Of a DNA stretch of 64,000 nt, positions 1 to 64,000 are shown piece by piece. The stretch's first letter is position 1. Every line of letters begins with the position of its first letter. The translations under genes were made by a program, and so were the position numbers. A model generated the notes under the pieces. It was not told the DNA's origin. It saw only the letters and a list, made by a program, of their open reading frames with translations, and made no database searches. The DNA is from Pseudarthrobacter sp. NIBRBAC000502772 (lineage in GTDB: Bacteria; Actinomycetota; Actinomycetes; Actinomycetales; Micrococcaceae): contig NZ_CP041188.1 in NCBI RefSeq assembly GCF_006517235.1, positions 186,001-250,000 of the forward strand, in the 5' to 3' direction.

Positions 1-1
1 C

Positions 2-916
2 CTGCCCAAGCCGCAGCCGGAGGACCTCGCGGAACTGCGCGACGGCCAGATCCTCTGGGGCTGGCCGCACTGCGTCCAGGACCGCGCCATCACCCAGCTG
101 GCCATCGACAAGAAGCTCACGCTCATCGCCTTCGAAGCAATGAACCACTGGGCGAGCGACGGCGGATTCGGGCTTCACGTGTTCCACAAAAACAACGAGC
201 TGGCCGGCTACTGCTCGGTGCTTCATGCGCTCTCGCTCACCGGCTCCACGGGTGACTACGGCCGCCGGCTCAGTGCCGTGGTGATCGGCTTCGGCGCGAC
301 CGCCCGCGGCGCAGTGACCGCGCTGAACGCGCATGGCATCCACGACGTTCAGGTGCTGACCAACCGCGGAGTTGCGGCAGTTGGTGCCCCGATCCACTCG
401 GTCAACATCGTCCAGTTTGATCACGACGACAAGGCACCCTTCCTGAGCCAGGTCATCACCGAGCGGGGCCGGGTTCCGCTGGCGCCGTTCCTGGCCGAGA
501 GCGACATCGTGGTCAACTGCACGCTGCAGGATCCGAACAATCCGCTGACGTATTTGCGGACTGAGGACCTCGCGGCGTTCAGCCCGGGCAGCCTGATCGT
601 GGATGTTTCGTGCGACGAGGGAATGGGCTTCAGCTGGGCGCGGTCCACCACGTTCGCAGAACCGATGTTTACCATCGGCGACCACATCAACTATTACGCG
701 GTGGACCACAGCCCGTCCTACCTCTGGAATTCCTCCAGCTGGGAGATCAGCCAGGCCCTGCTGCCGTTCCTTGAGACGGTCATCGGCGGCCCCGCGGAGT
801 GGGATGGGAACGAAACCATTTCCCGCGCCATCGAAATCCGCGAAGGCGTGGTCCTCAACAAGGACGTGCTGGAGTTCCAGCGGCGCGAGGCCGAGTACCC
901 GCACCTGCCGGCTTAG
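2..916 (+). CDS. Alanine dehydrogenase / N5-(carboxyethyl)ornithine synthase family protein, 5'-truncated by the window edge
   Basis: The frame is open from base 2, so the N-terminus (probably about 90 residues) lies outside the window; 304 residues remain. The sequence resembles the alanine dehydrogenase/transhydrogenase fold used by N5-(carboxyethyl)ornithine synthases, which reductively condense ornithine or lysine with pyruvate using NAD(P)H. A WGWPHCVQ stretch near the window start is followed by a Rossmann-type region (VVIGFGATARGAVTAL) and a conserved VDVSCDEGMGF segment. The family assignment rests on recognition of these blocks; the true substrate is unknown. Its 3' end overlaps the convergent MFS gene by 62 bases. 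Confidence 0.75.
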   Translation: MPKPQPEDLAELRDGQILWGWPHCVQDRAITQLAIDKKLTLIAFEAMNHWASDGGFGLHVFHKNNELAGYCSVLHALSLTGSTGDYGRRLSAVVIGFGATARGAVTALNAHGIHDVQVLTNRGVAAVGAPIHSVNIVQFDHDDKAPFLSQVITERGRVPLAPFLAESDIVVNCTLQDPNNPLTYLRTEDLAAFSPGSLIVDVSCDEGMGFSWARSTTFAEPMFTIGDHINYYAVDHSPSYLWNSSSWEISQALLPFLETVIGGPAEWDGNETISRAIEIREGVVLNKDVLEFQRREAEYPHLPA

Positions 917-2318
917 GCTCTGCCGCTGTGGGCCGCGGCGTAGACGCCGCGGCCACCCGTCTGACGATCCGCAGCGGGTGGCGGCGGTCCTTGAGGTCCA
1001 CCCTGAGCGCCAGCGCGCCTTTTCGGGCCAGGACGACGGCGACAGTCACCGCGGCGAGCGCCGGCACCCCGCCGGACACCATGAGTGCCACGTGCGGGTC
1101 CACGTGCTCGGCGATCCACCCGAGCATGGGCCCGCCGATGGCCTGGCCGCCGATCAGCACCATGATGTACAGGCTCATGACCCGGCCGCGGATGCCCATG
1201 TTGGAGCTGATCTGGACCAGCTGGTTGGAGCCGGTCAGGAACATCAGGCACCAGAATCCGGACAGGACCATCACCACGCTGAACCAGAGCATGGACGGCG
1301 CCAGGGCGGCCAGGCACAGCATCAGGCCATACATTCCCGCGCAGAACACCACGGAGCGGAGCCGCAGGTGGCGGCGCCGTGTGGACGCGACAGCACCGGC
1401 CAACGCCCCCAGTGCCACCAGGGCGTTCAGCAGGCCATAGCCGCCGGCGCCGACGTCGAACACGTGGTCCGCGAACGCGGCGAGCAGCACGGGCAGGCTC
1501 ATGGCGAAGACGGAGATGAAGCCGGCCATCAGCCACGGCCAGTAGATGGTGGGCTTGCTGAGCGCGTACTGCAGTCCTTCCCGCAGCATGCCCTTCTTCT
1601 TGGGCGCGGGAGCACTGACGAACAGTTGGTCCTTGCGCAGGAGCAGCAGCATGGCCACGGTGGAGCAGCAGGCCAGCGCATTCGCGGCGAAGGCCCAGCC
1701 GGCGCCGACGGCGGTGAGCAGCAGTCCTGCCAGTGCCGGACCGATCAGCCCGCCCAGCTGGAACGTCGTGGAGTTGACGCTGATGGCGTTCCGGAGGTAT
1801 TTGGGGCCCACTAGTTCGTTGACGAACACCTGGCGCGCGGGCTGGTCCAGCACGGTGACCAGGCCCAGCAGCAGCGCGATGACGTACACGTGCCACACTT
1901 CGATGGCGCCGGTCAGGGCAAGTGCCGCGAGCGCTGCGGCGAGGACCGCGGCCAGGCTCTGGCACAGGATGAGGATCCGGCGCTTGGCGAACCGGTCCGC
2001 CATCATGCCGCCCCACGGCCCCAACAGCAGCGACGGCATGAACTGCAGCGCCACGGTGATGCCCACGGCGGTGACGGAACCGGACAGTTCCAGCACCAGC
2101 CAGTCCTGGGCGATCCGCTGCATCCAGAGGGCGACGACGGCGACAAAGTGCCCGATCGCGAAGATGCGGAAATTGGGGACTTTCAGGGAGATAAACGTTT
2201 GCCGCCAGGGGAGGTGTTCACTGACGACGGCGATGGGTTGGGTCTGGGCAGAGGCGGCGGTAGCGGAGTCGATGACGGGCTGGCTGACGGTTGCCGACGT
2301 TGGCGGTGGGGGTGCCAC
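855..2318 (-). CDS. MFS transporter (MFS_3/EntS-type exporter)
   Basis: This 487-residue membrane protein has roughly twelve hydrophobic segments after a 40-residue Ala/Thr/Pro-rich cytoplasmic leader. The first helix follows a FRIFAIGHFVAVVALWMQRI block, and the loop GPWGGMMADRFAKRRIL matches the MFS helix 2-3 signature. This arrangement is typical of the MFS_3 / enterobactin-exporter-like group, so drug or metabolite efflux is the likely role; the substrate cannot be read from sequence. The Pro/Ala/Arg-rich tail of about 30 residues is encoded antisense to the end of the neighbouring dehydrogenase gene. It is divergent from the LysR gene at 2480, which may control it. Confidence 0.85.
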   Translation of the reverse strand: MAPPPPTSATVSQPVIDSATAASAQTQPIAVVSEHLPWRQTFISLKVPNFRIFAIGHFVAVVALWMQRIAQDWLVLELSGSVTAVGITVALQFMPSLLLGPWGGMMADRFAKRRILILCQSLAAVLAAALAALALTGAIEVWHVYVIALLLGLVTVLDQPARQVFVNELVGPKYLRNAISVNSTTFQLGGLIGPALAGLLLTAVGAGWAFAANALACCSTVAMLLLLRKDQLFVSAPAPKKKGMLREGLQYALSKPTIYWPWLMAGFISVFAMSLPVLLAAFADHVFDVGAGGYGLLNALVALGALAGAVASTRRRHLRLRSVVFCAGMYGLMLCLAALAPSMLWFSVVMVLSGFWCLMFLTGSNQLVQISSNMGIRGRVMSLYIMVLIGGQAIGGPMLGWIAEHVDPHVALMVSGGVPALAAVTVAVVLARKGALALRVDLKDRRHPLRIVRRVAAASTPRPTAAEPKPAGAGTRPRAAGTPARPC

Positions 2319-2479
2319 AGGGATGTCCTCAGGGAAGCGGGCGGACTGGGATGCTTCCCACGCTAGGCTGGTTCCAGGTGATTATGTAGCCCTATCTCGC
2401 CTATAACTACCATTGCAAAGCGTAATAACGCCCACTCTGACGTGGGTGGACAGTCAGCCCGCAGCCAAAGGAGTCCACT
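2319..2479. promoter_or_regulatory. Divergent MFS/LysR intergenic region
   Basis: This 161-base gap separates the divergent starts of the MFS transporter and the LysR regulator and must hold both promoters. It contains an AT-richer patch (about 2388-2430) and a short dyad CCCAC-N6-GTGGG at 2431-2446. No convincing -35/-10 pair was assigned. Divergent placement is the classic arrangement for LysR autoregulation, but the binding site is not proven. Confidence 0.4.
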
Positions 2480-3334
2480 GTGTACGAACCCACCCAGCTC
2501 CGTTCCTTCCTGGCCGTAGCCGAGACGCTCAGCTTCACCAAGGCCGCGGAGCGCCTGGGCCTGGCACAACCCACCGTCAGCCAGCATGTCCGCAAGCTGG
2601 AGACGGCGGCGAAGCGCATCCTCATCAGCAGGGACACCCGCGACGTCCGGCTCACGGACAACGGTGACGCGATGGCCGGCTTCGCCCGCACCATCCTTTC
2701 GGCCCACGATGCCGCCACCCGTTACTTCTCCGGCTCGGCCATGCGGGGCCGGCTGCGGTTCGGCACGGCGGACGACCTTGCCATCACCGGCCTCCCCCGG
2801 ATCCTTCGGGAGTTCCGCCAGGTCTATCCACAGATCAACCTTGAGCTCACCGTTGGCCAGAGCGACCAGCTGTATAAGAAACTCAATGCCGGCCAGCTGG
2901 ACCTCGTGTTTGTGAAGTGGGTGGCTGGCGTCAAGGACGGCACCGTGGTCCAGCACGACACGTTTTCCTGGGTGGGACTGGAACAGACGTCACTGGAGCC
3001 GGGGCATCCCGTACCGCTGATCTCATACCCCTCCCCCAGCCTCAGCCGGAAGCTGGCCATCGATGCACTGGAATCAAGCGGCCGGACCTGGCGGATCACG
3101 TGCACTACCCGGCAGATCAGTGGTGTCCTGGCGGCACTCCGGGCAGGCATCGGCGTGGCTGTGATGCCGACGTCGCTGGTTCCCGAAGACCTCAAGATCA
3201 TCACCCGCCGGTTCGACCTGCCTCCAGTGGGCGATGTGGATTTCACCCTGATCCGGAACCCGCTGGCCAACGCCGAAGTGATCGATGCGCTGACCCAGAC
3301 CATCGTCGGGCGGACGCTCAAGAAGTCGGTTTGA
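2480..3334 (+). CDS. LysR-family transcriptional regulator
   Basis: This is a 284-residue LysR-type regulator. The N-terminal winged helix-turn-helix spans about residues 5-65 (LRSFLAVAETLSFTKAAERL, then QPTVSQHVRKLE), and the substrate-binding domain follows from about residue 90. The GTG start at 2480 is supported by AAAGGAG at 2467-2473, six bases upstream. It is divergent from the MFS transporter, so that gene is the most likely target; the effector is unknown. The helix region shows the less common KLETAAKRILISRDTRDVRLT in place of the usual LG..LF.R motif, typical of a LysR subgroup. Confidence 0.9.
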   Translation: MYEPTQLRSFLAVAETLSFTKAAERLGLAQPTVSQHVRKLETAAKRILISRDTRDVRLTDNGDAMAGFARTILSAHDAATRYFSGSAMRGRLRFGTADDLAITGLPRILREFRQVYPQINLELTVGQSDQLYKKLNAGQLDLVFVKWVAGVKDGTVVQHDTFSWVGLEQTSLEPGHPVPLISYPSPSLSRKLAIDALESSGRTWRITCTTRQISGVLAALRAGIGVAVMPTSLVPEDLKIITRRFDLPPVGDVDFTLIRNPLANAEVIDALTQTIVGRTLKKSV

Positions 3335-3490
3335 CCGAATTTGCCGCAGGAATCAGGGCTGGAAACGAACCATTGAAGTAAAAGCCCGCCTCGCCTATGC
3401 TGGAATATCCATGGGTCAAGCAGTGGCCGGTTCAACACTACGAGTGCGCCATGCAGCCCATGATGCGGCCGCACTCGGGATAGGCAGCCA

Positions 3491-3805
3491 ATGACGACAG
3501 CCGAGAACACCCATTTACACACTGTATATACCCAGCGACATAGCACCGTACGGCCGCTGGTCACGCATCATTCCAGCCACAACGCCGGCATTTCGCGGGC
3601 TGCCGAGTACATCGGCAAGCCCACGTGCGACAAATGTGGCACGGATGAATTCATCTATCTCGAGTCCTACATTCCACCGGTTTACCGGCGTGACGGGGCG
3701 GTCAGGACACTGGGCGAAGTCGCCTACACCTGCACCCGTTGCGAAGATTTCTCAGCCCACAATGTTCCTGCATCGTGGACTCCCCCAGGCTGGTATCTGG
3801 GCTAA
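3491..3805 (+). CDS. Small zinc-ribbon hypothetical protein
   Basis: This 104-residue protein has two CxxC knuckles, C46-x2-C49 and C81-x2-C84, spaced as in a treble-clef or zinc-ribbon fold, so it probably binds one zinc ion. It has no signal peptide or membrane segment, and no enzyme motif was recognised. The first 35 residues are low in hydrophobicity and His/Thr-rich. A dyad CGAGTGCG/CGCACTCG (3441-3448 and 3470-3477) lies just upstream and could form a leader hairpin. It is transcribed alone, and the convergent terminator at 3882-3920 follows it. The function is unknown. Confidence 0.6.
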   Translation: MTTAENTHLHTVYTQRHSTVRPLVTHHSSHNAGISRAAEYIGKPTCDKCGTDEFIYLESYIPPVYRRDGAVRTLGEVAYTCTRCEDFSAHNVPASWTPPGWYLG

Positions 3806-3881
3806 TTTACGCACGGTCTCCCGGCTCGCTCCAGGCTCGCCGAGCGCAGCCACCGGATCACCACTCAACTATTCACTAGCG

Positions 3882-3925
3882 AAGGCCCGGCACCCGCCAC
3901 GATGGCGGCCACCGGGCCTTTCGTT
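3882..3925. terminator. Intrinsic terminator between the zinc-ribbon gene and putA
   Basis: The outer stem AAGGCCCGG/CCGGGCCTT (3882-3890 and 3912-3920) encloses an inner stem CCGCC/GGCGG and is followed on the plus strand by a T-rich TCGTTT. It lies between two convergent genes, so it probably ends the plus-strand transcript and may also stop putA transcription. Confidence 0.7.
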
Positions 3926-3945
3926 TAGTTGGGTTCCGGCCCGCC

Positions 3946-6900
3946 CTAGATCAGCTCATCGGAGAGGTGGTTCGGGGTGCCGAAGCGGTGGGCCGTGATG
4001 CTGATGGCCTGCTCGTGCAGGAACGGCAGAAGCTCTACCCGTCCGGCTTCGGTGACCGCGTGGGCGTAGATCGCCAGGTCAGGACGCCCGTCCGTGGCCT
4101 CCGCGAGGGCGGTGGCGTCGCCGCCGATCAGGCGGATTCGCGCGCCGGACAGTTTGCCCGCCGCGGCGAGGCGTGCCGCCGAAGCCAGCCAGCCGGCGTC
4201 GGACTCCACAGCGACCGTGATGTCCAGTCCGGTGAGCACGGCGCGCAGCTGTGCGGGAAGTTCGACGGCGGTGGACACCGTCAGTGCCGAACCGGCCAGG
4301 ACACCGGCCGCCACGGTCCGCACGAGGTGAGCCAGCGGGGCGCCTTCGGAGAGCCGCACGGTGACCGGCAGCGCACGGTAGCGGAAGATGTTCCGTTCCG
4401 CGCTCAGGCCGGAAACGTCCTTGGCGGTGCCGAACTCATCGGCCCAGGCCAGGGCATCGGACCCGAGGGAGCGCTGCAGCGACTCAATTTCAGCCGGCTG
4501 CAGTTCGCCTGCGGCGGCGTTCTGGATGCGGCCGACACCCGCGTGGGTGACGGCTCGCGTGGCTGAGGCGTCCGCGCTAACCCAGTCGCCGAGGCCGGTG
4601 AGGTAGTTGGGTCCGCCGGCTTTGGTTCCGGCGCCGACGGCGGATTTCTTCCAGCCGCCGAAGGGCTGGCGCTGCACGATGGCGCCGGTGATGCCGCGGT
4701 TCACGTAGAGGTTGCCGGCCTGGATGGTCTCCAGCCAGGTGCCGAGCTCGTCCGGGTCCAGGGCGTGCAGGCCGGCGGTGAGGCCGTACTCGACCTGGTT
4801 CTGGATGGCGATGGCTTCTTCGAGCGTGTCAGCGGTCATGACGCCGAGGACCGGTCCGAAGAATTCGGTGAGGTGGAAGTATGATCCGCGGCGGACGCCG
4901 TAGCGCACGCCGGGGCTCCACAGGCGGCCGGTTTCGTCGAGCTTCTTCGGTTCCACCGCCCAGGTTTCGCCTTCGCCCAGGGTGGTGAGGGCGTTCAGGA
5001 GCTTGCCGTTGGCGGGCTCGATGATGGGGCCCATCTGGCTGGTGGGGTCCTCCGGGTAGCCCACCTTCAGCGAGGTGACGGCGTCGACGAGCTGGTTGTG
5101 GAACCGCCTGGACTTGGCAACGGAGCCCACCAGGATCACCAGTGATGCTGCCGAGCACTTCTGGCCGGCATGGCCGAACGCCGAGTACGCCACGTCCTTG
5201 GCCGCCAGGTCGAAGTCGGCGCTGGGGGTAACGATGATGGCGTTCTTGCCGCTGGTTTCGGCCAGCAGCGGCAGGTCCTTGCGGAAGGAGCGGAAGAGTT
5301 CCGCGGTCTCGTAGCCGCCGGTGAGGATCACGCGGTCCACGGCGGGGTGGGAGATCAGTTGCTGGCCGAGTTCACGCTCGCCGAGCTGGACCATGGTCAG
5401 CACGTCGCGCGGGACGCCGGCTTCCCAGAGTGCTTCGATCATCACGGCACCGCTGCGGCGGGCCTGCTTCGCGGGTTTGATCACGACGGCGGAGCCGGCG
5501 GCGAGTGCCGCGAGGGTGGACCCTGCCGGGATGGCGACCGGGAAGTTCCACGGCGGGGTCACCACGGTGAGTTTGGCCGGGACGAACGTGGCGCCGTCGA
5601 TCTTTTCCAGCTTCCGGGCAGACTCGGCGTAGTAGTGGGCAAAGTCCACGGCTTCGCTGACCTCGGGGTCGCCCTGGTCGATGGTTTTGCCGGTTTCGCT
5701 GGCCATGACCTCCAGGAGGTCGGCGCGGCGGGCCTCGAGGACGTCGCCGGCGCGGTGCAGGATCTCGGCGCGCTCGTCGCCGGACAGGGCGCCCCAGGCC
5801 TTGCCCTTCTCGACAGCGGTGGCGATGACGGTGTTGAGGGTGTCCGCGTCACTGATGGTGGCGGCGTCGACGGCGGCGTTGCCCAGCGTGGAGGACGGGA
5901 CACGGTCCAGGATGGCCCGCCCCCAGGTGCGGTTGGCGGGCAGCGACGGGTCGGTGTCCGGGGTGTCCTTGAACGAATCGTGCGGCAGGGGCTGCGGCGG
6001 GAGGCTGCGGTTCTGCTGCCGGTTGGCCGGGGGGATCTCGTCGTCGAGCCTGTCCAGGGAGGCGAGGAAGCGCTGCTTCTCGCGCTCGAACAGCACGTCG
6101 TTTTCACTGAGCTCAAACACCGCGGACATGAAGTTGTCCTGGCTGGCGCCCTCTTCGAGGCGGCGGATCAGGTAGGCGATGGCGACGTCGAACTCGGCCG
6201 GGTGCACCACCGGGGTGTAGAGCAGCAGCGAGCCGACGTCCTTCTTGACCGCTTCAGCCTGGCCTTGCGCCATGCCCAGCAGCATCTCGAATTCGATGCC
6301 GGACTCCACACCGCGCTGTTTCGCGAGCAGCCAGGCGAAGGCGATGTCGAAGAGGTTGTGGCCGGCCACGCCGATCCGGACGTTGTTGATCCGGTCCGGG
6401 TGCAGCGAGTAGTTGATGACGCGCTTGTAGTTGGTGTCCGAGTCCTGCTTCGTGCCCCAGGTGGCCAGCGGCCAGTCGTGCAGCGAGGACTCCACGTGTT
6501 CCATGGGCAGGTTGGCGCCCTTGACCACGCGGACCTTGATGGCGGCGCCGCCGTTGGCGCGGCGTTCGGCAGCCCAGTCCTGCAGGCGGATCATGGCGGC
6601 GAGGGCGTCCGGGAGGTAGGCCTGCAGCACGATGCCGGCCTCAAGGTTCTTGAACTCGGGCTTGTCCAGGATCCTGGTGAAGACCGCGATGGTCATGTCC
6701 AGGTCCTTGTATTCCTCCATGTCCAGATTGATGAACTTCGCCGCCTGGCCGCCATGGGCGAAGGAGGCGGCGCGTTCGAACAGCGGCGTGAGCTTCTCGA
6801 CGACGTGCTCCACGGCCTCGTCGAACGCCCACGCGGAGTGCGGGGCCACGGTGGAGGAAACCTTGATGGAGACGTAGTCCACGTCCGGGCGGGCCAGGAG

Positions 6901-7473
6901 TGTGTGGGTTCCCGCGAGCCGGCGGGATGCCTCGTGCTCGCCCAGGACGGCCTCGCCGAGGAGGTTCACGTTGAGCTTGATGCCGTCCTTGCGGATCTTG
7001 GCGATGGCCGGGCCCAGCTTGGCGTCGGTGGCGTCGACGATCAGGTGGCCCACCATTTCGCGGAGCACGCGGCGGGCGATCGGGATGACCACCTGCGGCA
7101 GGACCGGTGCCATGGTGCCGCCAAGGCGGACGGCGCTGCGCATGTACCAGGGCAGGAACGCCGGGACCTTGGGCGCCAGGGCGGCGAGGTTGCGGGCAGC
7201 GACGTGGAGGTCTTCGGGGCGGACCACGCCGTCCACGAAGCCAACGGTGAAGTCCAGGCCGTTCGGGTCCTTCAGCACACCGGCGAGCTGCTCGGCCGAG
7301 GCATCAACGGGAACTTTCGAAGCCTCGGTGAGCCAGCGGCGCACCAGCCCGATTGCTTCCCCGGCCAAGGCCTGGGCTTCGGGCACGTGGGACGTGGCGG
7401 CAACGGCCGGTTCGGTGGCCGTCTTCCCGGTGAAGACGCCGGGCTCCGTTGAAATGTTGGTCATATCTAACAC
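3946..7473 (-). CDS. putA: Bifunctional proline dehydrogenase / L-glutamate-gamma-semialdehyde dehydrogenase PutA
   Basis: This 1175-residue enzyme oxidises proline to glutamate in two steps. The FAD-dependent proline dehydrogenase domain spans about residues 90-480 (INLDMEEYKDLDMT, RVVKGANLPMEH). The NAD-dependent aldehyde dehydrogenase domain spans about residues 530-1000, with the general base in LLAETSGKNA (about residue 737) and the nucleophile in GHAGQKCSAAS (about residue 772). A further C-terminal domain of about 170 residues is typical of longer PutA forms. No N-terminal ribbon-helix-helix is present, so it should not be a self-repressor. The GTG start at 7473 has GGAAAG five bases upstream; an ATG at 7464 is possible but would be 14 bases away. 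Confidence 0.95.
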   Translation of the reverse strand: MLDMTNISTEPGVFTGKTATEPAVAATSHVPEAQALAGEAIGLVRRWLTEASKVPVDASAEQLAGVLKDPNGLDFTVGFVDGVVRPEDLHVAARNLAALAPKVPAFLPWYMRSAVRLGGTMAPVLPQVVIPIARRVLREMVGHLIVDATDAKLGPAIAKIRKDGIKLNVNLLGEAVLGEHEASRRLAGTHTLLARPDVDYVSIKVSSTVAPHSAWAFDEAVEHVVEKLTPLFERAASFAHGGQAAKFINLDMEEYKDLDMTIAVFTRILDKPEFKNLEAGIVLQAYLPDALAAMIRLQDWAAERRANGGAAIKVRVVKGANLPMEHVESSLHDWPLATWGTKQDSDTNYKRVINYSLHPDRINNVRIGVAGHNLFDIAFAWLLAKQRGVESGIEFEMLLGMAQGQAEAVKKDVGSLLLYTPVVHPAEFDVAIAYLIRRLEEGASQDNFMSAVFELSENDVLFEREKQRFLASLDRLDDEIPPANRQQNRSLPPQPLPHDSFKDTPDTDPSLPANRTWGRAILDRVPSSTLGNAAVDAATISDADTLNTVIATAVEKGKAWGALSGDERAEILHRAGDVLEARRADLLEVMASETGKTIDQGDPEVSEAVDFAHYYAESARKLEKIDGATFVPAKLTVVTPPWNFPVAIPAGSTLAALAAGSAVVIKPAKQARRSGAVMIEALWEAGVPRDVLTMVQLGERELGQQLISHPAVDRVILTGGYETAELFRSFRKDLPLLAETSGKNAIIVTPSADFDLAAKDVAYSAFGHAGQKCSAASLVILVGSVAKSRRFHNQLVDAVTSLKVGYPEDPTSQMGPIIEPANGKLLNALTTLGEGETWAVEPKKLDETGRLWSPGVRYGVRRGSYFHLTEFFGPVLGVMTADTLEEAIAIQNQVEYGLTAGLHALDPDELGTWLETIQAGNLYVNRGITGAIVQRQPFGGWKKSAVGAGTKAGGPNYLTGLGDWVSADASATRAVTHAGVGRIQNAAAGELQPAEIESLQRSLGSDALAWADEFGTAKDVSGLSAERNIFRYRALPVTVRLSEGAPLAHLVRTVAAGVLAGSALTVSTAVELPAQLRAVLTGLDITVAVESDAGWLASAARLAAAGKLSGARIRLIGGDATALAEATDGRPDLAIYAHAVTEAGRVELLPFLHEQAISITAHRFGTPNHLSDELI

Positions 7474-7483
7474 TCGTTCTTTC

Positions 7484-7824
7484 CGTTGGTGAGGTCGCTC
7501 TTTCCATCAGTATGATCTTCCGGTCACGTAAGATAAAGCGATGTTTTCTGAGCAATACAGGTTAGAAAACTCAACGATTCAAAATCCCGTCCGAACGGTC
7601 AGGAAATCCCCGATTTTTGGCAACGCTCTCTCACTTAATGCGGGTTCTTGGGCAACCCTCTCGCACTCGATCAAAAACGACCAGTAACGGACGAACCCTC
7701 CCCCACAGAATGTGAGAGAGGGTTCGTCGTTCGCGCCCCGAAAGGTGAGAGAGCGTTTGGTGAAAACGTGCAGGAAGTGAGAGAGCGTCCGGTGGCGGGC
7801 GGGTGGACGCCCGGGAGGCCGGTG
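7484..7824. repeat. Repeat-rich intergenic region: six copies of a CGCTCTCTCAC-type core, three per orientation
   Basis: Three cores read forward (starting 7624, 7656 and 7696; the last is degenerate) and three read as the complement GTGAGAGAG (starting 7712, 7745 and 7777). Neighbouring cores are 32-33 bases apart except for one 40-base step. A perfect 10-bp hairpin, ACGAACCCTC at 7691-7700 with GAGGGTTCGT at 7718-7727, forms the centre of symmetry. The region lies downstream of the permease gene and upstream of putA; the putA promoter is presumably in the AT-richer part near 7490-7570. No gene was seen here. Confidence 0.7.
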
Positions 7825-9288
7825 TCAGCCGATGGGGCGGTGCATCTCCACGGCTTCCTCGTGGCGCGGGCTGTCCGGGTTCATCAGGGAGTGTTTGCGG
7901 CCGTAGAAGAAGTAGATGGCCAGGCCGATGACCAGCCAGATGAGGAAGCGCCACTTGGTGTCCGCCGGAAGCTGCCAGATGAGCAGCGCAGAGGCCAGGA
8001 CACCGAAGGCCGGGATAAACGGCATCAGGGGCAAGCGGAACGTACGGGGTGCATCAGGCTTCTTGTAGCGGAAGACGATCACGGCGAGGCAGACCACCAC
8101 GAACGCGGCCAGGATCCCGATATTGGTGAGGTCGGCGACGGCCTTGATCGGGAACACGCCGGCCAGCAGGGCGGAGGAGACGCCGGCGATCCAGGTCACG
8201 CGCTGCGGGGTTCCGTGCTTGTCCGTTCCCGCGAACCAACCGGGGAGGAGGCCATCGCGGCTCATGGAGAACCAGACGCGGGTGACGCCGAGCAGGAAGG
8301 TCAGCATCACGGTAAGGATGGACAGGACCGCGAACACCGAAATGATGGTGGCAATCACGGGCAGGCCCACGCTGGTGAAGGCGGAGGCGAATCCGGCGGC
8401 GGGATCGATGTCCTTGTAGTTCTGCATGCCGGTCAGGACGAGGGTGGCCGCGACGTAGAGCAGCATGGCGATGATCAGGGACAGGACGATGGCCTTGGGC
8501 ATGTGCTTCTTGCCGTCCGTGGCCTCTTCGGCCGCGGTGCTCATAGCGTCGTACCCGAACACGGCGAAGAACACTGTTGCAGACCCTGCCAGGACCGGGC
8601 CGAACCCGCTGGGCATAAACGGGTTGTAGTTGTTGGTGTCGATGTAGAAGACGCCCAGGCCGATGATAAAGAGGATCAGGACAACCTTGATGGCGACGGC
8701 CACAAGCTCGAACCGGCCGAATGCCTTGGTTCCGCGGGACAGGATCCAGGTCACCAGCAGGCAGACCAGGATGGCGGGAATGTTGACAATGCCGCCCGTG
8801 CCCTCATCCGCCGTCGAGGTCATCCAGACAGGAAGGTGGATGCCGATTCCGGACAGGAACGCCTCAAGGTAACCGGAGATGCCAATGGCCACTACGGCCA
8901 CGATCGCGATGTATTCGAGTAGCAAGTCCCAGCCGATAAACCAGCCGATCACCTCGCCCAGCGCAACATAGCCGTAGGTGTAGGCAGAGCCTGCCCGTGG
9001 AATCATGCCGGCGAATTCCGCGTACGACAGGGCCGCCGCGGCGGATGCCAGGCCGGCAATAAGGAACGAGATCAGCACCGCGGGCCCCACACCCGGGTTT
9101 TCTTCACTGCCCGCCGCCACCAGGCCCGCGAGGGAGAAGATCCCGACGCCGATGATGCCGCCGACGCCGATGGCCGTGAGCTGCCACAGCCCCAGGGACT
9201 TGAACAGACCGCTGTGCTTGTTCTCTTCTTCGATGTCATCGAGTGGCTTGCGCCGCATGATCGACTGGGACATATCTTTAGGGCTCAT
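7825..9288 (-). CDS. APC-superfamily amino acid permease (cationic amino acid transporter type)
   Basis: This 487-residue permease has about twelve membrane helices. The helix-1 signature IGVGGIIGVGIFSLAGLVAAG and the helix-6 region FFAVFGYDAMSTAAEEATDGK mark the APC superfamily, closest to the cationic amino acid transporter (CAT) branch. The ATG at 9288 is preferred because AGGAG lies seven bases upstream (9295-9299); upstream in-frame starts lack a good site. It sits beside putA and divergent from a LysR gene, which suggests amino acid uptake under LysR control; whether the substrate is basic amino acids or proline is not known. Confidence 0.88.
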   Translation of the reverse strand: MSPKDMSQSIMRRKPLDDIEEENKHSGLFKSLGLWQLTAIGVGGIIGVGIFSLAGLVAAGSEENPGVGPAVLISFLIAGLASAAAALSYAEFAGMIPRAGSAYTYGYVALGEVIGWFIGWDLLLEYIAIVAVVAIGISGYLEAFLSGIGIHLPVWMTSTADEGTGGIVNIPAILVCLLVTWILSRGTKAFGRFELVAVAIKVVLILFIIGLGVFYIDTNNYNPFMPSGFGPVLAGSATVFFAVFGYDAMSTAAEEATDGKKHMPKAIVLSLIIAMLLYVAATLVLTGMQNYKDIDPAAGFASAFTSVGLPVIATIISVFAVLSILTVMLTFLLGVTRVWFSMSRDGLLPGWFAGTDKHGTPQRVTWIAGVSSALLAGVFPIKAVADLTNIGILAAFVVVCLAVIVFRYKKPDAPRTFRLPLMPFIPAFGVLASALLIWQLPADTKWRFLIWLVIGLAIYFFYGRKHSLMNPDSPRHEEAVEMHRPIG

Positions 9289-9441
9289 CGGGAACTCCTG
9301 CGTGGGGTGCGGCCCCATCACGGCGCCCCGGAAGGGGCTGTGACGGGGGTAACTCAGGTACACCAGTATGCAAGCGCAATTGCATTAGATAAAGTGACTA
9401 CTTCTAACCAATATTCATTAGATTCACCAAGGAATGTGGCC
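9289..9441. promoter_or_regulatory. Divergent permease/LysR regulatory region with TTAGA/TCTAA dyads
   Basis: This short AT-rich region carries TTAGA at 9385-9389, TCTAA at 9403-9407 and TTAGA at 9418-9422, giving overlapping inverted pairs just ahead of the LysR start. LysR-type proteins commonly bind such interrupted dyads (T-N11-A class) between divergent genes. The site is inferred from symmetry only; no promoter hexamers were assigned with confidence. Confidence 0.4.
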
Positions 9442-10368
9442 ATGCTCGATGTCCGTCGCCTGCGGCTTCTCCGCGAACTGAAGATCCGGGGCACGCTGGC
9501 GGAGGTGGCGGAGGCTCTGCAGTACAGCCCGTCGTCGGTCTCCCAGCAGCTTGCGCTGCTGGAAAAGGAAGTGGGAGTGGAGCTACTCCGGAAGACGGGG
9601 CGGCGCGTGCAGCTGACGCCCCAGGCCGAAGTCCTGGTGGCGCACACCGCCCAGCTGCTCGAAACCCTGGAGCAGGCGGAGGCGGACCTGGCGGCGTCGC
9701 TGACCACCGTCACGGGCACGGTACGGATTGCGGTGTTCCAGTCCGCGGCCCTGGCGCTGATGCCGGACACACTCTCGCGGATGACGGCGGAGTACCCGGA
9801 GGTCCGGATCGAAATGATCCAGCGCGAACCCGAAACGGCCCTTCATGAGACGTGGGCACGCGATTTTGACCTGGTCATCGCCGAACAGTATCCGGGCCAC
9901 GCCGCCCCGCGGTACCCGGAGCTGGACCGCATCAAGCTGACCACTGACGCGATCAGGCTGGCCGTTCCGCCGGCGGATTCCAGCCGGCCGCCCATCACGT
10001 CGCTGGAGGACACTGCCGCGCTGCCCTGGGTTATGGAGCCCCGCGGCGCAGCCTCCCGGCACTGGGCGGAGCAGGCCTGCCGGAGTGCAGGATTCGAGCC
10101 CGATGTGCGCTTCGAAACAGCGGACCTGCAGGCGCAGATCAGGCTGATCGAGTCCGGAAATGCCGTGGGGCTGATGCCGGACCTCGTCTGGACGGGACGG
10201 GGCACCACCGCCCGGCTGCTGGATCTGCCGGGGCATCCGCGAAGGACCGTGTTCACGTCGGTGCGCCGCGCCAGCGCGCAGCGGCCCGCCATCCTCGCCG
10301 CCCGCGAGACGCTGGCAGCCACCGCCATCTCGGTAGCAAGGACGGACGACGGCGGCACATCCGGTTAG
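9442..10368 (+). CDS. LysR-family transcriptional regulator, divergent from the amino acid permease
   Basis: This 308-residue LysR regulator has its helix-turn-helix in residues 1-60 (LRLLRELKIRGTLAEVAEAL, then SPSSVSQQLALLEKEVG) and a periplasmic-binding-like effector domain after about residue 85. The ATG at 9442 has AAGGA eight bases upstream (9429-9433); the in-frame GTG at 9436 is too close to that site. The divergent permease is its most likely target. It belongs to the actinobacterial LysR group that lacks the typical F..V.e.gSft start and opens with LRLLREL. Confidence 0.9.
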   Translation: MLDVRRLRLLRELKIRGTLAEVAEALQYSPSSVSQQLALLEKEVGVELLRKTGRRVQLTPQAEVLVAHTAQLLETLEQAEADLAASLTTVTGTVRIAVFQSAALALMPDTLSRMTAEYPEVRIEMIQREPETALHETWARDFDLVIAEQYPGHAAPRYPELDRIKLTTDAIRLAVPPADSSRPPITSLEDTAALPWVMEPRGAASRHWAEQACRSAGFEPDVRFETADLQAQIRLIESGNAVGLMPDLVWTGRGTTARLLDLPGHPRRTVFTSVRRASAQRPAILAARETLAATAISVARTDDGGTSG

Positions 10369-10473
10369 GTGCCGGATCGCCCGGTCACGTGCGTGTAGGC
10401 GGGAAACAGCTTCCGCCTCCATGTTCAGTGCGTCACAGCGCGATCCGGGCGCCAACGCTAGACTGGGCGGGTT

Positions 10474-10899
10474 ATGAATCGCACAATGTTCAAGTCCAAA
10501 ATCCACCGGGCCACCGTCACGCATGCCGACCTGCACTACGTAGGATCGGTCACCGTTGACCTGGACCTGCTGGACGCTGCCGATATCCTTCCCGGCGAGC
10601 TCGTGGCCATCGTGGACGTGACCAACGGTGCGCGCCTGGAGACCTATACCATCGCCGGCGAGCGCGGCTCCGGCGTCATTGGCATCAACGGGGCAGCAGC
10701 CCACCTGATGCACGAGAACGACATTGTCATCCTGATCACTTATGCCCAGATGACCACGGAAGAGGCCCATGCCTACACCCCGAAGGTCATCCATGTGGAT
10801 AAGGACAACAAGATTGTCCAGATCGGAAACGACCCCGCCGAGTGCCACACGCCGGGCCTGATGCGTCCGCCCTTCGCCCTGAACAACGCCGCCCTGTAG
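10474..10899 (+). CDS. panD: Aspartate 1-decarboxylase PanD
   Basis: The 141-residue precursor of a pyruvoyl enzyme makes beta-alanine for pantothenate synthesis. The self-cleavage site Gly24-Ser25 is intact in [10 protein letters not shown], and residues around Lys9 ([14 protein letters not shown]) and Tyr58 region ([20 protein letters not shown]) match the conserved core. The length is normal for actinobacteria. It stands as a single gene; no other pan genes are nearby. The ATG at 10474 has only a modest GGGCGGG-like site. Confidence 0.97.
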
Positions 10900-10950
10900 C
10901 CGGAGCGTGAGTCCGGGCAGACACCGCCGCCGCAGCCTCGGAGGCTTTTC

Positions 10951-11877
10951 GTGGTAGGTGTGCTGCAGGGCTTCTTTGTTGTCTGGTTCATCATCATGGT
11001 GGGCTGGTTCGTCGGCCGCCAACGGATCCTGGGCGACAACGCCCGCCAGGTCCTCAGTGGCCTGACCTTCTTTGTGGCCAGCCCCGCCCTCCTCTTCGAG
11101 ACGCTCAGCAAGGCAGAGCTGCGGGAAGTCTTCGCGGAACCGTTGCTGGTCACGGCTGTGTCCGCCGTCTGTACCGCCCTTATCTTCTTCAGCATCGTCA
11201 AGTTCGTCCTCATGCGCGCTTTGCCGGAAGCACTGATGTCCTCGATGGCCGCTTCCCTGGCCAACTCCGCGAACCTCGGTATTCCCATCGCGGTATATGT
11301 CCTGGGCGACGCCAGTTACGTGGCTCCGCTGCTGATCTTCCAGCTGGCGTTCTTCACGCCGATTTTCCTGATGATCCTGGACGCCAGTACCAGCTCACAC
11401 CGCACCACGCCCTGGGGATTCATTCTGATGATCCTGCGGAACCCGATGATTGTTGGCTCGGGCCTTGGCCTGCTGGTGGCGGGGACCGGTTGGGAGGTTC
11501 CGCCGCTGCTCCTGGAGCCGATCCACCTCATTGGCGGCGCCGCGATTCCGGCCATGCTGATCGCCTTCGGCATGAGCCTGAACGGCAGCCGGCCATTGCA
11601 GGCCGCCGCCGGCAGGCGCGTGGACACCCTCCTGGCCAGTGCCTTCAAACTGGTGGTCCAGCCGGCCATCGCCTACGTTTTTGCCCGCTTTGCCGTAGGG
11701 CTCGACGGCCCGGCCCTGTTCGCTGCCGTCGTAGTGGCGTCCCTCCCCACCGCGCAGAACGTTTTTGTTGCCGCCAGCCGTTACCAGACCGGCCTCACCG
11801 TGGCCAAGGACACCGTCCTGATCACCACGGTGGTGGCGGTACCCGCCATGATCGGCGTCGCGCTGCTGCTGAACTGA
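10951..11877 (+). CDS. AEC-family (auxin efflux carrier) transporter
   Basis: This 308-residue membrane protein has about ten helices and belongs to the AEC family (PF03547), a group that moves organic acids or auxin-like compounds. The helix-break motif ANSANLGIPIAVYVLGD and the C-terminal ASLPTAQNVFVAASRYQTG are characteristic. The GTG start at 10951 has CGGAGG about six bases upstream (10939-10944). It follows panD by 51 bases and may share its transcript. The substrate is not predictable. Confidence 0.88.
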   Translation: MVGVLQGFFVVWFIIMVGWFVGRQRILGDNARQVLSGLTFFVASPALLFETLSKAELREVFAEPLLVTAVSAVCTALIFFSIVKFVLMRALPEALMSSMAASLANSANLGIPIAVYVLGDASYVAPLLIFQLAFFTPIFLMILDASTSSHRTTPWGFILMILRNPMIVGSGLGLLVAGTGWEVPPLLLEPIHLIGGAAIPAMLIAFGMSLNGSRPLQAAAGRRVDTLLASAFKLVVQPAIAYVFARFAVGLDGPALFAAVVVASLPTAQNVFVAASRYQTGLTVAKDTVLITTVVAVPAMIGVALLLN

Positions 11878-11880
11878 CCA

Positions 11881-11934
11881 GCGCGAACGAGCAGTTGGGG
11901 CCCTCCCGACAGGGCCTCAAGTGTACGTTCGCGC
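11881..11934. terminator. Long imperfect hairpin between convergent genes (REP-like element, possible bidirectional terminator)
   Basis: Arms of 24 bases (11881-11904 and 11911-11934) pair at 20 of 24 positions around a CCCGAC loop; both ends are GCGCGAACG/CGTTCGCGC. It fills almost the whole gap between the AEC gene and the convergent GH15 fusion. There is no T-tract. Its size and GC-rich ends suggest a dispersed extragenic palindrome more than a simple terminator. Confidence 0.6.
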
Positions 11935-11938
11935 CGGG

Positions 11939-14578
11939 CTATGTCCTTTTGGCCTCTGGCTTGTGCCGGTCCAGGATCCGGGCGCAGCGGATGAACCCCA
12001 GGTGCGAGTACGCCTGCGGGTGGTTCCCCAGGTGCGTCTCCGTGCTGGGATCGTATTCTTCGGGCAGCAGGCCGGTGGGGCCGAAGAGGTTCACCAGCTG
12101 GTCGAACAGGTCCCAGGCCTCCTCGATCCTGCCCACCGCAACGTAAGCCTCAATCAGCCAGGTGGTGCAGATGTGGAAGCCGCCCTCCAATCCCGGCAGG
12201 CCGTCGTCGTACCTGTACCGGAACACGGTGGGGCCCACCCGCAGTTCCCTTTCCACGGCGGTGACGGTGTCCAGGAACCGCTGGTCCGTGACATCCAGCA
12301 GGCCGGAGAGCCCGATGTGGAGGACGGCTGCATCCAGGTCGGGGCTGTCGTAGGCCACGGTGTAGGACGCGGCCGAATCATCCCAGCCTTCGCGCAGGAC
12401 TTCCTCCCGGATGATCCGGGCCGTGGGTTCCCACGACGGATCCGGCGTCCTGCCGTGCCGGTCGGCGGTCCGCAGTGCGCGGTCCAGCGTCACCCAGCAC
12501 ATCACCTTGGTGTAGACGTGGTGCCGCGGCGGCCGCCGGGCTTCCCAGATGCCGTGGTCAGGCTCATGCCACCGGGCCAGGACGGCGGCCGCCATCTGCA
12601 CCATCAGGTCCCAGTGGCCGTCCTCGAGGCCACCATTCCGTGAGCTGACGCCGTGGATCAGCTCAGCCACCGGCCCGAAGACATCCAGCTGGACCTGGTG
12701 GTCCGCGGCGTTGCCGATCCGGACCGGCCGGGACCCCGCATACCCGGGCAGGCTGTCGATGACGGCCTCCGTGGACAGCGGCGCCCCCGTCACCGAGTAC
12801 AGCGGATGCAGCCATTCAGGGCCCGGTGCATGTTCGAGGATCCGGCCCAGCCAGCTGAGGAACCCGGCCGCCTCCGCCGTGGAGCCCAGGTCCACCAACG
12901 CGTTCACCGTCATGGAGCCGTCCCGCAGCCAGCAGTAGCGGTAATCCCAGTTCCGTGTGCCGCCGATTCCTTCGGGCAGCGACGTGGTGGGCGCGGCCAG
13001 CACGGCACCCGTGGGCTCGTGCACGAGGGCGCGGAGGACCAGCGCTGAGCGGCGGACCAGCGATGGCTTCACCGAGGGCAGTTCCAGTTCCTGCACCCAG
13101 CGGCGGGAGTGGAGCGCCACGCCCGCCCGCCGGTCCATCTCCCCGCGGGGATCCGCCAACGCAGGCTCGGTGTCGCCGCAGCGCAGGTTGAGGACCACCG
13201 GCCCGTCCTGGAGGTTGACCGAAGCGGTGGCGGTGGCATGGAGGCCGTCCGAGGTGATGGTGAAACTGACGCCAGGGGCAAGAAGGAAAATGGGATCGGA
13301 GGTTCCCACCACATGGAGTTCATCGCCGCGGGCCTCCATGCTGAACGGCGCGTTGGCGTAATCCGGCCGGGGCGCGAAGACGATCTTGGCGCCGCCGGTG
13401 CCGGAGAGCACCCGGACCAGGCTGGTGATCCCTTCCGGTGCCGGCTCCAGGTAGTCCGTGACGGTTACGTCCGCCCAGCGCGTCTCCACGATCATGGTGC
13501 TGTCCACGTAGCGCTGGCCCAGAACCGGCGAGGCCTTGAGCGGCTCTACGGAGAAGTGCCCGGCGGCGTCCCCGCCCAGGATGTGGGCGAACAGCGATCC
13601 CGAATCCGGGAGCGGGTGGCTCATCCAGCAGACCTTGGCATCCGGAGTGACCAAAGCGGTGGATGATCCGTTGCCGATCATCGTGTGGCGCTCGAGCCCC
13701 ACTGCGTCCTCGCCGAAAAGCCAGGCCCGCCGCAGCTCGAACAGGAGGGCCAGGACGCGGGCGAAGGATTCCGGGTTCCGCAGCCGGTGGGACGCCCGGG
13801 TCTCCCCCGGGCCCACTCGCAACCCCAGGTCCGGGCCGCGGAGCGTGGCGATGGCCAGTTCGTCGCTGTGGGCGTCACCTGCGTACAGCGCAGCACTCGC
13901 GCCCAGCCGGGACCGGAGATTTTCCAGGGCGTCCGCCTTGGCCGGTTCCGTTACCGAGAGGTCCAGGACCGAACCGTCCACGATGAAGAACAACCCATGG
14001 GCCCTGGCGATCTCCCGGGCCGTTTCCGTCACCACCTGCACCACCGCCGGCGAGGCCGGCCGGGTGTGCACCGACACAGCCACCGGCTTCCGCTCGATCC
14101 AGATGCCCTCCTGGAAACCCACGGCCTCAGTCAGCGCCGTGCCTACCTTGTGGAGCGTGGCTTCGGTGGCGAGGTCCTGGACGTGGGCGAAGGCCATGTC
14201 CGACTCCGCGCCATGCGATCCGATGAGATGCACCTCCGCGGGCAGCCGGGACACTGCGGCGAGGTCACGCAGCGAGCGCCCCGAGATGACGGCGGCATGG
14301 GTGTTGGGCAGGGCGGCCAGGGCGCGGAGCGCGATTGCGGCGCTCCCCAGGGGAAGGGTCTCGGTGGAGATTCCCTCGGCGTCGCACAGTGTTCCGCCGT
14401 AGTTGCAGGCCACCAGCAGTCCGGGGACACGGGCGAGGACCTTCAGTTCGGCCAGGAGGGTGGGCGTGAACCCTTCGTCCGCCAGGTCCGACTGGATGAA
14501 CGTCCGCAGCAGGCCCAGCGGCAGCGATCTGGTCAGCAGGGCGGAATCCGCCACGCTCTGGTTCAACGGCGTAGCCAT
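11939..14578 (-). CDS. Trehalose-phosphatase-like domain fused to a GH15 glucoamylase/trehalase
   Basis: This 879-residue protein joins two domains. Residues about 45-290 resemble trehalose-6-phosphatase (HAD fold), but the nucleophile motif that should read DxDGT reads N59-Y-G-G-T, and the last motif is AGDAHSDE where GDD.TDE is usual, so phosphatase activity is doubtful. Residues about 300-870 form a GH15 domain with GTRNWDYRYCWLRDGS (about 537) and the acidic LLPEEYDP (about 836). Actinobacterial GH15 relatives include phosphate-requiring trehalases, so trehalose or a malto-oligosaccharide is a plausible substrate. It appears cytoplasmic. The ATG at 14578 has AAGGAG some ten bases upstream. 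Confidence 0.85.
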   Translation of the reverse strand: MATPLNQSVADSALLTRSLPLGLLRTFIQSDLADEGFTPTLLAELKVLARVPGLLVACNYGGTLCDAEGISTETLPLGSAAIALRALAALPNTHAAVISGRSLRDLAAVSRLPAEVHLIGSHGAESDMAFAHVQDLATEATLHKVGTALTEAVGFQEGIWIERKPVAVSVHTRPASPAVVQVVTETAREIARAHGLFFIVDGSVLDLSVTEPAKADALENLRSRLGASAALYAGDAHSDELAIATLRGPDLGLRVGPGETRASHRLRNPESFARVLALLFELRRAWLFGEDAVGLERHTMIGNGSSTALVTPDAKVCWMSHPLPDSGSLFAHILGGDAAGHFSVEPLKASPVLGQRYVDSTMIVETRWADVTVTDYLEPAPEGITSLVRVLSGTGGAKIVFAPRPDYANAPFSMEARGDELHVVGTSDPIFLLAPGVSFTITSDGLHATATASVNLQDGPVVLNLRCGDTEPALADPRGEMDRRAGVALHSRRWVQELELPSVKPSLVRRSALVLRALVHEPTGAVLAAPTTSLPEGIGGTRNWDYRYCWLRDGSMTVNALVDLGSTAEAAGFLSWLGRILEHAPGPEWLHPLYSVTGAPLSTEAVIDSLPGYAGSRPVRIGNAADHQVQLDVFGPVAELIHGVSSRNGGLEDGHWDLMVQMAAAVLARWHEPDHGIWEARRPPRHHVYTKVMCWVTLDRALRTADRHGRTPDPSWEPTARIIREEVLREGWDDSAASYTVAYDSPDLDAAVLHIGLSGLLDVTDQRFLDTVTAVERELRVGPTVFRYRYDDGLPGLEGGFHICTTWLIEAYVAVGRIEEAWDLFDQLVNLFGPTGLLPEEYDPSTETHLGNHPQAYSHLGFIRCARILDRHKPEAKRT

Positions 14579-14884
14579 GCTTGCACTCCTTCAGCAGAGC
14601 CTGGCCCGGAAAGGCCGGAGGGGCCGTATCCCATTTTTCCGCCCGGCGGTTTCGCCTGAATGTCCCGGCTATTGCCACCGTGTAACGTCCGACGGCGGGA
14701 CCCACCCTCCGCCGCCGGCGTCGTGTCGTGTCACGCCGGGCAGGCTTTAACACCCGACGACGGCGCCCCACCGCGCGAATCCGCGGCAGGGCGCCGTCGT
14801 GCTTTCCAAAAGGCTGCCGTGCGTGACGCCGGCCCGTTGGAAGTGAATCTCGGCCGGCAGCGCCAAACCTCAGCCGACCTAACC
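14579..14884. terminator. Intergenic region with a strong hairpin downstream of the carbohydrate operon
   Basis: Perfect 12-bp arms ACGACGGCGCCC (14757-14768) and GGGCGCCGTCGT (14789-14800) enclose a smaller CCGCG/CGCGG stem. Read on the minus strand it follows the last gene of the operon and is succeeded by a short T-rich stretch, as expected for a terminator. The rest of the 306-base gap should hold the promoter of the GH15 fusion gene; no hexamers were assigned. Confidence 0.65.
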
Positions 14885-16993
14885 TCAGCCGGCGGTCAGT
14901 GTCGCCATCGTGAAGCCGCCCGGGGCCACCGTGACGCGTCCGGACGTGGCGCCGGCGCTGCCGTTGGAGCCCTTGACGGGCTGGCCGGCGGAGTCATACT
15001 GGCGCTGGACCAGCACAAACCCTTCCGGCACGCTGACCTGCTGCACGGTAACGGACTTGGCCGCGCTGACGTACAGCGTGGAGTCGCCGCCCGAACCGGA
15101 GACGGACACCGTGGAGATCAGCGGCTGGACCAGGAGTGCGTCCAGTGCCGCCTGGCCGTCGGTGCTGGCGGTGACCGCGGTCAGGCCGGCAGCGAGGGCG
15201 CGCCGCAGGGTGAACGGGATGAGGATGCCGGGTGCGTCGGTGATGCCCTGCGCCCCTGCCCCGCCGTTGGCCGTGGTGCCGAGCAGGCCCTTGGCCGAGG
15301 TCCAGGTGGTGGTGCCCGAGGGCGCAATTGCCTGGTTCACGATGGGGAAGACATTGCTGGGCTGGTCCGCTGCCGGCAGCGGGATGGAAAGACTGCCGCC
15401 GGAGTTCAGGTCGACATATGCCCCGCCGGATATATTCGCTTCGCCGGTCCAGGACGACGGCGGCCGCACCACGGTGCCGCTGCCTGTGATTGCCCCGGCC
15501 TCGGCTTCCACCACGCTGAGTCCGTTGGTCCCCTCGGTCACGCTGATCCCCAAGGCCTTGGCCCGGAGGGCCGGGTCGGCGTCGAGGGCCAGCATGGTGA
15601 GCAGGGCGTGGATGGTGGATTCGGCGCCGGAGTTGGGGTTGATCCGGCCGTCCGTTTCGATCCCGTCGATGGCCGTGCCGGTGGCCGGGTCGTAGGCGGG
15701 GGCGCCGTTGGGGTTGGCGCCGAAGAACCAGCCCGCGGCGATGGCGGCCACGTCCAGGAGGCCCGGGGCGTCGGCGGCTTCCGCCGTCGCCACCAGGCTT
15801 TGGACGCGGGAGTCCACGCCGTAGGCGATCTGGGCCTCGCCGGGAGCGGGGCTCCAGGCGTTGTCCGGACCGCCGGCTGCGAGCAGTTGCGGCGTGAACT
15901 GCGCGGTGTCCTTCACGGCTGCCGTCAGCAGGTCGGGCCGGTCCAGGACAGTGGAAGCGGTGGCAACAGCGGCCGGAGCCATGCCGCCCCACGCATGCCA
16001 GAGGCTCTGCGACTTGTTCCACGGCATGATCGCGCCGAACGGCCATTGCGTGGCCGAGCCGGAAGACATCGCGGCCACGCCCTCGCTCAGCCGGGACAGC
16101 GCCGTGGTGGCCACGGCATCGGATGGAACGGTCTCCACATAGGCGGCCAGGCCCAGCACGGCCTCCGCGGAGGCATCCGCGCCGCCGGCGATGAGCCAGG
16201 CCGGGACCTGGACGCCGTCGGCGGTGTCGAACGTTCCGTACTTGGCGAGGGACTGACGGTTCAGGGCACCCAGGGACAGGTGCAGCCGGTCCTGCAGGAA
16301 GGCGGCGAACTCCGGATCGGACTCCGCAAACCCTGCGAAACCTTCGCCCAGGGCCCACACCGTGCGGGCCAGCCAGTAGGACTCCGCGGAGTCGGACGGA
16401 TCCGGCAGTTCCACGGGAATGGCGCTGGGGTTCAGGCTGCCGTCCGCCTGCTGCCAGAGGATGACGTTGCCGGCGTTCGGGCCGTCCACCGTCTGCAGGT
16501 ACGTAAGCGTACGGAGGTTCTGGAAGGCGTGCTCCTTGCTCGCCAGGTCCCCGGTCTGCTTCCAGTGCCGCAGGTACACCACGGCGGTGCGGGCAATATC
16601 GTCCGCGTTGTAGGCACCCTGGGTCCAGTCACCCGTGGCCGGATCCAGGTCGCCGCCGCCCACTCGGTCGTAGCTGCCGTCGTCGTTCTTGTCGGCGTAG
16701 GTCCACGGCGCTTCGGCCTCGGGGTCCTGCTCCTGCTGGTAGGTGGTGTGCCCGGGCACCGGAGCCAGCGGCACCGTGTCCAGCAGGAAGTCCAGGTGGT
16801 CCAGGTTGGTGAGGCTCCCGCCGTCGGCCAATGCGGGTTCCAGGACGGGTGCCGCCGATGCAGTGTGCGCAGTGGCGGCCGACGGCGGCGCGGCAGGGGC
16901 CGCCGTGACGGCGCCTGCCTGCAGCGAAACAGCCAGCAGGGAAACGGCCACCGCCGTCACCACCGGCCGTGTGGCCTTCGGTGAAGGCAGCAC
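14885..16993 (-). CDS. Large secreted protein of unknown function, probable (alpha/alpha)6-type carbohydrate enzyme
   Basis: The 702-residue product opens with a Sec-type signal (VVTAVAVSLLAVSLQAGAV, then AAPAAP). The body is rich in Trp and Ala with helical-hairpin character and contains GWFFGANPNGAPAYDPATG followed by NPNSGAESTIHALL, a block I associate with six-hairpin glycosidase-like proteins; residues from about 480 form a beta-rich tail. No catalytic residue can be named. The GTG start at 16993 lies two bases after the stop of the GH130 gene, so it is translationally coupled and must be the last gene of the ABC transporter operon. It probably trims a glycan outside the cell. The exact start is uncertain because GAGG abuts the GTG. 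Confidence 0.65.
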   Translation of the reverse strand: MLPSPKATRPVVTAVAVSLLAVSLQAGAVTAAPAAPPSAATAHTASAAPVLEPALADGGSLTNLDHLDFLLDTVPLAPVPGHTTYQQEQDPEAEAPWTYADKNDDGSYDRVGGGDLDPATGDWTQGAYNADDIARTAVVYLRHWKQTGDLASKEHAFQNLRTLTYLQTVDGPNAGNVILWQQADGSLNPSAIPVELPDPSDSAESYWLARTVWALGEGFAGFAESDPEFAAFLQDRLHLSLGALNRQSLAKYGTFDTADGVQVPAWLIAGGADASAEAVLGLAAYVETVPSDAVATTALSRLSEGVAAMSSGSATQWPFGAIMPWNKSQSLWHAWGGMAPAAVATASTVLDRPDLLTAAVKDTAQFTPQLLAAGGPDNAWSPAPGEAQIAYGVDSRVQSLVATAEAADAPGLLDVAAIAAGWFFGANPNGAPAYDPATGTAIDGIETDGRINPNSGAESTIHALLTMLALDADPALRAKALGISVTEGTNGLSVVEAEAGAITGSGTVVRPPSSWTGEANISGGAYVDLNSGGSLSIPLPAADQPSNVFPIVNQAIAPSGTTTWTSAKGLLGTTANGGAGAQGITDAPGILIPFTLRRALAAGLTAVTASTDGQAALDALLVQPLISTVSVSGSGGDSTLYVSAAKSVTVQQVSVPEGFVLVQRQYDSAGQPVKGSNGSAGATSGRVTVAPGGFTMATLTAG

Positions 16994-16995
16994 CC

Positions 16996-18081
16996 TCAGA
17001 TCCGGTCCAGTTTGGCCACGCCGATTTTGGAGTCGGCCATCCCGTAGAACACAAACAGCTGGTCGCCGATTTTTTCGATCGCGGTGGGGAACACCACGTT
17101 CGGCACGATCCCGGAGATCTCGTCCTCGGTTTCCGGCGCCAACAGCGGCTTGTCGCTGCGGGCGATCACCGTGGAGGGATCGTCCGCGGACAGGATCATG
17201 GCCGCGGCGGTGTAGTTAACGTTCTGCTGCTGTTCGAAGGCGGAGGCGGCCATCTTTCCGGCCACGCCGTGGTGGATCAGGAGCCAGCCTTCGTCCACGC
17301 GGATGGGGGGCGGGCCGCCGCCGATCTTCAGTTCCTCAAAGGGGAACTCGCTGAGGGCCACCAGCCGGTGCTTGCCCATGTGCACCAGGTTGCGCAGGTC
17401 GCGTTCGACGTCGGCCACGGCCACGTATGAAATCCAGATGCCGGGGCGGTTGTCCGTGACGCCTGCGGGCAGGTGCTCGCCTTCGCCGGGACGGATCCAG
17501 CCCAGGTCCCACATGGGGCGGTGCAGCATGGCGTAGGAGGGCACACCGTCGGGGTCGTTCACCGGCTCCGGGAAGAACACCGCATCCTTGTTGGGAAACA
17601 GGTTCAGGTCCATGGAGAGATCGGCCTGGTACTCGAAGAAGCAGGGGCCAAGGCGCTCCCAGTTCCGGAGGTCCTCGGAGTGGGCGAACGCGAGGCGGGG
17701 ACCCAGCGGGCCGTAGGCCACGTAGGTCATGAGGTGCTTGCCAAGGGCGGCTACCCAGGTGGTGCGCGGATCCTCGGTGCCGGCGTTGTTCATGCCGCGT
17801 TCCCAGCCCTCGTCCGGGGCCAGGACCACGCCCTCGCGTTCCACGCCGGTGGGCACGCCGTCGTCGTTGATGACCACTTTGGCAAGGCCCACGCGGGACA
17901 CGTTGCCAGTGGCCACAAGCCGCGGCAGCAGGTACAGCTCGCCGTCCGGGCCGCGGCCGCTGGCGGGGTTGAGGACGCCCTCGGCCTCGAAGTCGTTGCC
18001 GGGTTCGGGGGTCATGATGACGCCGGCGCGGGTGAGGGTGAACGGGACAGTGGGGAGTGCAGAAGTGTGGGGGGAAGTCAT
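16996..18081 (-). CDS. GH130-family glycoside phosphorylase/hydrolase (probable beta-mannoside-active)
   Basis: This 361-residue protein is a five-bladed beta-propeller enzyme of family GH130 (PF04041). The GTEDPRTT block (residues 101-108) carries the conserved Glu-Asp pair, with Asp the usual proton donor, and NKDAVFFPE further on is also characteristic. Family members cleave beta-mannosides, mostly by phosphorolysis giving mannose 1-phosphate. No signal peptide is present, so it acts on imported oligosaccharides in the cytoplasm. It sits three bases after the permease gene and immediately before the secreted protein gene. Whether it is a phosphorylase or a hydrolase cannot be settled by eye. 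Confidence 0.82.
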   Translation of the reverse strand: MTSPHTSALPTVPFTLTRAGVIMTPEPGNDFEAEGVLNPASGRGPDGELYLLPRLVATGNVSRVGLAKVVINDDGVPTGVEREGVVLAPDEGWERGMNNAGTEDPRTTWVAALGKHLMTYVAYGPLGPRLAFAHSEDLRNWERLGPCFFEYQADLSMDLNLFPNKDAVFFPEPVNDPDGVPSYAMLHRPMWDLGWIRPGEGEHLPAGVTDNRPGIWISYVAVADVERDLRNLVHMGKHRLVALSEFPFEELKIGGGPPPIRVDEGWLLIHHGVAGKMAASAFEQQQNVNYTAAAMILSADDPSTVIARSDKPLLAPETEDEISGIVPNVVFPTAIEKIGDQLFVFYGMADSKIGVAKLDRI

Positions 18082-18084
18082 TGA

Positions 18085-19017
18085 TTAGCCCTTTACGCTG
18101 GAACCGATATTGGTGGAAATGAACTGGCGCTGGAAGAAGATGAACAGCGCGACGGCGGGCGCCGCCAGGACGCAGGCACCGGCAAGGATGGCACCGAACG
18201 GGTTGCCGGCCTGGCCGGCGATGTTGGAGATGAAGTTGGCCAGTGACACGGCCAGTGGCTGCAGGGACTGCTCCTTGGTGACCAGGAACGGCCACAGGAA
18301 CTCGTTCCACGGGCCGATGAAGGTCAGCAGCACGGCAGTGACGATGGCAGGACGGACCAGCGGGATGGCGATCTGCCACAGGATCCGAAGCTCCGAGGCG
18401 CCGTCGATCCGGGCGGCCTCAAACAGCGTTGAGGGCAGCTGGAGGAAGTACTGGCGGAACACAAACACCGCCGTGGAGTTGATGGCGAACGGCAGGATCA
18501 TGCCCAGGAAGCTGTCCGCCAGGCCGTAGTCGCGCACGATCATGACGTAGAGCGGGATGAGCAGGAGCTGGAACGGGATCATCTGCACCAGCAGCATCAT
18601 GCCAAACACCACGCCGCGGCCACGGAACTTCATCTGCGCCAGGGCGTAGCCCACCAGCAGCCCGAAAATCACCGTGAAGAGGATGACACCGCCGGTGAAG
18701 ATGCCGGAGTTGAGCAGGCCGCGGAACAGGTTGATGGACTCGTTGATCTGCACATAGTTGGCCCCGGTGATGTTGGCCGGATTGGGGAACGCGCCGAAAA
18801 TCGAGGTGTCCGGGGCGGTCTGCAGCGAACCGATGAGCATGTAGTAGAACGGGAAGAGGAACACGAAGGCGCCCACGCCCAGCAGGATGAAGCTGCCCAC
18901 GCCCAGGTTGCGGCGTTTTTCGACGCCCGAGTCGGGACGCAGGACGGGTTCCGCTTGCTCGGGGAGCCGGCTCGCGTCGTCGTCGTTCTTGGCGTTTTGT
19001 GCGTTGGTGACGGACAT
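18085..19017 (-). CDS. Carbohydrate ABC transporter permease (MalG type)
   Basis: This 310-residue inner-membrane permease has about six helices after a charged N-terminal tail of 45 residues. The EAA loop that contacts the ATPase is visible as EAARIDGASELRILWQIAIP. It belongs to the CUT1 family of oligosaccharide importers. It lies one base after the MalF-type gene and three bases before the GH130 gene, clearly in one operon. No ATP-binding subunit is encoded in the operon, so a shared MsiK-like ATPase elsewhere is likely, as is common in actinobacteria. Confidence 0.93.
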   Translation of the reverse strand: MSVTNAQNAKNDDDASRLPEQAEPVLRPDSGVEKRRNLGVGSFILLGVGAFVFLFPFYYMLIGSLQTAPDTSIFGAFPNPANITGANYVQINESINLFRGLLNSGIFTGGVILFTVIFGLLVGYALAQMKFRGRGVVFGMMLLVQMIPFQLLLIPLYVMIVRDYGLADSFLGMILPFAINSTAVFVFRQYFLQLPSTLFEAARIDGASELRILWQIAIPLVRPAIVTAVLLTFIGPWNEFLWPFLVTKEQSLQPLAVSLANFISNIAGQAGNPFGAILAGACVLAAPAVALFIFFQRQFISTNIGSSVKG

Positions 19018-19018
19018 G

Positions 19019-19984
19019 TCAGTCCTCCTTCCCGCCCACGAGGCGTTTCTGGATCAGGGCGATCAGCAGGACGCCGATCACCAGCACCACGCCCAGCGCG
19101 GCCGCGACGTCGGGGTTGCCCTGCAGGAGTCCCCGCTGGTACATGATGAACACCGGGGAGGCCGAGGCCCCGTCCGGCCCGCCGCCGCCGGTCAGCAGGT
19201 ACGGCTCGGTGAAGAGGTTCGCGCCGGTGATGGTGGCCAGCAGCGTGACCAGGACGCTGGCGGGCCGGACGCCGGGAACGGTGATGTTCCAGAACTGGAC
19301 CCACTTGTTGCCGCCGTCCACGGACGCTGATTCATAGAGCTCATCGGGGATGTTCTGCAGCGCCGCGAGGTAGAGCAGGATGAAGAATCCCAGCTGTTTC
19401 CACGTCACGTACAGGGCCACGGTGGGCATGGCCAGCCACGAATTCACCAGCCAGGAAGGGGCTGGGGCCAGGGGCCCCAGCAGTGTGTTGATCAGCCCGT
19501 TTCCCTGGAACAGGAAAAGCCAGACACCCACGACGGCGACGCTCGCCGTCACGTATGGGACGTAGTAGCTGAGGCGGAAGAAGGTCTTGAGCCGGGTCAC
19601 GCGGTTCAGGGCGTTTGCCAGCAGCAGGGACAGGCCCACCGTGAGCGGGACGTTGATGATGAGGAAGACGCCGATGTTCAGGAAGGAGCGCTGGACGGCG
19701 GGGTCTGACAGGACGGTGATGTAGTTTTCGAACCCTACAAACGGCCGGTCCACCTTGACCCGCGGTGCTGTGAAGAAGAAATCGTGGAAGGAAATGTAGA
19801 CGGCGTAGCCGAGGGGGAACGCCAGGACGGCCAGCACGTAGATGACGTAGGGGGCGCTGAACAGCAGGCCCAGCGGCTGGGGGCCCAGGAAGTTCTTACG
19901 CTTCCTGGGCACCAGCCGCCGGTCCGCCGTTCCACCAGCCGGTTTCCCCGTGACGGGGTTCCCACTAGAAGAGCGGAGTGACAT
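19019..19984 (-). CDS. Carbohydrate ABC transporter permease (MalF type)
   Basis: This 321-residue permease is the MalF-type partner of the downstream MalG-type protein. About six helices follow a basic N-terminus (LVPRKRKNF), and the EAA loop reads ESASVDGGNKWVQFWNITVP. It forms the membrane channel for sugar uptake with its partner. It starts 11 bases after the binding-protein gene. Confidence 0.93.
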   Translation of the reverse strand: MSLRSSSGNPVTGKPAGGTADRRLVPRKRKNFLGPQPLGLLFSAPYVIYVLAVLAFPLGYAVYISFHDFFFTAPRVKVDRPFVGFENYITVLSDPAVQRSFLNIGVFLIINVPLTVGLSLLLANALNRVTRLKTFFRLSYYVPYVTASVAVVGVWLFLFQGNGLINTLLGPLAPAPSWLVNSWLAMPTVALYVTWKQLGFFILLYLAALQNIPDELYESASVDGGNKWVQFWNITVPGVRPASVLVTLLATITGANLFTEPYLLTGGGGPDGASASPVFIMYQRGLLQGNPDVAAALGVVLVIGVLLIALIQKRLVGGKED

Positions 19985-19995
19985 TGGGGGTCACG

Positions 19996-21297
19996 CTACT
20001 TCTGGGCTACCAGTTGGTTGATCTTGTCCGCCGCGCCCTTGAACGAGGTGTCGATGCTTTCGTTGCCGAAGATCACGGCCTTGGCGTAGGCGGTGCGGAA
20101 GGTCTGCCACACTTCAACCGAGTTGGAGACGTTGGGGACCTCCACGGTCCGCGCAGCCTGATCGGCAAACTGCGTGTAGGCCGGGTTCTTGGCGAAGTAG
20201 TCCGCGTAGACCGTGGGAAGGTCCTTGCGCATGGGCATCTGGCCGGTGTCGGTCAACAGCTTGCCGTCCTGCTCCTCGCTGGTGGCGAACTTCATGACCT
20301 CCCAGGCGGTGCCCTGGTTCTCGCAGGCCGAGTACATGGCCACGTTCTTGGCGTCGGAGAAGGTTGAGGCATCAGCCTTAGCCGCGGCAGCGGGGACCGG
20401 GACTGCGCCCCAGTTCACCTTGTCCTTGTAGGCGGCGATGGCCCACGGACCGGCCATGGACATGGCCGCCTTGCCCTCGGCGAATGAATCGCCCTGGTAG
20501 ACCTCCTTGGAGGCCAGGTTTTCCTTGTAGAGCGTCTCGAACATCGTGGCGACCTGCTTGCCCTCCTCGCTGTCGAACGTGGCCTTGCCGTCCTTCACCA
20601 GCGGGGTGCCGTCGGAGTTGGCTGCATAGAAGGAGTAGAAATCGAACCAGGCCTGGAAGAAGTCACTGGCCGGTGATGGCCACATGGCGTTGGTGGCAGC
20701 ACCTGAGGACACCAGAGTCCGGGCGGTGTCCAGCAGTTCCTGGTGCGTCCCCAGCTTCGGGTTCTCCGGATCCAGCCCGGCCTTGGCAAACATGTCCTTG
20801 TTGTAGAAGAGGACAACGGGATTGGACTTCCACGGCAGCTGGTACATCTTGCCGTCCGCGGACTTGTACTGGTCCGCCAGGTCACCGGTGCGGTCCTTGA
20901 TGTACTGGAGCCCGTCCGGGAACTCATCCAGGGCCACCAAACCACCCTGCTTCTGGAACTGGGGAACGGCGACAGGCGCGGTGTTGAAGACCAGGCAGGG
21001 AGCGTTGCCGGCCGTGATGGCTGCGCCGATGACTTCCTCGGAGCTCTTGCCGGCAGGGATCTCCTGCGCATCGATCTTCTCGTCCGGGTGGGCGGAGTTC
21101 CAGGATTCCACCATGGCCTTGCCCCACTTCACCTCGAACTCGTTGTTGGAGTACCAGATCTTGATGGGGCCCTTGGCGGACGTGGCGGAACCGCCATCGC
21201 CGCCGCCTCCGCTGCCGCCGCAGGCAGCCAGGCCAGCCCCCATGACGGTCAGGGCGGCCACTGACAATATTCGCGTGGCTTTGGTAAAGCGCTTCAT
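19996..21297 (-). CDS. Extracellular sugar-binding lipoprotein of the ABC importer
   Basis: This 433-residue solute-binding protein has a lipoprotein signal with lipobox GLAAC followed by a Gly-rich linker, so it is anchored outside the membrane. The fold is the family 1 extracellular binding domain (PF01547/PF13416), with IKIWYSNNEFEVKWGKAMVE at the start and a conserved AAMSMAGPWAIAAYK near residue 280. It captures an oligosaccharide for the two permeases. With GH130 downstream, a beta-mannoside or related glycan is the best guess. Confidence 0.92.
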   Translation of the reverse strand: MKRFTKATRILSVAALTVMGAGLAACGGSGGGGDGGSATSAKGPIKIWYSNNEFEVKWGKAMVESWNSAHPDEKIDAQEIPAGKSSEEVIGAAITAGNAPCLVFNTAPVAVPQFQKQGGLVALDEFPDGLQYIKDRTGDLADQYKSADGKMYQLPWKSNPVVLFYNKDMFAKAGLDPENPKLGTHQELLDTARTLVSSGAATNAMWPSPASDFFQAWFDFYSFYAANSDGTPLVKDGKATFDSEEGKQVATMFETLYKENLASKEVYQGDSFAEGKAAMSMAGPWAIAAYKDKVNWGAVPVPAAAAKADASTFSDAKNVAMYSACENQGTAWEVMKFATSEEQDGKLLTDTGQMPMRKDLPTVYADYFAKNPAYTQFADQAARTVEVPNVSNSVEVWQTFRTAYAKAVIFGNESIDTSFKGAADKINQLVAQK

Positions 21298-21332
21298 TGC
21301 GACTCCTTGATACTGGTCCCGGTGGGGACCTG

Positions 21333-22409
21333 CTACGGGTTGGTGTGCTTTTTTGCTTGCTCTGGGGATTGCTGGGGGACTGGCTTGCTGGTTGTGGATG
21401 GGGCGGGGCCGGTGGAGGCGCGGACCAGCAGGGAAGGTGCCTGCAGGTCCGTATCCTCACCGGAGTGGGTGCCGTTGAGCTGGTCCAGGAGGGCCTGCGC
21501 GGCAACTCTGCCCCAGCGCATGGGGTCAGTGGAGATGGTGGTGAGCGGCGGGTTGAGGTATTGGGTGAACTCTGCGTTGTCGTAGCCGGTGACTGACAGG
21601 TCACCCGGGACGTTCAGGCCCTGGGACTGGGCGAAGGACTGGCCGGACGTGGCCATGAGGTCGTTCGCATAGACAATCGCGGTGGGGCGGTCCGGCCGGC
21701 GGAGCAGTTCCGCGGTGGCGGCCACTCCCCCGGCCGCCGTGAAATCAGCCTCCGCGAACAGATCCGCTGCCAGGCCGGCAGCGGCCATGGCCGCCTCCCA
21801 GGCCCGGCGGCGGCTGCGGCCGTGGATGTATTCCTGGGCGCCGCCCACGTGGCCGATCCGGACGTGGCCCAGGGCCAGAAGATGTTCGACGGCGGCCGTG
21901 ATGCCGTCCGTGTCATCCATGGACACCGCGGGGAAGGGGGAGTCCGAATCCGGCCTGTTGAGCGTTACGGCCGGCAGCTTGAGCTCGCGCAGCAGGCCGA
22001 TCCGGGAATCATTGTGCCGCACATCGGTCAGGATCACGCCGTCCACGCGGCCGCCGTCGGCCAGTTTGCGGTAGGCCCGCTCTTCGGCGCCGGGGGCGGT
22101 GGCAACGCTCAGGACCAGCGTGTAATCGTGCTCGGCGAGGGTGGTCTCGATGCCCGCAATGAACGCCGGGAAGAACGGGTCCGTGCCGAGGAGCTTGGGG
22201 TCGCGGGCCACCACAAGGCCCAGCGCGTAGGCCTTCGCGGAGGACAGGCCCTTGGCTCGGAGGCTCGGCTTCCAGCCAAGCTCTTTGGCGACCTGGAGGA
22301 TCCGGCCCCGGGTGGCGTCGCTAACGCCGGGCTGGTTGTTCAGCGCATACGAGACAGCACCCTTGCTGACGCCGGCCGCATGGGCGACGTCGCTGATGGT
22401 TACTGCCAT
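21333..22409 (-). CDS. LacI-family repressor of the carbohydrate operon
   Basis: This 358-residue LacI-type regulator has its helix-turn-helix at residues 4-24 (TISDVAHAAGVSKGAVSYAL) followed by the hinge LRAKGLSSAKAYALGL and a sugar-binding core. The first residues begin MAVTISDV with the ATG at 22409. It is the first gene of the minus-strand operon, only 35 bases ahead of the binding-protein gene, so it controls its own synthesis and the transporter from the operators at 22451-22489. The Pro/Lys-rich tail is not conserved in the family. Confidence 0.93.
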   Translation of the reverse strand: MAVTISDVAHAAGVSKGAVSYALNNQPGVSDATRGRILQVAKELGWKPSLRAKGLSSAKAYALGLVVARDPKLLGTDPFFPAFIAGIETTLAEHDYTLVLSVATAPGAEERAYRKLADGGRVDGVILTDVRHNDSRIGLLRELKLPAVTLNRPDSDSPFPAVSMDDTDGITAAVEHLLALGHVRIGHVGGAQEYIHGRSRRRAWEAAMAAAGLAADLFAEADFTAAGGVAATAELLRRPDRPTAIVYANDLMATSGQSFAQSQGLNVPGDLSVTGYDNAEFTQYLNPPLTTISTDPMRWGRVAAQALLDQLNGTHSGEDTDLQAPSLLVRASTGPAPSTTSKPVPQQSPEQAKKHTNP

Positions 22410-22450
22410 GATGTGGGACCCTTCAGGTTTTGGGTCCCGTGACTCACGCC

Positions 22451-22489
22451 ACTGAACCGGTTCAGTAGACTCTACTTAACCGGTTCAGT
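22451..22489. promoter_or_regulatory. Twin LacI operators
   Basis: A perfect 16-bp palindrome ACTGAACCGGTTCAGT lies at 22451-22466, and a second copy ACTTAACCGGTTCAGT with one asymmetric base lies at 22474-22489. Their centres are 23 bases apart. The central CG with flanking AACC/GGTT half-sites is typical of LacI-family operators. They sit 42-80 bases ahead of the lacI-type start. Confidence 0.85.
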
Positions 22490-22554
22490 TGAGGGATGTC
22501 AAGGGCCCGCCGCCGCATTGGTGGGCGCGTCACCGCTTGCTGGCGGCGCCGGAC

Positions 22555-23544
22555 CTAGACCCGGGCCAGCCCGGCAACCTCCGCCAGCAGCTCCACGGAG
22601 CGGATCCTGGCCTCGGTGCCGGTGTTCTGGTGCGCCACGATGAGTTCGTCGGCGTCGGAGTGCCTGGCGAACTCCTCGAGGTAGTCGTTCACAACGTCCG
22701 GGGTGCCGATGGCCGAGTACGTCATCATCTGCGAGACGTGCTGGCCCTGCGGGGAGTCCAGGATCATGTCCGCTTCGTCGTCGGTGAACTCGCGCCCGCC
22801 GCCAAAGAACAGACCGACGCGGGCGCGCAGCGTGGCCCGGAAAGCCGTCTGGGCTTCGGCTGCGGAATCGGCTGCGATCACGTTGACGCCGGCGATCACG
22901 TGCGGGGCATCGAGCTGCGCCGACGGCTTGAATTCGCTGCGGTAGAGCGCCACGGCATCCTGCAGGGCGTTGGGAGCGAAGTGCGAAGCGAAGGCGTACG
23001 GCAGGCCCAGCTGGGCGGCGAGACGGGCGCCGAACAGGGACGATCCGAGGATGTACAGCGGGACGTTGGTGCCCTTGCCGGGCGTGGCCTCCACGCCCTG
23101 GATTCGCGTGGGACCGGTGAGGTAGCCCTGCAGCTCCAGGACGTCTTGGGGGAAAGTGTCCGCGGACATGGGGTCCCGGCGCAGCGCGCGCATGGTGTTC
23201 TGGTCGCTGCCGGGGGCGCGGCCCAGGCCAAGGTCCATCCGGCCCGGGTGCAGCGTTTCCAGGGTGCCGAACTGTTCGGCGATGGTCAGCGGCGAGTGGT
23301 TGGGCAGCATAACGCCGCCGGCGCCGAGCCTGATGGTCTTGGTGTGGGCGGCCACGTGGGCGATCAGCACGCTGGTGGCCGACGACGCGATGGCGGACAT
23401 GTTGTGGTGCTCGGCGTACCAGATCCGCCGGTAGCCCAGCTCCTCCGCCCGCTGTGCCATGGCCACGCTGCCGGCGAAACTCTCCGCCGCCGTCTGGCCT
23501 TTGCCAATGGTTGCCAGATCAAGGATGGAGAGGGGAAGCGTCAC
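22555..23544 (-). CDS. LLM-class flavin-dependent oxidoreductase
   Basis: This 329-residue protein belongs to the bacterial luciferase-like monooxygenase family. Diagnostic blocks are [20 protein letters not shown] (residues about 39-58) and [15 protein letters not shown], where the flavin sits. It resembles the single-component 'alkanal monooxygenase-like' group with unassigned substrates. It is transcribed alone on the minus strand and ends 66 bases before the LacI operators. Confidence 0.9.
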
Positions 23545-23665
23545 GTCGGTGCCGGCCTTTCAATGCGTTGCGTAGGGTGGCCGGCCGGGTCGCGGCGGGC
23601 ACACTGTGGACAACGACGGCGGCGTCCGGGTTATTTCTGCGGCCTGCGGTGGGGTGGCCCACAAG

Positions 23666-23730
23666 CCAACGCGGGGTCACATCGCGCCGGTCCCGGAGGA
23701 CTTTATGGGCGCGATGTGACCCCGCGTTGG
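23666..23730. repeat. Perfect 23-bp inverted repeat downstream of the PxKF gene
   Basis: Arms at 23666-23688 and 23708-23730 are exact reverse complements, separated by 19 bases. Read on the minus strand it follows the secreted protein gene (stop at 23750), so it would form a very stable RNA hairpin at that transcript's end. There is no T-tract. The exact symmetry over 23 bp suggests a dispersed palindromic element that may also act as a terminator. Confidence 0.8.
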
Positions 23731-23749
23731 GGTTGATTGTTTGTGTGGG

Positions 23750-25801
23750 CTACTTCAGCTTGAAGTTGGCCTTGATGGTGCTGCCGTCGGCCGCTGTCAT
23801 CGCGAGCTGGTAGCAGGTCCCCGCACCGGTGGGCGTCTTCCAGTTGTAGATGAACTGGCCACCGGTGGTGTCGTAGCGGAGGGACGTGCTGCCAGTTGCC
23901 GTCGTTTCAATGGCGTCCTGGAGAACAGTCAACGAGCAGGTGATCCTGGCCATACTGAACGACATCAGGCCGGGGTCGGTGATCTCAGTGTCGCCCGCAA
24001 ACACCTCGAACTTTGCCGGCACCGTGCTGCCGCCCTTGACGGTGTTCAGCACGCCGCCCATGTCGACGGGCTGGTAGAAACCCTTAAGGGTCCAGGCGAG
24101 GACCTCGTAATTCTGGGTGATGGTGGTTGAGTTGCCAGCTTGGTCAGTGGCGGTAGCGGTCAGGGTGTGGGGTCCGACCGAGGTGCCGTAGCCGCTGACA
24201 ACGCACGTTCCGTCAAGCCCGGAAAGGCTGTCCGATGCGACGCACGTGGGCGCCGCTGCGGTGGATCCGAAGTAGCCAGTGGGCACCAAGGAGCTGAAGT
24301 TGGCCGTCGGAGGAGTCTTGTCGATCTGGAACGACTCGGTAAGGGCGCCCGCAGGGGTCATGTTTCCAGCGACGTCCTCGAAGGCCGGGCTCTGGACGAG
24401 CACTGCGACGCCTTCACCACTGGAGGTGACAGGTTGTGTCGCTGCGGACACCAGGCCCGAGGTCGCGTCGCTGCCACCGAAGGTGGCCACGACGTCGGTT
24501 TTGTACCAGCCGTTGGTGTTGGGGGCGGCCGGGTTGGCACCGGTGTAGGAGACGGCCGGAGCCGTCTTGTCGATCTTGAACGTCGGGCTCACGGCACCGG
24601 CGGCGGTGGTGTTGCCCGCGTTGTCCGTGAATGCCGGGCTCAGGACGACGACGGCGGATCCCTCACCGCTGGAGGTCACCCAGTCGCTGGCCGAGGCCGG
24701 GCCGGAGGTGGCATCCGTCGCGGTAAAGGTGGCCGTGACGTCCGAGGTGTACCAGTCCGCGTTGCCGGCGGTGCCGCTGGCGTCCGTAAGCGCCACGCCC
24801 GGAGCGGTTCCGTCCTTCTTGATGGACACGGTGACCGGGCCGGCGCTGCCGCCGCCGCTCGTGGCGGAGCAGCTGTAGTCTCCGGGCAGCTGGTCCAGCG
24901 TGATGACCGCGTCCACACAGCCCACAGAGGACAGGGTGGTGGGCGAATCGTTCTCCGTGACCGTCCAGGCCAGATGCACGGCACTCCGGTACCAGCCGTT
25001 GAAACCGTCCGGAGTGGCTGGGCTGAGCGTGTAACTGACGCCGGGTGCAGTCGCGTCGGCGATGCTGTAGCTCAGCGAGCTGGCGGCTTCGAGGCCGCCC
25101 AAGTCGCTATGGAAACAGCTGGCCTCCTGTGATCCGACGCCGGTGGCTGCGTCGGGACCAGTGATCGCGCCCAGCGTGGCGGGGAAGGTCTTGAGCCCGT
25201 CCTCGGCGTCGGTCACGTTGCACACAGCGGGCGGCACGGAGCCCTTGGCATACGTGGCGCCGGCAGCGACGCCGGTGATCGTCAGGACAGGTGCCGTGTT
25301 GGACGGCGCGGCTGCGGTCACGTTAACCCGGAAATTCACGGGAGCAACGTCGTAGACATCGCTAGTGGTATTTCCAGTTGGAGTCGCATAAATCAATGTA
25401 GTTCCAACGCCCAAGGGGGTCACAGTAACGAGCGTCTCAGCACCACAGTTCACGAAGCTCGCTGTGGCTGGCGTCACGGTGGCCACCGCCGCGTTCGAGG
25501 ACGACAAACTCAAGGAGACTTGTTCCCCGCCCTGGATGGTGCAGCCGTTGTTGCCATCGTCTTTGATCTTCACGACATACAGATTGGTGGTGCCTGCGGG
25601 CCCGCCAAGGTTGAGGGGCATGACCTCCGCCACGAGGTCGACAGTGGTGTCCAATCTGTTGGAGATCGCGTCCGCGTAAACCATCCCCGCGCTTGCCAGT
25701 AGAAGGCTCCCCGCCGCCATAGCGGCCGCCGCCTTGAATGCTGCTCGACGAAGCAGTCTCTTGCCCGGCCCCGTGTCCTGGCGTAGCGCTGAATGGTTCA
25801 T
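23750..25801 (-). CDS. Secreted Ig-like repeat protein with C-terminal PxKF domain
   Basis: The 683-residue product has a long Sec signal (LLRRAAFKAAAAMAAGSLLL, then ASAGMVYA) and is exported. From about residue 250 it carries three to four bacterial Ig-like repeats, each with DxTAPxVxYT, a WYxxxV strand and SSGEG or DxAGN motifs. The C-terminal domain holds NTVKGGSTVPAKFEVF (about 580-596), the PxKF motif of actinobacterial surface proteins. The function is unknown; adhesion or wall binding is plausible. The ATG at 25801 is preferred because GAGGGG lies six bases upstream; an ATG at 25819 is poorer. Confidence 0.8.
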   Translation of the reverse strand: MNHSALRQDTGPGKRLLRRAAFKAAAAMAAGSLLLASAGMVYADAISNRLDTTVDLVAEVMPLNLGGPAGTTNLYVVKIKDDGNNGCTIQGGEQVSLSLSSSNAAVATVTPATASFVNCGAETLVTVTPLGVGTTLIYATPTGNTTSDVYDVAPVNFRVNVTAAAPSNTAPVLTITGVAAGATYAKGSVPPAVCNVTDAEDGLKTFPATLGAITGPDAATGVGSQEASCFHSDLGGLEAASSLSYSIADATAPGVSYTLSPATPDGFNGWYRSAVHLAWTVTENDSPTTLSSVGCVDAVITLDQLPGDYSCSATSGGGSAGPVTVSIKKDGTAPGVALTDASGTAGNADWYTSDVTATFTATDATSGPASASDWVTSSGEGSAVVVLSPAFTDNAGNTTAAGAVSPTFKIDKTAPAVSYTGANPAAPNTNGWYKTDVVATFGGSDATSGLVSAATQPVTSSGEGVAVLVQSPAFEDVAGNMTPAGALTESFQIDKTPPTANFSSLVPTGYFGSTAAAPTCVASDSLSGLDGTCVVSGYGTSVGPHTLTATATDQAGNSTTITQNYEVLAWTLKGFYQPVDMGGVLNTVKGGSTVPAKFEVFAGDTEITDPGLMSFSMARITCSLTVLQDAIETTATGSTSLRYDTTGGQFIYNWKTPTGAGTCYQLAMTAADGSTIKANFKLK

Positions 25802-26153
25802 GTCATGCCCCTCCCTCATGGCGCTGCGGCCAGCCGTGGCCGCAACGTAGTTTCACCGTAGATGCCACGTCAGAAGGGCACACGCGTAGTAGGCACCTGT
25901 CTTTGCGGCGTGAGTACTCACATTCCCGGAGCCCACATCGAGCACTACTTGGATTGGCCGGGCAGAGCCGCCAAAGCACATCCCGGGTACTCCGAAAGCC
26001 TCCAAATGTGACCGCCGGGGACGCCCCGCGAACCGCCGTCACTCCCGGTATCGCACCGTTTCGGCGGCCTTTGATCCCGCACCAGCGGTCCCGGATAGTT
26101 GCTGCCAAGAACACCGTTCCGTTCCGAAATTCAGCAACTTGCAGGGGGAAACC
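25802..26153. promoter_or_regulatory. Divergent intergenic region with a GTGAGTACTCAC palindrome
   Basis: The 352-base gap lies between the PxKF gene and the binding-protein pseudogene. A perfect 12-bp palindrome GTGAGTACTCAC is at 25910-25921, with further ACTACT- and TAGTAG-like half-sites around it (about 25885-25955). Such TAC/GTA dyads resemble response-regulator or LuxR sites, but the binder is unknown. No gene was seen here. Confidence 0.4.
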
Positions 26154-27129
26154 ATGGCGAAAATCAAGACAAGGCAGGCTGCCGGTGCAGCAGTCACGCT
26201 GCTGGCGCTGGCCGCCTGCTCGGACCCGGGCGCGACGGCGGCGACAGCACCGTCGTCGGGCTCTACGGCGAGCGCAGCAGGCAAGACGTTCAACCTGGCC
26301 CCGGAAGCAGAACCGCGTCAAGGTGGCCGTGGACGCGAAAGCCGCTGCCCTGGTCCCCGACGCCATCAAGGCGGACGGCAAACTGACCGTGGTCACTACC
26401 GGCGGCACGGCCCCGCTGAGCCTGTTCGCCACCGACAACAAAACGCTCATCGGCAGCGAAGTGGACATCGCTTATGCGGTGGGCGAGACACTGGGGCTGA
26501 CCGTGGAGGTGCTGCCCGTGGCCTGGGCCGACTGGCCGCTGGGCGTTGAATCCGGCAAGTACGAGGCCGTGCCCTCCAACGTCACCGTCACCGAGGCGCG
26601 CAAGGAAAAGTTCGACTTCGCCAGCTACCGCAACGACCTCCTGGGCTTCTACGCGAAGACCGATTCCACCATCGGCGACATCAAGGCAGCCAAGGACGTT
26701 GCCGGCAAGCGCATCATCGTGGGCTCCGGCACCAACCAGGAAGCGATCCTGGTGCGCTGGGACGAAGAGAACAAGGCCAAGGGCCTGGCGCCGGTTGAGT
26801 TCCAGTATTACGACGACGACTCCGCCTCCACGCTGGCACTCCAGCCCGGCCGTGCGGACCTGACGTTCGGCCCGAACGCCGGGGCGGCTTACAAGGCCGC
26901 GAAGGACGGCAAGAGCAAGGAGGTGGGCACGCTCAACGGCGGCTGGCCGCTGACCGCCGAAATCGCCTTCACCACGCAGAAGGGCAACGGCCTGGCCGTT
27001 GCTGCCCAGGCTGCCCTCAACCAGCTGATCGGGAATGGCAGCTACGCCGAGATCCTGGACCGCTGGGGCCTGTCCTCGGAGGCCATCAAGTCCTCCGAGC
27101 TGAACCCGCCCGGCCTGCCCAAGAAGTAG
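26154..27129 (+). pseudogene. Amino-acid-type ABC solute-binding lipoprotein, broken by a single-base frameshift
   Basis: The ATG at 26154 (CAGGGGG five bases upstream) opens a lipoprotein signal with lipobox LAAC (Cys22) and an Ala/Ser/Thr-rich linker. At about 26303-26308 the frame breaks: the sequence behaves as if one base were inserted, and the rest of a family 3 binding protein (NRVKVAVDAKAAALVPDAIK through to the end at 27129) is in the next frame. The remainder is complete, with GTAPLSLFATDNKTLIGSEV and ASTLALQPGRADLTFG typical of amino acid binding proteins. No permease or ATPase is adjacent. It is either a recent pseudogene or a sequencing error. Confidence 0.8.
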
Positions 27130-27153
27130 GCCCGCCTATGGGTTAATGGTCCG

Positions 27154-27594
27154 GTGACTGCCGACTTCTCCCTCCGCCCCAGCCTGGACACCGACGGCCC
27201 GTGGATCGCCGAGCTCCGCGCCGTCGTGATGCGTCCGGACCTTGAGCGGCTGGGCCGCTTTGACCCGGTCCGCGTCCGCGAGCGCTTCCTCAACGGGTTC
27301 CAGCCGGAGTACACCTTCGTCGTCGAGGTGCCGGGCCAGAATGCGGGCGTAATCGCTGTCCGCCCGGAGCCCGACGCCGTGTGGATCGAACACTTTTACC
27401 TGGCCCCTGAGCATCAGGGAAAGGGCCTCGGCGGCGCCGTGCTCCGGCAGGCCATGGACCGGTCCCGGGACCACCGGCCCTTCCGCCTGAACGTCCTCCA
27501 GGGAAGTGCCGCCCGGCGGCTGTATGAGCGCCATGGCTTTGAGATCGAATCGGAGGACGCTGTGGACGTTTTTATGGCGGCACCGGTCCCTTGA
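27154..27594 (+). CDS. GNAT-family N-acetyltransferase
   Basis: This 146-residue acetyltransferase shows the acetyl-CoA loop in LAPEHQGKGLGGAVLRQAM (residues about 84-102; the Q/RxxGxG/A motif) and the family's final LYERHGFE strand. The GTG start at 27154 sits 25 bases after the upstream pseudogene. The substrate is unknown. Confidence 0.85.
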   Translation: MTADFSLRPSLDTDGPWIAELRAVVMRPDLERLGRFDPVRVRERFLNGFQPEYTFVVEVPGQNAGVIAVRPEPDAVWIEHFYLAPEHQGKGLGGAVLRQAMDRSRDHRPFRLNVLQGSAARRLYERHGFEIESEDAVDVFMAAPVP

Positions 27595-27695
27595 CAGATG
27601 CCGCGTTCCTGGAGTTCCGGGACGAGGTGGCCGACGACGTCGTCCGCCTGCTCCGGAAAATGCACTCACGGCGGGTTTGGCAATAGTCTGGCCAG

Positions 27696-28322
27696 ATGGG
27701 GACAAATACCGTGAACTCCGGCGAACAGATCGACAGGCAGTCCCGCATTCTCGAAGCGGCACTGGAATTGCTGTCCCGGCACGGTATTTCAGGCGTGAGC
27801 ATGCGCGCCGTGGCTCGCGAAGCCGGCGTCGCACTGGGCCTGGTGAATTACTACTACGACGACAAGACGAGCCTGATCCGGGCGGCCCTGCACCGGGTGG
27901 ACGAGCACGACCTCCAACTGGTGGCCCAAGACTCATCGCTGGCCCCGGACGAACAGCTGCGCAAGGCCCTGCGGCGGGTTGCGGGAGCGGAATTGCTGAC
28001 CACACGGTATCTGTCCCTGCGCCTGCATCTTTGGGCCCTCGCGCAGGCCGACGAAGGCTACGCCGAGATCAATTCTGCTGCCTTCGACCGGTATCTAGAC
28101 GGGGTCGCCGCACTCGTGTCCAACGCCAAAACCGAGCTCTCCTGGGAGGAATGCCGGGAACGGGCAGCCGACATTGTCGTTATCCAAAACGGCATGTGGC
28201 TGACGTCCCTTCTTGGCGTGGACAACGCCTCCATCCAGCGGAGCATTGCCCGCACGGAACAGATCGCTTTCGCCCCGCCACGAGACAACACCAGCCACGG
28301 CACCGGGCTTCAGGAGCACTAA
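27696..28322 (+). CDS. TetR-family regulator of the choline/betaine genes (BetI-like)
   Basis: This 208-residue TetR-type repressor has its DNA-binding helices at about residues 14-58 (ILEAALELLSRHGISGVSMR, then AREAGVALGLVNYYYDDK); the last part, LGLVNYYY, resembles BetI. The ligand domain follows. It lies 99 bases upstream of betB in the same direction, with two matching operators in the gap, so choline-responsive repression of betB-betA is the natural reading. Classic BetI responds to choline; that has not been shown here. Confidence 0.88.
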   Translation: MGTNTVNSGEQIDRQSRILEAALELLSRHGISGVSMRAVAREAGVALGLVNYYYDDKTSLIRAALHRVDEHDLQLVAQDSSLAPDEQLRKALRRVAGAELLTTRYLSLRLHLWALAQADEGYAEINSAAFDRYLDGVAALVSNAKTELSWEECRERAADIVVIQNGMWLTSLLGVDNASIQRSIARTEQIAFAPPRDNTSHGTGLQEH

Positions 28323-28361
28323 AAACAGACGCCGCCAGGCGGCAACGGCTCGCCTGCAACA

Positions 28362-28400
28362 TTGAACGTTTGTTCAAAATTGCATTGAACACTTGTTCAA
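28362..28400. promoter_or_regulatory. Twin TetR operators upstream of betB
   Basis: TTGAACGTTTGTTCAA at 28362-28377 and TTGAACACTTGTTCAA at 28385-28400 share the inverted pair TTGAAC-N4-GTTCAA. Their centres are 23 bases apart and they end 20 bases before the betB start. The layout fits a pair of TetR dimers covering the bet promoter. Confidence 0.8.
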
Positions 28401-28420
28401 AGTGCACTACTCTCCTTCGT

Positions 28421-29935
28421 ATGACTTACGCCACACCAGACCATGACACAGCATCCACCCTGTTCATCAACGGCTCGTGGGAGGCGGCCGCCTCCGGCTC
28501 GGTGCGCCACATCCACAATCCCGCCGACGGCGAACTGACCGCCACAGTGTCCGAGGCTGGCCGGGAAGATGCCGAGCGTGCCATCGCTGCGGCCCGGGCG
28601 GCCTTCGACTCCGGCGTCTGGGCTTCGGTTCCGGCACCCGAGCGCGGCACTTTCCTGCTCAAGGCCGCCGCGGAACTGCGCGAACGCCGGGAAAAATTTG
28701 CTCGCGCCGAGTCACTGGACACCGGGAAGCGGATAGCCGAAAGCCGCATCGACATGGACGACATCGCCGGCTGCTTCGAATACTTTGGACGGCTGGCCGG
28801 GCAGCAGGCAGGCCGTGTGGTCGACGCCGGGGACCCCGCCGTCGTCAGCAAGATCATTTATGAGCCCGTGGGTGTCTGCGGCCTGATCACGCCGTGGAAC
28901 TACCCCCTGCTCCAGGCAGCCTGGAAGATCGCACCTGCTCTGGCCGCCGGCTGCACCTTCGTTCTTAAGCCGTCCGAGCTGACGCCGTCCACCGCCATCC
29001 TGGCCATGCAGCTGCTGCAGGATCTGGGCCTGCCGGCCGGCGTCGCCAACCTCGTCACCGGGCCCGGCGCGGAGGCGGGCGCACCGCTCTCGGAACACCC
29101 CTCCGTCGATCTCGTCTCCTTCACTGGCGGCCTGGAAACCGGAAAGCGCATCGCCGCGGCCGCAGCCGGAACGGTGAAAAAAGTGGCGCTGGAGCTCGGC
29201 GGCAAGAACCCCAACGTGGTGTTCGCCGACGCGGACTTCGACGCCGCCGTCGACAATGCCCTGAACGGGGCCTTCGTCCACTCAGGGCAGGTCTGCTCCG
29301 CCGGGGCGCGGCTGGTGGTGGAGGAATCAATCGCCGAGCGCTTCGTCGATGAGCTGGTCCGCCGTGCGCGGGAAATCCGTCTCGGAGGGCCGTTTGACGA
29401 CGACGCCGAAACCGGGCCGCTGATCTCCGGGGCGCACCGGGACAAGGTTGATGCCTACGTCCGGCGCGGCGTCCAGGAGGGGGCGCGGCTGCGGTGCGGC
29501 GGCGCCGCCCCTGAAGGGCAGCAGTACGACGCCGGTTTCTACTACCAGCCCACAGTCCTGGACCGCGTGCAGCGGGGGATGTCCGTGGTCATCGACGAGG
29601 CGTTCGGCCCGGTGGTGACGGTGGAAACGTTCCGCACAGAGGACGAAGCGGTAGCGACCGCCAACGACACCATCTACGGGCTGGCCGGCGCGGTCTGGAC
29701 CCAGGACGCCGGCAAGGCGCAGCGCGTGGCTTCCCGGCTGCGGCACGGGACGGTCTGGATCAACGACTACCACCCCTACCTCCCGCAGGCCGAGTGGGGC
29801 GGATTCGGCCAGTCCGGCGTCGGCCGCGAGCTGGGCCCCACGGGCCTGGCCGAATACCAGGAAGCCAAGCACATCTACCAGAACACCAGCCCCCAGGTGA
29901 CCGGCTGGTTCGCCGACCACGGGAAGGAGAACTAG
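28421..29935 (+). CDS. betB: Betaine-aldehyde dehydrogenase
   Basis: This 504-residue NAD(P)-dependent aldehyde dehydrogenase oxidises betaine aldehyde to glycine betaine. The general base is in VALELGGKNPNVVF and the nucleophile in FVHSGQVCSAGARL. The cofactor region reads TPWNYPLLQAAWKIAPALAA. The ATG at 28421 follows the operators directly; the protein opens MTYATPDHD. It overlaps nothing and its stop is immediately followed by the ATG of betA, so the two are cotranslated. Betaine assignment rests on the adjacent choline dehydrogenase and TetR gene. Confidence 0.9.
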   Translation: MTYATPDHDTASTLFINGSWEAAASGSVRHIHNPADGELTATVSEAGREDAERAIAAARAAFDSGVWASVPAPERGTFLLKAAAELRERREKFARAESLDTGKRIAESRIDMDDIAGCFEYFGRLAGQQAGRVVDAGDPAVVSKIIYEPVGVCGLITPWNYPLLQAAWKIAPALAAGCTFVLKPSELTPSTAILAMQLLQDLGLPAGVANLVTGPGAEAGAPLSEHPSVDLVSFTGGLETGKRIAAAAAGTVKKVALELGGKNPNVVFADADFDAAVDNALNGAFVHSGQVCSAGARLVVEESIAERFVDELVRRAREIRLGGPFDDDAETGPLISGAHRDKVDAYVRRGVQEGARLRCGGAAPEGQQYDAGFYYQPTVLDRVQRGMSVVIDEAFGPVVTVETFRTEDEAVATANDTIYGLAGAVWTQDAGKAQRVASRLRHGTVWINDYHPYLPQAEWGGFGQSGVGRELGPTGLAEYQEAKHIYQNTSPQVTGWFADHGKEN

Positions 29936-31576
29936 ATGCACTTCGACAACATCGACAACCTCACTCAGCGCGGGTTCGACTACATCGTTGTCGGCGGCGG
30001 ATCCGCGGGGGCCGCAGTCGCCGCTCGGCTGAGCGAGGATCCGGAGGTGTCCGTTGCCTTGGTGGAGGCCGGCCCGGATGACCGGAACCTTCCCGAGATC
30101 CTGCAGCTGGACCGCTGGATGGAACTGCTGGAATCCGGCTACGACTGGGACTACCCGGTGGAACCGCAGGAGAACGGCAACTCCTTCATGCGGCACGCCC
30201 GGGCGAAGGTCATGGGCGGCTGCTCCAGCCACAACTCCTGCATCGCATTCTGGGCCCCGCGCGAAGACCTGGACGAGTGGGAGTCCAAGTACGGCGCCAC
30301 CGGCTGGAACGCTGACGCCGCCTGGCCGCTCTACCGGAGGCTGGAAACCAACGAGGACGCCGGCCCGGACGCGCCGCACCATGGTGACTCAGGTCCTGTG
30401 CACCTGATGAACGTGCCTCCGGTGGATCCGGCCGGCGTCGCGCTCCTGGACGCGTGCGAACAGGCCGGGATCCCCCGCGCAAAGTTCAACACCGGAACCA
30501 CTGTGGTCAACGGCGCCAACTTTTTCCAGATCAACCGCCGCGCGGACGGCACCCGTTCCTCCAGCTCGGTGTCCTACATCCACCCCATCGTGGAGCGCGA
30601 AAACTTCACACTGCTGACCGGCCTCCGCGCCCGCCAGTTGGTGTTCGACGCGGACAAGCGCTGCACAGGCGTGGACGTGGTGGACTCGGCGTTCGGCCGG
30701 ACCCACCGGCTCTCCGCGCGCCGCGAGGTCATCCTGTCCACCGGCGCCATCGACTCGCCCAAGCTGCTGATGCTCTCCGGCATCGGCCCGGCAGCGCACC
30801 TGGCCGCGCACGGCATCGAGGTCCTGGTGGACTCCCCCGGCGTGGGCGAGCACCTGCAGGACCACCCCGAGGGCGTGGTGCAGTTCGAGGCCAGGCAGCC
30901 GATGGTCCAAACTTCGACGCAATGGTGGGAAATCGGCATCTTCACCCCCACCGAGGAGGGCCTGGACCGCCCGGACCTGATGATGCACTACGGTTCCGTC
31001 CCGTTCGACATGAACACGCTGCGGCACGGCTACCCCACCACGGAGAACGGCTTCAGCCTCACCCCGAACGTCACGCACGCCCGGTCCCGCGGCACCGTCC
31101 GGCTGCGCAGCCGCGACTTCCGCGACAAGCCCATGGTGGACCCGCGCTACTTCACGGACCCGGACGGCCACGACATGCGGGTCATGGTGGCCGGCATCCG
31201 CAAAGCCCGTGAAATCGCCGCCCAGCCGGCCATGGCCGAATGGACCGGCCGGGAACTTTCGCCCGGCGTCGAGGCCCAGACTGACGAGGAACTGCGGGAC
31301 TACATCCGCAAGACGCACAACACCGTGTACCACCCCGTAGGCACCGTCCGCATGGGCCCGGCCGACGACGGGATGTCGCCGCTCGATCCCGAGCTGCGGG
31401 TCAAGGGCGTCACCGGCCTCCGCGTCGCGGACGCCTCAGTCATGCCCGAGCATGTCACCGTCAACCCCAACATCACCGTCATGATGATCGGCGAGCGCTG
31501 CGCCGAGCTCATCCGCGCCGGACGGTCCGGCAGCATAACGCCGGATGAGGTGCAGCTCAGCGCATCCTTCGCCTAA
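29936..31576 (+). CDS. betA: Choline dehydrogenase (GMC oxidoreductase)
   Basis: This 546-residue FAD-dependent GMC oxidoreductase starts with the dinucleotide motif YIVVGGGSAGAAVAARLSED (residues about 15-34). The GMC signature GGCSSHNS follows near residue 97, and the active-site His is in HNTVYHPVGTVRMG near residue 465. It oxidises choline to betaine aldehyde, feeding BetB. The gene starts one base after the betB stop. Specificity for choline is inferred from context. Confidence 0.88.
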   Translation: MHFDNIDNLTQRGFDYIVVGGGSAGAAVAARLSEDPEVSVALVEAGPDDRNLPEILQLDRWMELLESGYDWDYPVEPQENGNSFMRHARAKVMGGCSSHNSCIAFWAPREDLDEWESKYGATGWNADAAWPLYRRLETNEDAGPDAPHHGDSGPVHLMNVPPVDPAGVALLDACEQAGIPRAKFNTGTTVVNGANFFQINRRADGTRSSSSVSYIHPIVERENFTLLTGLRARQLVFDADKRCTGVDVVDSAFGRTHRLSARREVILSTGAIDSPKLLMLSGIGPAAHLAAHGIEVLVDSPGVGEHLQDHPEGVVQFEARQPMVQTSTQWWEIGIFTPTEEGLDRPDLMMHYGSVPFDMNTLRHGYPTTENGFSLTPNVTHARSRGTVRLRSRDFRDKPMVDPRYFTDPDGHDMRVMVAGIRKAREIAAQPAMAEWTGRELSPGVEAQTDEELRDYIRKTHNTVYHPVGTVRMGPADDGMSPLDPELRVKGVTGLRVADASVMPEHVTVNPNITVMMIGERCAELIRAGRSGSITPDEVQLSASFA

Positions 31577-31700
31577 GCGCCTGCGCACAGTTGCGGGCGG
31601 AACGGCCAGCCATTCCCGGGGGTGGCACCAGGCCATTGACCTTCCCTGCCACAGGGGCGGCCGGTCATCACTATCGTGCTTTTCTGATTGAGGAGTCCAA

Positions 31701-33314
31701 ATGATGGAACCCAGCAAGAGTATTGATTCAAGCGGCATGGACGAATTCGGCTATACCCAGACCCTGGACCGGAGCATCGGCAAGTTTGCCAGTTTCGCCG
31801 CAGGCGTCAGCTACATCTCCATCCTCACCGGCGTTTTTCAACTGTTCTATTTTGGTTTTTCCATGGCCGGCCCGGCATATGCCTGGTCCTGGCCCATTGT
31901 CTTCGTCGGCCAGCTGATGGTGGCGCTGTGTTTTGCCGAGCTGGCCGGCCGCTACCCCGTTGCGGGGTCGGTCTACAACTGGGCCAAACGGCTGGCGTCC
32001 GGAACCTCGGCATGGCTGGCCGGCTGGCTGCTGCTGCTGTCCTCCATCATGGCGCTGGGGTCTGTGGCACTGGCGCTGCAGCTCACCCTGCCGCAGCTCT
32101 GGTCCGGCTTCCAGTTCGTCGGTGACGGCACCGGCCCGTACGACTTCGCCATGAACGGCGTTGTGCTGGCCACGATCATGATCACCATCTCCACCCTCAT
32201 CAACGCGTTCGGTGTGAAGCTCATGACCAGGATCAACAGCGTCGGCGTTTTCGTGGAGCTGGTCGCGGCCGTCCTGCTGATCCTCGCCCTGGGCTGGCAT
32301 GTGGTGCGCGGGCCTGAGGTCTTCTTCGACACCGCCGGTTACGGGGAAGGCCATGACCTGGGCTTCTTCGGTGTCTTCCTGATCGGCGCCATGGCCTCCG
32401 GCTATGTCATGTACGGCTTTGACACCGCCAGCTCCCTCGGGGAGGAAACCAAGGACCCCAAACGTACGGCGCCCAAGGCCATCCTGCGGGCCGTCACGGC
32501 TTCCTTCCTGCTCGGTGGCCTGATCCTGCTCTTTGGCATCCTGGCCGCGCCGGACCTCACCGATCCCAAAGTGGGCTCTGTCGATGGCGGCCTGCAGTAC
32601 ATCGTGCTTTCCGTCCTCGGCGGACCCTTCGGCAAAGCCTTCCTCGTGTGCATCGTGGTGGCCGTGGTGGTCTGCACCCTGTCCGTCCACGCGGCCGCCA
32701 TCAGGATGATGTTCGCCATGGCCCGGGACAACAACCTGCCGTTCAGCCGGCAGCTCAGCAAAGTGGATCCGGTCCGCAGAACCCCGACTGTCGCGGCCAT
32801 CGTCATCGGCGTCCTGGCCATAATGCCACTGCTCATCAACGTCATGCAGCCGGCGATTTTCACGATTTTGTCCAGCATCAGCATCGTGCTGATTTACCTG
32901 TCCTACCTCTTGGTCACCGCACCCATGCTGCGCAACCGGCTCCTGGGAACGTGGCCGGGTGATGATTCCGACGCCGGATTCAGCATGGGCAAATGGGGGC
33001 TTCCGGTGAACATCCTCGCGGTCCTGTGGGGCGGCGCCATGACGGTGAACCTGGTCTGGCCGCGCCCGGAGATCTACAACTCGGTGCCGCCGTTCGAATG
33101 GTACCTGCAGTGGGGCGGGGTGCTGTTCGTTGCCGCCGTCACCGCAGGCGGGGCCCTACTGTACCGCCTGAAGATCCGCCACCAAACGGGCGTGCTGCCC
33201 GAGCACGCCGCGTCCGTCGCAGCCCATCCGTCGTCGGGCTCCGCCCAACAAGCAGGCTTCGCCCAACAGGCATCATCGGCCGAAACCGGCGTGGAGGACG
33301 CCAAAGTCCCTTAG
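31701..33314 (+). CDS. APC-superfamily permease, possible choline/amino acid importer
   Basis: This 537-residue permease has about twelve helices and belongs to the amino acid/choline transporter (ACT) branch of the APC superfamily (GVSYISILTGVFQLFYFGFS, and SMGLGSV-like helix 3). The ATG at 31701 has GAGGAG eight bases upstream (31689-31694). It follows betA by 124 bases and very likely imports choline or betaine. The last 35 residues are Ala/Ser/Gln-rich with a short repeat (SAQQAG, FAQQAS) and are probably disordered. Confidence 0.85.
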   Translation: MMEPSKSIDSSGMDEFGYTQTLDRSIGKFASFAAGVSYISILTGVFQLFYFGFSMAGPAYAWSWPIVFVGQLMVALCFAELAGRYPVAGSVYNWAKRLASGTSAWLAGWLLLLSSIMALGSVALALQLTLPQLWSGFQFVGDGTGPYDFAMNGVVLATIMITISTLINAFGVKLMTRINSVGVFVELVAAVLLILALGWHVVRGPEVFFDTAGYGEGHDLGFFGVFLIGAMASGYVMYGFDTASSLGEETKDPKRTAPKAILRAVTASFLLGGLILLFGILAAPDLTDPKVGSVDGGLQYIVLSVLGGPFGKAFLVCIVVAVVVCTLSVHAAAIRMMFAMARDNNLPFSRQLSKVDPVRRTPTVAAIVIGVLAIMPLLINVMQPAIFTILSSISIVLIYLSYLLVTAPMLRNRLLGTWPGDDSDAGFSMGKWGLPVNILAVLWGGAMTVNLVWPRPEIYNSVPPFEWYLQWGGVLFVAAVTAGGALLYRLKIRHQTGVLPEHAASVAAHPSSGSAQQAGFAQQASSAETGVEDAKVP

Positions 33315-33401
33315 AGTCGCTGTTCCCACACCGTCAGCTGCAGCTGCACACTCCCCAAGGAAGGGCCTGCCGAACCCGCCGCCGTCGGAAGGGCCTGAAA
33401 A

Positions 33402-34025
33402 ATGAACGTGAAAACCAACATTTCCAGCCCGGCTGCACTGAACCAGGGCGCCCCCAAGCAGCCGCCGTGGACCCCGGCAGCACCAAACCCGGCAGCCCTG
33501 AACAGGTCGGCACTGGACAGGTCCGCGCTGACCGTCCTCAACCTTCCCATGCACGATCCGCGGGTCCGCCCGCTCCTCGATGAGCTGGCCGTGGAATACG
33601 ACTCCCGCTACGGCCACCTCTTTGGCCGCGGAGCTGCGGCCGACGAACTCAACCGCTACCCGGCGTCGGAATTCAAGGGACCGGGCGGTGCGCTCCTGGT
33701 GGTCCAGGAATACGGCGAGTCCATAGCCGGCGGCGCGTTCCGCCGGTACAACAACGACACCGCCGAGTTCAAGCGGATCTGGACCCACTCGGCGCACCGC
33801 CGCCGGGGCCTGGCCCGTTTCGTCCTGGCGGAGCTGGAGGCCCTGGCGGCCCGGCGGGGCTACCGTCGGGTCTTCCCGACCACCGGTCCGCGCCAGCCTG
33901 AAGCCAAGCACCTGTACCTCACATCGGGGTATGAACCGCAGTTCGACCTGGACCTGGATCCGGAGATCATCAGGTCGCTCGCGTTCACCAAGAATTTGCC
34001 AGTGCCGGTTTCACCAGGTCGGTAG
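33402..34025 (+). CDS. GNAT-family N-acetyltransferase with a low-complexity N-terminus
   Basis: This 207-residue protein ends in a GNAT domain (residues about 55-190). The acetyl-CoA loop is HRRRGLARFVLAELE, and the final strand-loop KHLYLTSGYE is typical. The first 45 residues are a Pro/Ala/Asn/Ser repeat-like tail (AALNQ, AALNR, SALDR) that is not part of the fold. Its last 15 bases overlap the convergent isomerase gene. The substrate is unknown. Confidence 0.8.
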   Translation: MNVKTNISSPAALNQGAPKQPPWTPAAPNPAALNRSALDRSALTVLNLPMHDPRVRPLLDELAVEYDSRYGHLFGRGAAADELNRYPASEFKGPGGALLVVQEYGESIAGGAFRRYNNDTAEFKRIWTHSAHRRRGLARFVLAELEALAARRGYRRVFPTTGPRQPEAKHLYLTSGYEPQFDLDLDPEIIRSLAFTKNLPVPVSPGR

Positions 34026-34709
34026 CACCGGCACCGGACCGTCAATATCAACATGTTCGGCGTCCGCGCGTGCCAGCCACTGGAGCAGGCCCTCACGGTC
34101 AGACACAACCCGCAATCCGCCGTCGCCGATGACCCACTCGTCACGCTCTTCGGTCACCAGCGTCATGCCGGGAGCGCCCTTGGCGCGCAGCGACCGCACC
34201 ACGGCTTCGAGGGCATTCAGCAGGGAATCCGGATCGGCCTCCTCGATGGTCCAGGCAGTGTCGAGGTCATGGTGATGCACCACCACCTCGGCAATCCGGA
34301 GCGCCACGATGGACGTGGCGGGGACCGCCTTGCCACTGACCTGCACTTCCGTGGCCGCGAGTTCCCCGCTGAGCCGCTGTGCCTGCTCGGCAAAGTTCCG
34401 GGCAGACTCCCGCACTTCCGCAATGAGCTCCTCGCGCGGCAGTGCGGCCAAGGTAGCGATCTCTTCGGCGCGGGCCTCCCGTGAGGCGTACAGGGGGCGT
34501 TCCTCGCCGGAGGTTGCCCAGTCGATGAGCTTCACCAGAGCACGGCCGCTGGATGCGACGTGGGCAATGACATCGGCCCGGCTCCACCCTTCGCACAGCG
34601 AGGCCACGGTCATCTCGTCGTCGGCAAGGGACTCAACGGTGGCCAGGAACATGTCCGTTTCCCTGCCGAGGCGGGACAGGTCCGAGTAAAGGCGTGCAGG
34701 GTTGATCAT
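34011..34709 (-). CDS. Mycothiol-dependent maleylpyruvate isomerase family protein
   Basis: This 232-residue protein has the DinB-like four-helix bundle of the mycothiol-dependent isomerase family (TIGR03083 type). The metal-binding histidines are in SRADVIAHVASS (about His50) and IAEVVVHHHDLD (about 143). Mycothiol is the thiol of actinobacteria, which supports the taxon. True maleylpyruvate isomerase activity would need gentisate genes nearby and none are present, so the reaction is unknown. Confidence 0.8.
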   Translation of the reverse strand: MINPARLYSDLSRLGRETDMFLATVESLADDEMTVASLCEGWSRADVIAHVASSGRALVKLIDWATSGEERPLYASREARAEEIATLAALPREELIAEVRESARNFAEQAQRLSGELAATEVQVSGKAVPATSIVALRIAEVVVHHHDLDTAWTIEEADPDSLLNALEAVVRSLRAKGAPGMTLVTEERDEWVIGDGGLRVVSDREGLLQWLARADAEHVDIDGPVPVLPTW

Positions 34710-34991
34710 TTTGCCAGCCTACCCATGAGCCAGTTTCCAAACCACTGTTCCAGCCCGCCGTTCCATATCCAGATCGTCTGGACTGAGACGGGCAGAACTG
34801 CCGAGGGCCCGTTTCCGCAAAACAGCCGTTTGAGACCAACAGCATATGGATACCCCCCGGGCGGAAAGCCGGGCATTCCCCTCATATGTCGCGCGTCACA
34901 CCTCTGTCAGGCTGGAAGCACTCGGAGGTCGGCCCCTCGGATTCTCCCGGTGCCGCAGGCCTCCACTTAAGTCAGAGAGGACTTGGGGACC
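34710..34991. promoter_or_regulatory. Upstream region of the benK-type importer
   Basis: The 282-base gap contains the palindrome CCAGATCGTCTGG at 34769-34781. A weak ribosome site (GGGG) precedes the importer's ATG at 34992. Promoters for both divergent genes should lie here; none was assigned. Confidence 0.35.
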
Positions 34992-36377
34992 ATGTCACAA
35001 CCGCACGCCGTTACAGCCGAAAATCCACAAAAGGAGGCGCGCACTGCCAACTGGGTGGCCTTCATCATCTGCACAGCCCTCCTGTTCGACGGCTACGATC
35101 TCGTCATTTACGGCACCGTCCTGCCAGGGCTGCTCGCAGACCCGGGCCAGATCGGAGCGTTTGATGCAGTCACCGCCGGGCTCCTCGGATCCTGGGCCCT
35201 CATCGGGGTACTTGTGGGCTCACTGGTTTGCGGCGCTGTCGGCGACTTCTTCGGCCGGCGCCGGCTGATGCTCCTGGGCATAGCCTGGTTCTCCGTCGGC
35301 ATGTTCGCCACAGCCTTTGCCACCACCGTTCCGGCCTTCGGCGCCCTGCGGTTTGCGACCGGACTCGGCCTCGGAATAGTTATCGCCAGCGCAGGTGCCA
35401 CCATGGCCGAATTCGCACCCGCGGGAAAGCGGCAGTTCTACAACGCCATTGTGTATTCGGGCATCCCGGCGGGCGGCGTCCTGGCCTCCATCCTGGGCAT
35501 TCTTTTCCTCGACAGCATCGGTTGGCGCGGGCTGTTCATCATCGGCTCACTGCCGCTGGTCGTTCTCCTGCCTATTGCCTGGCGCAAGCTCCCTGAATCA
35601 CCGCGGTGGCTGCTGTCCCGGGGCCGCGAACAGGAGGCCCTCGCCGCCGCACAACGTACCGGAGTTCCGCTCATCGAAGAGCGAGTCATCCTCGAGGTCG
35701 GCGCCGCGCCGCAGAAATCAGGGTTTGCAGCCGTATTTTCCCGCCAGTTCGCCGTAGCGTCCATCCTGCTGGGCCTGATGTCCTTCTGCGGTCTGCTGCT
35801 GACATACGGACTCAACACATGGTTGCCCAAAATCATGGAGGGCTACGGCTACGGGCGGACATACTCCCTGTTCTTCCCGCTGGCACTGAACCTCGGCGCA
35901 GTGGCGGGCGGCCTGCTCGCATCCCGCCTGGCGGACAAGAGCGGCCCCCAGCGGGTCATCGCGGCCACCTTCGCGCTGGCGACCATTTCCCTGGCACTCA
36001 TGACCTTCAACTTTCCGCTGCCATTGCTTTTTGCTTTCATCGCCCTTGCAGGCGTGGGAACGCTGGGAACCCAGGTATTGATCTACGGGTTCCAGTCCAA
36101 CTACTTCACCACCAACGCCCGAGCCGCGGGTGTTGCTTGGTGCGCCAGCGTGGGGCGGCTTGGCGGGGTACTCGGTCCCATCATCGGCGGGTGGCTGGCC
36201 GCCGCGGGCATCGGCGGATCCACGGCCTTCTACCTTTACGGGGCCGTGGCCCTGGTTGGCGCTCTGGTCACCGTCATGGTGCCCCGCCAGCGCAAGTTGG
36301 AGGAGGCAGAGCACAAAGTGGAGGAGATCGCAGAAGGACAGGCAGAAAAAGGCATTCCTGCTGCACAGCTCAAATAG
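34992..36377 (+). CDS. benK: Aromatic acid:H+ symporter (BenK type, MFS/AAHS)
   Basis: This 461-residue MFS protein has twelve predicted helices. The first helix carries the AAHS signature DGYDLVIYGTVLPGLL, and the helix 2-3 loop is GDFFGRRRLML. This family imports benzoate, protocatechuate and related acids by proton symport. It heads the plus-strand half of the benzoate cluster, 144 bases before catR. The ATG at 34992 is chosen over a TTG at 34983; GAGAGG lies at 34975-34980. Benzoate is inferred from context. Confidence 0.85.
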   Translation: MSQPHAVTAENPQKEARTANWVAFIICTALLFDGYDLVIYGTVLPGLLADPGQIGAFDAVTAGLLGSWALIGVLVGSLVCGAVGDFFGRRRLMLLGIAWFSVGMFATAFATTVPAFGALRFATGLGLGIVIASAGATMAEFAPAGKRQFYNAIVYSGIPAGGVLASILGILFLDSIGWRGLFIIGSLPLVVLLPIAWRKLPESPRWLLSRGREQEALAAAQRTGVPLIEERVILEVGAAPQKSGFAAVFSRQFAVASILLGLMSFCGLLLTYGLNTWLPKIMEGYGYGRTYSLFFPLALNLGAVAGGLLASRLADKSGPQRVIAATFALATISLALMTFNFPLPLLFAFIALAGVGTLGTQVLIYGFQSNYFTTNARAAGVAWCASVGRLGGVLGPIIGGWLAAAGIGGSTAFYLYGAVALVGALVTVMVPRQRKLEEAEHKVEEIAEGQAEKGIPAAQLK

Positions 36378-36521
36378 CCCGCCGTCTGCCCACAATCCAC
36401 CGTCGCGCCGGCAACATTACGCCTGCAAAATATCCTAGTAGGGCTTATTATGGTTATTCTGTGAATCAATTTAGAGTCCCCGGCAGCATCGGGGGCCGGT
36501 TAGCCGAAGGACGGGACCATC
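36378..36521. promoter_or_regulatory. AT-rich promoter region of catR-catB-catC
   Basis: This 144-base gap is much richer in A and T than its surroundings (about 36415-36475). Because catR lies in the same direction as catB and overlaps it, this is the only promoter region available for all three genes, and CatR sites should be here. The element CCTAGTAGG (36434-36442) is a small dyad; no operator can be proven by eye. Confidence 0.45.
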
Positions 36522-37466
36522 TTGGACATCCGCCAGCTGAACTATTTCATCGCGGTTGCCGAGGAGCGGCACTTCGGCCGCGCCGCCAAACGCCTGCACA
36601 TGGCGCAGCCGCCTCTCTCGCAGCAGATCCGGCAGTTGGAAGACCAGCTTGGCGTCAAGCTGTTCAACCGGACCACCCGCAGGGTGGACCTCACCGCGGC
36701 CGGCCAGCTCCTGCTGGACCGTGGACGGCAGATCGTCAACGACGTCGCCACCCTCCAGGCCGATGTTTATCAGGTGGGGCGGGGCGCCACGGGTGTCCTG
36801 CGGGTGGGCTTCTCAGGGTCTGCAACCTATGGCGTCATGCCCCGGATCGCCCGCCTTGCGAAACAGGTCCTGCCAGGCCTGTCCCTCGCGCTGCACGGCG
36901 AAATGCTCACGCCCTCCATGGAAGCGGGGCTGCGGGACGGCACCCTGGACGCGGCGCTGCTGCGCCCGCCGGTCGCTTCGCAGGACATCGACTACAGGAC
37001 TGTGACACGGGAGCCGCTCGTTGTCGCGCTTCCCTCGTTCAGCGCCCTGGCCGTGGACCGGCCCGTGGCAATGCACGAACTGCAGGACCAGGACTTCATC
37101 GCCTACGGGCCCGAGTCCGTGCTTTACCGCACCACCGCAGACCTGTGTCGCCAAGCGGGTTTCCAGCCACGAATCACCCAGGTGGTGGGGGAGACCTCCA
37201 CGATGCTGGCGTTCGTAGCTGCGGGCGGCGGGGTGGCGGTCATGCCGTCCAGCGTGCAGGCGTTCCAGCTTGAAGGCGTGGCCTACCGGGAGATTGAAAA
37301 CGTCCCCGAAGTGGAGCTCGCTGTCGCCTGGATGCGCGGGCATCATTCTGCGCTGCTCCACAACTTCCTGGAGGTCGTAGTGACCGCCACTGCGGGAGCC
37401 ACGGCGCCTGCCCCGGCCCCCGGCACTGCGCCGTTTCCCACTGATGAAAGGCTTAACAACGCATGA
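36522..37466 (+). CDS. catR: LysR-family regulator of the catechol genes (CatR-like)
   Basis: This 314-residue LysR-type activator has an N-terminal helix-turn-helix (residues 3-60: RQLNYFIAVAEERHFGRAAK, then AQPPLSQQIRQLE) of the CatR/BenM group, whose members sense cis,cis-muconate or benzoate. The TTG start at 36522 has CGGG six bases upstream. The stop overlaps the catB start as ATGA, so the two are cotranslated. Usually such regulators are divergent from their targets; here regulator and enzymes share one message. The Pro/Ala-rich tail is dispensable-looking. Confidence 0.85.
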   Translation: MDIRQLNYFIAVAEERHFGRAAKRLHMAQPPLSQQIRQLEDQLGVKLFNRTTRRVDLTAAGQLLLDRGRQIVNDVATLQADVYQVGRGATGVLRVGFSGSATYGVMPRIARLAKQVLPGLSLALHGEMLTPSMEAGLRDGTLDAALLRPPVASQDIDYRTVTREPLVVALPSFSALAVDRPVAMHELQDQDFIAYGPESVLYRTTADLCRQAGFQPRITQVVGETSTMLAFVAAGGGVAVMPSSVQAFQLEGVAYREIENVPEVELAVAWMRGHHSALLHNFLEVVVTATAGATAPAPAPGTAPFPTDERLNNA

Positions 37467-38566
37467 AGATCGCAGCCATTGAGGCGATTCCGTACTCGAT
37501 CCCTTACCTTCATCCACTGCACTTCGCTTCCGGTTCCGCGCACGAGGCAGACCACGTGCTCATCAGGCTGCGAACGGATGACGGCGTGGTGGGCACCGCT
37601 GACACGCCGCCGCGCCCGTACACCTATGGCGAGACGCAAAAGTCGATCGTTGCGGTGGTGCAGGACATCTTTGCTCCGCAACTGATCGGCGTCGACATCT
37701 TTGACCGCGAAAAGGTCCAGGCAATCCTGTACCGGACGGTGCACAACCAGACCGCCAAGGGCGCTGTGGACATCGCACTCTGGGACGTCGTTGGCAAGAC
37801 GCTCGGTCAGCCGGTGACAAAACTGCTGGGCGGGTACACGGACTCGCTGCGCGTCTCCCACATGCTCGGTTTCAAGCCCGCAGAGGAACTGCTGGCTTTG
37901 GCGTTGGAGTTCCGCGAGACGTACGGCATCAACACGTTCAAGCTCAAGACCGGCCGCCGTCCCCTCCACCTCGACGTTGAGGCCGCCCGGGTATTGCGGG
38001 AGGGACTGGGCGAGGACGCCGAGCTCTACATGGACGCCAACCGCGGCTGGTCTGCCAACGAGGCAGCCGAGGTCCTTCGCCGCACGGCGGATCTGGGCCT
38101 GCAGTTCCTTGAGGAGCCCGACGACGCCCGCGAAGTCCTGGGCCGCCGCCGCCTGGTGGCGAACTCCCCCATCCCCATCGCCGCAGACGAATCTGCCGCC
38201 AACCTTGGTGAGGCCGCACGGGAAATCCTCACCGGCGGCGCCAACTTCCTGGCGGTGAAGACGGCCCGGTCCGGATTCACGGAGGGGGCCAAAATCGTGG
38301 GGATGGCCGAGGGCATGGGCATCGACGTTTACATAGGCAATCAGATCGACACCCAGGTCGGCACGGCCGCCTCGGTGACCTTCGGCGCCGCGTTCGCCCA
38401 CACGGCTAAACGCGCAGCGGAACTTTCCAACTACCTGGACATGGCCGACGACCTGCTGGCTGAGCCTTTGGCCATCACCGGCGGACGCATCCGTGTCCCC
38501 GAAGGCCCCGGCGTGGGCACCGCCGTTGACGAAGACAAGCTCTCCCTCTACCGCACCGACAAATAG
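37463..38566 (+). CDS. catB: Muconate cycloisomerase CatB
   Basis: This 367-residue enolase-superfamily enzyme converts cis,cis-muconate to muconolactone. The catalytic KxK is K160-L-K162 in NTFKLKTGR, the metal ligands appear to be D191 (MDANRGW), E217/E218 (LEEPD) and D242 (ADES), and K266 (AVKTARSG) is the second-face base. The ATG overlaps the catR stop by four bases. The length is normal for the family. CatC follows 26 bases later, completing the muconate branch. Confidence 0.95.
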   Translation: MKIAAIEAIPYSIPYLHPLHFASGSAHEADHVLIRLRTDDGVVGTADTPPRPYTYGETQKSIVAVVQDIFAPQLIGVDIFDREKVQAILYRTVHNQTAKGAVDIALWDVVGKTLGQPVTKLLGGYTDSLRVSHMLGFKPAEELLALALEFRETYGINTFKLKTGRRPLHLDVEAARVLREGLGEDAELYMDANRGWSANEAAEVLRRTADLGLQFLEEPDDAREVLGRRRLVANSPIPIAADESAANLGEAAREILTGGANFLAVKTARSGFTEGAKIVGMAEGMGIDVYIGNQIDTQVGTAASVTFGAAFAHTAKRAAELSNYLDMADDLLAEPLAITGGRIRVPEGPGVGTAVDEDKLSLYRTDK

Positions 38567-38592
38567 CAACCGCTTTTACCGAAGGGACACTC

Positions 38593-38871
38593 ATGAAGTA
38601 CCTGGTCCACATGGACGTCAACCTGCCCACCGATCTGCCGGCCGATGATGCCGCGGAGATCAAGGCCACGGAGAAGACTTACTCGCAGCAACTGCAGCGC
38701 TCCGGCAAATGGCCGGAAATCTGGCGGGTAGTGGGCGAATACGCCAATTACTCGATCTTCGACGTCGATTCGAACGACGAACTCCATGAGATCCTGCAGA
38801 ACCTGCCGCTGTTCCCCTATATGGACATCTCGGTGGTGCCGCTCGCGAAGCACCCCTCAGACGTCAAATAG
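38593..38871 (+). CDS. catC: Muconolactone delta-isomerase CatC
   Basis: This 92-residue protein matches muconolactone isomerase: MKYLVHMDVNLP start, a central WRVVGEYANYSIFDV with the active-site region, and LPLFPYMDISVVPLAKHPS near the end. It moves the double bond to give beta-ketoadipate enol-lactone. AAGGGA lies about six bases upstream of the ATG at 38593. It ends the plus-strand operon, and the 17-bp tandem repeat at 38862-38895 overlaps its stop codon. Confidence 0.97.
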   Translation: MKYLVHMDVNLPTDLPADDAAEIKATEKTYSQQLQRSGKWPEIWRVVGEYANYSIFDVDSNDELHEILQNLPLFPYMDISVVPLAKHPSDVK

Positions 38872-38895
38872 ACACCGGCGTCGAATAGATACCGG
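38862..38895. repeat. Two 17-bp tandem units across the catC stop
   Basis: CGTCAAATAGACACCGG (38862-38878) is followed directly by CGTCGAATAGATACCGG (38879-38895), identical at 15 of 17 positions. The first unit contains the catC stop codon. It looks like a small local duplication. Confidence 0.75.
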
Positions 38896-38912
38896 CGCAA
38901 AAGCCTAAGGCC

Positions 38913-38954
38913 CGGCCGTGTTCCGGCGTCAGTCCTTGGCCCGGAACACGGCCG
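38913..38954 (-). terminator. Perfect 14-bp inverted repeat spanning the LAL stop codon
   Basis: CGGCCGTGTTCCGG (38913-38926) pairs exactly with CCGGAACACGGCCG (38941-38954) around a 14-base loop. The right arm encodes the last residues of the LAL protein. On the minus strand the hairpin is followed by GGCTTTTGC, so it could end the ben operon message. Confidence 0.6.
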
Positions 38955-41811
38955 CGAGCTCGCTGCGGGAGCGGATTCCCATTTTCCGGTAGAGCCGGGT
39001 CAGGTGGTACTGCACGGTCTTCTCCGCCAGGAACAGCGCCCGGGCCGCCTCCTTGTTGGTGGCGCCGCCCGCCACCAGGTCGGCCACCGCCCGTTCCTGC
39101 GCCGTGAGCTGCAGGTGGTGGGTGCCGACTGCGGTGAGCACGGGGTCGGCAGGGTCCGGCACGTTCCCGGCGTCGAGCCCTGTTGCTTTGAGTTCCCTGT
39201 CGCACCGTTCCACGTAGGTGGCCGCCCCCAGGGTGTCGTATAAGTCGCGGGCCGCGCGCAGGACGGTCGACGCCAGGCGCCGTTTGCCCGCCCGGCGCAT
39301 GCTCTGGCCGAAGGCAAAGCTAACCCGCGCCCGCAGATACGGCCGGTTGAGCCCCCTCAGGTGGCCCAGGGATGCCTCAAAATGTTCCCTGGCAGTGTCC
39401 GGGTCTCCCTGCGCGGCCACGAGCCGGCCCCTCGCCCATGCCATCCGTGCCATGTCCGAGGGTATTTCCCGTTCGCGCGGCACACGCTCGAACGCCGTGA
39501 GGAACGAGTCGGCGGCCTCGAGCTGGTCGGTCATGACAAGGGCGTTGACGTAGGTGTCCTGCCAGGGCCAGAAGGACACCCGGTGCTCGGTCCACGGGTC
39601 CAGCTCCGTCAGCGGCTGCAGGACAGCCAAAGCGCCTTCATAGTCCGCCCTCGCCTCGTGGAAGCGGGCACGGGCGAGGCTCGCCGGCACCTGCATGGCG
39701 CGGTAGGTTCCGGGCTGCACTGCGGCCTGGGAAACGTAGTACCGGGCCCGCTCCCAGTCTCCCCGCATGGACCAGAGCTCCGCCGCGGTCCAGTAGAGCA
39801 GTGGGCGGATCAGCGGCATCCGCGAGGTCTCCAGGCGCACGGATGCGCGCGCCACGGTGGCGGCCGCCGCATCCCAATTGCCGAGTACCAGGTGGGTCCG
39901 CGCAAGCCATGCCTCGGCCCAGAGGGAAATCCGCATCGAGCCGCCGCGGTCAGTGGGGGCCGCGGACTCGAAGTTCACCAGCGCCGTCTCAACGTTGTCG
40001 AGGCGCAGAGCCAGCCAGCCCGCGCCCATCTGGACCCGCTGTTTCTGGGCGTTCTCGTCGGCATGTTCGAAAGCCCGGTGATAGGAGGCCTCAGCCTCCG
40101 CAACCCGGCCCTGTGCATACAGGCCCAGGCCGTAGATGGCCTCTGATTCAATGTGGGCGGGGGTTTCCGGCGGCGTAAGTTCCATGGCCCGTTCCGCCCA
40201 GGTGGTAATCATCGGGCCGTCCCAGGACGCTACCCCGTGCAGGACGAAGCGCTGCGCCACCTGCGCGGCGGCGGACGGATCATGCTGCGGGTTGGAGGTG
40301 CGCCAGGCCATCTCCAACTGCGTCTGCGCGCTGTCGTTCTGTCCCGACGCGGTGGAGAGGTAGCCCAGGACGGAGGAGCGAAGCGGCGACGGCGGCAGGG
40401 CGTCCACTGCCGCCGTCCACATCTGGGCCTGGGAAATGTTGCCGGAACCCACCAGGGCATCCACCGCCCGCAGGAGCCTGTCGTTCCGGGAGCGGATGTC
40501 CAGGGAAAGCCGGGACGCGGAGAACAAAGCTGTTGAGGCATCCTGCCACGCTCCTACCCTGGCCTGGCGCCGGGCGAACTCCTCCAACTCCTCCGCCAGG
40601 GCCTCGTTCGCGCCGGGGGTGGCGGAGACCCGATGGCCCAACCGGTCACCCTCGGGCTGCACCGCTTCAGCGGCCAGCCGATGAAGCGCAATGCGCCGGC
40701 TGGGAACGATCTGTTCGTAGATGGCCTCTGAGGTGCCTGGTTCAAAGAACACGACGGCGGAGCGGGCCTGATCAACAGTCAGCCCCAGCAGCCCGGCACG
40801 GTGTCCCTCATCGAGTGCCTCCATGACGGACCCCACCCCGCTGACTTCGGAAACCTCTGCCACGCTTGCGGCGCTCCCGAGCACTGACGCGGCCTCCGCC
40901 ACAGCAACCAACACCGGGGATGCTGCGCCCAGGACACTACGCACCCGGGCGCGCACACGGGAAGTCGGCGGGAGGGAGGGAAACCACGTCTGCCAGGTTT
41001 CCGCCGGCAGCTCATGGAGCAGCTCCACGATCGGTTGAGCAAGCCCTCCGGTGTGTTGGACAAGGCCATGGGCCGCCGTCGCGCTCAGTTCGACGCCGAG
41101 CGTCCTTCTCGCGAGATCCTGCACCTGCTGCGGGGTGAGCGGATCCAGCGGGATGGTGGCCACCTGGTGGCCTGTCAAGAAGTCCAGCGCACCGGTAGGG
41201 ACGCGCGCAGCGTCATCGGGGTTGAGGGTGAGCACGAACAGGATTCGTTTTCCGTGCAGCCGGCGCATGACGAAGGTAAGGATGCGCAGGCTCTCCACGT
41301 CGAGTCTGTGGACATCATCCACGGCGACAACTACGCTGCCGTGCGACTGCAGCCCTTCCAGGTGGGTACTGAGGGTGGAAGCGTAATTAACAACCTGGGC
41401 GGGAGTGAGGGCCGCGACGGGGCCGGCGGGCAGGGCCGGGCCGCCGCCGTAATCCTTTGCCGAACGCAGCGGCGAAGTGAGCATGAGCTGGGAGTAGCCG
41501 GCGAGGGGGAACTGCGCCTCCCACTCATCGCCCATGGCGGACAGCACACGGACACCACGGACCCCGGTGCGGCAGTGCTCAAGGAATAAGTCCAGAACCG
41601 CGGTCTTCCCGGACCCGGAGGGGCCGGAGATCACCACGGCACCCACTTTGCCTTTGCGGACGGTCCGGAAAATCTCCAACAGTTCCGCAAAGACCGTCCT
41701 CCGGCCAACAAGCGGTGAGTCCTCCGCCATTTCACCGTGTATGGAGGCCGCCGTCATGGCGGCAACTCTACCGGAGCCGTCCTGCCGGCCCCGGCGGCGG
41801 CCTTCCATCAC
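38929..41811 (-). CDS. Large LuxR-family (LAL/STAND) regulator, probable activator of the ben genes
   Basis: This 960-residue protein has an N-terminal AAA/STAND ATPase (Walker A GPSGSGKT, residues 63-70; Walker B VVVAVDDVH near 168), a long helical/TPR-like middle, and a C-terminal LuxR helix-turn-helix (about 895-955, with TNKEAARALFLAEKTVQYHL). Such proteins switch on genes when a ligand triggers ATP-driven assembly. It is the last gene of the ben operon, starting eight bases after the benD stop (TGAGGA serving as the ribosome site); the GTG at 41811 or the ATG at 41808 is the start. From memory, a LuxR-type BenR controls benzoate genes in Corynebacterium glutamicum; this is the likely counterpart. 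Confidence 0.85.
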   Translation of the reverse strand: MMEGRRRGRQDGSGRVAAMTAASIHGEMAEDSPLVGRRTVFAELLEIFRTVRKGKVGAVVISGPSGSGKTAVLDLFLEHCRTGVRGVRVLSAMGDEWEAQFPLAGYSQLMLTSPLRSAKDYGGGPALPAGPVAALTPAQVVNYASTLSTHLEGLQSHGSVVVAVDDVHRLDVESLRILTFVMRRLHGKRILFVLTLNPDDAARVPTGALDFLTGHQVATIPLDPLTPQQVQDLARRTLGVELSATAAHGLVQHTGGLAQPIVELLHELPAETWQTWFPSLPPTSRVRARVRSVLGAASPVLVAVAEAASVLGSAASVAEVSEVSGVGSVMEALDEGHRAGLLGLTVDQARSAVVFFEPGTSEAIYEQIVPSRRIALHRLAAEAVQPEGDRLGHRVSATPGANEALAEELEEFARRQARVGAWQDASTALFSASRLSLDIRSRNDRLLRAVDALVGSGNISQAQMWTAAVDALPPSPLRSSVLGYLSTASGQNDSAQTQLEMAWRTSNPQHDPSAAAQVAQRFVLHGVASWDGPMITTWAERAMELTPPETPAHIESEAIYGLGLYAQGRVAEAEASYHRAFEHADENAQKQRVQMGAGWLALRLDNVETALVNFESAAPTDRGGSMRISLWAEAWLARTHLVLGNWDAAAATVARASVRLETSRMPLIRPLLYWTAAELWSMRGDWERARYYVSQAAVQPGTYRAMQVPASLARARFHEARADYEGALAVLQPLTELDPWTEHRVSFWPWQDTYVNALVMTDQLEAADSFLTAFERVPREREIPSDMARMAWARGRLVAAQGDPDTAREHFEASLGHLRGLNRPYLRARVSFAFGQSMRRAGKRRLASTVLRAARDLYDTLGAATYVERCDRELKATGLDAGNVPDPADPVLTAVGTHHLQLTAQERAVADLVAGGATNKEAARALFLAEKTVQYHLTRLYRKMGIRSRSELAAVFRAKD

Positions 41812-41818
41812 GGTGTCC

Positions 41819-42646
41819 TCAGCCCAGGTCCCCGCCGGCGACCGGGAGGATGCTGCCGGTTACGTAGGACGCTTCATCTGATCCGAGGAACACGATGGGT
41901 GCAGCCTGTTCGTCCAATGTCCCGTAGCGCTTTATGAAGGACGAGTCCACGGTTTGGTCAACGATCACCTGGTACCAGGCCTTTTCCGTGGCGGATTCTG
42001 CCTCGGGTCCGCGCTTGACCCTGCGGGCCGGCGCCTCGGTGCCGCCGGGGGCTGTCGCCACCACGCGGATGCCGCGTCCTCCCACCTCCATCGCCAATGA
42101 TTGGGTGAGGGCGTTGACTCCACCCTTTGCTGCCGCATACGGCACGCGATGCATGCCGCGGGTAGCCACCGAGGATACGTTGACGATGGTGCCTGAACCC
42201 TGTTCCAGCATGGCCGGCAGCACGGCCCGGCAGGTCCAGAGGGTGGGGAAGAGCGAGCGGCGGATCTCCTTCTCGATCTTCTCCTCGTCGTACTCTTCAT
42301 ACGGGCGTGCCCAGATGGTGCCGCCAACATTGTTAACCAGGACGTCCACCCGGCCGTGGGCGGCCAACGCCGCGTCCACGGCCTGCTGCGCACCCGCGAA
42401 GGTCTCAAGGTCTGCGGTCACCGAGGTAGCCGAGCCTCCCGAACCGGAAGCCTGCGCGGCCGCCTGGATCCCCTGAGCCACCTCATGGACCAGCTCGGCC
42501 CGGTCTACGAGGACGACGGCGCCGCCCTCGGCACCGATGCGCTCGGCCACCTTCTGGCCAATGCCCTGGGCGGAACCGGTCACCAGCGCGACCTTGCCGG
42601 CGTACCGGCCGGGAGTAACGAACTGTCCCGCATATGGCCGCGTCAT
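41819..42646 (-). CDS. benD: Benzoate cis-diol dehydrogenase BenD
   Basis: This 275-residue short-chain dehydrogenase oxidises and decarboxylates the benzoate cis-diol to catechol using NAD. The cofactor motif TGSAQGIG (residues about 23-30), the NNVGG stretch and the catalytic YAAAK are intact. Its ATG overlaps the benC stop as ATGA, and the LAL gene follows eight bases after it. The length and order match ben operons. Confidence 0.95.
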   Translation of the reverse strand: MTRPYAGQFVTPGRYAGKVALVTGSAQGIGQKVAERIGAEGGAVVLVDRAELVHEVAQGIQAAAQASGSGGSATSVTADLETFAGAQQAVDAALAAHGRVDVLVNNVGGTIWARPYEEYDEEKIEKEIRRSLFPTLWTCRAVLPAMLEQGSGTIVNVSSVATRGMHRVPYAAAKGGVNALTQSLAMEVGGRGIRVVATAPGGTEAPARRVKRGPEAESATEKAWYQVIVDQTVDSSFIKRYGTLDEQAAPIVFLGSDEASYVTGSILPVAGGDLG

Positions 42647-44217
42647 AAGCGGCCCGTCTTGGCGTCGATCGCTCCGGCCATGGTGTCTTTGGCATCGCGT
42701 GCGTGGGCCATGATGACCTCCCGCACCCGTACCTTGTCCTGCCGCTCAAAGGCATCAACCACATCAAGATGGTCCTGCGTGACCCGCTCGAAGATGGGGG
42801 TTCCGGCTTCGAAGGCCGCGGCCATCTGGGCGTGGACGTCGAGCCGTCGGTAGGACTCAAGCAGCATGGGATTGTCGCAGACCACGAAGAGGTATTCGTG
42901 GAACTCTTCGTTGGTCCGTGCGAACTCCTCCGGTTCCCGGACGGTGCCGGCTGCTACTGAGCGGATGGTGGCTTCGGCGAGCCGCCGGAACTGGTGCAGC
43001 TGCTCCTCGCTGAGGCGGCCCAGCATCAGCTCGCTTACCGCAAGCTCCAGGCCCATGCGCGCGTCCAGCTGGGCGAAGCTGTCCTCCTTGCGGAAGTCCA
43101 GCCAGCCGGTCTCCAGGGAAGAGACCGCCTCGCTGCGGCTCATCGCGTCGCCTTCGGCCTCGATTTTTTCCGCAGGTGCCGGTGCACCCGTTTCCGCGTC
43201 ACCCCCGGTGGTTTCCTTGGGGGCAAACCGCTCGAAGTAGAAGTTGGCGGGCTTGATGCCCTCAGAATCCAGCCACTTCGACACGGCGTTGACCATGGGA
43301 GGCGGACCGCACAAGTAGATGTCGACGTCGCCGTCGTTCAGGTGCTTCGGCTCGATGATCTGGGTGACATAGCCCGTGTGGGGAGCAGATGTGCCCGGCT
43401 CGGAGGCAATGTAGTCCCAGGTGAATGCGGGCAGCTTCGCCCCATACTCGCGCAACCAGTCCAGGCCGACGATGTCCGCCTCACGGGTCAGGCCATAAAT
43501 GAGATGGACCGGTACCGACGGCGGGTTCTCGGAAAGCTTCTCGAGGATGGACAGGAGCGGGGCCAGGCCGGTGCCGCCTGCCAGGAGCAGCAGGGGTCGC
43601 TTGGGCTCACGGAGGAAGAACGAGCCGTAGGGGCCGGTGAACTCGATGGTGTCGCCCACCGCTGCCTTGTCCCGCAGGTATTCGGACATCGCACCCTGCG
43701 GCGTCACCCGCACCATGAACGACGCATCCTGCACCTCGGGGCCGCTGCTGAACGAATAGGAGCGCTCCGCGTCCGTTCCGGGGACCTTAATGTTGACATA
43801 CTGGCCCGGGAGGAAGGCCAGGGCGTCCCGGTTTTCCGCCTCCAAGGTGAAGGAAACTGTCGTTTCCGAGTGCTTGTTGAGTTCCTTCATGGTGGAGGTG
43901 AAGGTGGTGGCTGAGGTTTTCGCCGATTCCGACGTTGCAGGGATCTGAATGGCCAGGTCCGACTCCGGAACCGCCTGGCAGGTGAGCAGGTATCCCTTTT
44001 CGAGCTCCTCCTCCGTCATCGCATCGTCAATGTAATCGCCCGGATCGAAGGAGCCGGAATCGCAGAAGGCCTTGCAGGTGCCGCACGCCCCGTCCCGGCA
44101 GTCCGACGGAATGTTGATCCGTGCCTTGTACGCGGCGTCCATCACGGTCTCGTAATCGCCGACCTTGATGACCTTGGTGACGCCATCCTCGAAGCTGAGG
44201 GCTACTTTGTGGCCCAT
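42643..44217 (-). CDS. benC: Benzoate 1,2-dioxygenase reductase BenC with a fused C-terminal FCD domain
   Basis: Residues 1-335 are a normal BenC: a plant-type [2Fe-2S] domain with C40, C45, C48 and a fourth Cys near 82, an FAD part (ERSYSFSSGPE) and an NAD part (AGGTGLAPLLSI, CGPPPM). It passes electrons from NADH to BenAB. After an Ala/Glu/Gly-rich linker (336-365), about 160 residues match the FCD ligand-sensing domain of GntR regulators: NEEFHEYL (N438, H442), DHLDVVDAF (H485) and MAHARDAK (H507) keep the metal-binding pattern. No DNA-binding domain is present. The ATG at 44217 has AGGAGG seven bases upstream. The normal protein is about 340 residues. Confidence 0.93.
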   Translation of the reverse strand: MGHKVALSFEDGVTKVIKVGDYETVMDAAYKARINIPSDCRDGACGTCKAFCDSGSFDPGDYIDDAMTEEELEKGYLLTCQAVPESDLAIQIPATSESAKTSATTFTSTMKELNKHSETTVSFTLEAENRDALAFLPGQYVNIKVPGTDAERSYSFSSGPEVQDASFMVRVTPQGAMSEYLRDKAAVGDTIEFTGPYGSFFLREPKRPLLLLAGGTGLAPLLSILEKLSENPPSVPVHLIYGLTREADIVGLDWLREYGAKLPAFTWDYIASEPGTSAPHTGYVTQIIEPKHLNDGDVDIYLCGPPPMVNAVSKWLDSEGIKPANFYFERFAPKETTGGDAETGAPAPAEKIEAEGDAMSRSEAVSSLETGWLDFRKEDSFAQLDARMGLELAVSELMLGRLSEEQLHQFRRLAEATIRSVAAGTVREPEEFARTNEEFHEYLFVVCDNPMLLESYRRLDVHAQMAAAFEAGTPIFERVTQDHLDVVDAFERQDKVRVREVIMAHARDAKDTMAGAIDAKTGRL

Positions 44218-44340
44218 TGTTTCCTCCTGGGTGGGGGCGCGTCGACGCGACCCGGGGTAGTGCGGATGTGCCCTACGGGCACGGGTTTTGAAACGGCCAA
44301 GGCCGGTGCCGGGCAAATGCCCGGCACCGGCGCGGGGCCG
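44218..44340 (-). promoter_or_regulatory. benB-benC gap with two hairpins
   Basis: The operon has its longest gap here (123 bases). A perfect 13-bp stem GCCGGTGCCGGGC (44302-44314) with its complement at 44319-44331 has an AAAT loop, and a second stem GTGCCC/GGGCAC lies at 44268-44282. No T-tract follows, so message stabilisation or partial termination is more likely than full stop. Confidence 0.65.
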
Positions 44341-44877
44341 TCAGATCATGTAGACGTCCACTACGTGGTGGATGTAGTCGTTCTTGAGGACAACCTTCTT
44401 TTTCATGATGACCGGCTCGGCGCCGGCGAGGTCGATCGTGTAAAAGCTGGTGCCGAAGTACGTGTCCGTGGTGTTGTACCGGAAGTACAGGGTGAACCAG
44501 TTGAAGCGCACCTTCACCTGGCCGCCGTCGTGCTCCATGATTTCGACGTCGGTGATGTTGTGCCCGGTGCGGGGCTCCGGCAGGGAGGTGGCCGAGGACC
44601 GGTCCGTCTTGATCCGGAAGACGCGGTCCTCAATGCCGCCGCGGTTGTCATAGTAAATGAGCGAAATCTCGTTCTGCGGGTCCCCGGTCAGCCGGTCATC
44701 GACGTCCCATGCAGGCATCCAGAACTCCGAGTCCGGGTGATAGCACTGAAGCCACTCATCGAACTGGCGGTCATCCAGCAGGCGGGCCTCCTTGTAGAGG
44801 AAGGCGCGGACGGTTTCGAGGGTGGCGATCTCCTCGGCGCTCTTGAGCGCCGCAGCGGGCTGTGTCAGGTTGGTCAT
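44341..44877 (-). CDS. benB: Benzoate 1,2-dioxygenase small (beta) subunit BenB
   Basis: This 178-residue protein is the SnoaL/NTF2-like beta subunit of a ring-hydroxylating dioxygenase. Recognisable blocks are ETVRAFLYKEARLLDDRQFD and WLQCYHPDSEFWMPAWDVDD at the start. It has a structural role in the alpha3-beta3 enzyme. It lies 36 bases after benA. The start is supported by an AGAGAG site. Confidence 0.95.
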   Translation of the reverse strand: MTNLTQPAAALKSAEEIATLETVRAFLYKEARLLDDRQFDEWLQCYHPDSEFWMPAWDVDDRLTGDPQNEISLIYYDNRGGIEDRVFRIKTDRSSATSLPEPRTGHNITDVEIMEHDGGQVKVRFNWFTLYFRYNTTDTYFGTSFYTIDLAGAEPVIMKKKVVLKNDYIHHVVDVYMI

Positions 44878-44913
44878 GGGTTCTGCGCTCTCTCTGGTTC
44901 CACGTGGACGGGG

Positions 44914-46296
44914 TCAGGCGGTGACTGGAACGGCGTCCAGCGCGGAAGTCTCTTCCTCCGCCAGAGCCCGGTCCATGACTTCTTTCCAGTACCCGTGCTG
45001 GATGGGGTAGAGCCCCTCGTCCTCGGTGCGCACCCCGGACGCGATGACCTTGGTCATGCCCAGCGCCTGGGCCTGCTCGTCGGGGCCCGCGATCTCATGG
45101 GTGGAACCGCGGGTCATGTCATTCCAGGGCGCCGAGGTGGCCCAGTAAGTCTTGTTGCAGGACCGGAACTCCTCGAGGTCATCGGGAGTGGCCATGCCGG
45201 TGGCATTGAAGAAGTCCTCGTACTGGCGGATCCGCTTGGACCTGTTCTCCTGCGATTCGCCCTTGGGCGCGATGCAGTAGATGGTCACCTCGGTCTGGTC
45301 CGCCGAGATGGGCCGGAAATGGCGGATCTGCGAGGAGAACTGGTCCATAATGTAGACATTCGGGTACAGACAGAGGTTCCGCGAGATGTTGATCATGAAG
45401 TTGGCCATCTCCTCGCCGTACTTCGCAACGAGCTCGTCGCGGCGGTCCCACAGCGGGCGGTCCTCCGGGTTGGTCCATTCCTGCCACAGCAGCAGGTGTC
45501 CGTGGTCGTAGGAGTAGAAACCCCCCTTGACCTTGCCCCACTTGCCGGCGTCCATGGCCTTGGTCTTGTTGGCGGAGTCGCCGGCGGTGCGGCGGGCCGT
45601 GGTGGCCGCATAGTTCCAGTGCACGGCGGTGACGTGGTAGCCGTCTGCACCGTTCTCGGCCTGCACTTTCCAGTTGCCGTCGTAGGTATAGGTGGACGCC
45701 CCGCGCAGCACCTCAAGCCCCTCCGGGGACTGGTCCACGATTGAGTCGATCACCTTGGTGGCATCACCCAGGTGTTCTTCGAGCGGGAGCACGTCAGCCT
45801 TCAGGGAACCAAAGAGGAATCCGCGGTATGACTCGAAGCGGGCCACTTTGGTGAGGTCGTGGGAGCCCTCTTTGTTGAAGGTCTCCGGGTAGCCGGCGTT
45901 GCGCGAGTCCTTCACCTTCAGCAGTTCACCGGAGTTCTTGAATGTCCATCCGTGGAAGGGGCAGGTGAAGGTGGTGCGGTTGTCCGTCTTGCGGCGGCAC
46001 AGCATGGCGCCCCGGTGTGAGCAGGCGTTGACGATGCAGTTAAGGTTTTCGTCCTTGTCGCGGGTGATCACCACGGGAGTGCGGCCGATGTTTGTGGTGA
46101 AGTAGTCCCCCACGTTGGGGATCTGGGATTCGTGGGCGAGATAGACCCAGTTGCCTTCGAAGATGTGCTTCATCTCCAGTTCGAAGATCTCTTGATCGGT
46201 GAAAATTTCGCGCTTCGCACGGATGACGCCGTTCTCACGGTCGTCGATCACGGCGTCGGCAAGGACCTCGCGGACATGGGCCAGGTTCTCGGTCAT
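44914..46296 (-). CDS. benA: Benzoate 1,2-dioxygenase large (alpha) subunit BenA
   Basis: This 460-residue oxygenase subunit hydroxylates benzoate to its cis-diol. The Rieske cluster ligands are C92-S-H94 and C112-P-F-H115, and the mononuclear iron histidines are H221 and H226 in [12 protein letters not shown]. The ATG at 46296 is preferred: AAGGAG lies six bases upstream. The gene heads the ben operon and is divergent from catA across a 331-base control region. The substrate assignment rests on the benABCD order and on the catechol genes either side. Confidence 0.95.
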
Positions 46297-46627
46297 GGCG
46301 TGCTCCTTCATTGGAGGGTGCTGGACGGATAGGCGGGGGGTCCGGGCCAACCCGCGGTGCCCAGGGGGACGTTGTCACGCCAGTCTTCCTTACGGTGACC
46401 GCACTCACATCAGGCAAACACCTAGCTTCGGCCAAGGGTGTCTTTATGTCTGGTTAATGACAGAAAACAGGCCAAATCGATATTTGTAGCGTCCTTATTT
46501 GAGGCCTACGATGAGACGGTCATCACGCGAGCTGCGTCGCGACAGGTTCAGATCCTGCCCCCACCGGTTCGCACCGGGTTCAGGAGCAGTTCCTGTCCCC
46601 TATTCAAAGAGGAGTATGGACATCACC
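46297..46627. promoter_or_regulatory. Divergent benA/catA control region
   Basis: This 331-base gap separates the two divergent starts and has to contain the promoters for the ben operon and catA. The part at about 46400-46510 is AT-richer and holds a partial dyad AACACCT (46418-46424) with AGGGTGT (46435-46441). The LAL and CatR-type regulators are the likely binders. A sequence AAAGAGGAG at 46606-46614 is the catA ribosome site. Confidence 0.55.
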
Positions 46628-47512
46628 ATGACCGAGACCCAAGCAGACACCCGCCTCGAGGACGAGGGCACTGCAGTCGAAGCCGGCTCCAAAGCCACCG
46701 AACGCTTCGCCGCCTCAGGCAAGCTCGCCAACCTGGATGTGCCGAAGGAAAGAGTGAGCCTGCTGGCGGGGGCACTCATCAAGGCCGCCAACGACATCGT
46801 CGTTGAGCACCAGGTCACCTACGAGGAATACAACGCACTCAAGGCCTGGCTCATCAAGGTTGGAACTGACGGGGAATGGCCGCTGTTCCTCGACGTGTGG
46901 CTGGAGCACACCGTGGAGGACACCAACTCCCAGGACCGCCCCGGCACCGTGGGCACCATCGAAGGGCCCTACTATGTGCCGGGCTCGCCGGTGCTCCAAA
47001 CCCCGGGCACCGTCGAAATGCGTGAGGACGAGGAAGGCACCCCGCTGCACTTCAGCGGCCGTTTCACCGACACGGACGGTAACCCGATCCAGAACGCCCA
47101 GGTGGAAATTTGGCATGCGGACAGTGCCGGGTTCTACTCCCAGTACGCGCCGGGCCTGCCCGACTGGCTCTTCCGGGCCACGGTCACGGCAGACGACGAC
47201 GGCCGCTTCGAAATCAACACGATGCGCCCGGCGCCCTACCAGATTCCCACGGACGGAGCTTGCGGGCAGCTGATCAGTGCGGCAGGCTGGCACGCCTGGC
47301 GCCCGGCACACATTCACATCAAGGTTTCCGCGCCCGGCTTCCAGCCCGTAACCCAGCAGCTTTACTTCCCCGGCGACCCGCACAACGCTGACGATATCGC
47401 CTCGGCAGTCAAGCCTGAACTGATGCTCGACCCCAAGCCGCGCACGGATGGCGGCACCGGCGAAGCAGTGGTCTATGACTACGTCCTCGCCAAGGAAGGC
47501 CAGCACAAGTAA
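46628..47512 (+). CDS. catA: Catechol 1,2-dioxygenase CatA
   Basis: This 294-residue intradiol dioxygenase cleaves catechol to cis,cis-muconate. The iron ligands are Y170 (GFYSQY), Y204 (APYQIP), H228 and H230 (RPAHIHIK), all present. The N-terminal helical dimerisation domain covers residues 20-110. Two starts compete: ATG at 46616 (ribosome site only a few bases away) and ATG at 46628 (13 bases); the second is given. It is divergent from benA and ends in a strong terminator. Confidence 0.96.
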   Translation: MTETQADTRLEDEGTAVEAGSKATERFAASGKLANLDVPKERVSLLAGALIKAANDIVVEHQVTYEEYNALKAWLIKVGTDGEWPLFLDVWLEHTVEDTNSQDRPGTVGTIEGPYYVPGSPVLQTPGTVEMREDEEGTPLHFSGRFTDTDGNPIQNAQVEIWHADSAGFYSQYAPGLPDWLFRATVTADDDGRFEINTMRPAPYQIPTDGACGQLISAAGWHAWRPAHIHIKVSAPGFQPVTQQLYFPGDPHNADDIASAVKPELMLDPKPRTDGGTGEAVVYDYVLAKEGQHK

Positions 47513-47560
47513 GAACCACCGCTGACAATCCGCGCCGGCGCCTCGGCCCGGCACCGAAGG

Positions 47561-47597
47561 CGCCCTGGAGTGCAAACTCCAGGGCGTCTGTCTTTTT
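47561..47597 (+). terminator. Intrinsic terminator of catA
   Basis: CGCCCTGGAG (47561-47570) pairs with CTCCAGGGCG (47577-47586) around TGCAAA, followed by TCTGTCTTTTTTG. This is a textbook rho-independent terminator. Confidence 0.93.
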
Positions 47598-47620
47598 TGC
47601 CGCCGTTGCCAGGAGCCCGA

Positions 47621-48958
47621 ATGCTGCCATCCCGTCAGGACCCACCCGCCACCCCCCTAGTGGAAACTGTTGCGGCCCATGCACGCCAGCCCCTGCTGGA
47701 ACGCCCGGGTGTCCGCCCCGCCTTCGTGCGCCAGGTCTTCCGTGACCTGGGCCTGCCCTATGTTTCCAACGGGGTGATCGGCCTTATCTTCTCCGCCTCC
47801 GGCCCGATAGCTGTAACCCTTGCAGTGGGAGCGGCGGGAGGACTTACCGAAGCCCAACTCGCGTCCTGGGTGTTTGGCATCCTATTTTCGGGCGGGGCAG
47901 CCACTCTGGCCATGTCCCTCCTCTACCGACAGCCTCTGGGCTTCGCCTGGTCCATTCCCGGTACGGTGCTCATGGGTCCGTCCCTCCAGCACCTGTCCTT
48001 CGCGGAAGTGGTGGGGGCCTTCTTCACGTCCGGAATTCTGGTCCTCGCGCTAGGCGCCACCGGAGTGGTGCGGCGAATCATGGCAGTGGTTCCGATGCCC
48101 ATCGTCATGTCCATGGTGGCCGCCGTATTCCTAAAATTCGGCACGGACATCGTCGCCTCCACACAGGCGAACCCGGTGGTGGCCGCACCAATGGTGGTCG
48201 CATTCCTGGTCCTCACGGCCGTGCCCGTCCTGGGCAGGTTTCTTCCACCAGTGCTCGGCACCCTTGCGGTCGGGTGCCTCGCCGTGGCAGTAAGCGGTCA
48301 ATTCTCCTTTCAAGGGGGCGGACCGATCCTGGCCACTCCGGTCTTCACCCCTCCCGAGTTCACCTGGGCCGCCCAACTCGAGCTCGTTGTTCCCCTGGCC
48401 CTCACCGTGTTGTTCGTTCAGAATGGCCAAGGCATCGCCGTCCTCCGTGCCGCCGGCCACAATCCGCCGGTCAACGTCTTCGCCATCGTGTCTGGCGCAT
48501 TTTCGTTGCTCAACGCGGGCTGCGGCGCTGTCTCAGCCTGCGTGACTGGCCCTACCAACGCCCTCATGACATCATCAGGAACCAGGCAGCGCCAGTACAC
48601 TGCTGCCGTGGTGTTCGGCCTCCTGGCCATGACCTGCGCCCTATTGGCTCCCGCCCTCACCCGGCTCATGCTCGCCACACCCACGGAATTCATCCTCGCC
48701 CTGGGCGGCATTGCCATGCTGCGGGCTCTCCAGCAAGCCTTCGTGACCGCCTTCGCCACGACCTTCACCTTGGGGTCCCTGGTGACGTTCGTGGTGACCA
48801 TGTCCGGCATGAGCCTTTTCAACATCCATCCGGCGTTCTGGGGCCTGGTCATCGGCTACACCGTGTCCCGGGTCCTAGAACACGCGGACCATGCCGGGCC
48901 AAAAGCCAGGCTGAAAAGCGCGACGTCTGCACCATCTGTGAAGGCGTCGGCCAACTAA
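47621..48958 (+). CDS. benE: Benzoate transporter BenE
   Basis: This 445-residue membrane protein belongs to the BenE family (PF03594), with eleven to twelve helices and the motif GPTNALMTSSGTRQRQYTAA. It imports benzoate and complements the AAHS importer at 34992. The ATG at 47621 has AGGAG five bases upstream. It is separated from catA by a terminator, so it has its own promoter or read-through. Confidence 0.92.
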   Translation: MLPSRQDPPATPLVETVAAHARQPLLERPGVRPAFVRQVFRDLGLPYVSNGVIGLIFSASGPIAVTLAVGAAGGLTEAQLASWVFGILFSGGAATLAMSLLYRQPLGFAWSIPGTVLMGPSLQHLSFAEVVGAFFTSGILVLALGATGVVRRIMAVVPMPIVMSMVAAVFLKFGTDIVASTQANPVVAAPMVVAFLVLTAVPVLGRFLPPVLGTLAVGCLAVAVSGQFSFQGGGPILATPVFTPPEFTWAAQLELVVPLALTVLFVQNGQGIAVLRAAGHNPPVNVFAIVSGAFSLLNAGCGAVSACVTGPTNALMTSSGTRQRQYTAAVVFGLLAMTCALLAPALTRLMLATPTEFILALGGIAMLRALQQAFVTAFATTFTLGSLVTFVVTMSGMSLFNIHPAFWGLVIGYTVSRVLEHADHAGPKARLKSATSAPSVKASAN

Positions 48959-48967
48959 GCTAACGGC

Positions 48968-50680
48968 ATGGCCAACAAAACCACTGCCGAAAAACTCGCC
49001 ACCATCCAGAAGGGCTACACCCTGGAAGGCGCCACCATCGAGTTGGGAGCCGCCATTGTGGACGGCGAACTCCACAAGGAAGCCCAGGTCCGCCTGCCGC
49101 TGGCCATGATGAACAGGCACGGCCTGGTAGCCGGCGCCACCGGCACCGGCAAGACCGTCACGCTGCACATGATGGCCGAGCAGCTGTCCGTGGCCGGAGT
49201 TCCCGTGTTCCTCGCGGACATCAAGGGCGACCTGTCAGGCCTGGCCACCGCGGCCGCCGGCAGCGAGAAGCTGAAGGCCCGCACCGACAGCATCGGCCAG
49301 GCCTGGGCCGGCAAGACGTTCCCCGTGGAGTTCCTGGCCCTGGGCGGCGACGGCAACGGCATTCCCGTCCGTGCCACCATCACCTCGTTTGGCCCCATCC
49401 TGCTCTCGCGTGTGATGGAGCTCAACGACACCCAGGAATCCAGCCTGCAGCTGGTCTTCCACTTTGCGGACAAAAACAACCTTGAGCTGATCGACCTCAA
49501 GGACCTCCGCGCGGTCATCCAGTTCCTCACCTCGGACGAGGGCAAGGACGAGCTGGAGGAACTGGGCGGCCTGTCCAAGGCCACCGCCGGCGTCATCCTT
49601 CGCGAACTGGTGAACCTTGAAGCGCAGGGCCTGGAACGGTTCTTCGGCGAGCCTGAGTTCGACACGGCCGAGCTGCTCCGGACCGCCCCGGACGGGCGCG
49701 GTGTCATCACCTGCCTGGAGCTGCCCACGCTGCAGACCAAGCCGATGCTGTTCTCCACCTTCCTGATGTGGCTGCTGGCTGACCTGTTCGAGGACCTCCC
49801 CGAGGCCGGCGACCTGGACAAGCCCAAGCTGGTGTTCTTCCTCGATGAGGCCCACCTGCTGTTCAACGGCGCGTCCAAGGCCTTCCTGAACGCCATCACC
49901 ACCACCGTCCGGCTGATCCGTTCCAAGGGTGTGGGGATCTTCTTCGTCACCCAGACCCCCAAGGACGTCCCCGCCGACGTCCTGGGCCAGCTGGCCAACC
50001 GCATCCAGCACGCCCTCCGCGCCTTCACCCCGGAGGACGCCAAGGCCCTGAAAGCCACCGTGTCCACGTTCCCGATGAGCGATTATGACCTCGAGGAGAC
50101 CCTCACGTCCGCGGGGATCGGCGAGGCCGTCATTACCGTCATGAATGAGAAGGGCGCCCCGACCCCGGTTGCCCACACGCGCCTGCGCGCCCCGGAATCC
50201 GTCATGGGCCCCAGCGCTGAGGAGCTCATCAAGAGCACGGTGGGCGGGTCCGCATTGCTCGCCAAGTACGGGACCGCCGTGGACAACGTCTCCGCCTACG
50301 AGAAGCTCACCGGCAAGGGCGCTGCGCCTACCGGCGGAGCCGCGCCCGGCGAGCCCCCGGTTCCGGGGACTTCCGGGCAACCACGTTCAGGGCAGGCCGA
50401 CGTCGACGCCGAGGCCCGCAGGATCGAGGAGGAAATCCTGGGCCGGCCCAGCAGCCGGCCCGCTCCGGCGCCCGACCGTGGTACCGGCTCTGATGCGCCC
50501 TCGCGGCGTGCACCGGAACCTGCTGCCCCTGCGGGCGGCGGGATGGTGGGCGACCTCGCCGGAGCACTCGGCGGGGCACTGGGCGGCGGGCTGAAGAGCA
50601 TGGTCCGGTCCTTGGGCACACAGCTTGGCCGGGAGCTGCTCCGGGGCGTCTTCGGCACCTCGTCCCGGCGGCGCCGGTAG
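48968..50680 (+). CDS. HerA-like ATPase (DUF853 family)
   Basis: This 570-residue P-loop ATPase has Walker A GATGTGKT (residues 56-63) and Walker B LVFFLDEAH (about 288-296), as in HerA/FtsK-type DNA pumps and DUF853 proteins (PF05872). The last 100 residues are Pro/Gly/Ala-rich and end in an arginine cluster. It starts nine bases after benE with a weak ribosome site. The cell function is unknown. Confidence 0.88.
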   Translation: MANKTTAEKLATIQKGYTLEGATIELGAAIVDGELHKEAQVRLPLAMMNRHGLVAGATGTGKTVTLHMMAEQLSVAGVPVFLADIKGDLSGLATAAAGSEKLKARTDSIGQAWAGKTFPVEFLALGGDGNGIPVRATITSFGPILLSRVMELNDTQESSLQLVFHFADKNNLELIDLKDLRAVIQFLTSDEGKDELEELGGLSKATAGVILRELVNLEAQGLERFFGEPEFDTAELLRTAPDGRGVITCLELPTLQTKPMLFSTFLMWLLADLFEDLPEAGDLDKPKLVFFLDEAHLLFNGASKAFLNAITTTVRLIRSKGVGIFFVTQTPKDVPADVLGQLANRIQHALRAFTPEDAKALKATVSTFPMSDYDLEETLTSAGIGEAVITVMNEKGAPTPVAHTRLRAPESVMGPSAEELIKSTVGGSALLAKYGTAVDNVSAYEKLTGKGAAPTGGAAPGEPPVPGTSGQPRSGQADVDAEARRIEEEILGRPSSRPAPAPDRGTGSDAPSRRAPEPAAPAGGGMVGDLAGALGGALGGGLKSMVRSLGTQLGRELLRGVFGTSSRRRR

Positions 50681-50810
50681 GCAAAACCGGACGATGTCCC
50701 GTCCTGGACTTCCCGCCGTCGGGCGTCAGGAAAGCCGCCGCACCCTGCTACACGGGGCGGCGGCGACACCTGTGTTCGGCGGGCTTGCAGGTAACGTAAG
50801 GGAAGTGCAG

Positions 50811-51803
50811 ATGAGTCAGGCGTTGGTGAGGATGGCAGCAGGGTGGCTGCTTGGCCTCATGCTTGCCGTGGCCGCGGCCGTAGTTGGGGTCAACGTGGTG
50901 AACAATACAGTGGCGAGTCCACAGCAGCCTGTGCGGGAGTATCTGGACGCCCTCCACGAGGGCGACGGCGGCAAGGCGCTGGGTCTGTTGCGGGCCACTG
51001 TGCCGCCCAGCAACGCCGCCATGCTCGACGGCACAGCGCTGCAGACGGCCTCTTCCCGGCTGGCGAACGTCAGCATCGGCGATGCCGAGGAACGCTCAGG
51101 CAACCAGGTCATGGTGCCCGTGCAGTACACGATCGATGGCAGCAGGCTTCGCACCGAGTTCCTGCTGGAGAGGACCGGCACCGAATGGCTGTTCTTCAAC
51201 ACGTGGGCGTTTGTGCCGTCGCGGCTGCCCACGGTGGGCCTGACAGTGGTGAACGCCAGCGAAGCCAACCTCAACGGCGTCCCGGTGAACATGCCCCAAG
51301 GCAGGAATTCGTTCGCCGTGTTCTACCCGGGTGAATACGAAGCCTCCCTGAACGGTGAATACTTTGCCGCGCCCGCCACACGAGCCACGGTGACATCCCG
51401 CGATGTCCCGGCGGCTCCGTTGAACCTGCTGACCGAGGCCACCGACCAGCTGCGGAAGGATGTGGGCGCGAAGGTCAAGGAATTTCTGGACACCTGCGCC
51501 GCCGAAGCCGTGAAGCAGCAAAAGCTGCAGCCGGACTGCCCCTTCTACTTCGCCAGCACCAACAACGTGGACGACGGCACCATCAAGTGGACCATCACGG
51601 AGTACCCGGAGATATCCATCGAGCCCTTTGGCGGCCGCTGGGTGGTTGCACCCCTCGACGGGAAGGCCAAGGTGGAGGCGGTCCAGCAGAGTTCCTTCAC
51701 GGGCGCCTGGTCCCCGCTCAACGCAGAGGTGGACTTCAGCTTCACCACCCGCCTGGATGTCGCCGGCGACACCATCAGGGTCACCCCGCTCCTGAGCTAC
51801 TAG
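50811..51803 (+). CDS. Membrane-anchored hypothetical protein
   Basis: The 330-residue product has one N-terminal helix (AAGWLLGLMLAVAAAVVGVNV, residues about 9-29, uncleaved or weakly cleaved) and a large extracytoplasmic part. I recognise no family; an NTF2-like or DUF4878-like domain near residues 40-130 is possible. The ATG at 50811 has AAGGGAA about seven bases upstream. It is convergent with the NHL gene. The function is unknown. Confidence 0.6.
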   Translation: MSQALVRMAAGWLLGLMLAVAAAVVGVNVVNNTVASPQQPVREYLDALHEGDGGKALGLLRATVPPSNAAMLDGTALQTASSRLANVSIGDAEERSGNQVMVPVQYTIDGSRLRTEFLLERTGTEWLFFNTWAFVPSRLPTVGLTVVNASEANLNGVPVNMPQGRNSFAVFYPGEYEASLNGEYFAAPATRATVTSRDVPAAPLNLLTEATDQLRKDVGAKVKEFLDTCAAEAVKQQKLQPDCPFYFASTNNVDDGTIKWTITEYPEISIEPFGGRWVVAPLDGKAKVEAVQQSSFTGAWSPLNAEVDFSFTTRLDVAGDTIRVTPLLSY

Positions 51804-51838
51804 CCGTAGCCTCTTGATCTAAACCACGGCGGCGGTGA

Positions 51839-53890
51839 TCAGTCCATTCCGCGCAGGTCCAGGACCAACTCGGTGTCGCCGTCGTCCGTCAGGAGAACCG
51901 GGATACCCCAGTCCTGCTGGTAAAGGTGGCAGGCGGCGTGGTCCGGGATCTCGCCGTCCGCATCCTCCGGGCCGTCGCAGGCCGCGGCGCGGGCGGTGAT
52001 GTGCAGGATGCCCTCGGGAATGTCGGAAGCCAGTTCCAGCGTCCGAAGCAGGCCTACAGAGGTTCCTCCGCCGGCCACAAGCAGCTCCGGCGGGGTGGAG
52101 GAGATCTTCAGCTGCGTGGGGTCGCCCCAGCGGTCGTCGAGCTTCTGGCCGGTGGGCGCGGTGAAACGCACGGTGAGCTCGAGCAGCCCGGGGGCTACCG
52201 GGCTCTTGGGCCGGTGGGTCTGCGAGGCGCCCTCGTCCACTTGCTGGGCTTCCTTGGGGATGGGCACGTAGACCAGCTGATGCTTGTTGGCCTCCACCAC
52301 TACCAGCAGCGGTTCGGAGCCTGCGGCGTGCGTGTGGTCCACAATCACGTCGGAGGGTTCCGAGAGCCCGCGGGCCAGCGTGGACACGGTGCCCGCGGCG
52401 GGGTCGTAGCGCCGCACGGCACCGTTGTAGGTGTCGGCGATGGCAATGGAGCCGTCAGGCAGGACGGTGACGCCGAGGGGGTGCTGGAGGCGTGCCTCGG
52501 ACGCGGGGCCGTCGCGGAAGCCGAAGTCGAACAGGCCCTTGCCCACGGCGGTCTCCACGGTGACCGTGCCGCCGTCGTCAATGACCAGCTTGCGGAGGGC
52601 GGACGTTTCGGAGTCCGCCACCCAGATGTTGCCGTCGGCGTCCTCGGCCAGGCCGGACGGCTGAGCGAACCAGGCCTCGTGGGCGGGCCCGTCCAGCAAA
52701 CCCTCCAGGCCGTTGCCGGCAATAATTGCCACCGCGCCTGTGAGGGGCTCGAAGCTGAAGATCTGGTGCGTGCCGGCCATGGCGATCACCACTGCGTTGA
52801 GCTTGGTGGACCAGACGACGTCCCACGGCGAGCTGAGGGACACCTCCAGCGGATGCTCGCTGAGCTGGCCCGTGAAACCGGCAGCGTCCTCGTCCACCCG
52901 GGCGGGCCCGGTTTCCAGCAGGCGCTGCACGCCGTTGCCAACAATTGTTGTGGCCTTGCCGTCCGTGAGCGAGAGTCCCCGGAGGCGGTGGTTGACTGAG
53001 TCTGCAATGACGACGTCGTAGCCCGCCTTCGCTGCCACGTCTTCCGGAAGCAGCACGAGGCCCTGCGGCTCATTGAACCGTGCGGCGGGCTCGACGGAGT
53101 CGACGGCGGCGGCCTGGCCGTCAGCGTGGCCTCTGGTCCCGGAGCCGTAGGTGCGCAGCACCGTCTGGAAGTCGTTACCCAGCTCAACGAGACGGTGGTG
53201 CCCGGTGTCAGTTACCAGCCAGGAGCCCCCCGTGACGGTATCAGCGGCGGCGTTAGTCCCGCCGTCGGACGTTCCCTGGGCGCCTGAACCCTGCGCGCCT
53301 GAACCGGGTCCGGCGGAGCCTCGTCCGGCGGGCAGGAACAGAGCCTTCCCGGGGAAGCGCAGCGTGCCCGAGGTGGCTTCCGGCGCCACGTAAGGGCCGG
53401 AACCGCGGTGCAGCGTGCCTTTGGCCTCGTGCTCGGCGATCAGTTCTGGGATGAGCACGGCCAGGCCGTCAGCGTGGCCTTCACCGGACAGGTGCGCCAC
53501 GATGTAGCCCTCGGGGTCGATGACCACCAGGGTGGGCCAGGCGCGCGCCGTGTAGGCCTTCCAGGTCTCCAGCTCGGGGTCGTCCAGGACGGGGTGGTGG
53601 ATCTCGTAGCGTTCCACGGCGGCGGCCAGGGCCACGGGATCTGCTTCGTGCTCAAACTTGGGCGAGTGGACGCCCACGGTGACCAGGACGTCCGAGTACT
53701 GTTCCTCGAGCGGGCGCAGCTCATCGAGGACGTGCAGGCAGTTGATGCAGCAGAAAGTCCAGAAGTCGAGCAGCACGATCTTGCCGCGCAGGGCTTCGAG
53801 GTCCAGCGATTTGCCGCCGGTGTTCAGCCAGTTACGGCCCACCAGTTCGGAAGCGCGGACCCGGAGTTGGGTGCGTACGGTTTCGCTCAT
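51839..53890 (-). CDS. Thioredoxin-like/NHL-repeat protein
   Basis: This 683-residue protein has an N-terminal thioredoxin fold with C48-I-N-C51 in FCCINCLHV (residues 47-55) and a cis-Pro loop (ARAWPTLVVIDPEG), then an NHL beta-propeller from about residue 170 to 600, as in NHLRC2. The redox partner is unknown. Its start overlaps the stop of the upstream CopD-CtaG gene as TGATG, so they are cotranslated. Confidence 0.88.
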   Translation of the reverse strand: MSETVRTQLRVRASELVGRNWLNTGGKSLDLEALRGKIVLLDFWTFCCINCLHVLDELRPLEEQYSDVLVTVGVHSPKFEHEADPVALAAAVERYEIHHPVLDDPELETWKAYTARAWPTLVVIDPEGYIVAHLSGEGHADGLAVLIPELIAEHEAKGTLHRGSGPYVAPEATSGTLRFPGKALFLPAGRGSAGPGSGAQGSGAQGTSDGGTNAAADTVTGGSWLVTDTGHHRLVELGNDFQTVLRTYGSGTRGHADGQAAAVDSVEPAARFNEPQGLVLLPEDVAAKAGYDVVIADSVNHRLRGLSLTDGKATTIVGNGVQRLLETGPARVDEDAAGFTGQLSEHPLEVSLSSPWDVVWSTKLNAVVIAMAGTHQIFSFEPLTGAVAIIAGNGLEGLLDGPAHEAWFAQPSGLAEDADGNIWVADSETSALRKLVIDDGGTVTVETAVGKGLFDFGFRDGPASEARLQHPLGVTVLPDGSIAIADTYNGAVRRYDPAAGTVSTLARGLSEPSDVIVDHTHAAGSEPLLVVVEANKHQLVYVPIPKEAQQVDEGASQTHRPKSPVAPGLLELTVRFTAPTGQKLDDRWGDPTQLKISSTPPELLVAGGGTSVGLLRTLELASDIPEGILHITARAAACDGPEDADGEIPDHAACHLYQQDWGIPVLLTDDGDTELVLDLRGMD

Positions 53891-56040
53891 CAGCGTCCTT
53901 CCAGCTTTGAGTTGCGTTCAGCCAGTCTGGCATCGCGTTCAGCCAATTTGGCAAACATATCGTTGTAAGCAGTGAGATCGGCGTCGTTATTCCTGTCCGC
54001 CGCCCGATCGGTGCGCTTGGACTCCCGGGCATCGGACCGGGACCACATGATGGCGACGCCGATGGCCACCAGGAGGGTGGGCACTTCGCCGATGCCCCAG
54101 GCCACGGCCCCGCCCATTTGCTGGTCCAGGAGGGCGGACGGCCCCCAGGCCCGGCCAAGGTTGCCGAAGTAGTCGGCCGCCAGCAGGCTGGTGCCGCCCA
54201 TGATGGCGACGCCGAAGAACGCGTGGAAGCCCATGGTCGCAAGCAGCAGGAGCAGGCGCATGGGATACGGTGCGCGGCGGGGCAACGGGTCCGTGCCGAT
54301 CATGGTCAGGATGAAGATGTAACCGGTGAGCGTGAAGTGCAGGATCATCAGCTCGTGGCCTACGTGGTCCCGCATGGCGAAACCGAACGCGTCCGAGTAG
54401 TAGAACAGCACGATGGAGCCCGCGAAATTGGCCGCCGCGAAGATGGGGTGCGTGACCAGTTGGGAGAACTTGGAGTGGATGAACACGAGCAGCCACTCGC
54501 GCGCCCCCCGGGTGCCGTCGCCGCGGGCAGGCAACGCCCGCAGGGCCAGCGTCACCGGGGCGCCGAGCACCAGGAAGATGGGTGCCACCATGGTCAGCGC
54601 CATGTGGTCCACCATGTGCGCGGAGAAGAGGATCCTGCCATAGACCGACGGCGGCCCTGACGTGATGAAGGTCAGCACCATCAGGCCGATCACCCAGTTC
54701 ACGGCGCGGAACCACTGCCACTTGTCGCCGCGCCGGACCACCTTGGCGACGCCCAGGAAGTACGCCACCAGCCCGAAGAGCACCACGGCCACCCAGAGCC
54801 AGTCAAAGCGCCACTCCGTCAGCCAGCGTTCCGGCGTCAGTTCAGGCGGCAGCTCGTAGCCCGTGAGGATGAAGGCCGGCGACGCGTCCGGTGCAAACGT
54901 GGTGGGCTGCGGCGGTGCCGACCGGCTCAGGGCCACGGCGACGCCGGAGGTGGCTCCCATAACCAGGAGTTCCACGAGCACCAGCTGCCACAGCACGCGG
55001 CGTGAGGACATTGCCGAGCCTTTGCGGCCCAGCTGGGGGATGACCCATTGCCGGTGCATCAGGCCGATGCCGCCAAGGACCAGGGTGGCTGCCGATTTCG
55101 CGAGGATCAGCTGTCCGTAGGGGGAACCAAATAGGTCACCCCAGCTGGTGATGCGGATGCTGGCATTGATGACGCCGGAGGCAAAGACGAGCACAAACGC
55201 AAAGCCGGCCAGCGAAGAGAACCTCCGCAGCGTCGGTTCGGTGATGTCGGCGGCGGCACCGGGCTTCGAGCCGGTCAGGATTCCGGACAGCAGCGCCAGG
55301 ACGACGATGCCGCCAACCCACGCGCTGACGCCCACAAGGTGCAGGCCCAGGGAGTTGATGGCGCCTTCGTGGTCCGACGAGCTTGAGGAGTGGCCGATCA
55401 GGGCGGCGGGAACCAGCCCGGCCAGCGCCAGGATCAGCGTGAGGGCAAGGCCGCCCAAGGATCTGACGCCGAACAGCGCTGTGGTCACCACGGCCGCGAT
55501 GATGGTCACGCTCAGCCATGCCCGGCCGGTCTCGATGTCCGTCATGAAGTACACCAGGGCGCGGGTGAACTCGGCGTCCCCGCCGACCGCCTGGCCCGCA
55601 ACGTCTGAGTAGGTGAGGACCAGTACGGCCACCGCCGACAGTGTCCAGGCAACACCCGCAGCGGCAGCAATGGCCAGGGCCCGGGCGAACGCCGGATGTT
55701 CTGGAGCGTCGCCGGTGTGGGTCCGGGACCGGGGACCCGGAGTTCTGGGGAGGATGCCGACGGCGAAGATCAGTCCGCCGATCACCGTCGCCAGTGCCAC
55801 GTTGTGGATGGCCTTGCTGACCGGAAGCCCCCAGCGGACCAGTGCCCCCGGGTCAGAGACCTCACGGGCCGCGGCGGCGCCGGAGAAAAGGAGTGCCGCT
55901 GTCAGCCCCAGGAAGAGGGCTGCAAGGCCCGCGAGCTGCCACGGCCGGGAAATCCCCACGACGCCGCCAGCCCTGGCCGGGGCGCCCCTGTCGGGGCCTG
56001 GCTGGGGTGCTGCGGGATGGGATTTTGCTGCAGAAGGCAC
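53890..56040 (-). CDS. CopD-type copper protein fused to CtaG-type cytochrome oxidase assembly factor
   Basis: The 716-residue membrane protein has two parts. The N-terminal half (about residues 30-375) matches the CopD copper resistance domain; the C-terminal half matches caa3-type CtaG, with FSAHMVDHMALTMVAPIFLV and further histidines. About fifteen helices are expected. It likely handles copper for haem-copper oxidase assembly. The N-terminal 30 residues are disordered. It is followed directly by the thioredoxin/NHL gene. Confidence 0.9.
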   Translation of the reverse strand: MPSAAKSHPAAPQPGPDRGAPARAGGVVGISRPWQLAGLAALFLGLTAALLFSGAAAAREVSDPGALVRWGLPVSKAIHNVALATVIGGLIFAVGILPRTPGPRSRTHTGDAPEHPAFARALAIAAAAGVAWTLSAVAVLVLTYSDVAGQAVGGDAEFTRALVYFMTDIETGRAWLSVTIIAAVVTTALFGVRSLGGLALTLILALAGLVPAALIGHSSSSSDHEGAINSLGLHLVGVSAWVGGIVVLALLSGILTGSKPGAAADITEPTLRRFSSLAGFAFVLVFASGVINASIRITSWGDLFGSPYGQLILAKSAATLVLGGIGLMHRQWVIPQLGRKGSAMSSRRVLWQLVLVELLVMGATSGVAVALSRSAPPQPTTFAPDASPAFILTGYELPPELTPERWLTEWRFDWLWVAVVLFGLVAYFLGVAKVVRRGDKWQWFRAVNWVIGLMVLTFITSGPPSVYGRILFSAHMVDHMALTMVAPIFLVLGAPVTLALRALPARGDGTRGAREWLLVFIHSKFSQLVTHPIFAAANFAGSIVLFYYSDAFGFAMRDHVGHELMILHFTLTGYIFILTMIGTDPLPRRAPYPMRLLLLLATMGFHAFFGVAIMGGTSLLAADYFGNLGRAWGPSALLDQQMGGAVAWGIGEVPTLLVAIGVAIMWSRSDARESKRTDRAADRNNDADLTAYNDMFAKLAERDARLAERNSKLEGR

Positions 56041-56073
56041 CTATCCATTGTCCGCTACGGGTGCCCGCGCGGC

Positions 56074-56141
56074 GAATCGGGTTAAAGCAGAATCGGGTTA
56101 AAGCAAAGGAGCGGCAACCCTGGGGTTGCCGCTCCTTTGCT
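56074..56141. terminator. Perfect 19-bp inverted repeat with an adjacent 16-bp tandem duplication after the HU gene
   Basis: Arms at 56102-56120 and 56123-56141 are exact complements with a two-base centre, forming the HU terminator on the minus strand. Two perfect copies of GAATCGGGTTAAAGCA follow at 56074-56089 and 56090-56105, the second overlapping the outer stem. Confidence 0.75.
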
Positions 56142-56158
56142 GCTGTTGCTGAAGAAGA

Positions 56159-56446
56159 CTACTTCTTCTTGGCGACTGCAGCCTTCAGCTTGGAGCCGGC
56201 GGTCAGCTTGACGCTGTGGCCTGCCGCGATCTGGATGGTCTCGCCGGTCTGCGGGTTGCGGCCGGTGCGTGCTGCACGGTCGGTGCGCTCAACTGCGAGC
56301 CAGCCCGGGATGGTGATCTTCTCGCCGGCGGCGACGGAAGTCTCGAATACCTCGAACAGTGCATCGAGGACGGAGTTGACGGCTGCCTGGCTGGTGCCGG
56401 CCTTGCCTGCTACCTCTGAAACAAGTTCACTACGGTTCTTAGCCAT
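56159..56446 (-). CDS. hup: HU-type DNA-binding protein
   Basis: This 95-residue histone-like protein matches HU: KNRSELVSEVAGKAGTSQAA at the start, the arm with TGRNPQTGETIQIAAGHSVK, and a Lys-rich end. It bends DNA and organises the nucleoid. The ATG has AGGAGG seven bases upstream. It does not have the long Lys/Ala tail of mycobacterial HupB. Confidence 0.96.
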   Translation of the reverse strand: MAKNRSELVSEVAGKAGTSQAAVNSVLDALFEVFETSVAAGEKITIPGWLAVERTDRAARTGRNPQTGETIQIAAGHSVKLTAGSKLKAAVAKKK

Positions 56447-56830
56447 TGATGTCCTCCTGGACGGTCACGATTTCTGGAGCCTGAACGCGGCATGCGTGCA
56501 AGCCACTGTTCGAAAACTTACCAGCTTGGGCCCCCGAGGTCCGCAAATTCCGCGTGTTTCCGCCATTTTTTGACTAAAATCACCGGTTTTCCAAGGAATT
56601 GCGGGGGAATTGCGCCCTCAGCGGACGCTCTCGCAGTTCCTGCAGTGTTCCGCCGGATGCTCTCTGAGTTCGTGCGACGTTCAGCCGGACGCTCGGTCAC
56701 TTCGGGTGCCGGGTTGTGTGGTGCACGACGGCGGAGCGTCTGGTGGGTGCGACGGCGGCGGGTGTGTTGGGTGCCGTGTCTTTGGTGGGGTGCGGGTTCG
56801 GGGGTGTTTGTGGTGTGGTGGTTAACGTGG
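56447..56830. repeat. Intergenic region with three 32-bp-spaced copies of the CGCTCTCTCAC-type core
   Basis: Cores start at 56626 (CGCTCTCGCAG), 56658 (TGCTCTCTGAG) and 56690 (CGCTCGGTCAC), exactly 32 bases apart, with similar flanks (GTTCCTGC, CGTTCAGCCGGA). They match the element at 7.6-7.8 kb. From 56706 to 56820 the DNA is G/T-rich (GGTGGGTG-type). The HU promoter is expected near 56450-56600. No gene was seen. Confidence 0.65.
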
Positions 56831-56864
56831 GAGAGCCCCCCAACCTGGTGGTTGGGGGGCTCTC
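56831..56864 (-). terminator. rRNA operon terminator
   Basis: Perfect 15-bp arms (56831-56845 and 56850-56864) with a TGGT loop lie directly after the 5S gene. The T-tract is weak, but the stem is very stable. Confidence 0.85.
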
Positions 56865-56878
56865 GACCATTTAATGAT

Positions 56879-56997
56879 GTTCCGGCGGTGACCTACTCTC
56901 CCACACCCTCCCGGGTGCAGTACCATCGGCGCTGTGGGTCTTAGCTTCCGGGTTCGGAATGGGACCGGGCGTTTCCCCCACGCTATGACCGCCGTAA
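56879..56997 (-). rRNA. rrf: 5S ribosomal RNA
   Basis: The minus strand reads GTTACGGCGGTCATAGCG at the 5' end and GAGAGTAGGTCACCGCCGG at the 3' end, with the conserved CCCATTCCGAACCCGGAAG in between. Length is about 118 bases. The exact ends are estimated. Confidence 0.95.
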
Positions 56998-57132
56998 CCC
57001 TTCTACCCGGCCTCCACGGTTTTGGGCGTGGGGGTGGGAAATCTGTGGTTACAACATGCTCCTGCCGGTTAAGGCAGGTGTGGTGTTGTTATTGTGTTGT
57101 GTTTTTTGTTCCCTGTGCAACAAACCTGTGTT

Positions 57133-57173
57133 GGGTTTGTTGTTTGGGAACCACATAGTGGACGCAAGCAGTC
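57133..57173 (-). other. 23S-5S spacer: 3' half of the 23S processing stem
   Basis: This stretch is complementary over nearly 40 bases to 60478-60517, upstream of the 23S. The two would pair in the precursor RNA to form the RNase III cleavage stem. No tRNA lies in the spacer. Confidence 0.7.
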
Positions 57174-57239
57174 TTGTTTTCTTTTTACCACCCCGTGGTT
57201 GCAAACGCTTTTGAACCGTTTGCGGGGGTGGTGTGTGGT

Positions 57240-62373
<5,134 letters not shown>

Positions 62374-63069
62374 TAAAACAGACACAACCACCAACCCCGG
62401 AAATAACAGGATAAAATGGCTGCACAAAATTTGAAACCAGCTGTAAAAACCAGACCACACCACGGGGTGGCATAATCCAGTCAATTCAACCAATTCAATA
62501 CAATAAATTGGTATCAACAAACTTGGCACACTATTGAGTTCTCAAACAACAGACACACCCGGCACCACCACAACCATTTCAATCGGCCGTGGATCGCTCC
62601 GGAGCAACTTTTCAAAGTTACCCGGTTTCCCGCCCCGATGCAAATCCATATTCCAGGACCCGCACCAGCAGAAAACACATCCCCACCAAACAAAGGCGCT
62701 CAAAAGAACAACCAACATTTGGTCTTGAATTAGGGGGTTTGGCCGCCCGCGGTAACCAGCTCTTCGCTGTTCCCCTCGCGGCGACTTAGAAAACAATACA
62801 CCCACCCAACCCCCACCGCAAATCCACCCCACAACAGGCCCTATGCCCCAAGATCCGCGTCGTGGCGGGGAATCTGAGGGGCTCACCGGAGTCCCGGTGC
62901 ACTATTCGGCCAGAACGGGTTTCTGTTGACTGGATCACATCACGCAGGGAATGGCCAGCAGCCGAGACGACCAAGGCTGTGGACTCTCCGGTGGCAGCTC
63001 GGAACCTCTGCCGTGTCGTAGGTTCGCCCTATCGTGAACCTCTGTGCGCGTCCCTGCCGGCCATGTCGA
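62374..63069 (-). promoter_or_regulatory. rRNA leader and promoter region
   Basis: The 696-base region holds the 16S leader. A BoxA-like TGTTTGAGAACTCAATAGTG (minus strand, about 62528-62548) is probably for antitermination and processing. A candidate promoter on the minus strand is TTGCGG (62816-62821), 17 bases, TATTGT (62793-62798). No gene was seen between the leader and the methyltransferase remnant. Confidence 0.55.
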
Positions 63070-63480
63070 CTAAGAACGGCTCAGGCGTGCAATGATGGCG
63101 GCGTGCGGCCGATGACCAGGATCAGTTCTTCTCTGATGGGAGACGGTTTCGAAGCCGGCTGCACTAGGATGCATATCCTTCGGGAACTCCGAGACTCGTG
63201 AGGGAGGCGACGCGGAATGGGATGCCGGGGAAGGATGCTTCTGCTTGCTTGATAAACGCCGGCACCAAATCGATTCCTTCGGCCGCCGCCCCTTGGTCCG
63301 CGAGGAACCTGGCCCAATGGCCGGGCCGCATCCCACATCCAGCACTGGCCCCACCAGAGGTGCGACCCACTCAGCTACGAGCCTCCATTCAGCCGGATGT
63401 GTAGACTCTACAGGCCCAAATCTGGCAATGTACTCGGCGGCTCTCCATGAGTACGCGGTCTCGACCGCTGCATCCGTCAT
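63070..63480 (-). pseudogene. SAM-dependent methyltransferase remnant (frameshift and internal deletion)
   Basis: The N-terminal part (AEWVAPLVGPVLDVGCGP, motif I) is in frame, but a base is missing after GCGP at about 63326, so the next part (GHWARFLADQGAAAEGIDLV, through SLTSLGVPEGYAS) lies in another frame. The last part (AAGFETVSHQRRTDPGHRPH) is back in the first frame and looks like the family's C-terminus, so roughly 70 residues between are deleted. The reading frame stays open but the product would be scrambled. Confidence 0.8.
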
Positions 63481-63609
63481 GCAGCCACCCTATGGCGGGC
63501 AGCAGGAATCGATGCATCCGGGCAGAGTTGCCTATTCGTTTGGAGTGCCCTCTATAGACCGGTACGGCCGCGGTGGCCACGGATGGCCTGCTGGACCCGA
63601 CGCCGGCAC

Positions 63610-63975
63610 TCATCGAGTGCCCACCAGGCGGGCGGTTCCGGTGCCCACCCGGATCGGAGTGAGGTCGACGATCACGGTAACGTACTTGTCGCCACTCCTG
63701 GTCTGGTGCCACATGTACCCGCAATCGATACACCGGTGCCGGCGGATAGTGACCTTGGAACGACAGCCCACCGGCTCGAGCGATCATGTCGAAGAGATCC
63801 ATGGCTGCTGTTAACGCCAACCCCTCCCTCGCGGGCGCGCGCTTTAGAGCGTGCTCTCAGACGGTGCCGATCGAGCAGGTTCTGCGGGTCGGCCGAGGCG
63901 CAGAACCTTGACCACATGTCGGGCGTCGGAGCCATAATCAGGTTGGGCACTAGCGCGGTGCCGCAGAGAAGAGCC
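63610..63975 (-). mobile_element. Decayed end of an ISL3-family insertion sequence
   Basis: On the minus strand a short coding block reads RRHRCIDCGYMWHQ (the zinc-ribbon part of ISL3 transposases) joined directly to GDKYVTVIVDLTPIRVGTG (the start of the catalytic domain), so the middle of the transposase is deleted; a stop follows at 63610. The outer end has GGCTCTTC at 63968-63975, the usual first bases of ISL3 terminal repeats. The other end is missing. An inverted pair GGTTCTGCG/CGCAGAACC sits at about 63880-63909. Confidence 0.7.
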
Positions 63976-64000
63976 GACGGACGGCGCCGCCGGAGCAGAG

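Follow-up and report, generated by a model that had tools for sequence, protein, structure and literature searches.

The window analysed here, a stretch of 64,000 nucleotides from contig NZ_CP041188.1 of Pseudarthrobacter sp. NIBRBAC000502772, carries a ben cluster on the minus strand, in the order benA-benB-benC-benD-LuxR-type regulator. Its benC, which lies between benB and benD, encodes a reductase extended by a ligand-binding-type (FCD) domain:

38929..41811, minus strand: large LuxR-type, ATP-binding regulator (AAA_16 and GerE models), adjoining benD
41819..42646, minus strand: benD, benzoate diol dehydrogenase (SDR), 275 aa; NF040811, 421.8 bits, cut-off 380
42643..42646, minus strand: ATGA, the 4-base overlap of the benC stop and the benD start
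42643..44217, minus strand: benC-FCD gene, 524 aa
42670..43089, minus strand: FCD domain, residues 377-516; Pfam match to residues 384-507 at 42697-43068
43090..43218, minus strand: linker, residues 334-376; low confidence (pLDDT 26-43 in the block 331 to 370)
43219..44217, minus strand: BenC reductase core, residues 1-333; 2Fe-2S ferredoxin, FAD and NAD domains
44341..44877, minus strand: benB, dioxygenase small subunit; TIGR03232, 266.5 bits, cut-off 225.55
44914..46305, minus strand: benA, dioxygenase large subunit; TIGR03229, 822.4 bits, cut-off 780.95

BenA, BenB, BenC and BenD each score above their own NCBIfam equivalog cut-off. For BenC, NF040810 yields 482 bits against a curated equivalog cut-off of 430, and positions 1-332 of its 333 align to residues 3-333, i.e., the whole model is covered. 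Among 25 aligned short-form FCD proteins, C40, C45, C48, C80, R152-S155, G214-G217 and C303-P306 are invariant; we take the four cysteines to be those of the 2Fe-2S cluster and the remaining motifs to bind FAD and NAD. Score, kept cofactor motifs and ben neighbourhood point to a BenC that is predicted to pass electrons from NADH to BenAB. The BenC of structure 1krh, which shares the ben gene neighbourhood, matches with 358.7 bits over residues 2-332 (the whole reductase core); but 1krh, with 338 residues, ends at the core, whereas the window protein adds the linker and the FCD. The LuxR-type ATPase beside benD is probably the regulator of the cluster.

The FCD domain and its predicted metal site

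The initial annotation held that this BenC continues into an FCD domain of the kind found in GntR regulators, and proposed that either the lack of an FCD match or a different predicted fold would refute it. The Pfam FCD model (PF07729) matches residues 384-507 with 58.1 bits (gathering cut-off 24.3) and the C-terminal domain has the all-helical FCD fold; since the two results agree, a spurious match can be rejected. Also as claimed, the DNA-binding part is missing: no GntR or HTH Pfam model matches the window protein at E<=1, so that the winged helix that precedes the FCD in a GntR transcription factor is absent. Nor are two genes misread as one, because the frame is single and stop-free in the window and in its relatives. 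The exception is Pseudarthrobacter sp. Fe7 (L050, 5956-8258), where benC lies in two overlapping frames, through either a frameshift or a sequencing error.

The metal-site N/H/H/H pattern, which had likewise been read from the sequence, is kept here and in other fused FCDs (counts over 109 distinct fused FCDs, with L038 and L050 left out for frame problems):

43057..43059, minus strand: R387, aligned with NanR R128 (carboxylate salt bridge); kept in 108/109
42910..42912, minus strand: N436, aligned with the metal ligand NanR D172; Asn in 107/109
42898..42900, minus strand: H440, aligned with NanR H176; 109/109
42769..42771, minus strand: H483, aligned with NanR H222; 109/109
42703..42705, minus strand: H505, aligned with NanR H244; 109/109

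These residues match NanR one to one, and their sequence is that of the metal-binding FCD subgroup (Asp or Asn plus three His at the metal site). In NanR, zinc is held by D172, H176, H222 and H244 together with the carboxyl and hydroxyl of the ligand, whose carboxyl is held by R128 (PMC8012715, in the portion available). Atu1419/VanR has a zinc site of Asn and three His (N137, H141, H192 and H214), with spacings of 4 and 22 residues that equal those of the BenC FCD, and uses R86 to bind citrate. The metal by itself stabilises this protein, and replacing all three His lowers the melting point by almost 20 degrees (PMC7797058, in the portion available). Invariant histidines are therefore no proof of sensing. 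The FCDs of GntR regulators (NanR, Atu1419/VanR, TM0439 and LldR/CGL2915) share with the BenC FCD the fold, the metal-site residues and spacing, and the carboxylate Arg, and Atu1419 shares its Asn variant as well; the BenC FCD differs in that it lacks the winged helix, sits on an electron-transfer enzyme, and forms a subfamily of its own.

The FCD is constrained, yet less so than the reductase core. Compared with eight relatives (NG86), its dN/dS is 0.07-0.24 in seven pairs and 0.34 with the diverged L042, and that of the core 0.03-0.10 and 0.34 in the same pairs, so that purifying selection is evident in seven of eight and the FCD value is 1.8-3.7 times the core value in the seven close pairs. 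The full-length structure model is weak (25 sequences, pLDDT 73, pTM 0.53) and poor in parts of the known core too, and hence says nothing firm about the arrangement of the domains.

Distribution, fusion partners and origin

The BenC-FCD fusion is widespread and present in many soil actinobacteria; the suggestion that longer BenC forms exist in other actinobacteria proved correct, and includes a corynebacterium (L049). A peptide search recovered BenC-FCD at 44 of 53 loci, with one frameshifted and eight that stop at the core (all eight in Pseudomonadota), in a sample that leans towards the FCD because two of the six search peptides fall in it. Among 39 near relatives (own genome counted), 11 of the 12 with a BenC-like match have the FCD. 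A strong BenC match was present in 14 of 394 genomes of the class, 12 with the FCD, the other two being G377, without it, and a distant reductase of 38% identity in G254. Within one actinobacterial family (f19), a strong match is present in 61 of 201 genomes, of which 57 carry the FCD: 19 as BenC-FCD with a linker of ordinary length, six with a long linker, and 32 as BenC-FCD-BenD (the remainder comprising three without FCD and one cut by a contig end). Across 138 distinct cores there are 72 BenC-FCD, 37 BenC-FCD-BenD and two BenC-FCD-P450 proteins, and 27 without an in-frame FCD, which include two L050 frames, the contig-cut L125 and L164, and the distant reductase L103. Pseudarthrobacter sp. 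GA104 has two benC-FCD copies (L025 and L045), distant from each other on one contig.

Two surveys led us to reject the idea that Pseudomonadota commonly carry the BenC-type FCD: in 399 Burkholderiales genomes, none of the 12 BenC matches reaches the FCD, and among 398 genomes of Pseudomonadota the top FCD matches (six genomes at E<=1e-12) score at most 68 bits, sit in frames of 234-346 aa, and resemble GntR regulators. Among plasmids and large replicons, six records align with 80% or more of the query, five from Paraburkholderia and one from Tsukamurella; these Paraburkholderia replicons lie outside both of the surveys above.

In BenC-FCD-BenD, the last FCD helix continues directly into BenD with no linker in 47 of 47 fused copies, unlike the BenC-FCD linkers, which are long and variable (98-186 residues between reductase and FCD in 32 BenC-FCD-BenD rows). 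By pattern match, the SDR Tyr-x3-Lys is kept in all 32 fused forms and the reductase cysteine motif in all 59 representatives. The motif R-x-[IVLS]-[ACGF]-[GAR]-Q occurs, in up to three copies, in the linkers of 30 of 32 BenC-FCD-BenD proteins and of none of 27 other forms, and is possibly a short binding motif (e.g., DARAIAGQ-x-h-F/L in L128, L134, L190, L195, L196 and others). Group g147 (L165, L166, L168, L169 and L171), which has a separate benD, has Pro/Ala-rich linkers of 171-212 residues with repeats that resemble IAARPVGYTPPAPG. Where benC and benD are unfused, the two genes mostly abut or share a few bases: of 71 FCD-bearing pairs, 34 have a gap of -1 and four a gap of -4.

Both of the Paraburkholderia replicons examined (two of the five) encode a reductase-FCD-P450 protein (L104, 8001-10790, and L220, 4995-7868), the first assigned by Pfam and the second 90% identical along L104, with a reductase-FCD linker of about seven residues. 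This BenC-like reductase-FCD-P450 is a possible self-sufficient P450 of unusual build. Its neighbours are an AraC regulator, an SDR, an FAD-dependent oxidoreductase and a NIPSNAP protein.

Fused FCDs score about 142-255 bits against fused-FCD profiles and GntR regulators at most 68, and when the Paraburkholderia rows were removed from the profile, their FCDs still reached 142-149 bits, and none of the GntR regulators scored exceeded 63. Recent capture from a local GntR gene is rejected, as the window FCD scores 216 bits and the best other FCD of the genome 46. In the FCD tree, the fused FCDs form one clade against 15 GntR FCDs (99/97), with a BenC-FCD-BenD clade inside it (98/97); the trees are midpoint-rooted, with long GntR branches flagged, and L038 was dropped from the FCD tree and L105 and L104 from row set A3. 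In the reductase tree, the P450 forms are sister to actinobacterial BenC (97/85), and the FCD-less L101, L161, L162 and L163 are nested inside FCD-bearing clades; because L073 sits at the base without a clear placement, the clearly nested losses are four of the five FCD-less actinobacterial BenC. L101 falls within the BenC-FCD-BenD clade, although it lacks the FCD and its benD is a gene of its own. These placements make a single gain of the FCD, followed by several losses, probable. In L136 (G377), which lies within the BenC-FCD-BenD clade, benC has no FCD and benD is a separate gene, the FCD having apparently been lost as the fusion split. Since all five FCD-less BenC sit in complete benA-B-C-D-regulator clusters, the FCD is dispensable. 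The idea that FCD-bearing BenC marks a substrate variant was discarded, as the BenA of FCD-less and FCD-bearing clusters are similar (69-77% identity to the window BenA at the five FCD-less loci).

The FCD recurs on a second kind of NADH reductase. Searching the 394 class genomes with the fused-FCD profile returned 12 BenC at 216 bits or more and then three matches at 92-98 bits that are built unlike ordinary regulators, each in one genome, which combine Flavin_Reduct, a GntR winged helix (27.9-33.7 bits, cut-off 27) and an FCD (L252, 1483-2706; L253, 739-1950; L254, 1483-2643). Their FCDs are the nearest found outside BenC: they score 87-92 bits against the BenC-FCD profile (GntR regulators scored, at most 63) and form one clade with the BenC FCDs (99/99), apart from 14 GntR FCDs; a clade of the BenC FCDs alone has weak support (81/41). 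They thus resemble the window protein in carrying a same-clade FCD on an NADH-side reductase, and differ in that the winged helix is kept, the reductase is of another type, and the metal site is eroded: the N and the first His remain, the third position is His in two proteins and Gln in one, and Tyr occupies the fourth. Because all lack the fourth His and one the third, the metal site is not retained across the whole clade, which counts against the explanation that we favour below. We know of no study of these proteins. L253/L256 adjoins a divergent frame that, by eye, resembles a luciferase-type flavin monooxygenase.

We infer an order in which a regulator became fused to a flavin reductase, after which the winged helix was lost and the FCD moved to BenC. 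Speculatively, a single FCD lineage may have left gene regulation to become a movable redox-control module, first on flavin reductases, then on BenC, and later as the connecting piece within BenC-FCD-BenD and BenC-FCD-P450; for benzoate degradation it would read the dioxygenase product, a metal-chelating alpha-hydroxy carboxylate, and so couple the NADH-using to the NADH-making step.

A possible control point on NADH use and its alternatives

The explanation that we favour, to which we give about an even chance, is that the BenC FCD derives from a regulator and places an NADH reductase under allosteric control by a ligand, much as the MarR domain does in AbHpaC. A working reductase core would then carry a C-terminal allosteric gate: the FCD would hold a metal through N436, H440, H483 and H505 and, with R387, bind a carboxylate of the pathway, and binding would alter the rate of NADH oxidation and of electron passage to BenAB, such that an idle or blocked pathway would neither spend NADH nor leak it to oxygen. 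When substrate is absent, Rieske oxygenase reductases can oxidise NADH to no purpose and generate reactive oxygen. The likeliest ligand class would be a metal-chelating carboxylate. The dioxygenase product, 1,6-dihydroxycyclohexa-2,4-diene-1-carboxylate, bears a hydroxyl and a carboxyl on one carbon, as do sialic acid and citrate, which FCD regulators bind; because regulators with such a site bind carboxylates at the metal and the diol is of the chelating type, the diol is our first candidate and benzoate the second. The P450 form, which does not have the benzoate diol as its product, speaks against the diol as sole ligand. The fusion suggests that a chemical of the pathway controls the cell's spending of NADH, with the FCD as a putative small-molecule sensor, as the initial annotation had supposed.

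The closest functional precedent is AbHpaC (C1; structure 5zc2), in which the MarR domain holds back flavin reduction as long as 4-hydroxyphenylacetate is not bound, an effect of at least 30-fold (PMC10816480, in the portion available). By this analogy, the FCD would gate the use of NADH by BenC. Both are NADH-using reductases of aromatic-ring oxygenases with a C-terminal regulator-derived domain; but AbHpaC joins a diffusible-flavin reductase to a MarR domain, with ligand control measured, whereas the window protein joins a ferredoxin-FAD reductase to an FCD and its control is inferred, and neither the Flavin_Reduct nor the MarR Pfam model matches it. Structure 5zc2 is among the matches of a flavin-reductase relative, and these relatives together with AbHpaC favour ligand control of NADH use, in line with the first of the two purposes that the initial annotation had offered (tuning of NADH use). 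The precedent is limited in that its domain is MarR, not FCD, and the faster change of the FCD relative to the core counts against gating.

A regulator domain on a reductase is thus of a known kind; its placement on a Rieske-oxygenase reductase, in three architectures and with a flavin-reductase sister, seems undescribed in the open literature, where our searches met no text that discusses BenC with an FCD, the BenC-FCD-BenD form or FCD-P450 (subscription papers lay outside the search). A Rhodococcus TG-1 benC-xylZ is labelled 'FCD domain-containing protein', with no comment in the available portion of the source (PMC11858498). If the FCD gates, this would be, to our knowledge, the first Rieske dioxygenase ferredoxin-FAD reductase known to have its own metabolite sensor, and avoidance of futile NADH use could be tested directly by truncation. 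BenC-FCD-BenD and BenC-FCD-P450 offer natural models from which to design self-sufficient biocatalysts that contain their own switch or joint.

The strongest competitor, tentative in our estimation and clearly less probable than gating, is that the FCD is a dimerising hub that joins the NADH-consuming reductase to BenD, which remakes NADH, or to a P450, its metal being structural and nothing being sensed. Regulator FCDs do oligomerise and are stabilised by metal (PMC7797058, in the portion available). The single BenC-FCD-BenD polypeptide in 32 of the 61 BenC genomes of family f19, the linkerless FCD-BenD joint beside long and variable BenC-FCD linkers, the mostly touching or overlapping separate genes, and the position of the Paraburkholderia FCD between reductase and P450 all agree with such a hub, and the fused polypeptides favour a bridge between redox partners, which keeps alive the other purpose offered by the initial annotation, the anchoring of other Ben proteins. 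However, a pure hub needs neither the invariant metal-site triad nor the carboxylate-binding Arg, exerts no covalent hold where BenD is a separate protein (the window protein and 71 further distinct copies), and leaves aside that benC/benD overlap is common also without an FCD. It accounts for the fusions at least as well as gating, but not for the invariant pocket, and the two could hold together. Even a scaffold alone would mean that a regulator domain has repeatedly been reused outside transcription.

It is improbable that the FCD takes the unstable diol from BenAB and hands it to BenD, i.e., channelling in place of allostery: the tight FCD-BenD joint of the fused forms and a site type that binds carboxylates beside the metal would suit a hand-off, but the P450 and flavin-reductase versions have no BenD, and the buried pockets of solved FCD regulators (citrate in Atu1419 is 8.4% exposed; PMC7797058, in the portion available) fit sensing better. 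We consider it very improbable that the domain is a stable relic of an earlier fusion and now serves no function; its loss without loss of the ben cluster would agree with this, but its low dN/dS, invariant site residues, and occurrence in two phyla and three fusion contexts do not. Hardly credible is a pairing with the FCD of a GntR regulator that reports the state of the reductase to transcription: FCDs dimerise and the genome holds 33 other FCD matches, but the BenC FCD is distant from them all (its score is 216 bits, that of the runner-up 46) and the neighbouring regulator of the cluster is a LuxR-type ATPase without an FCD.
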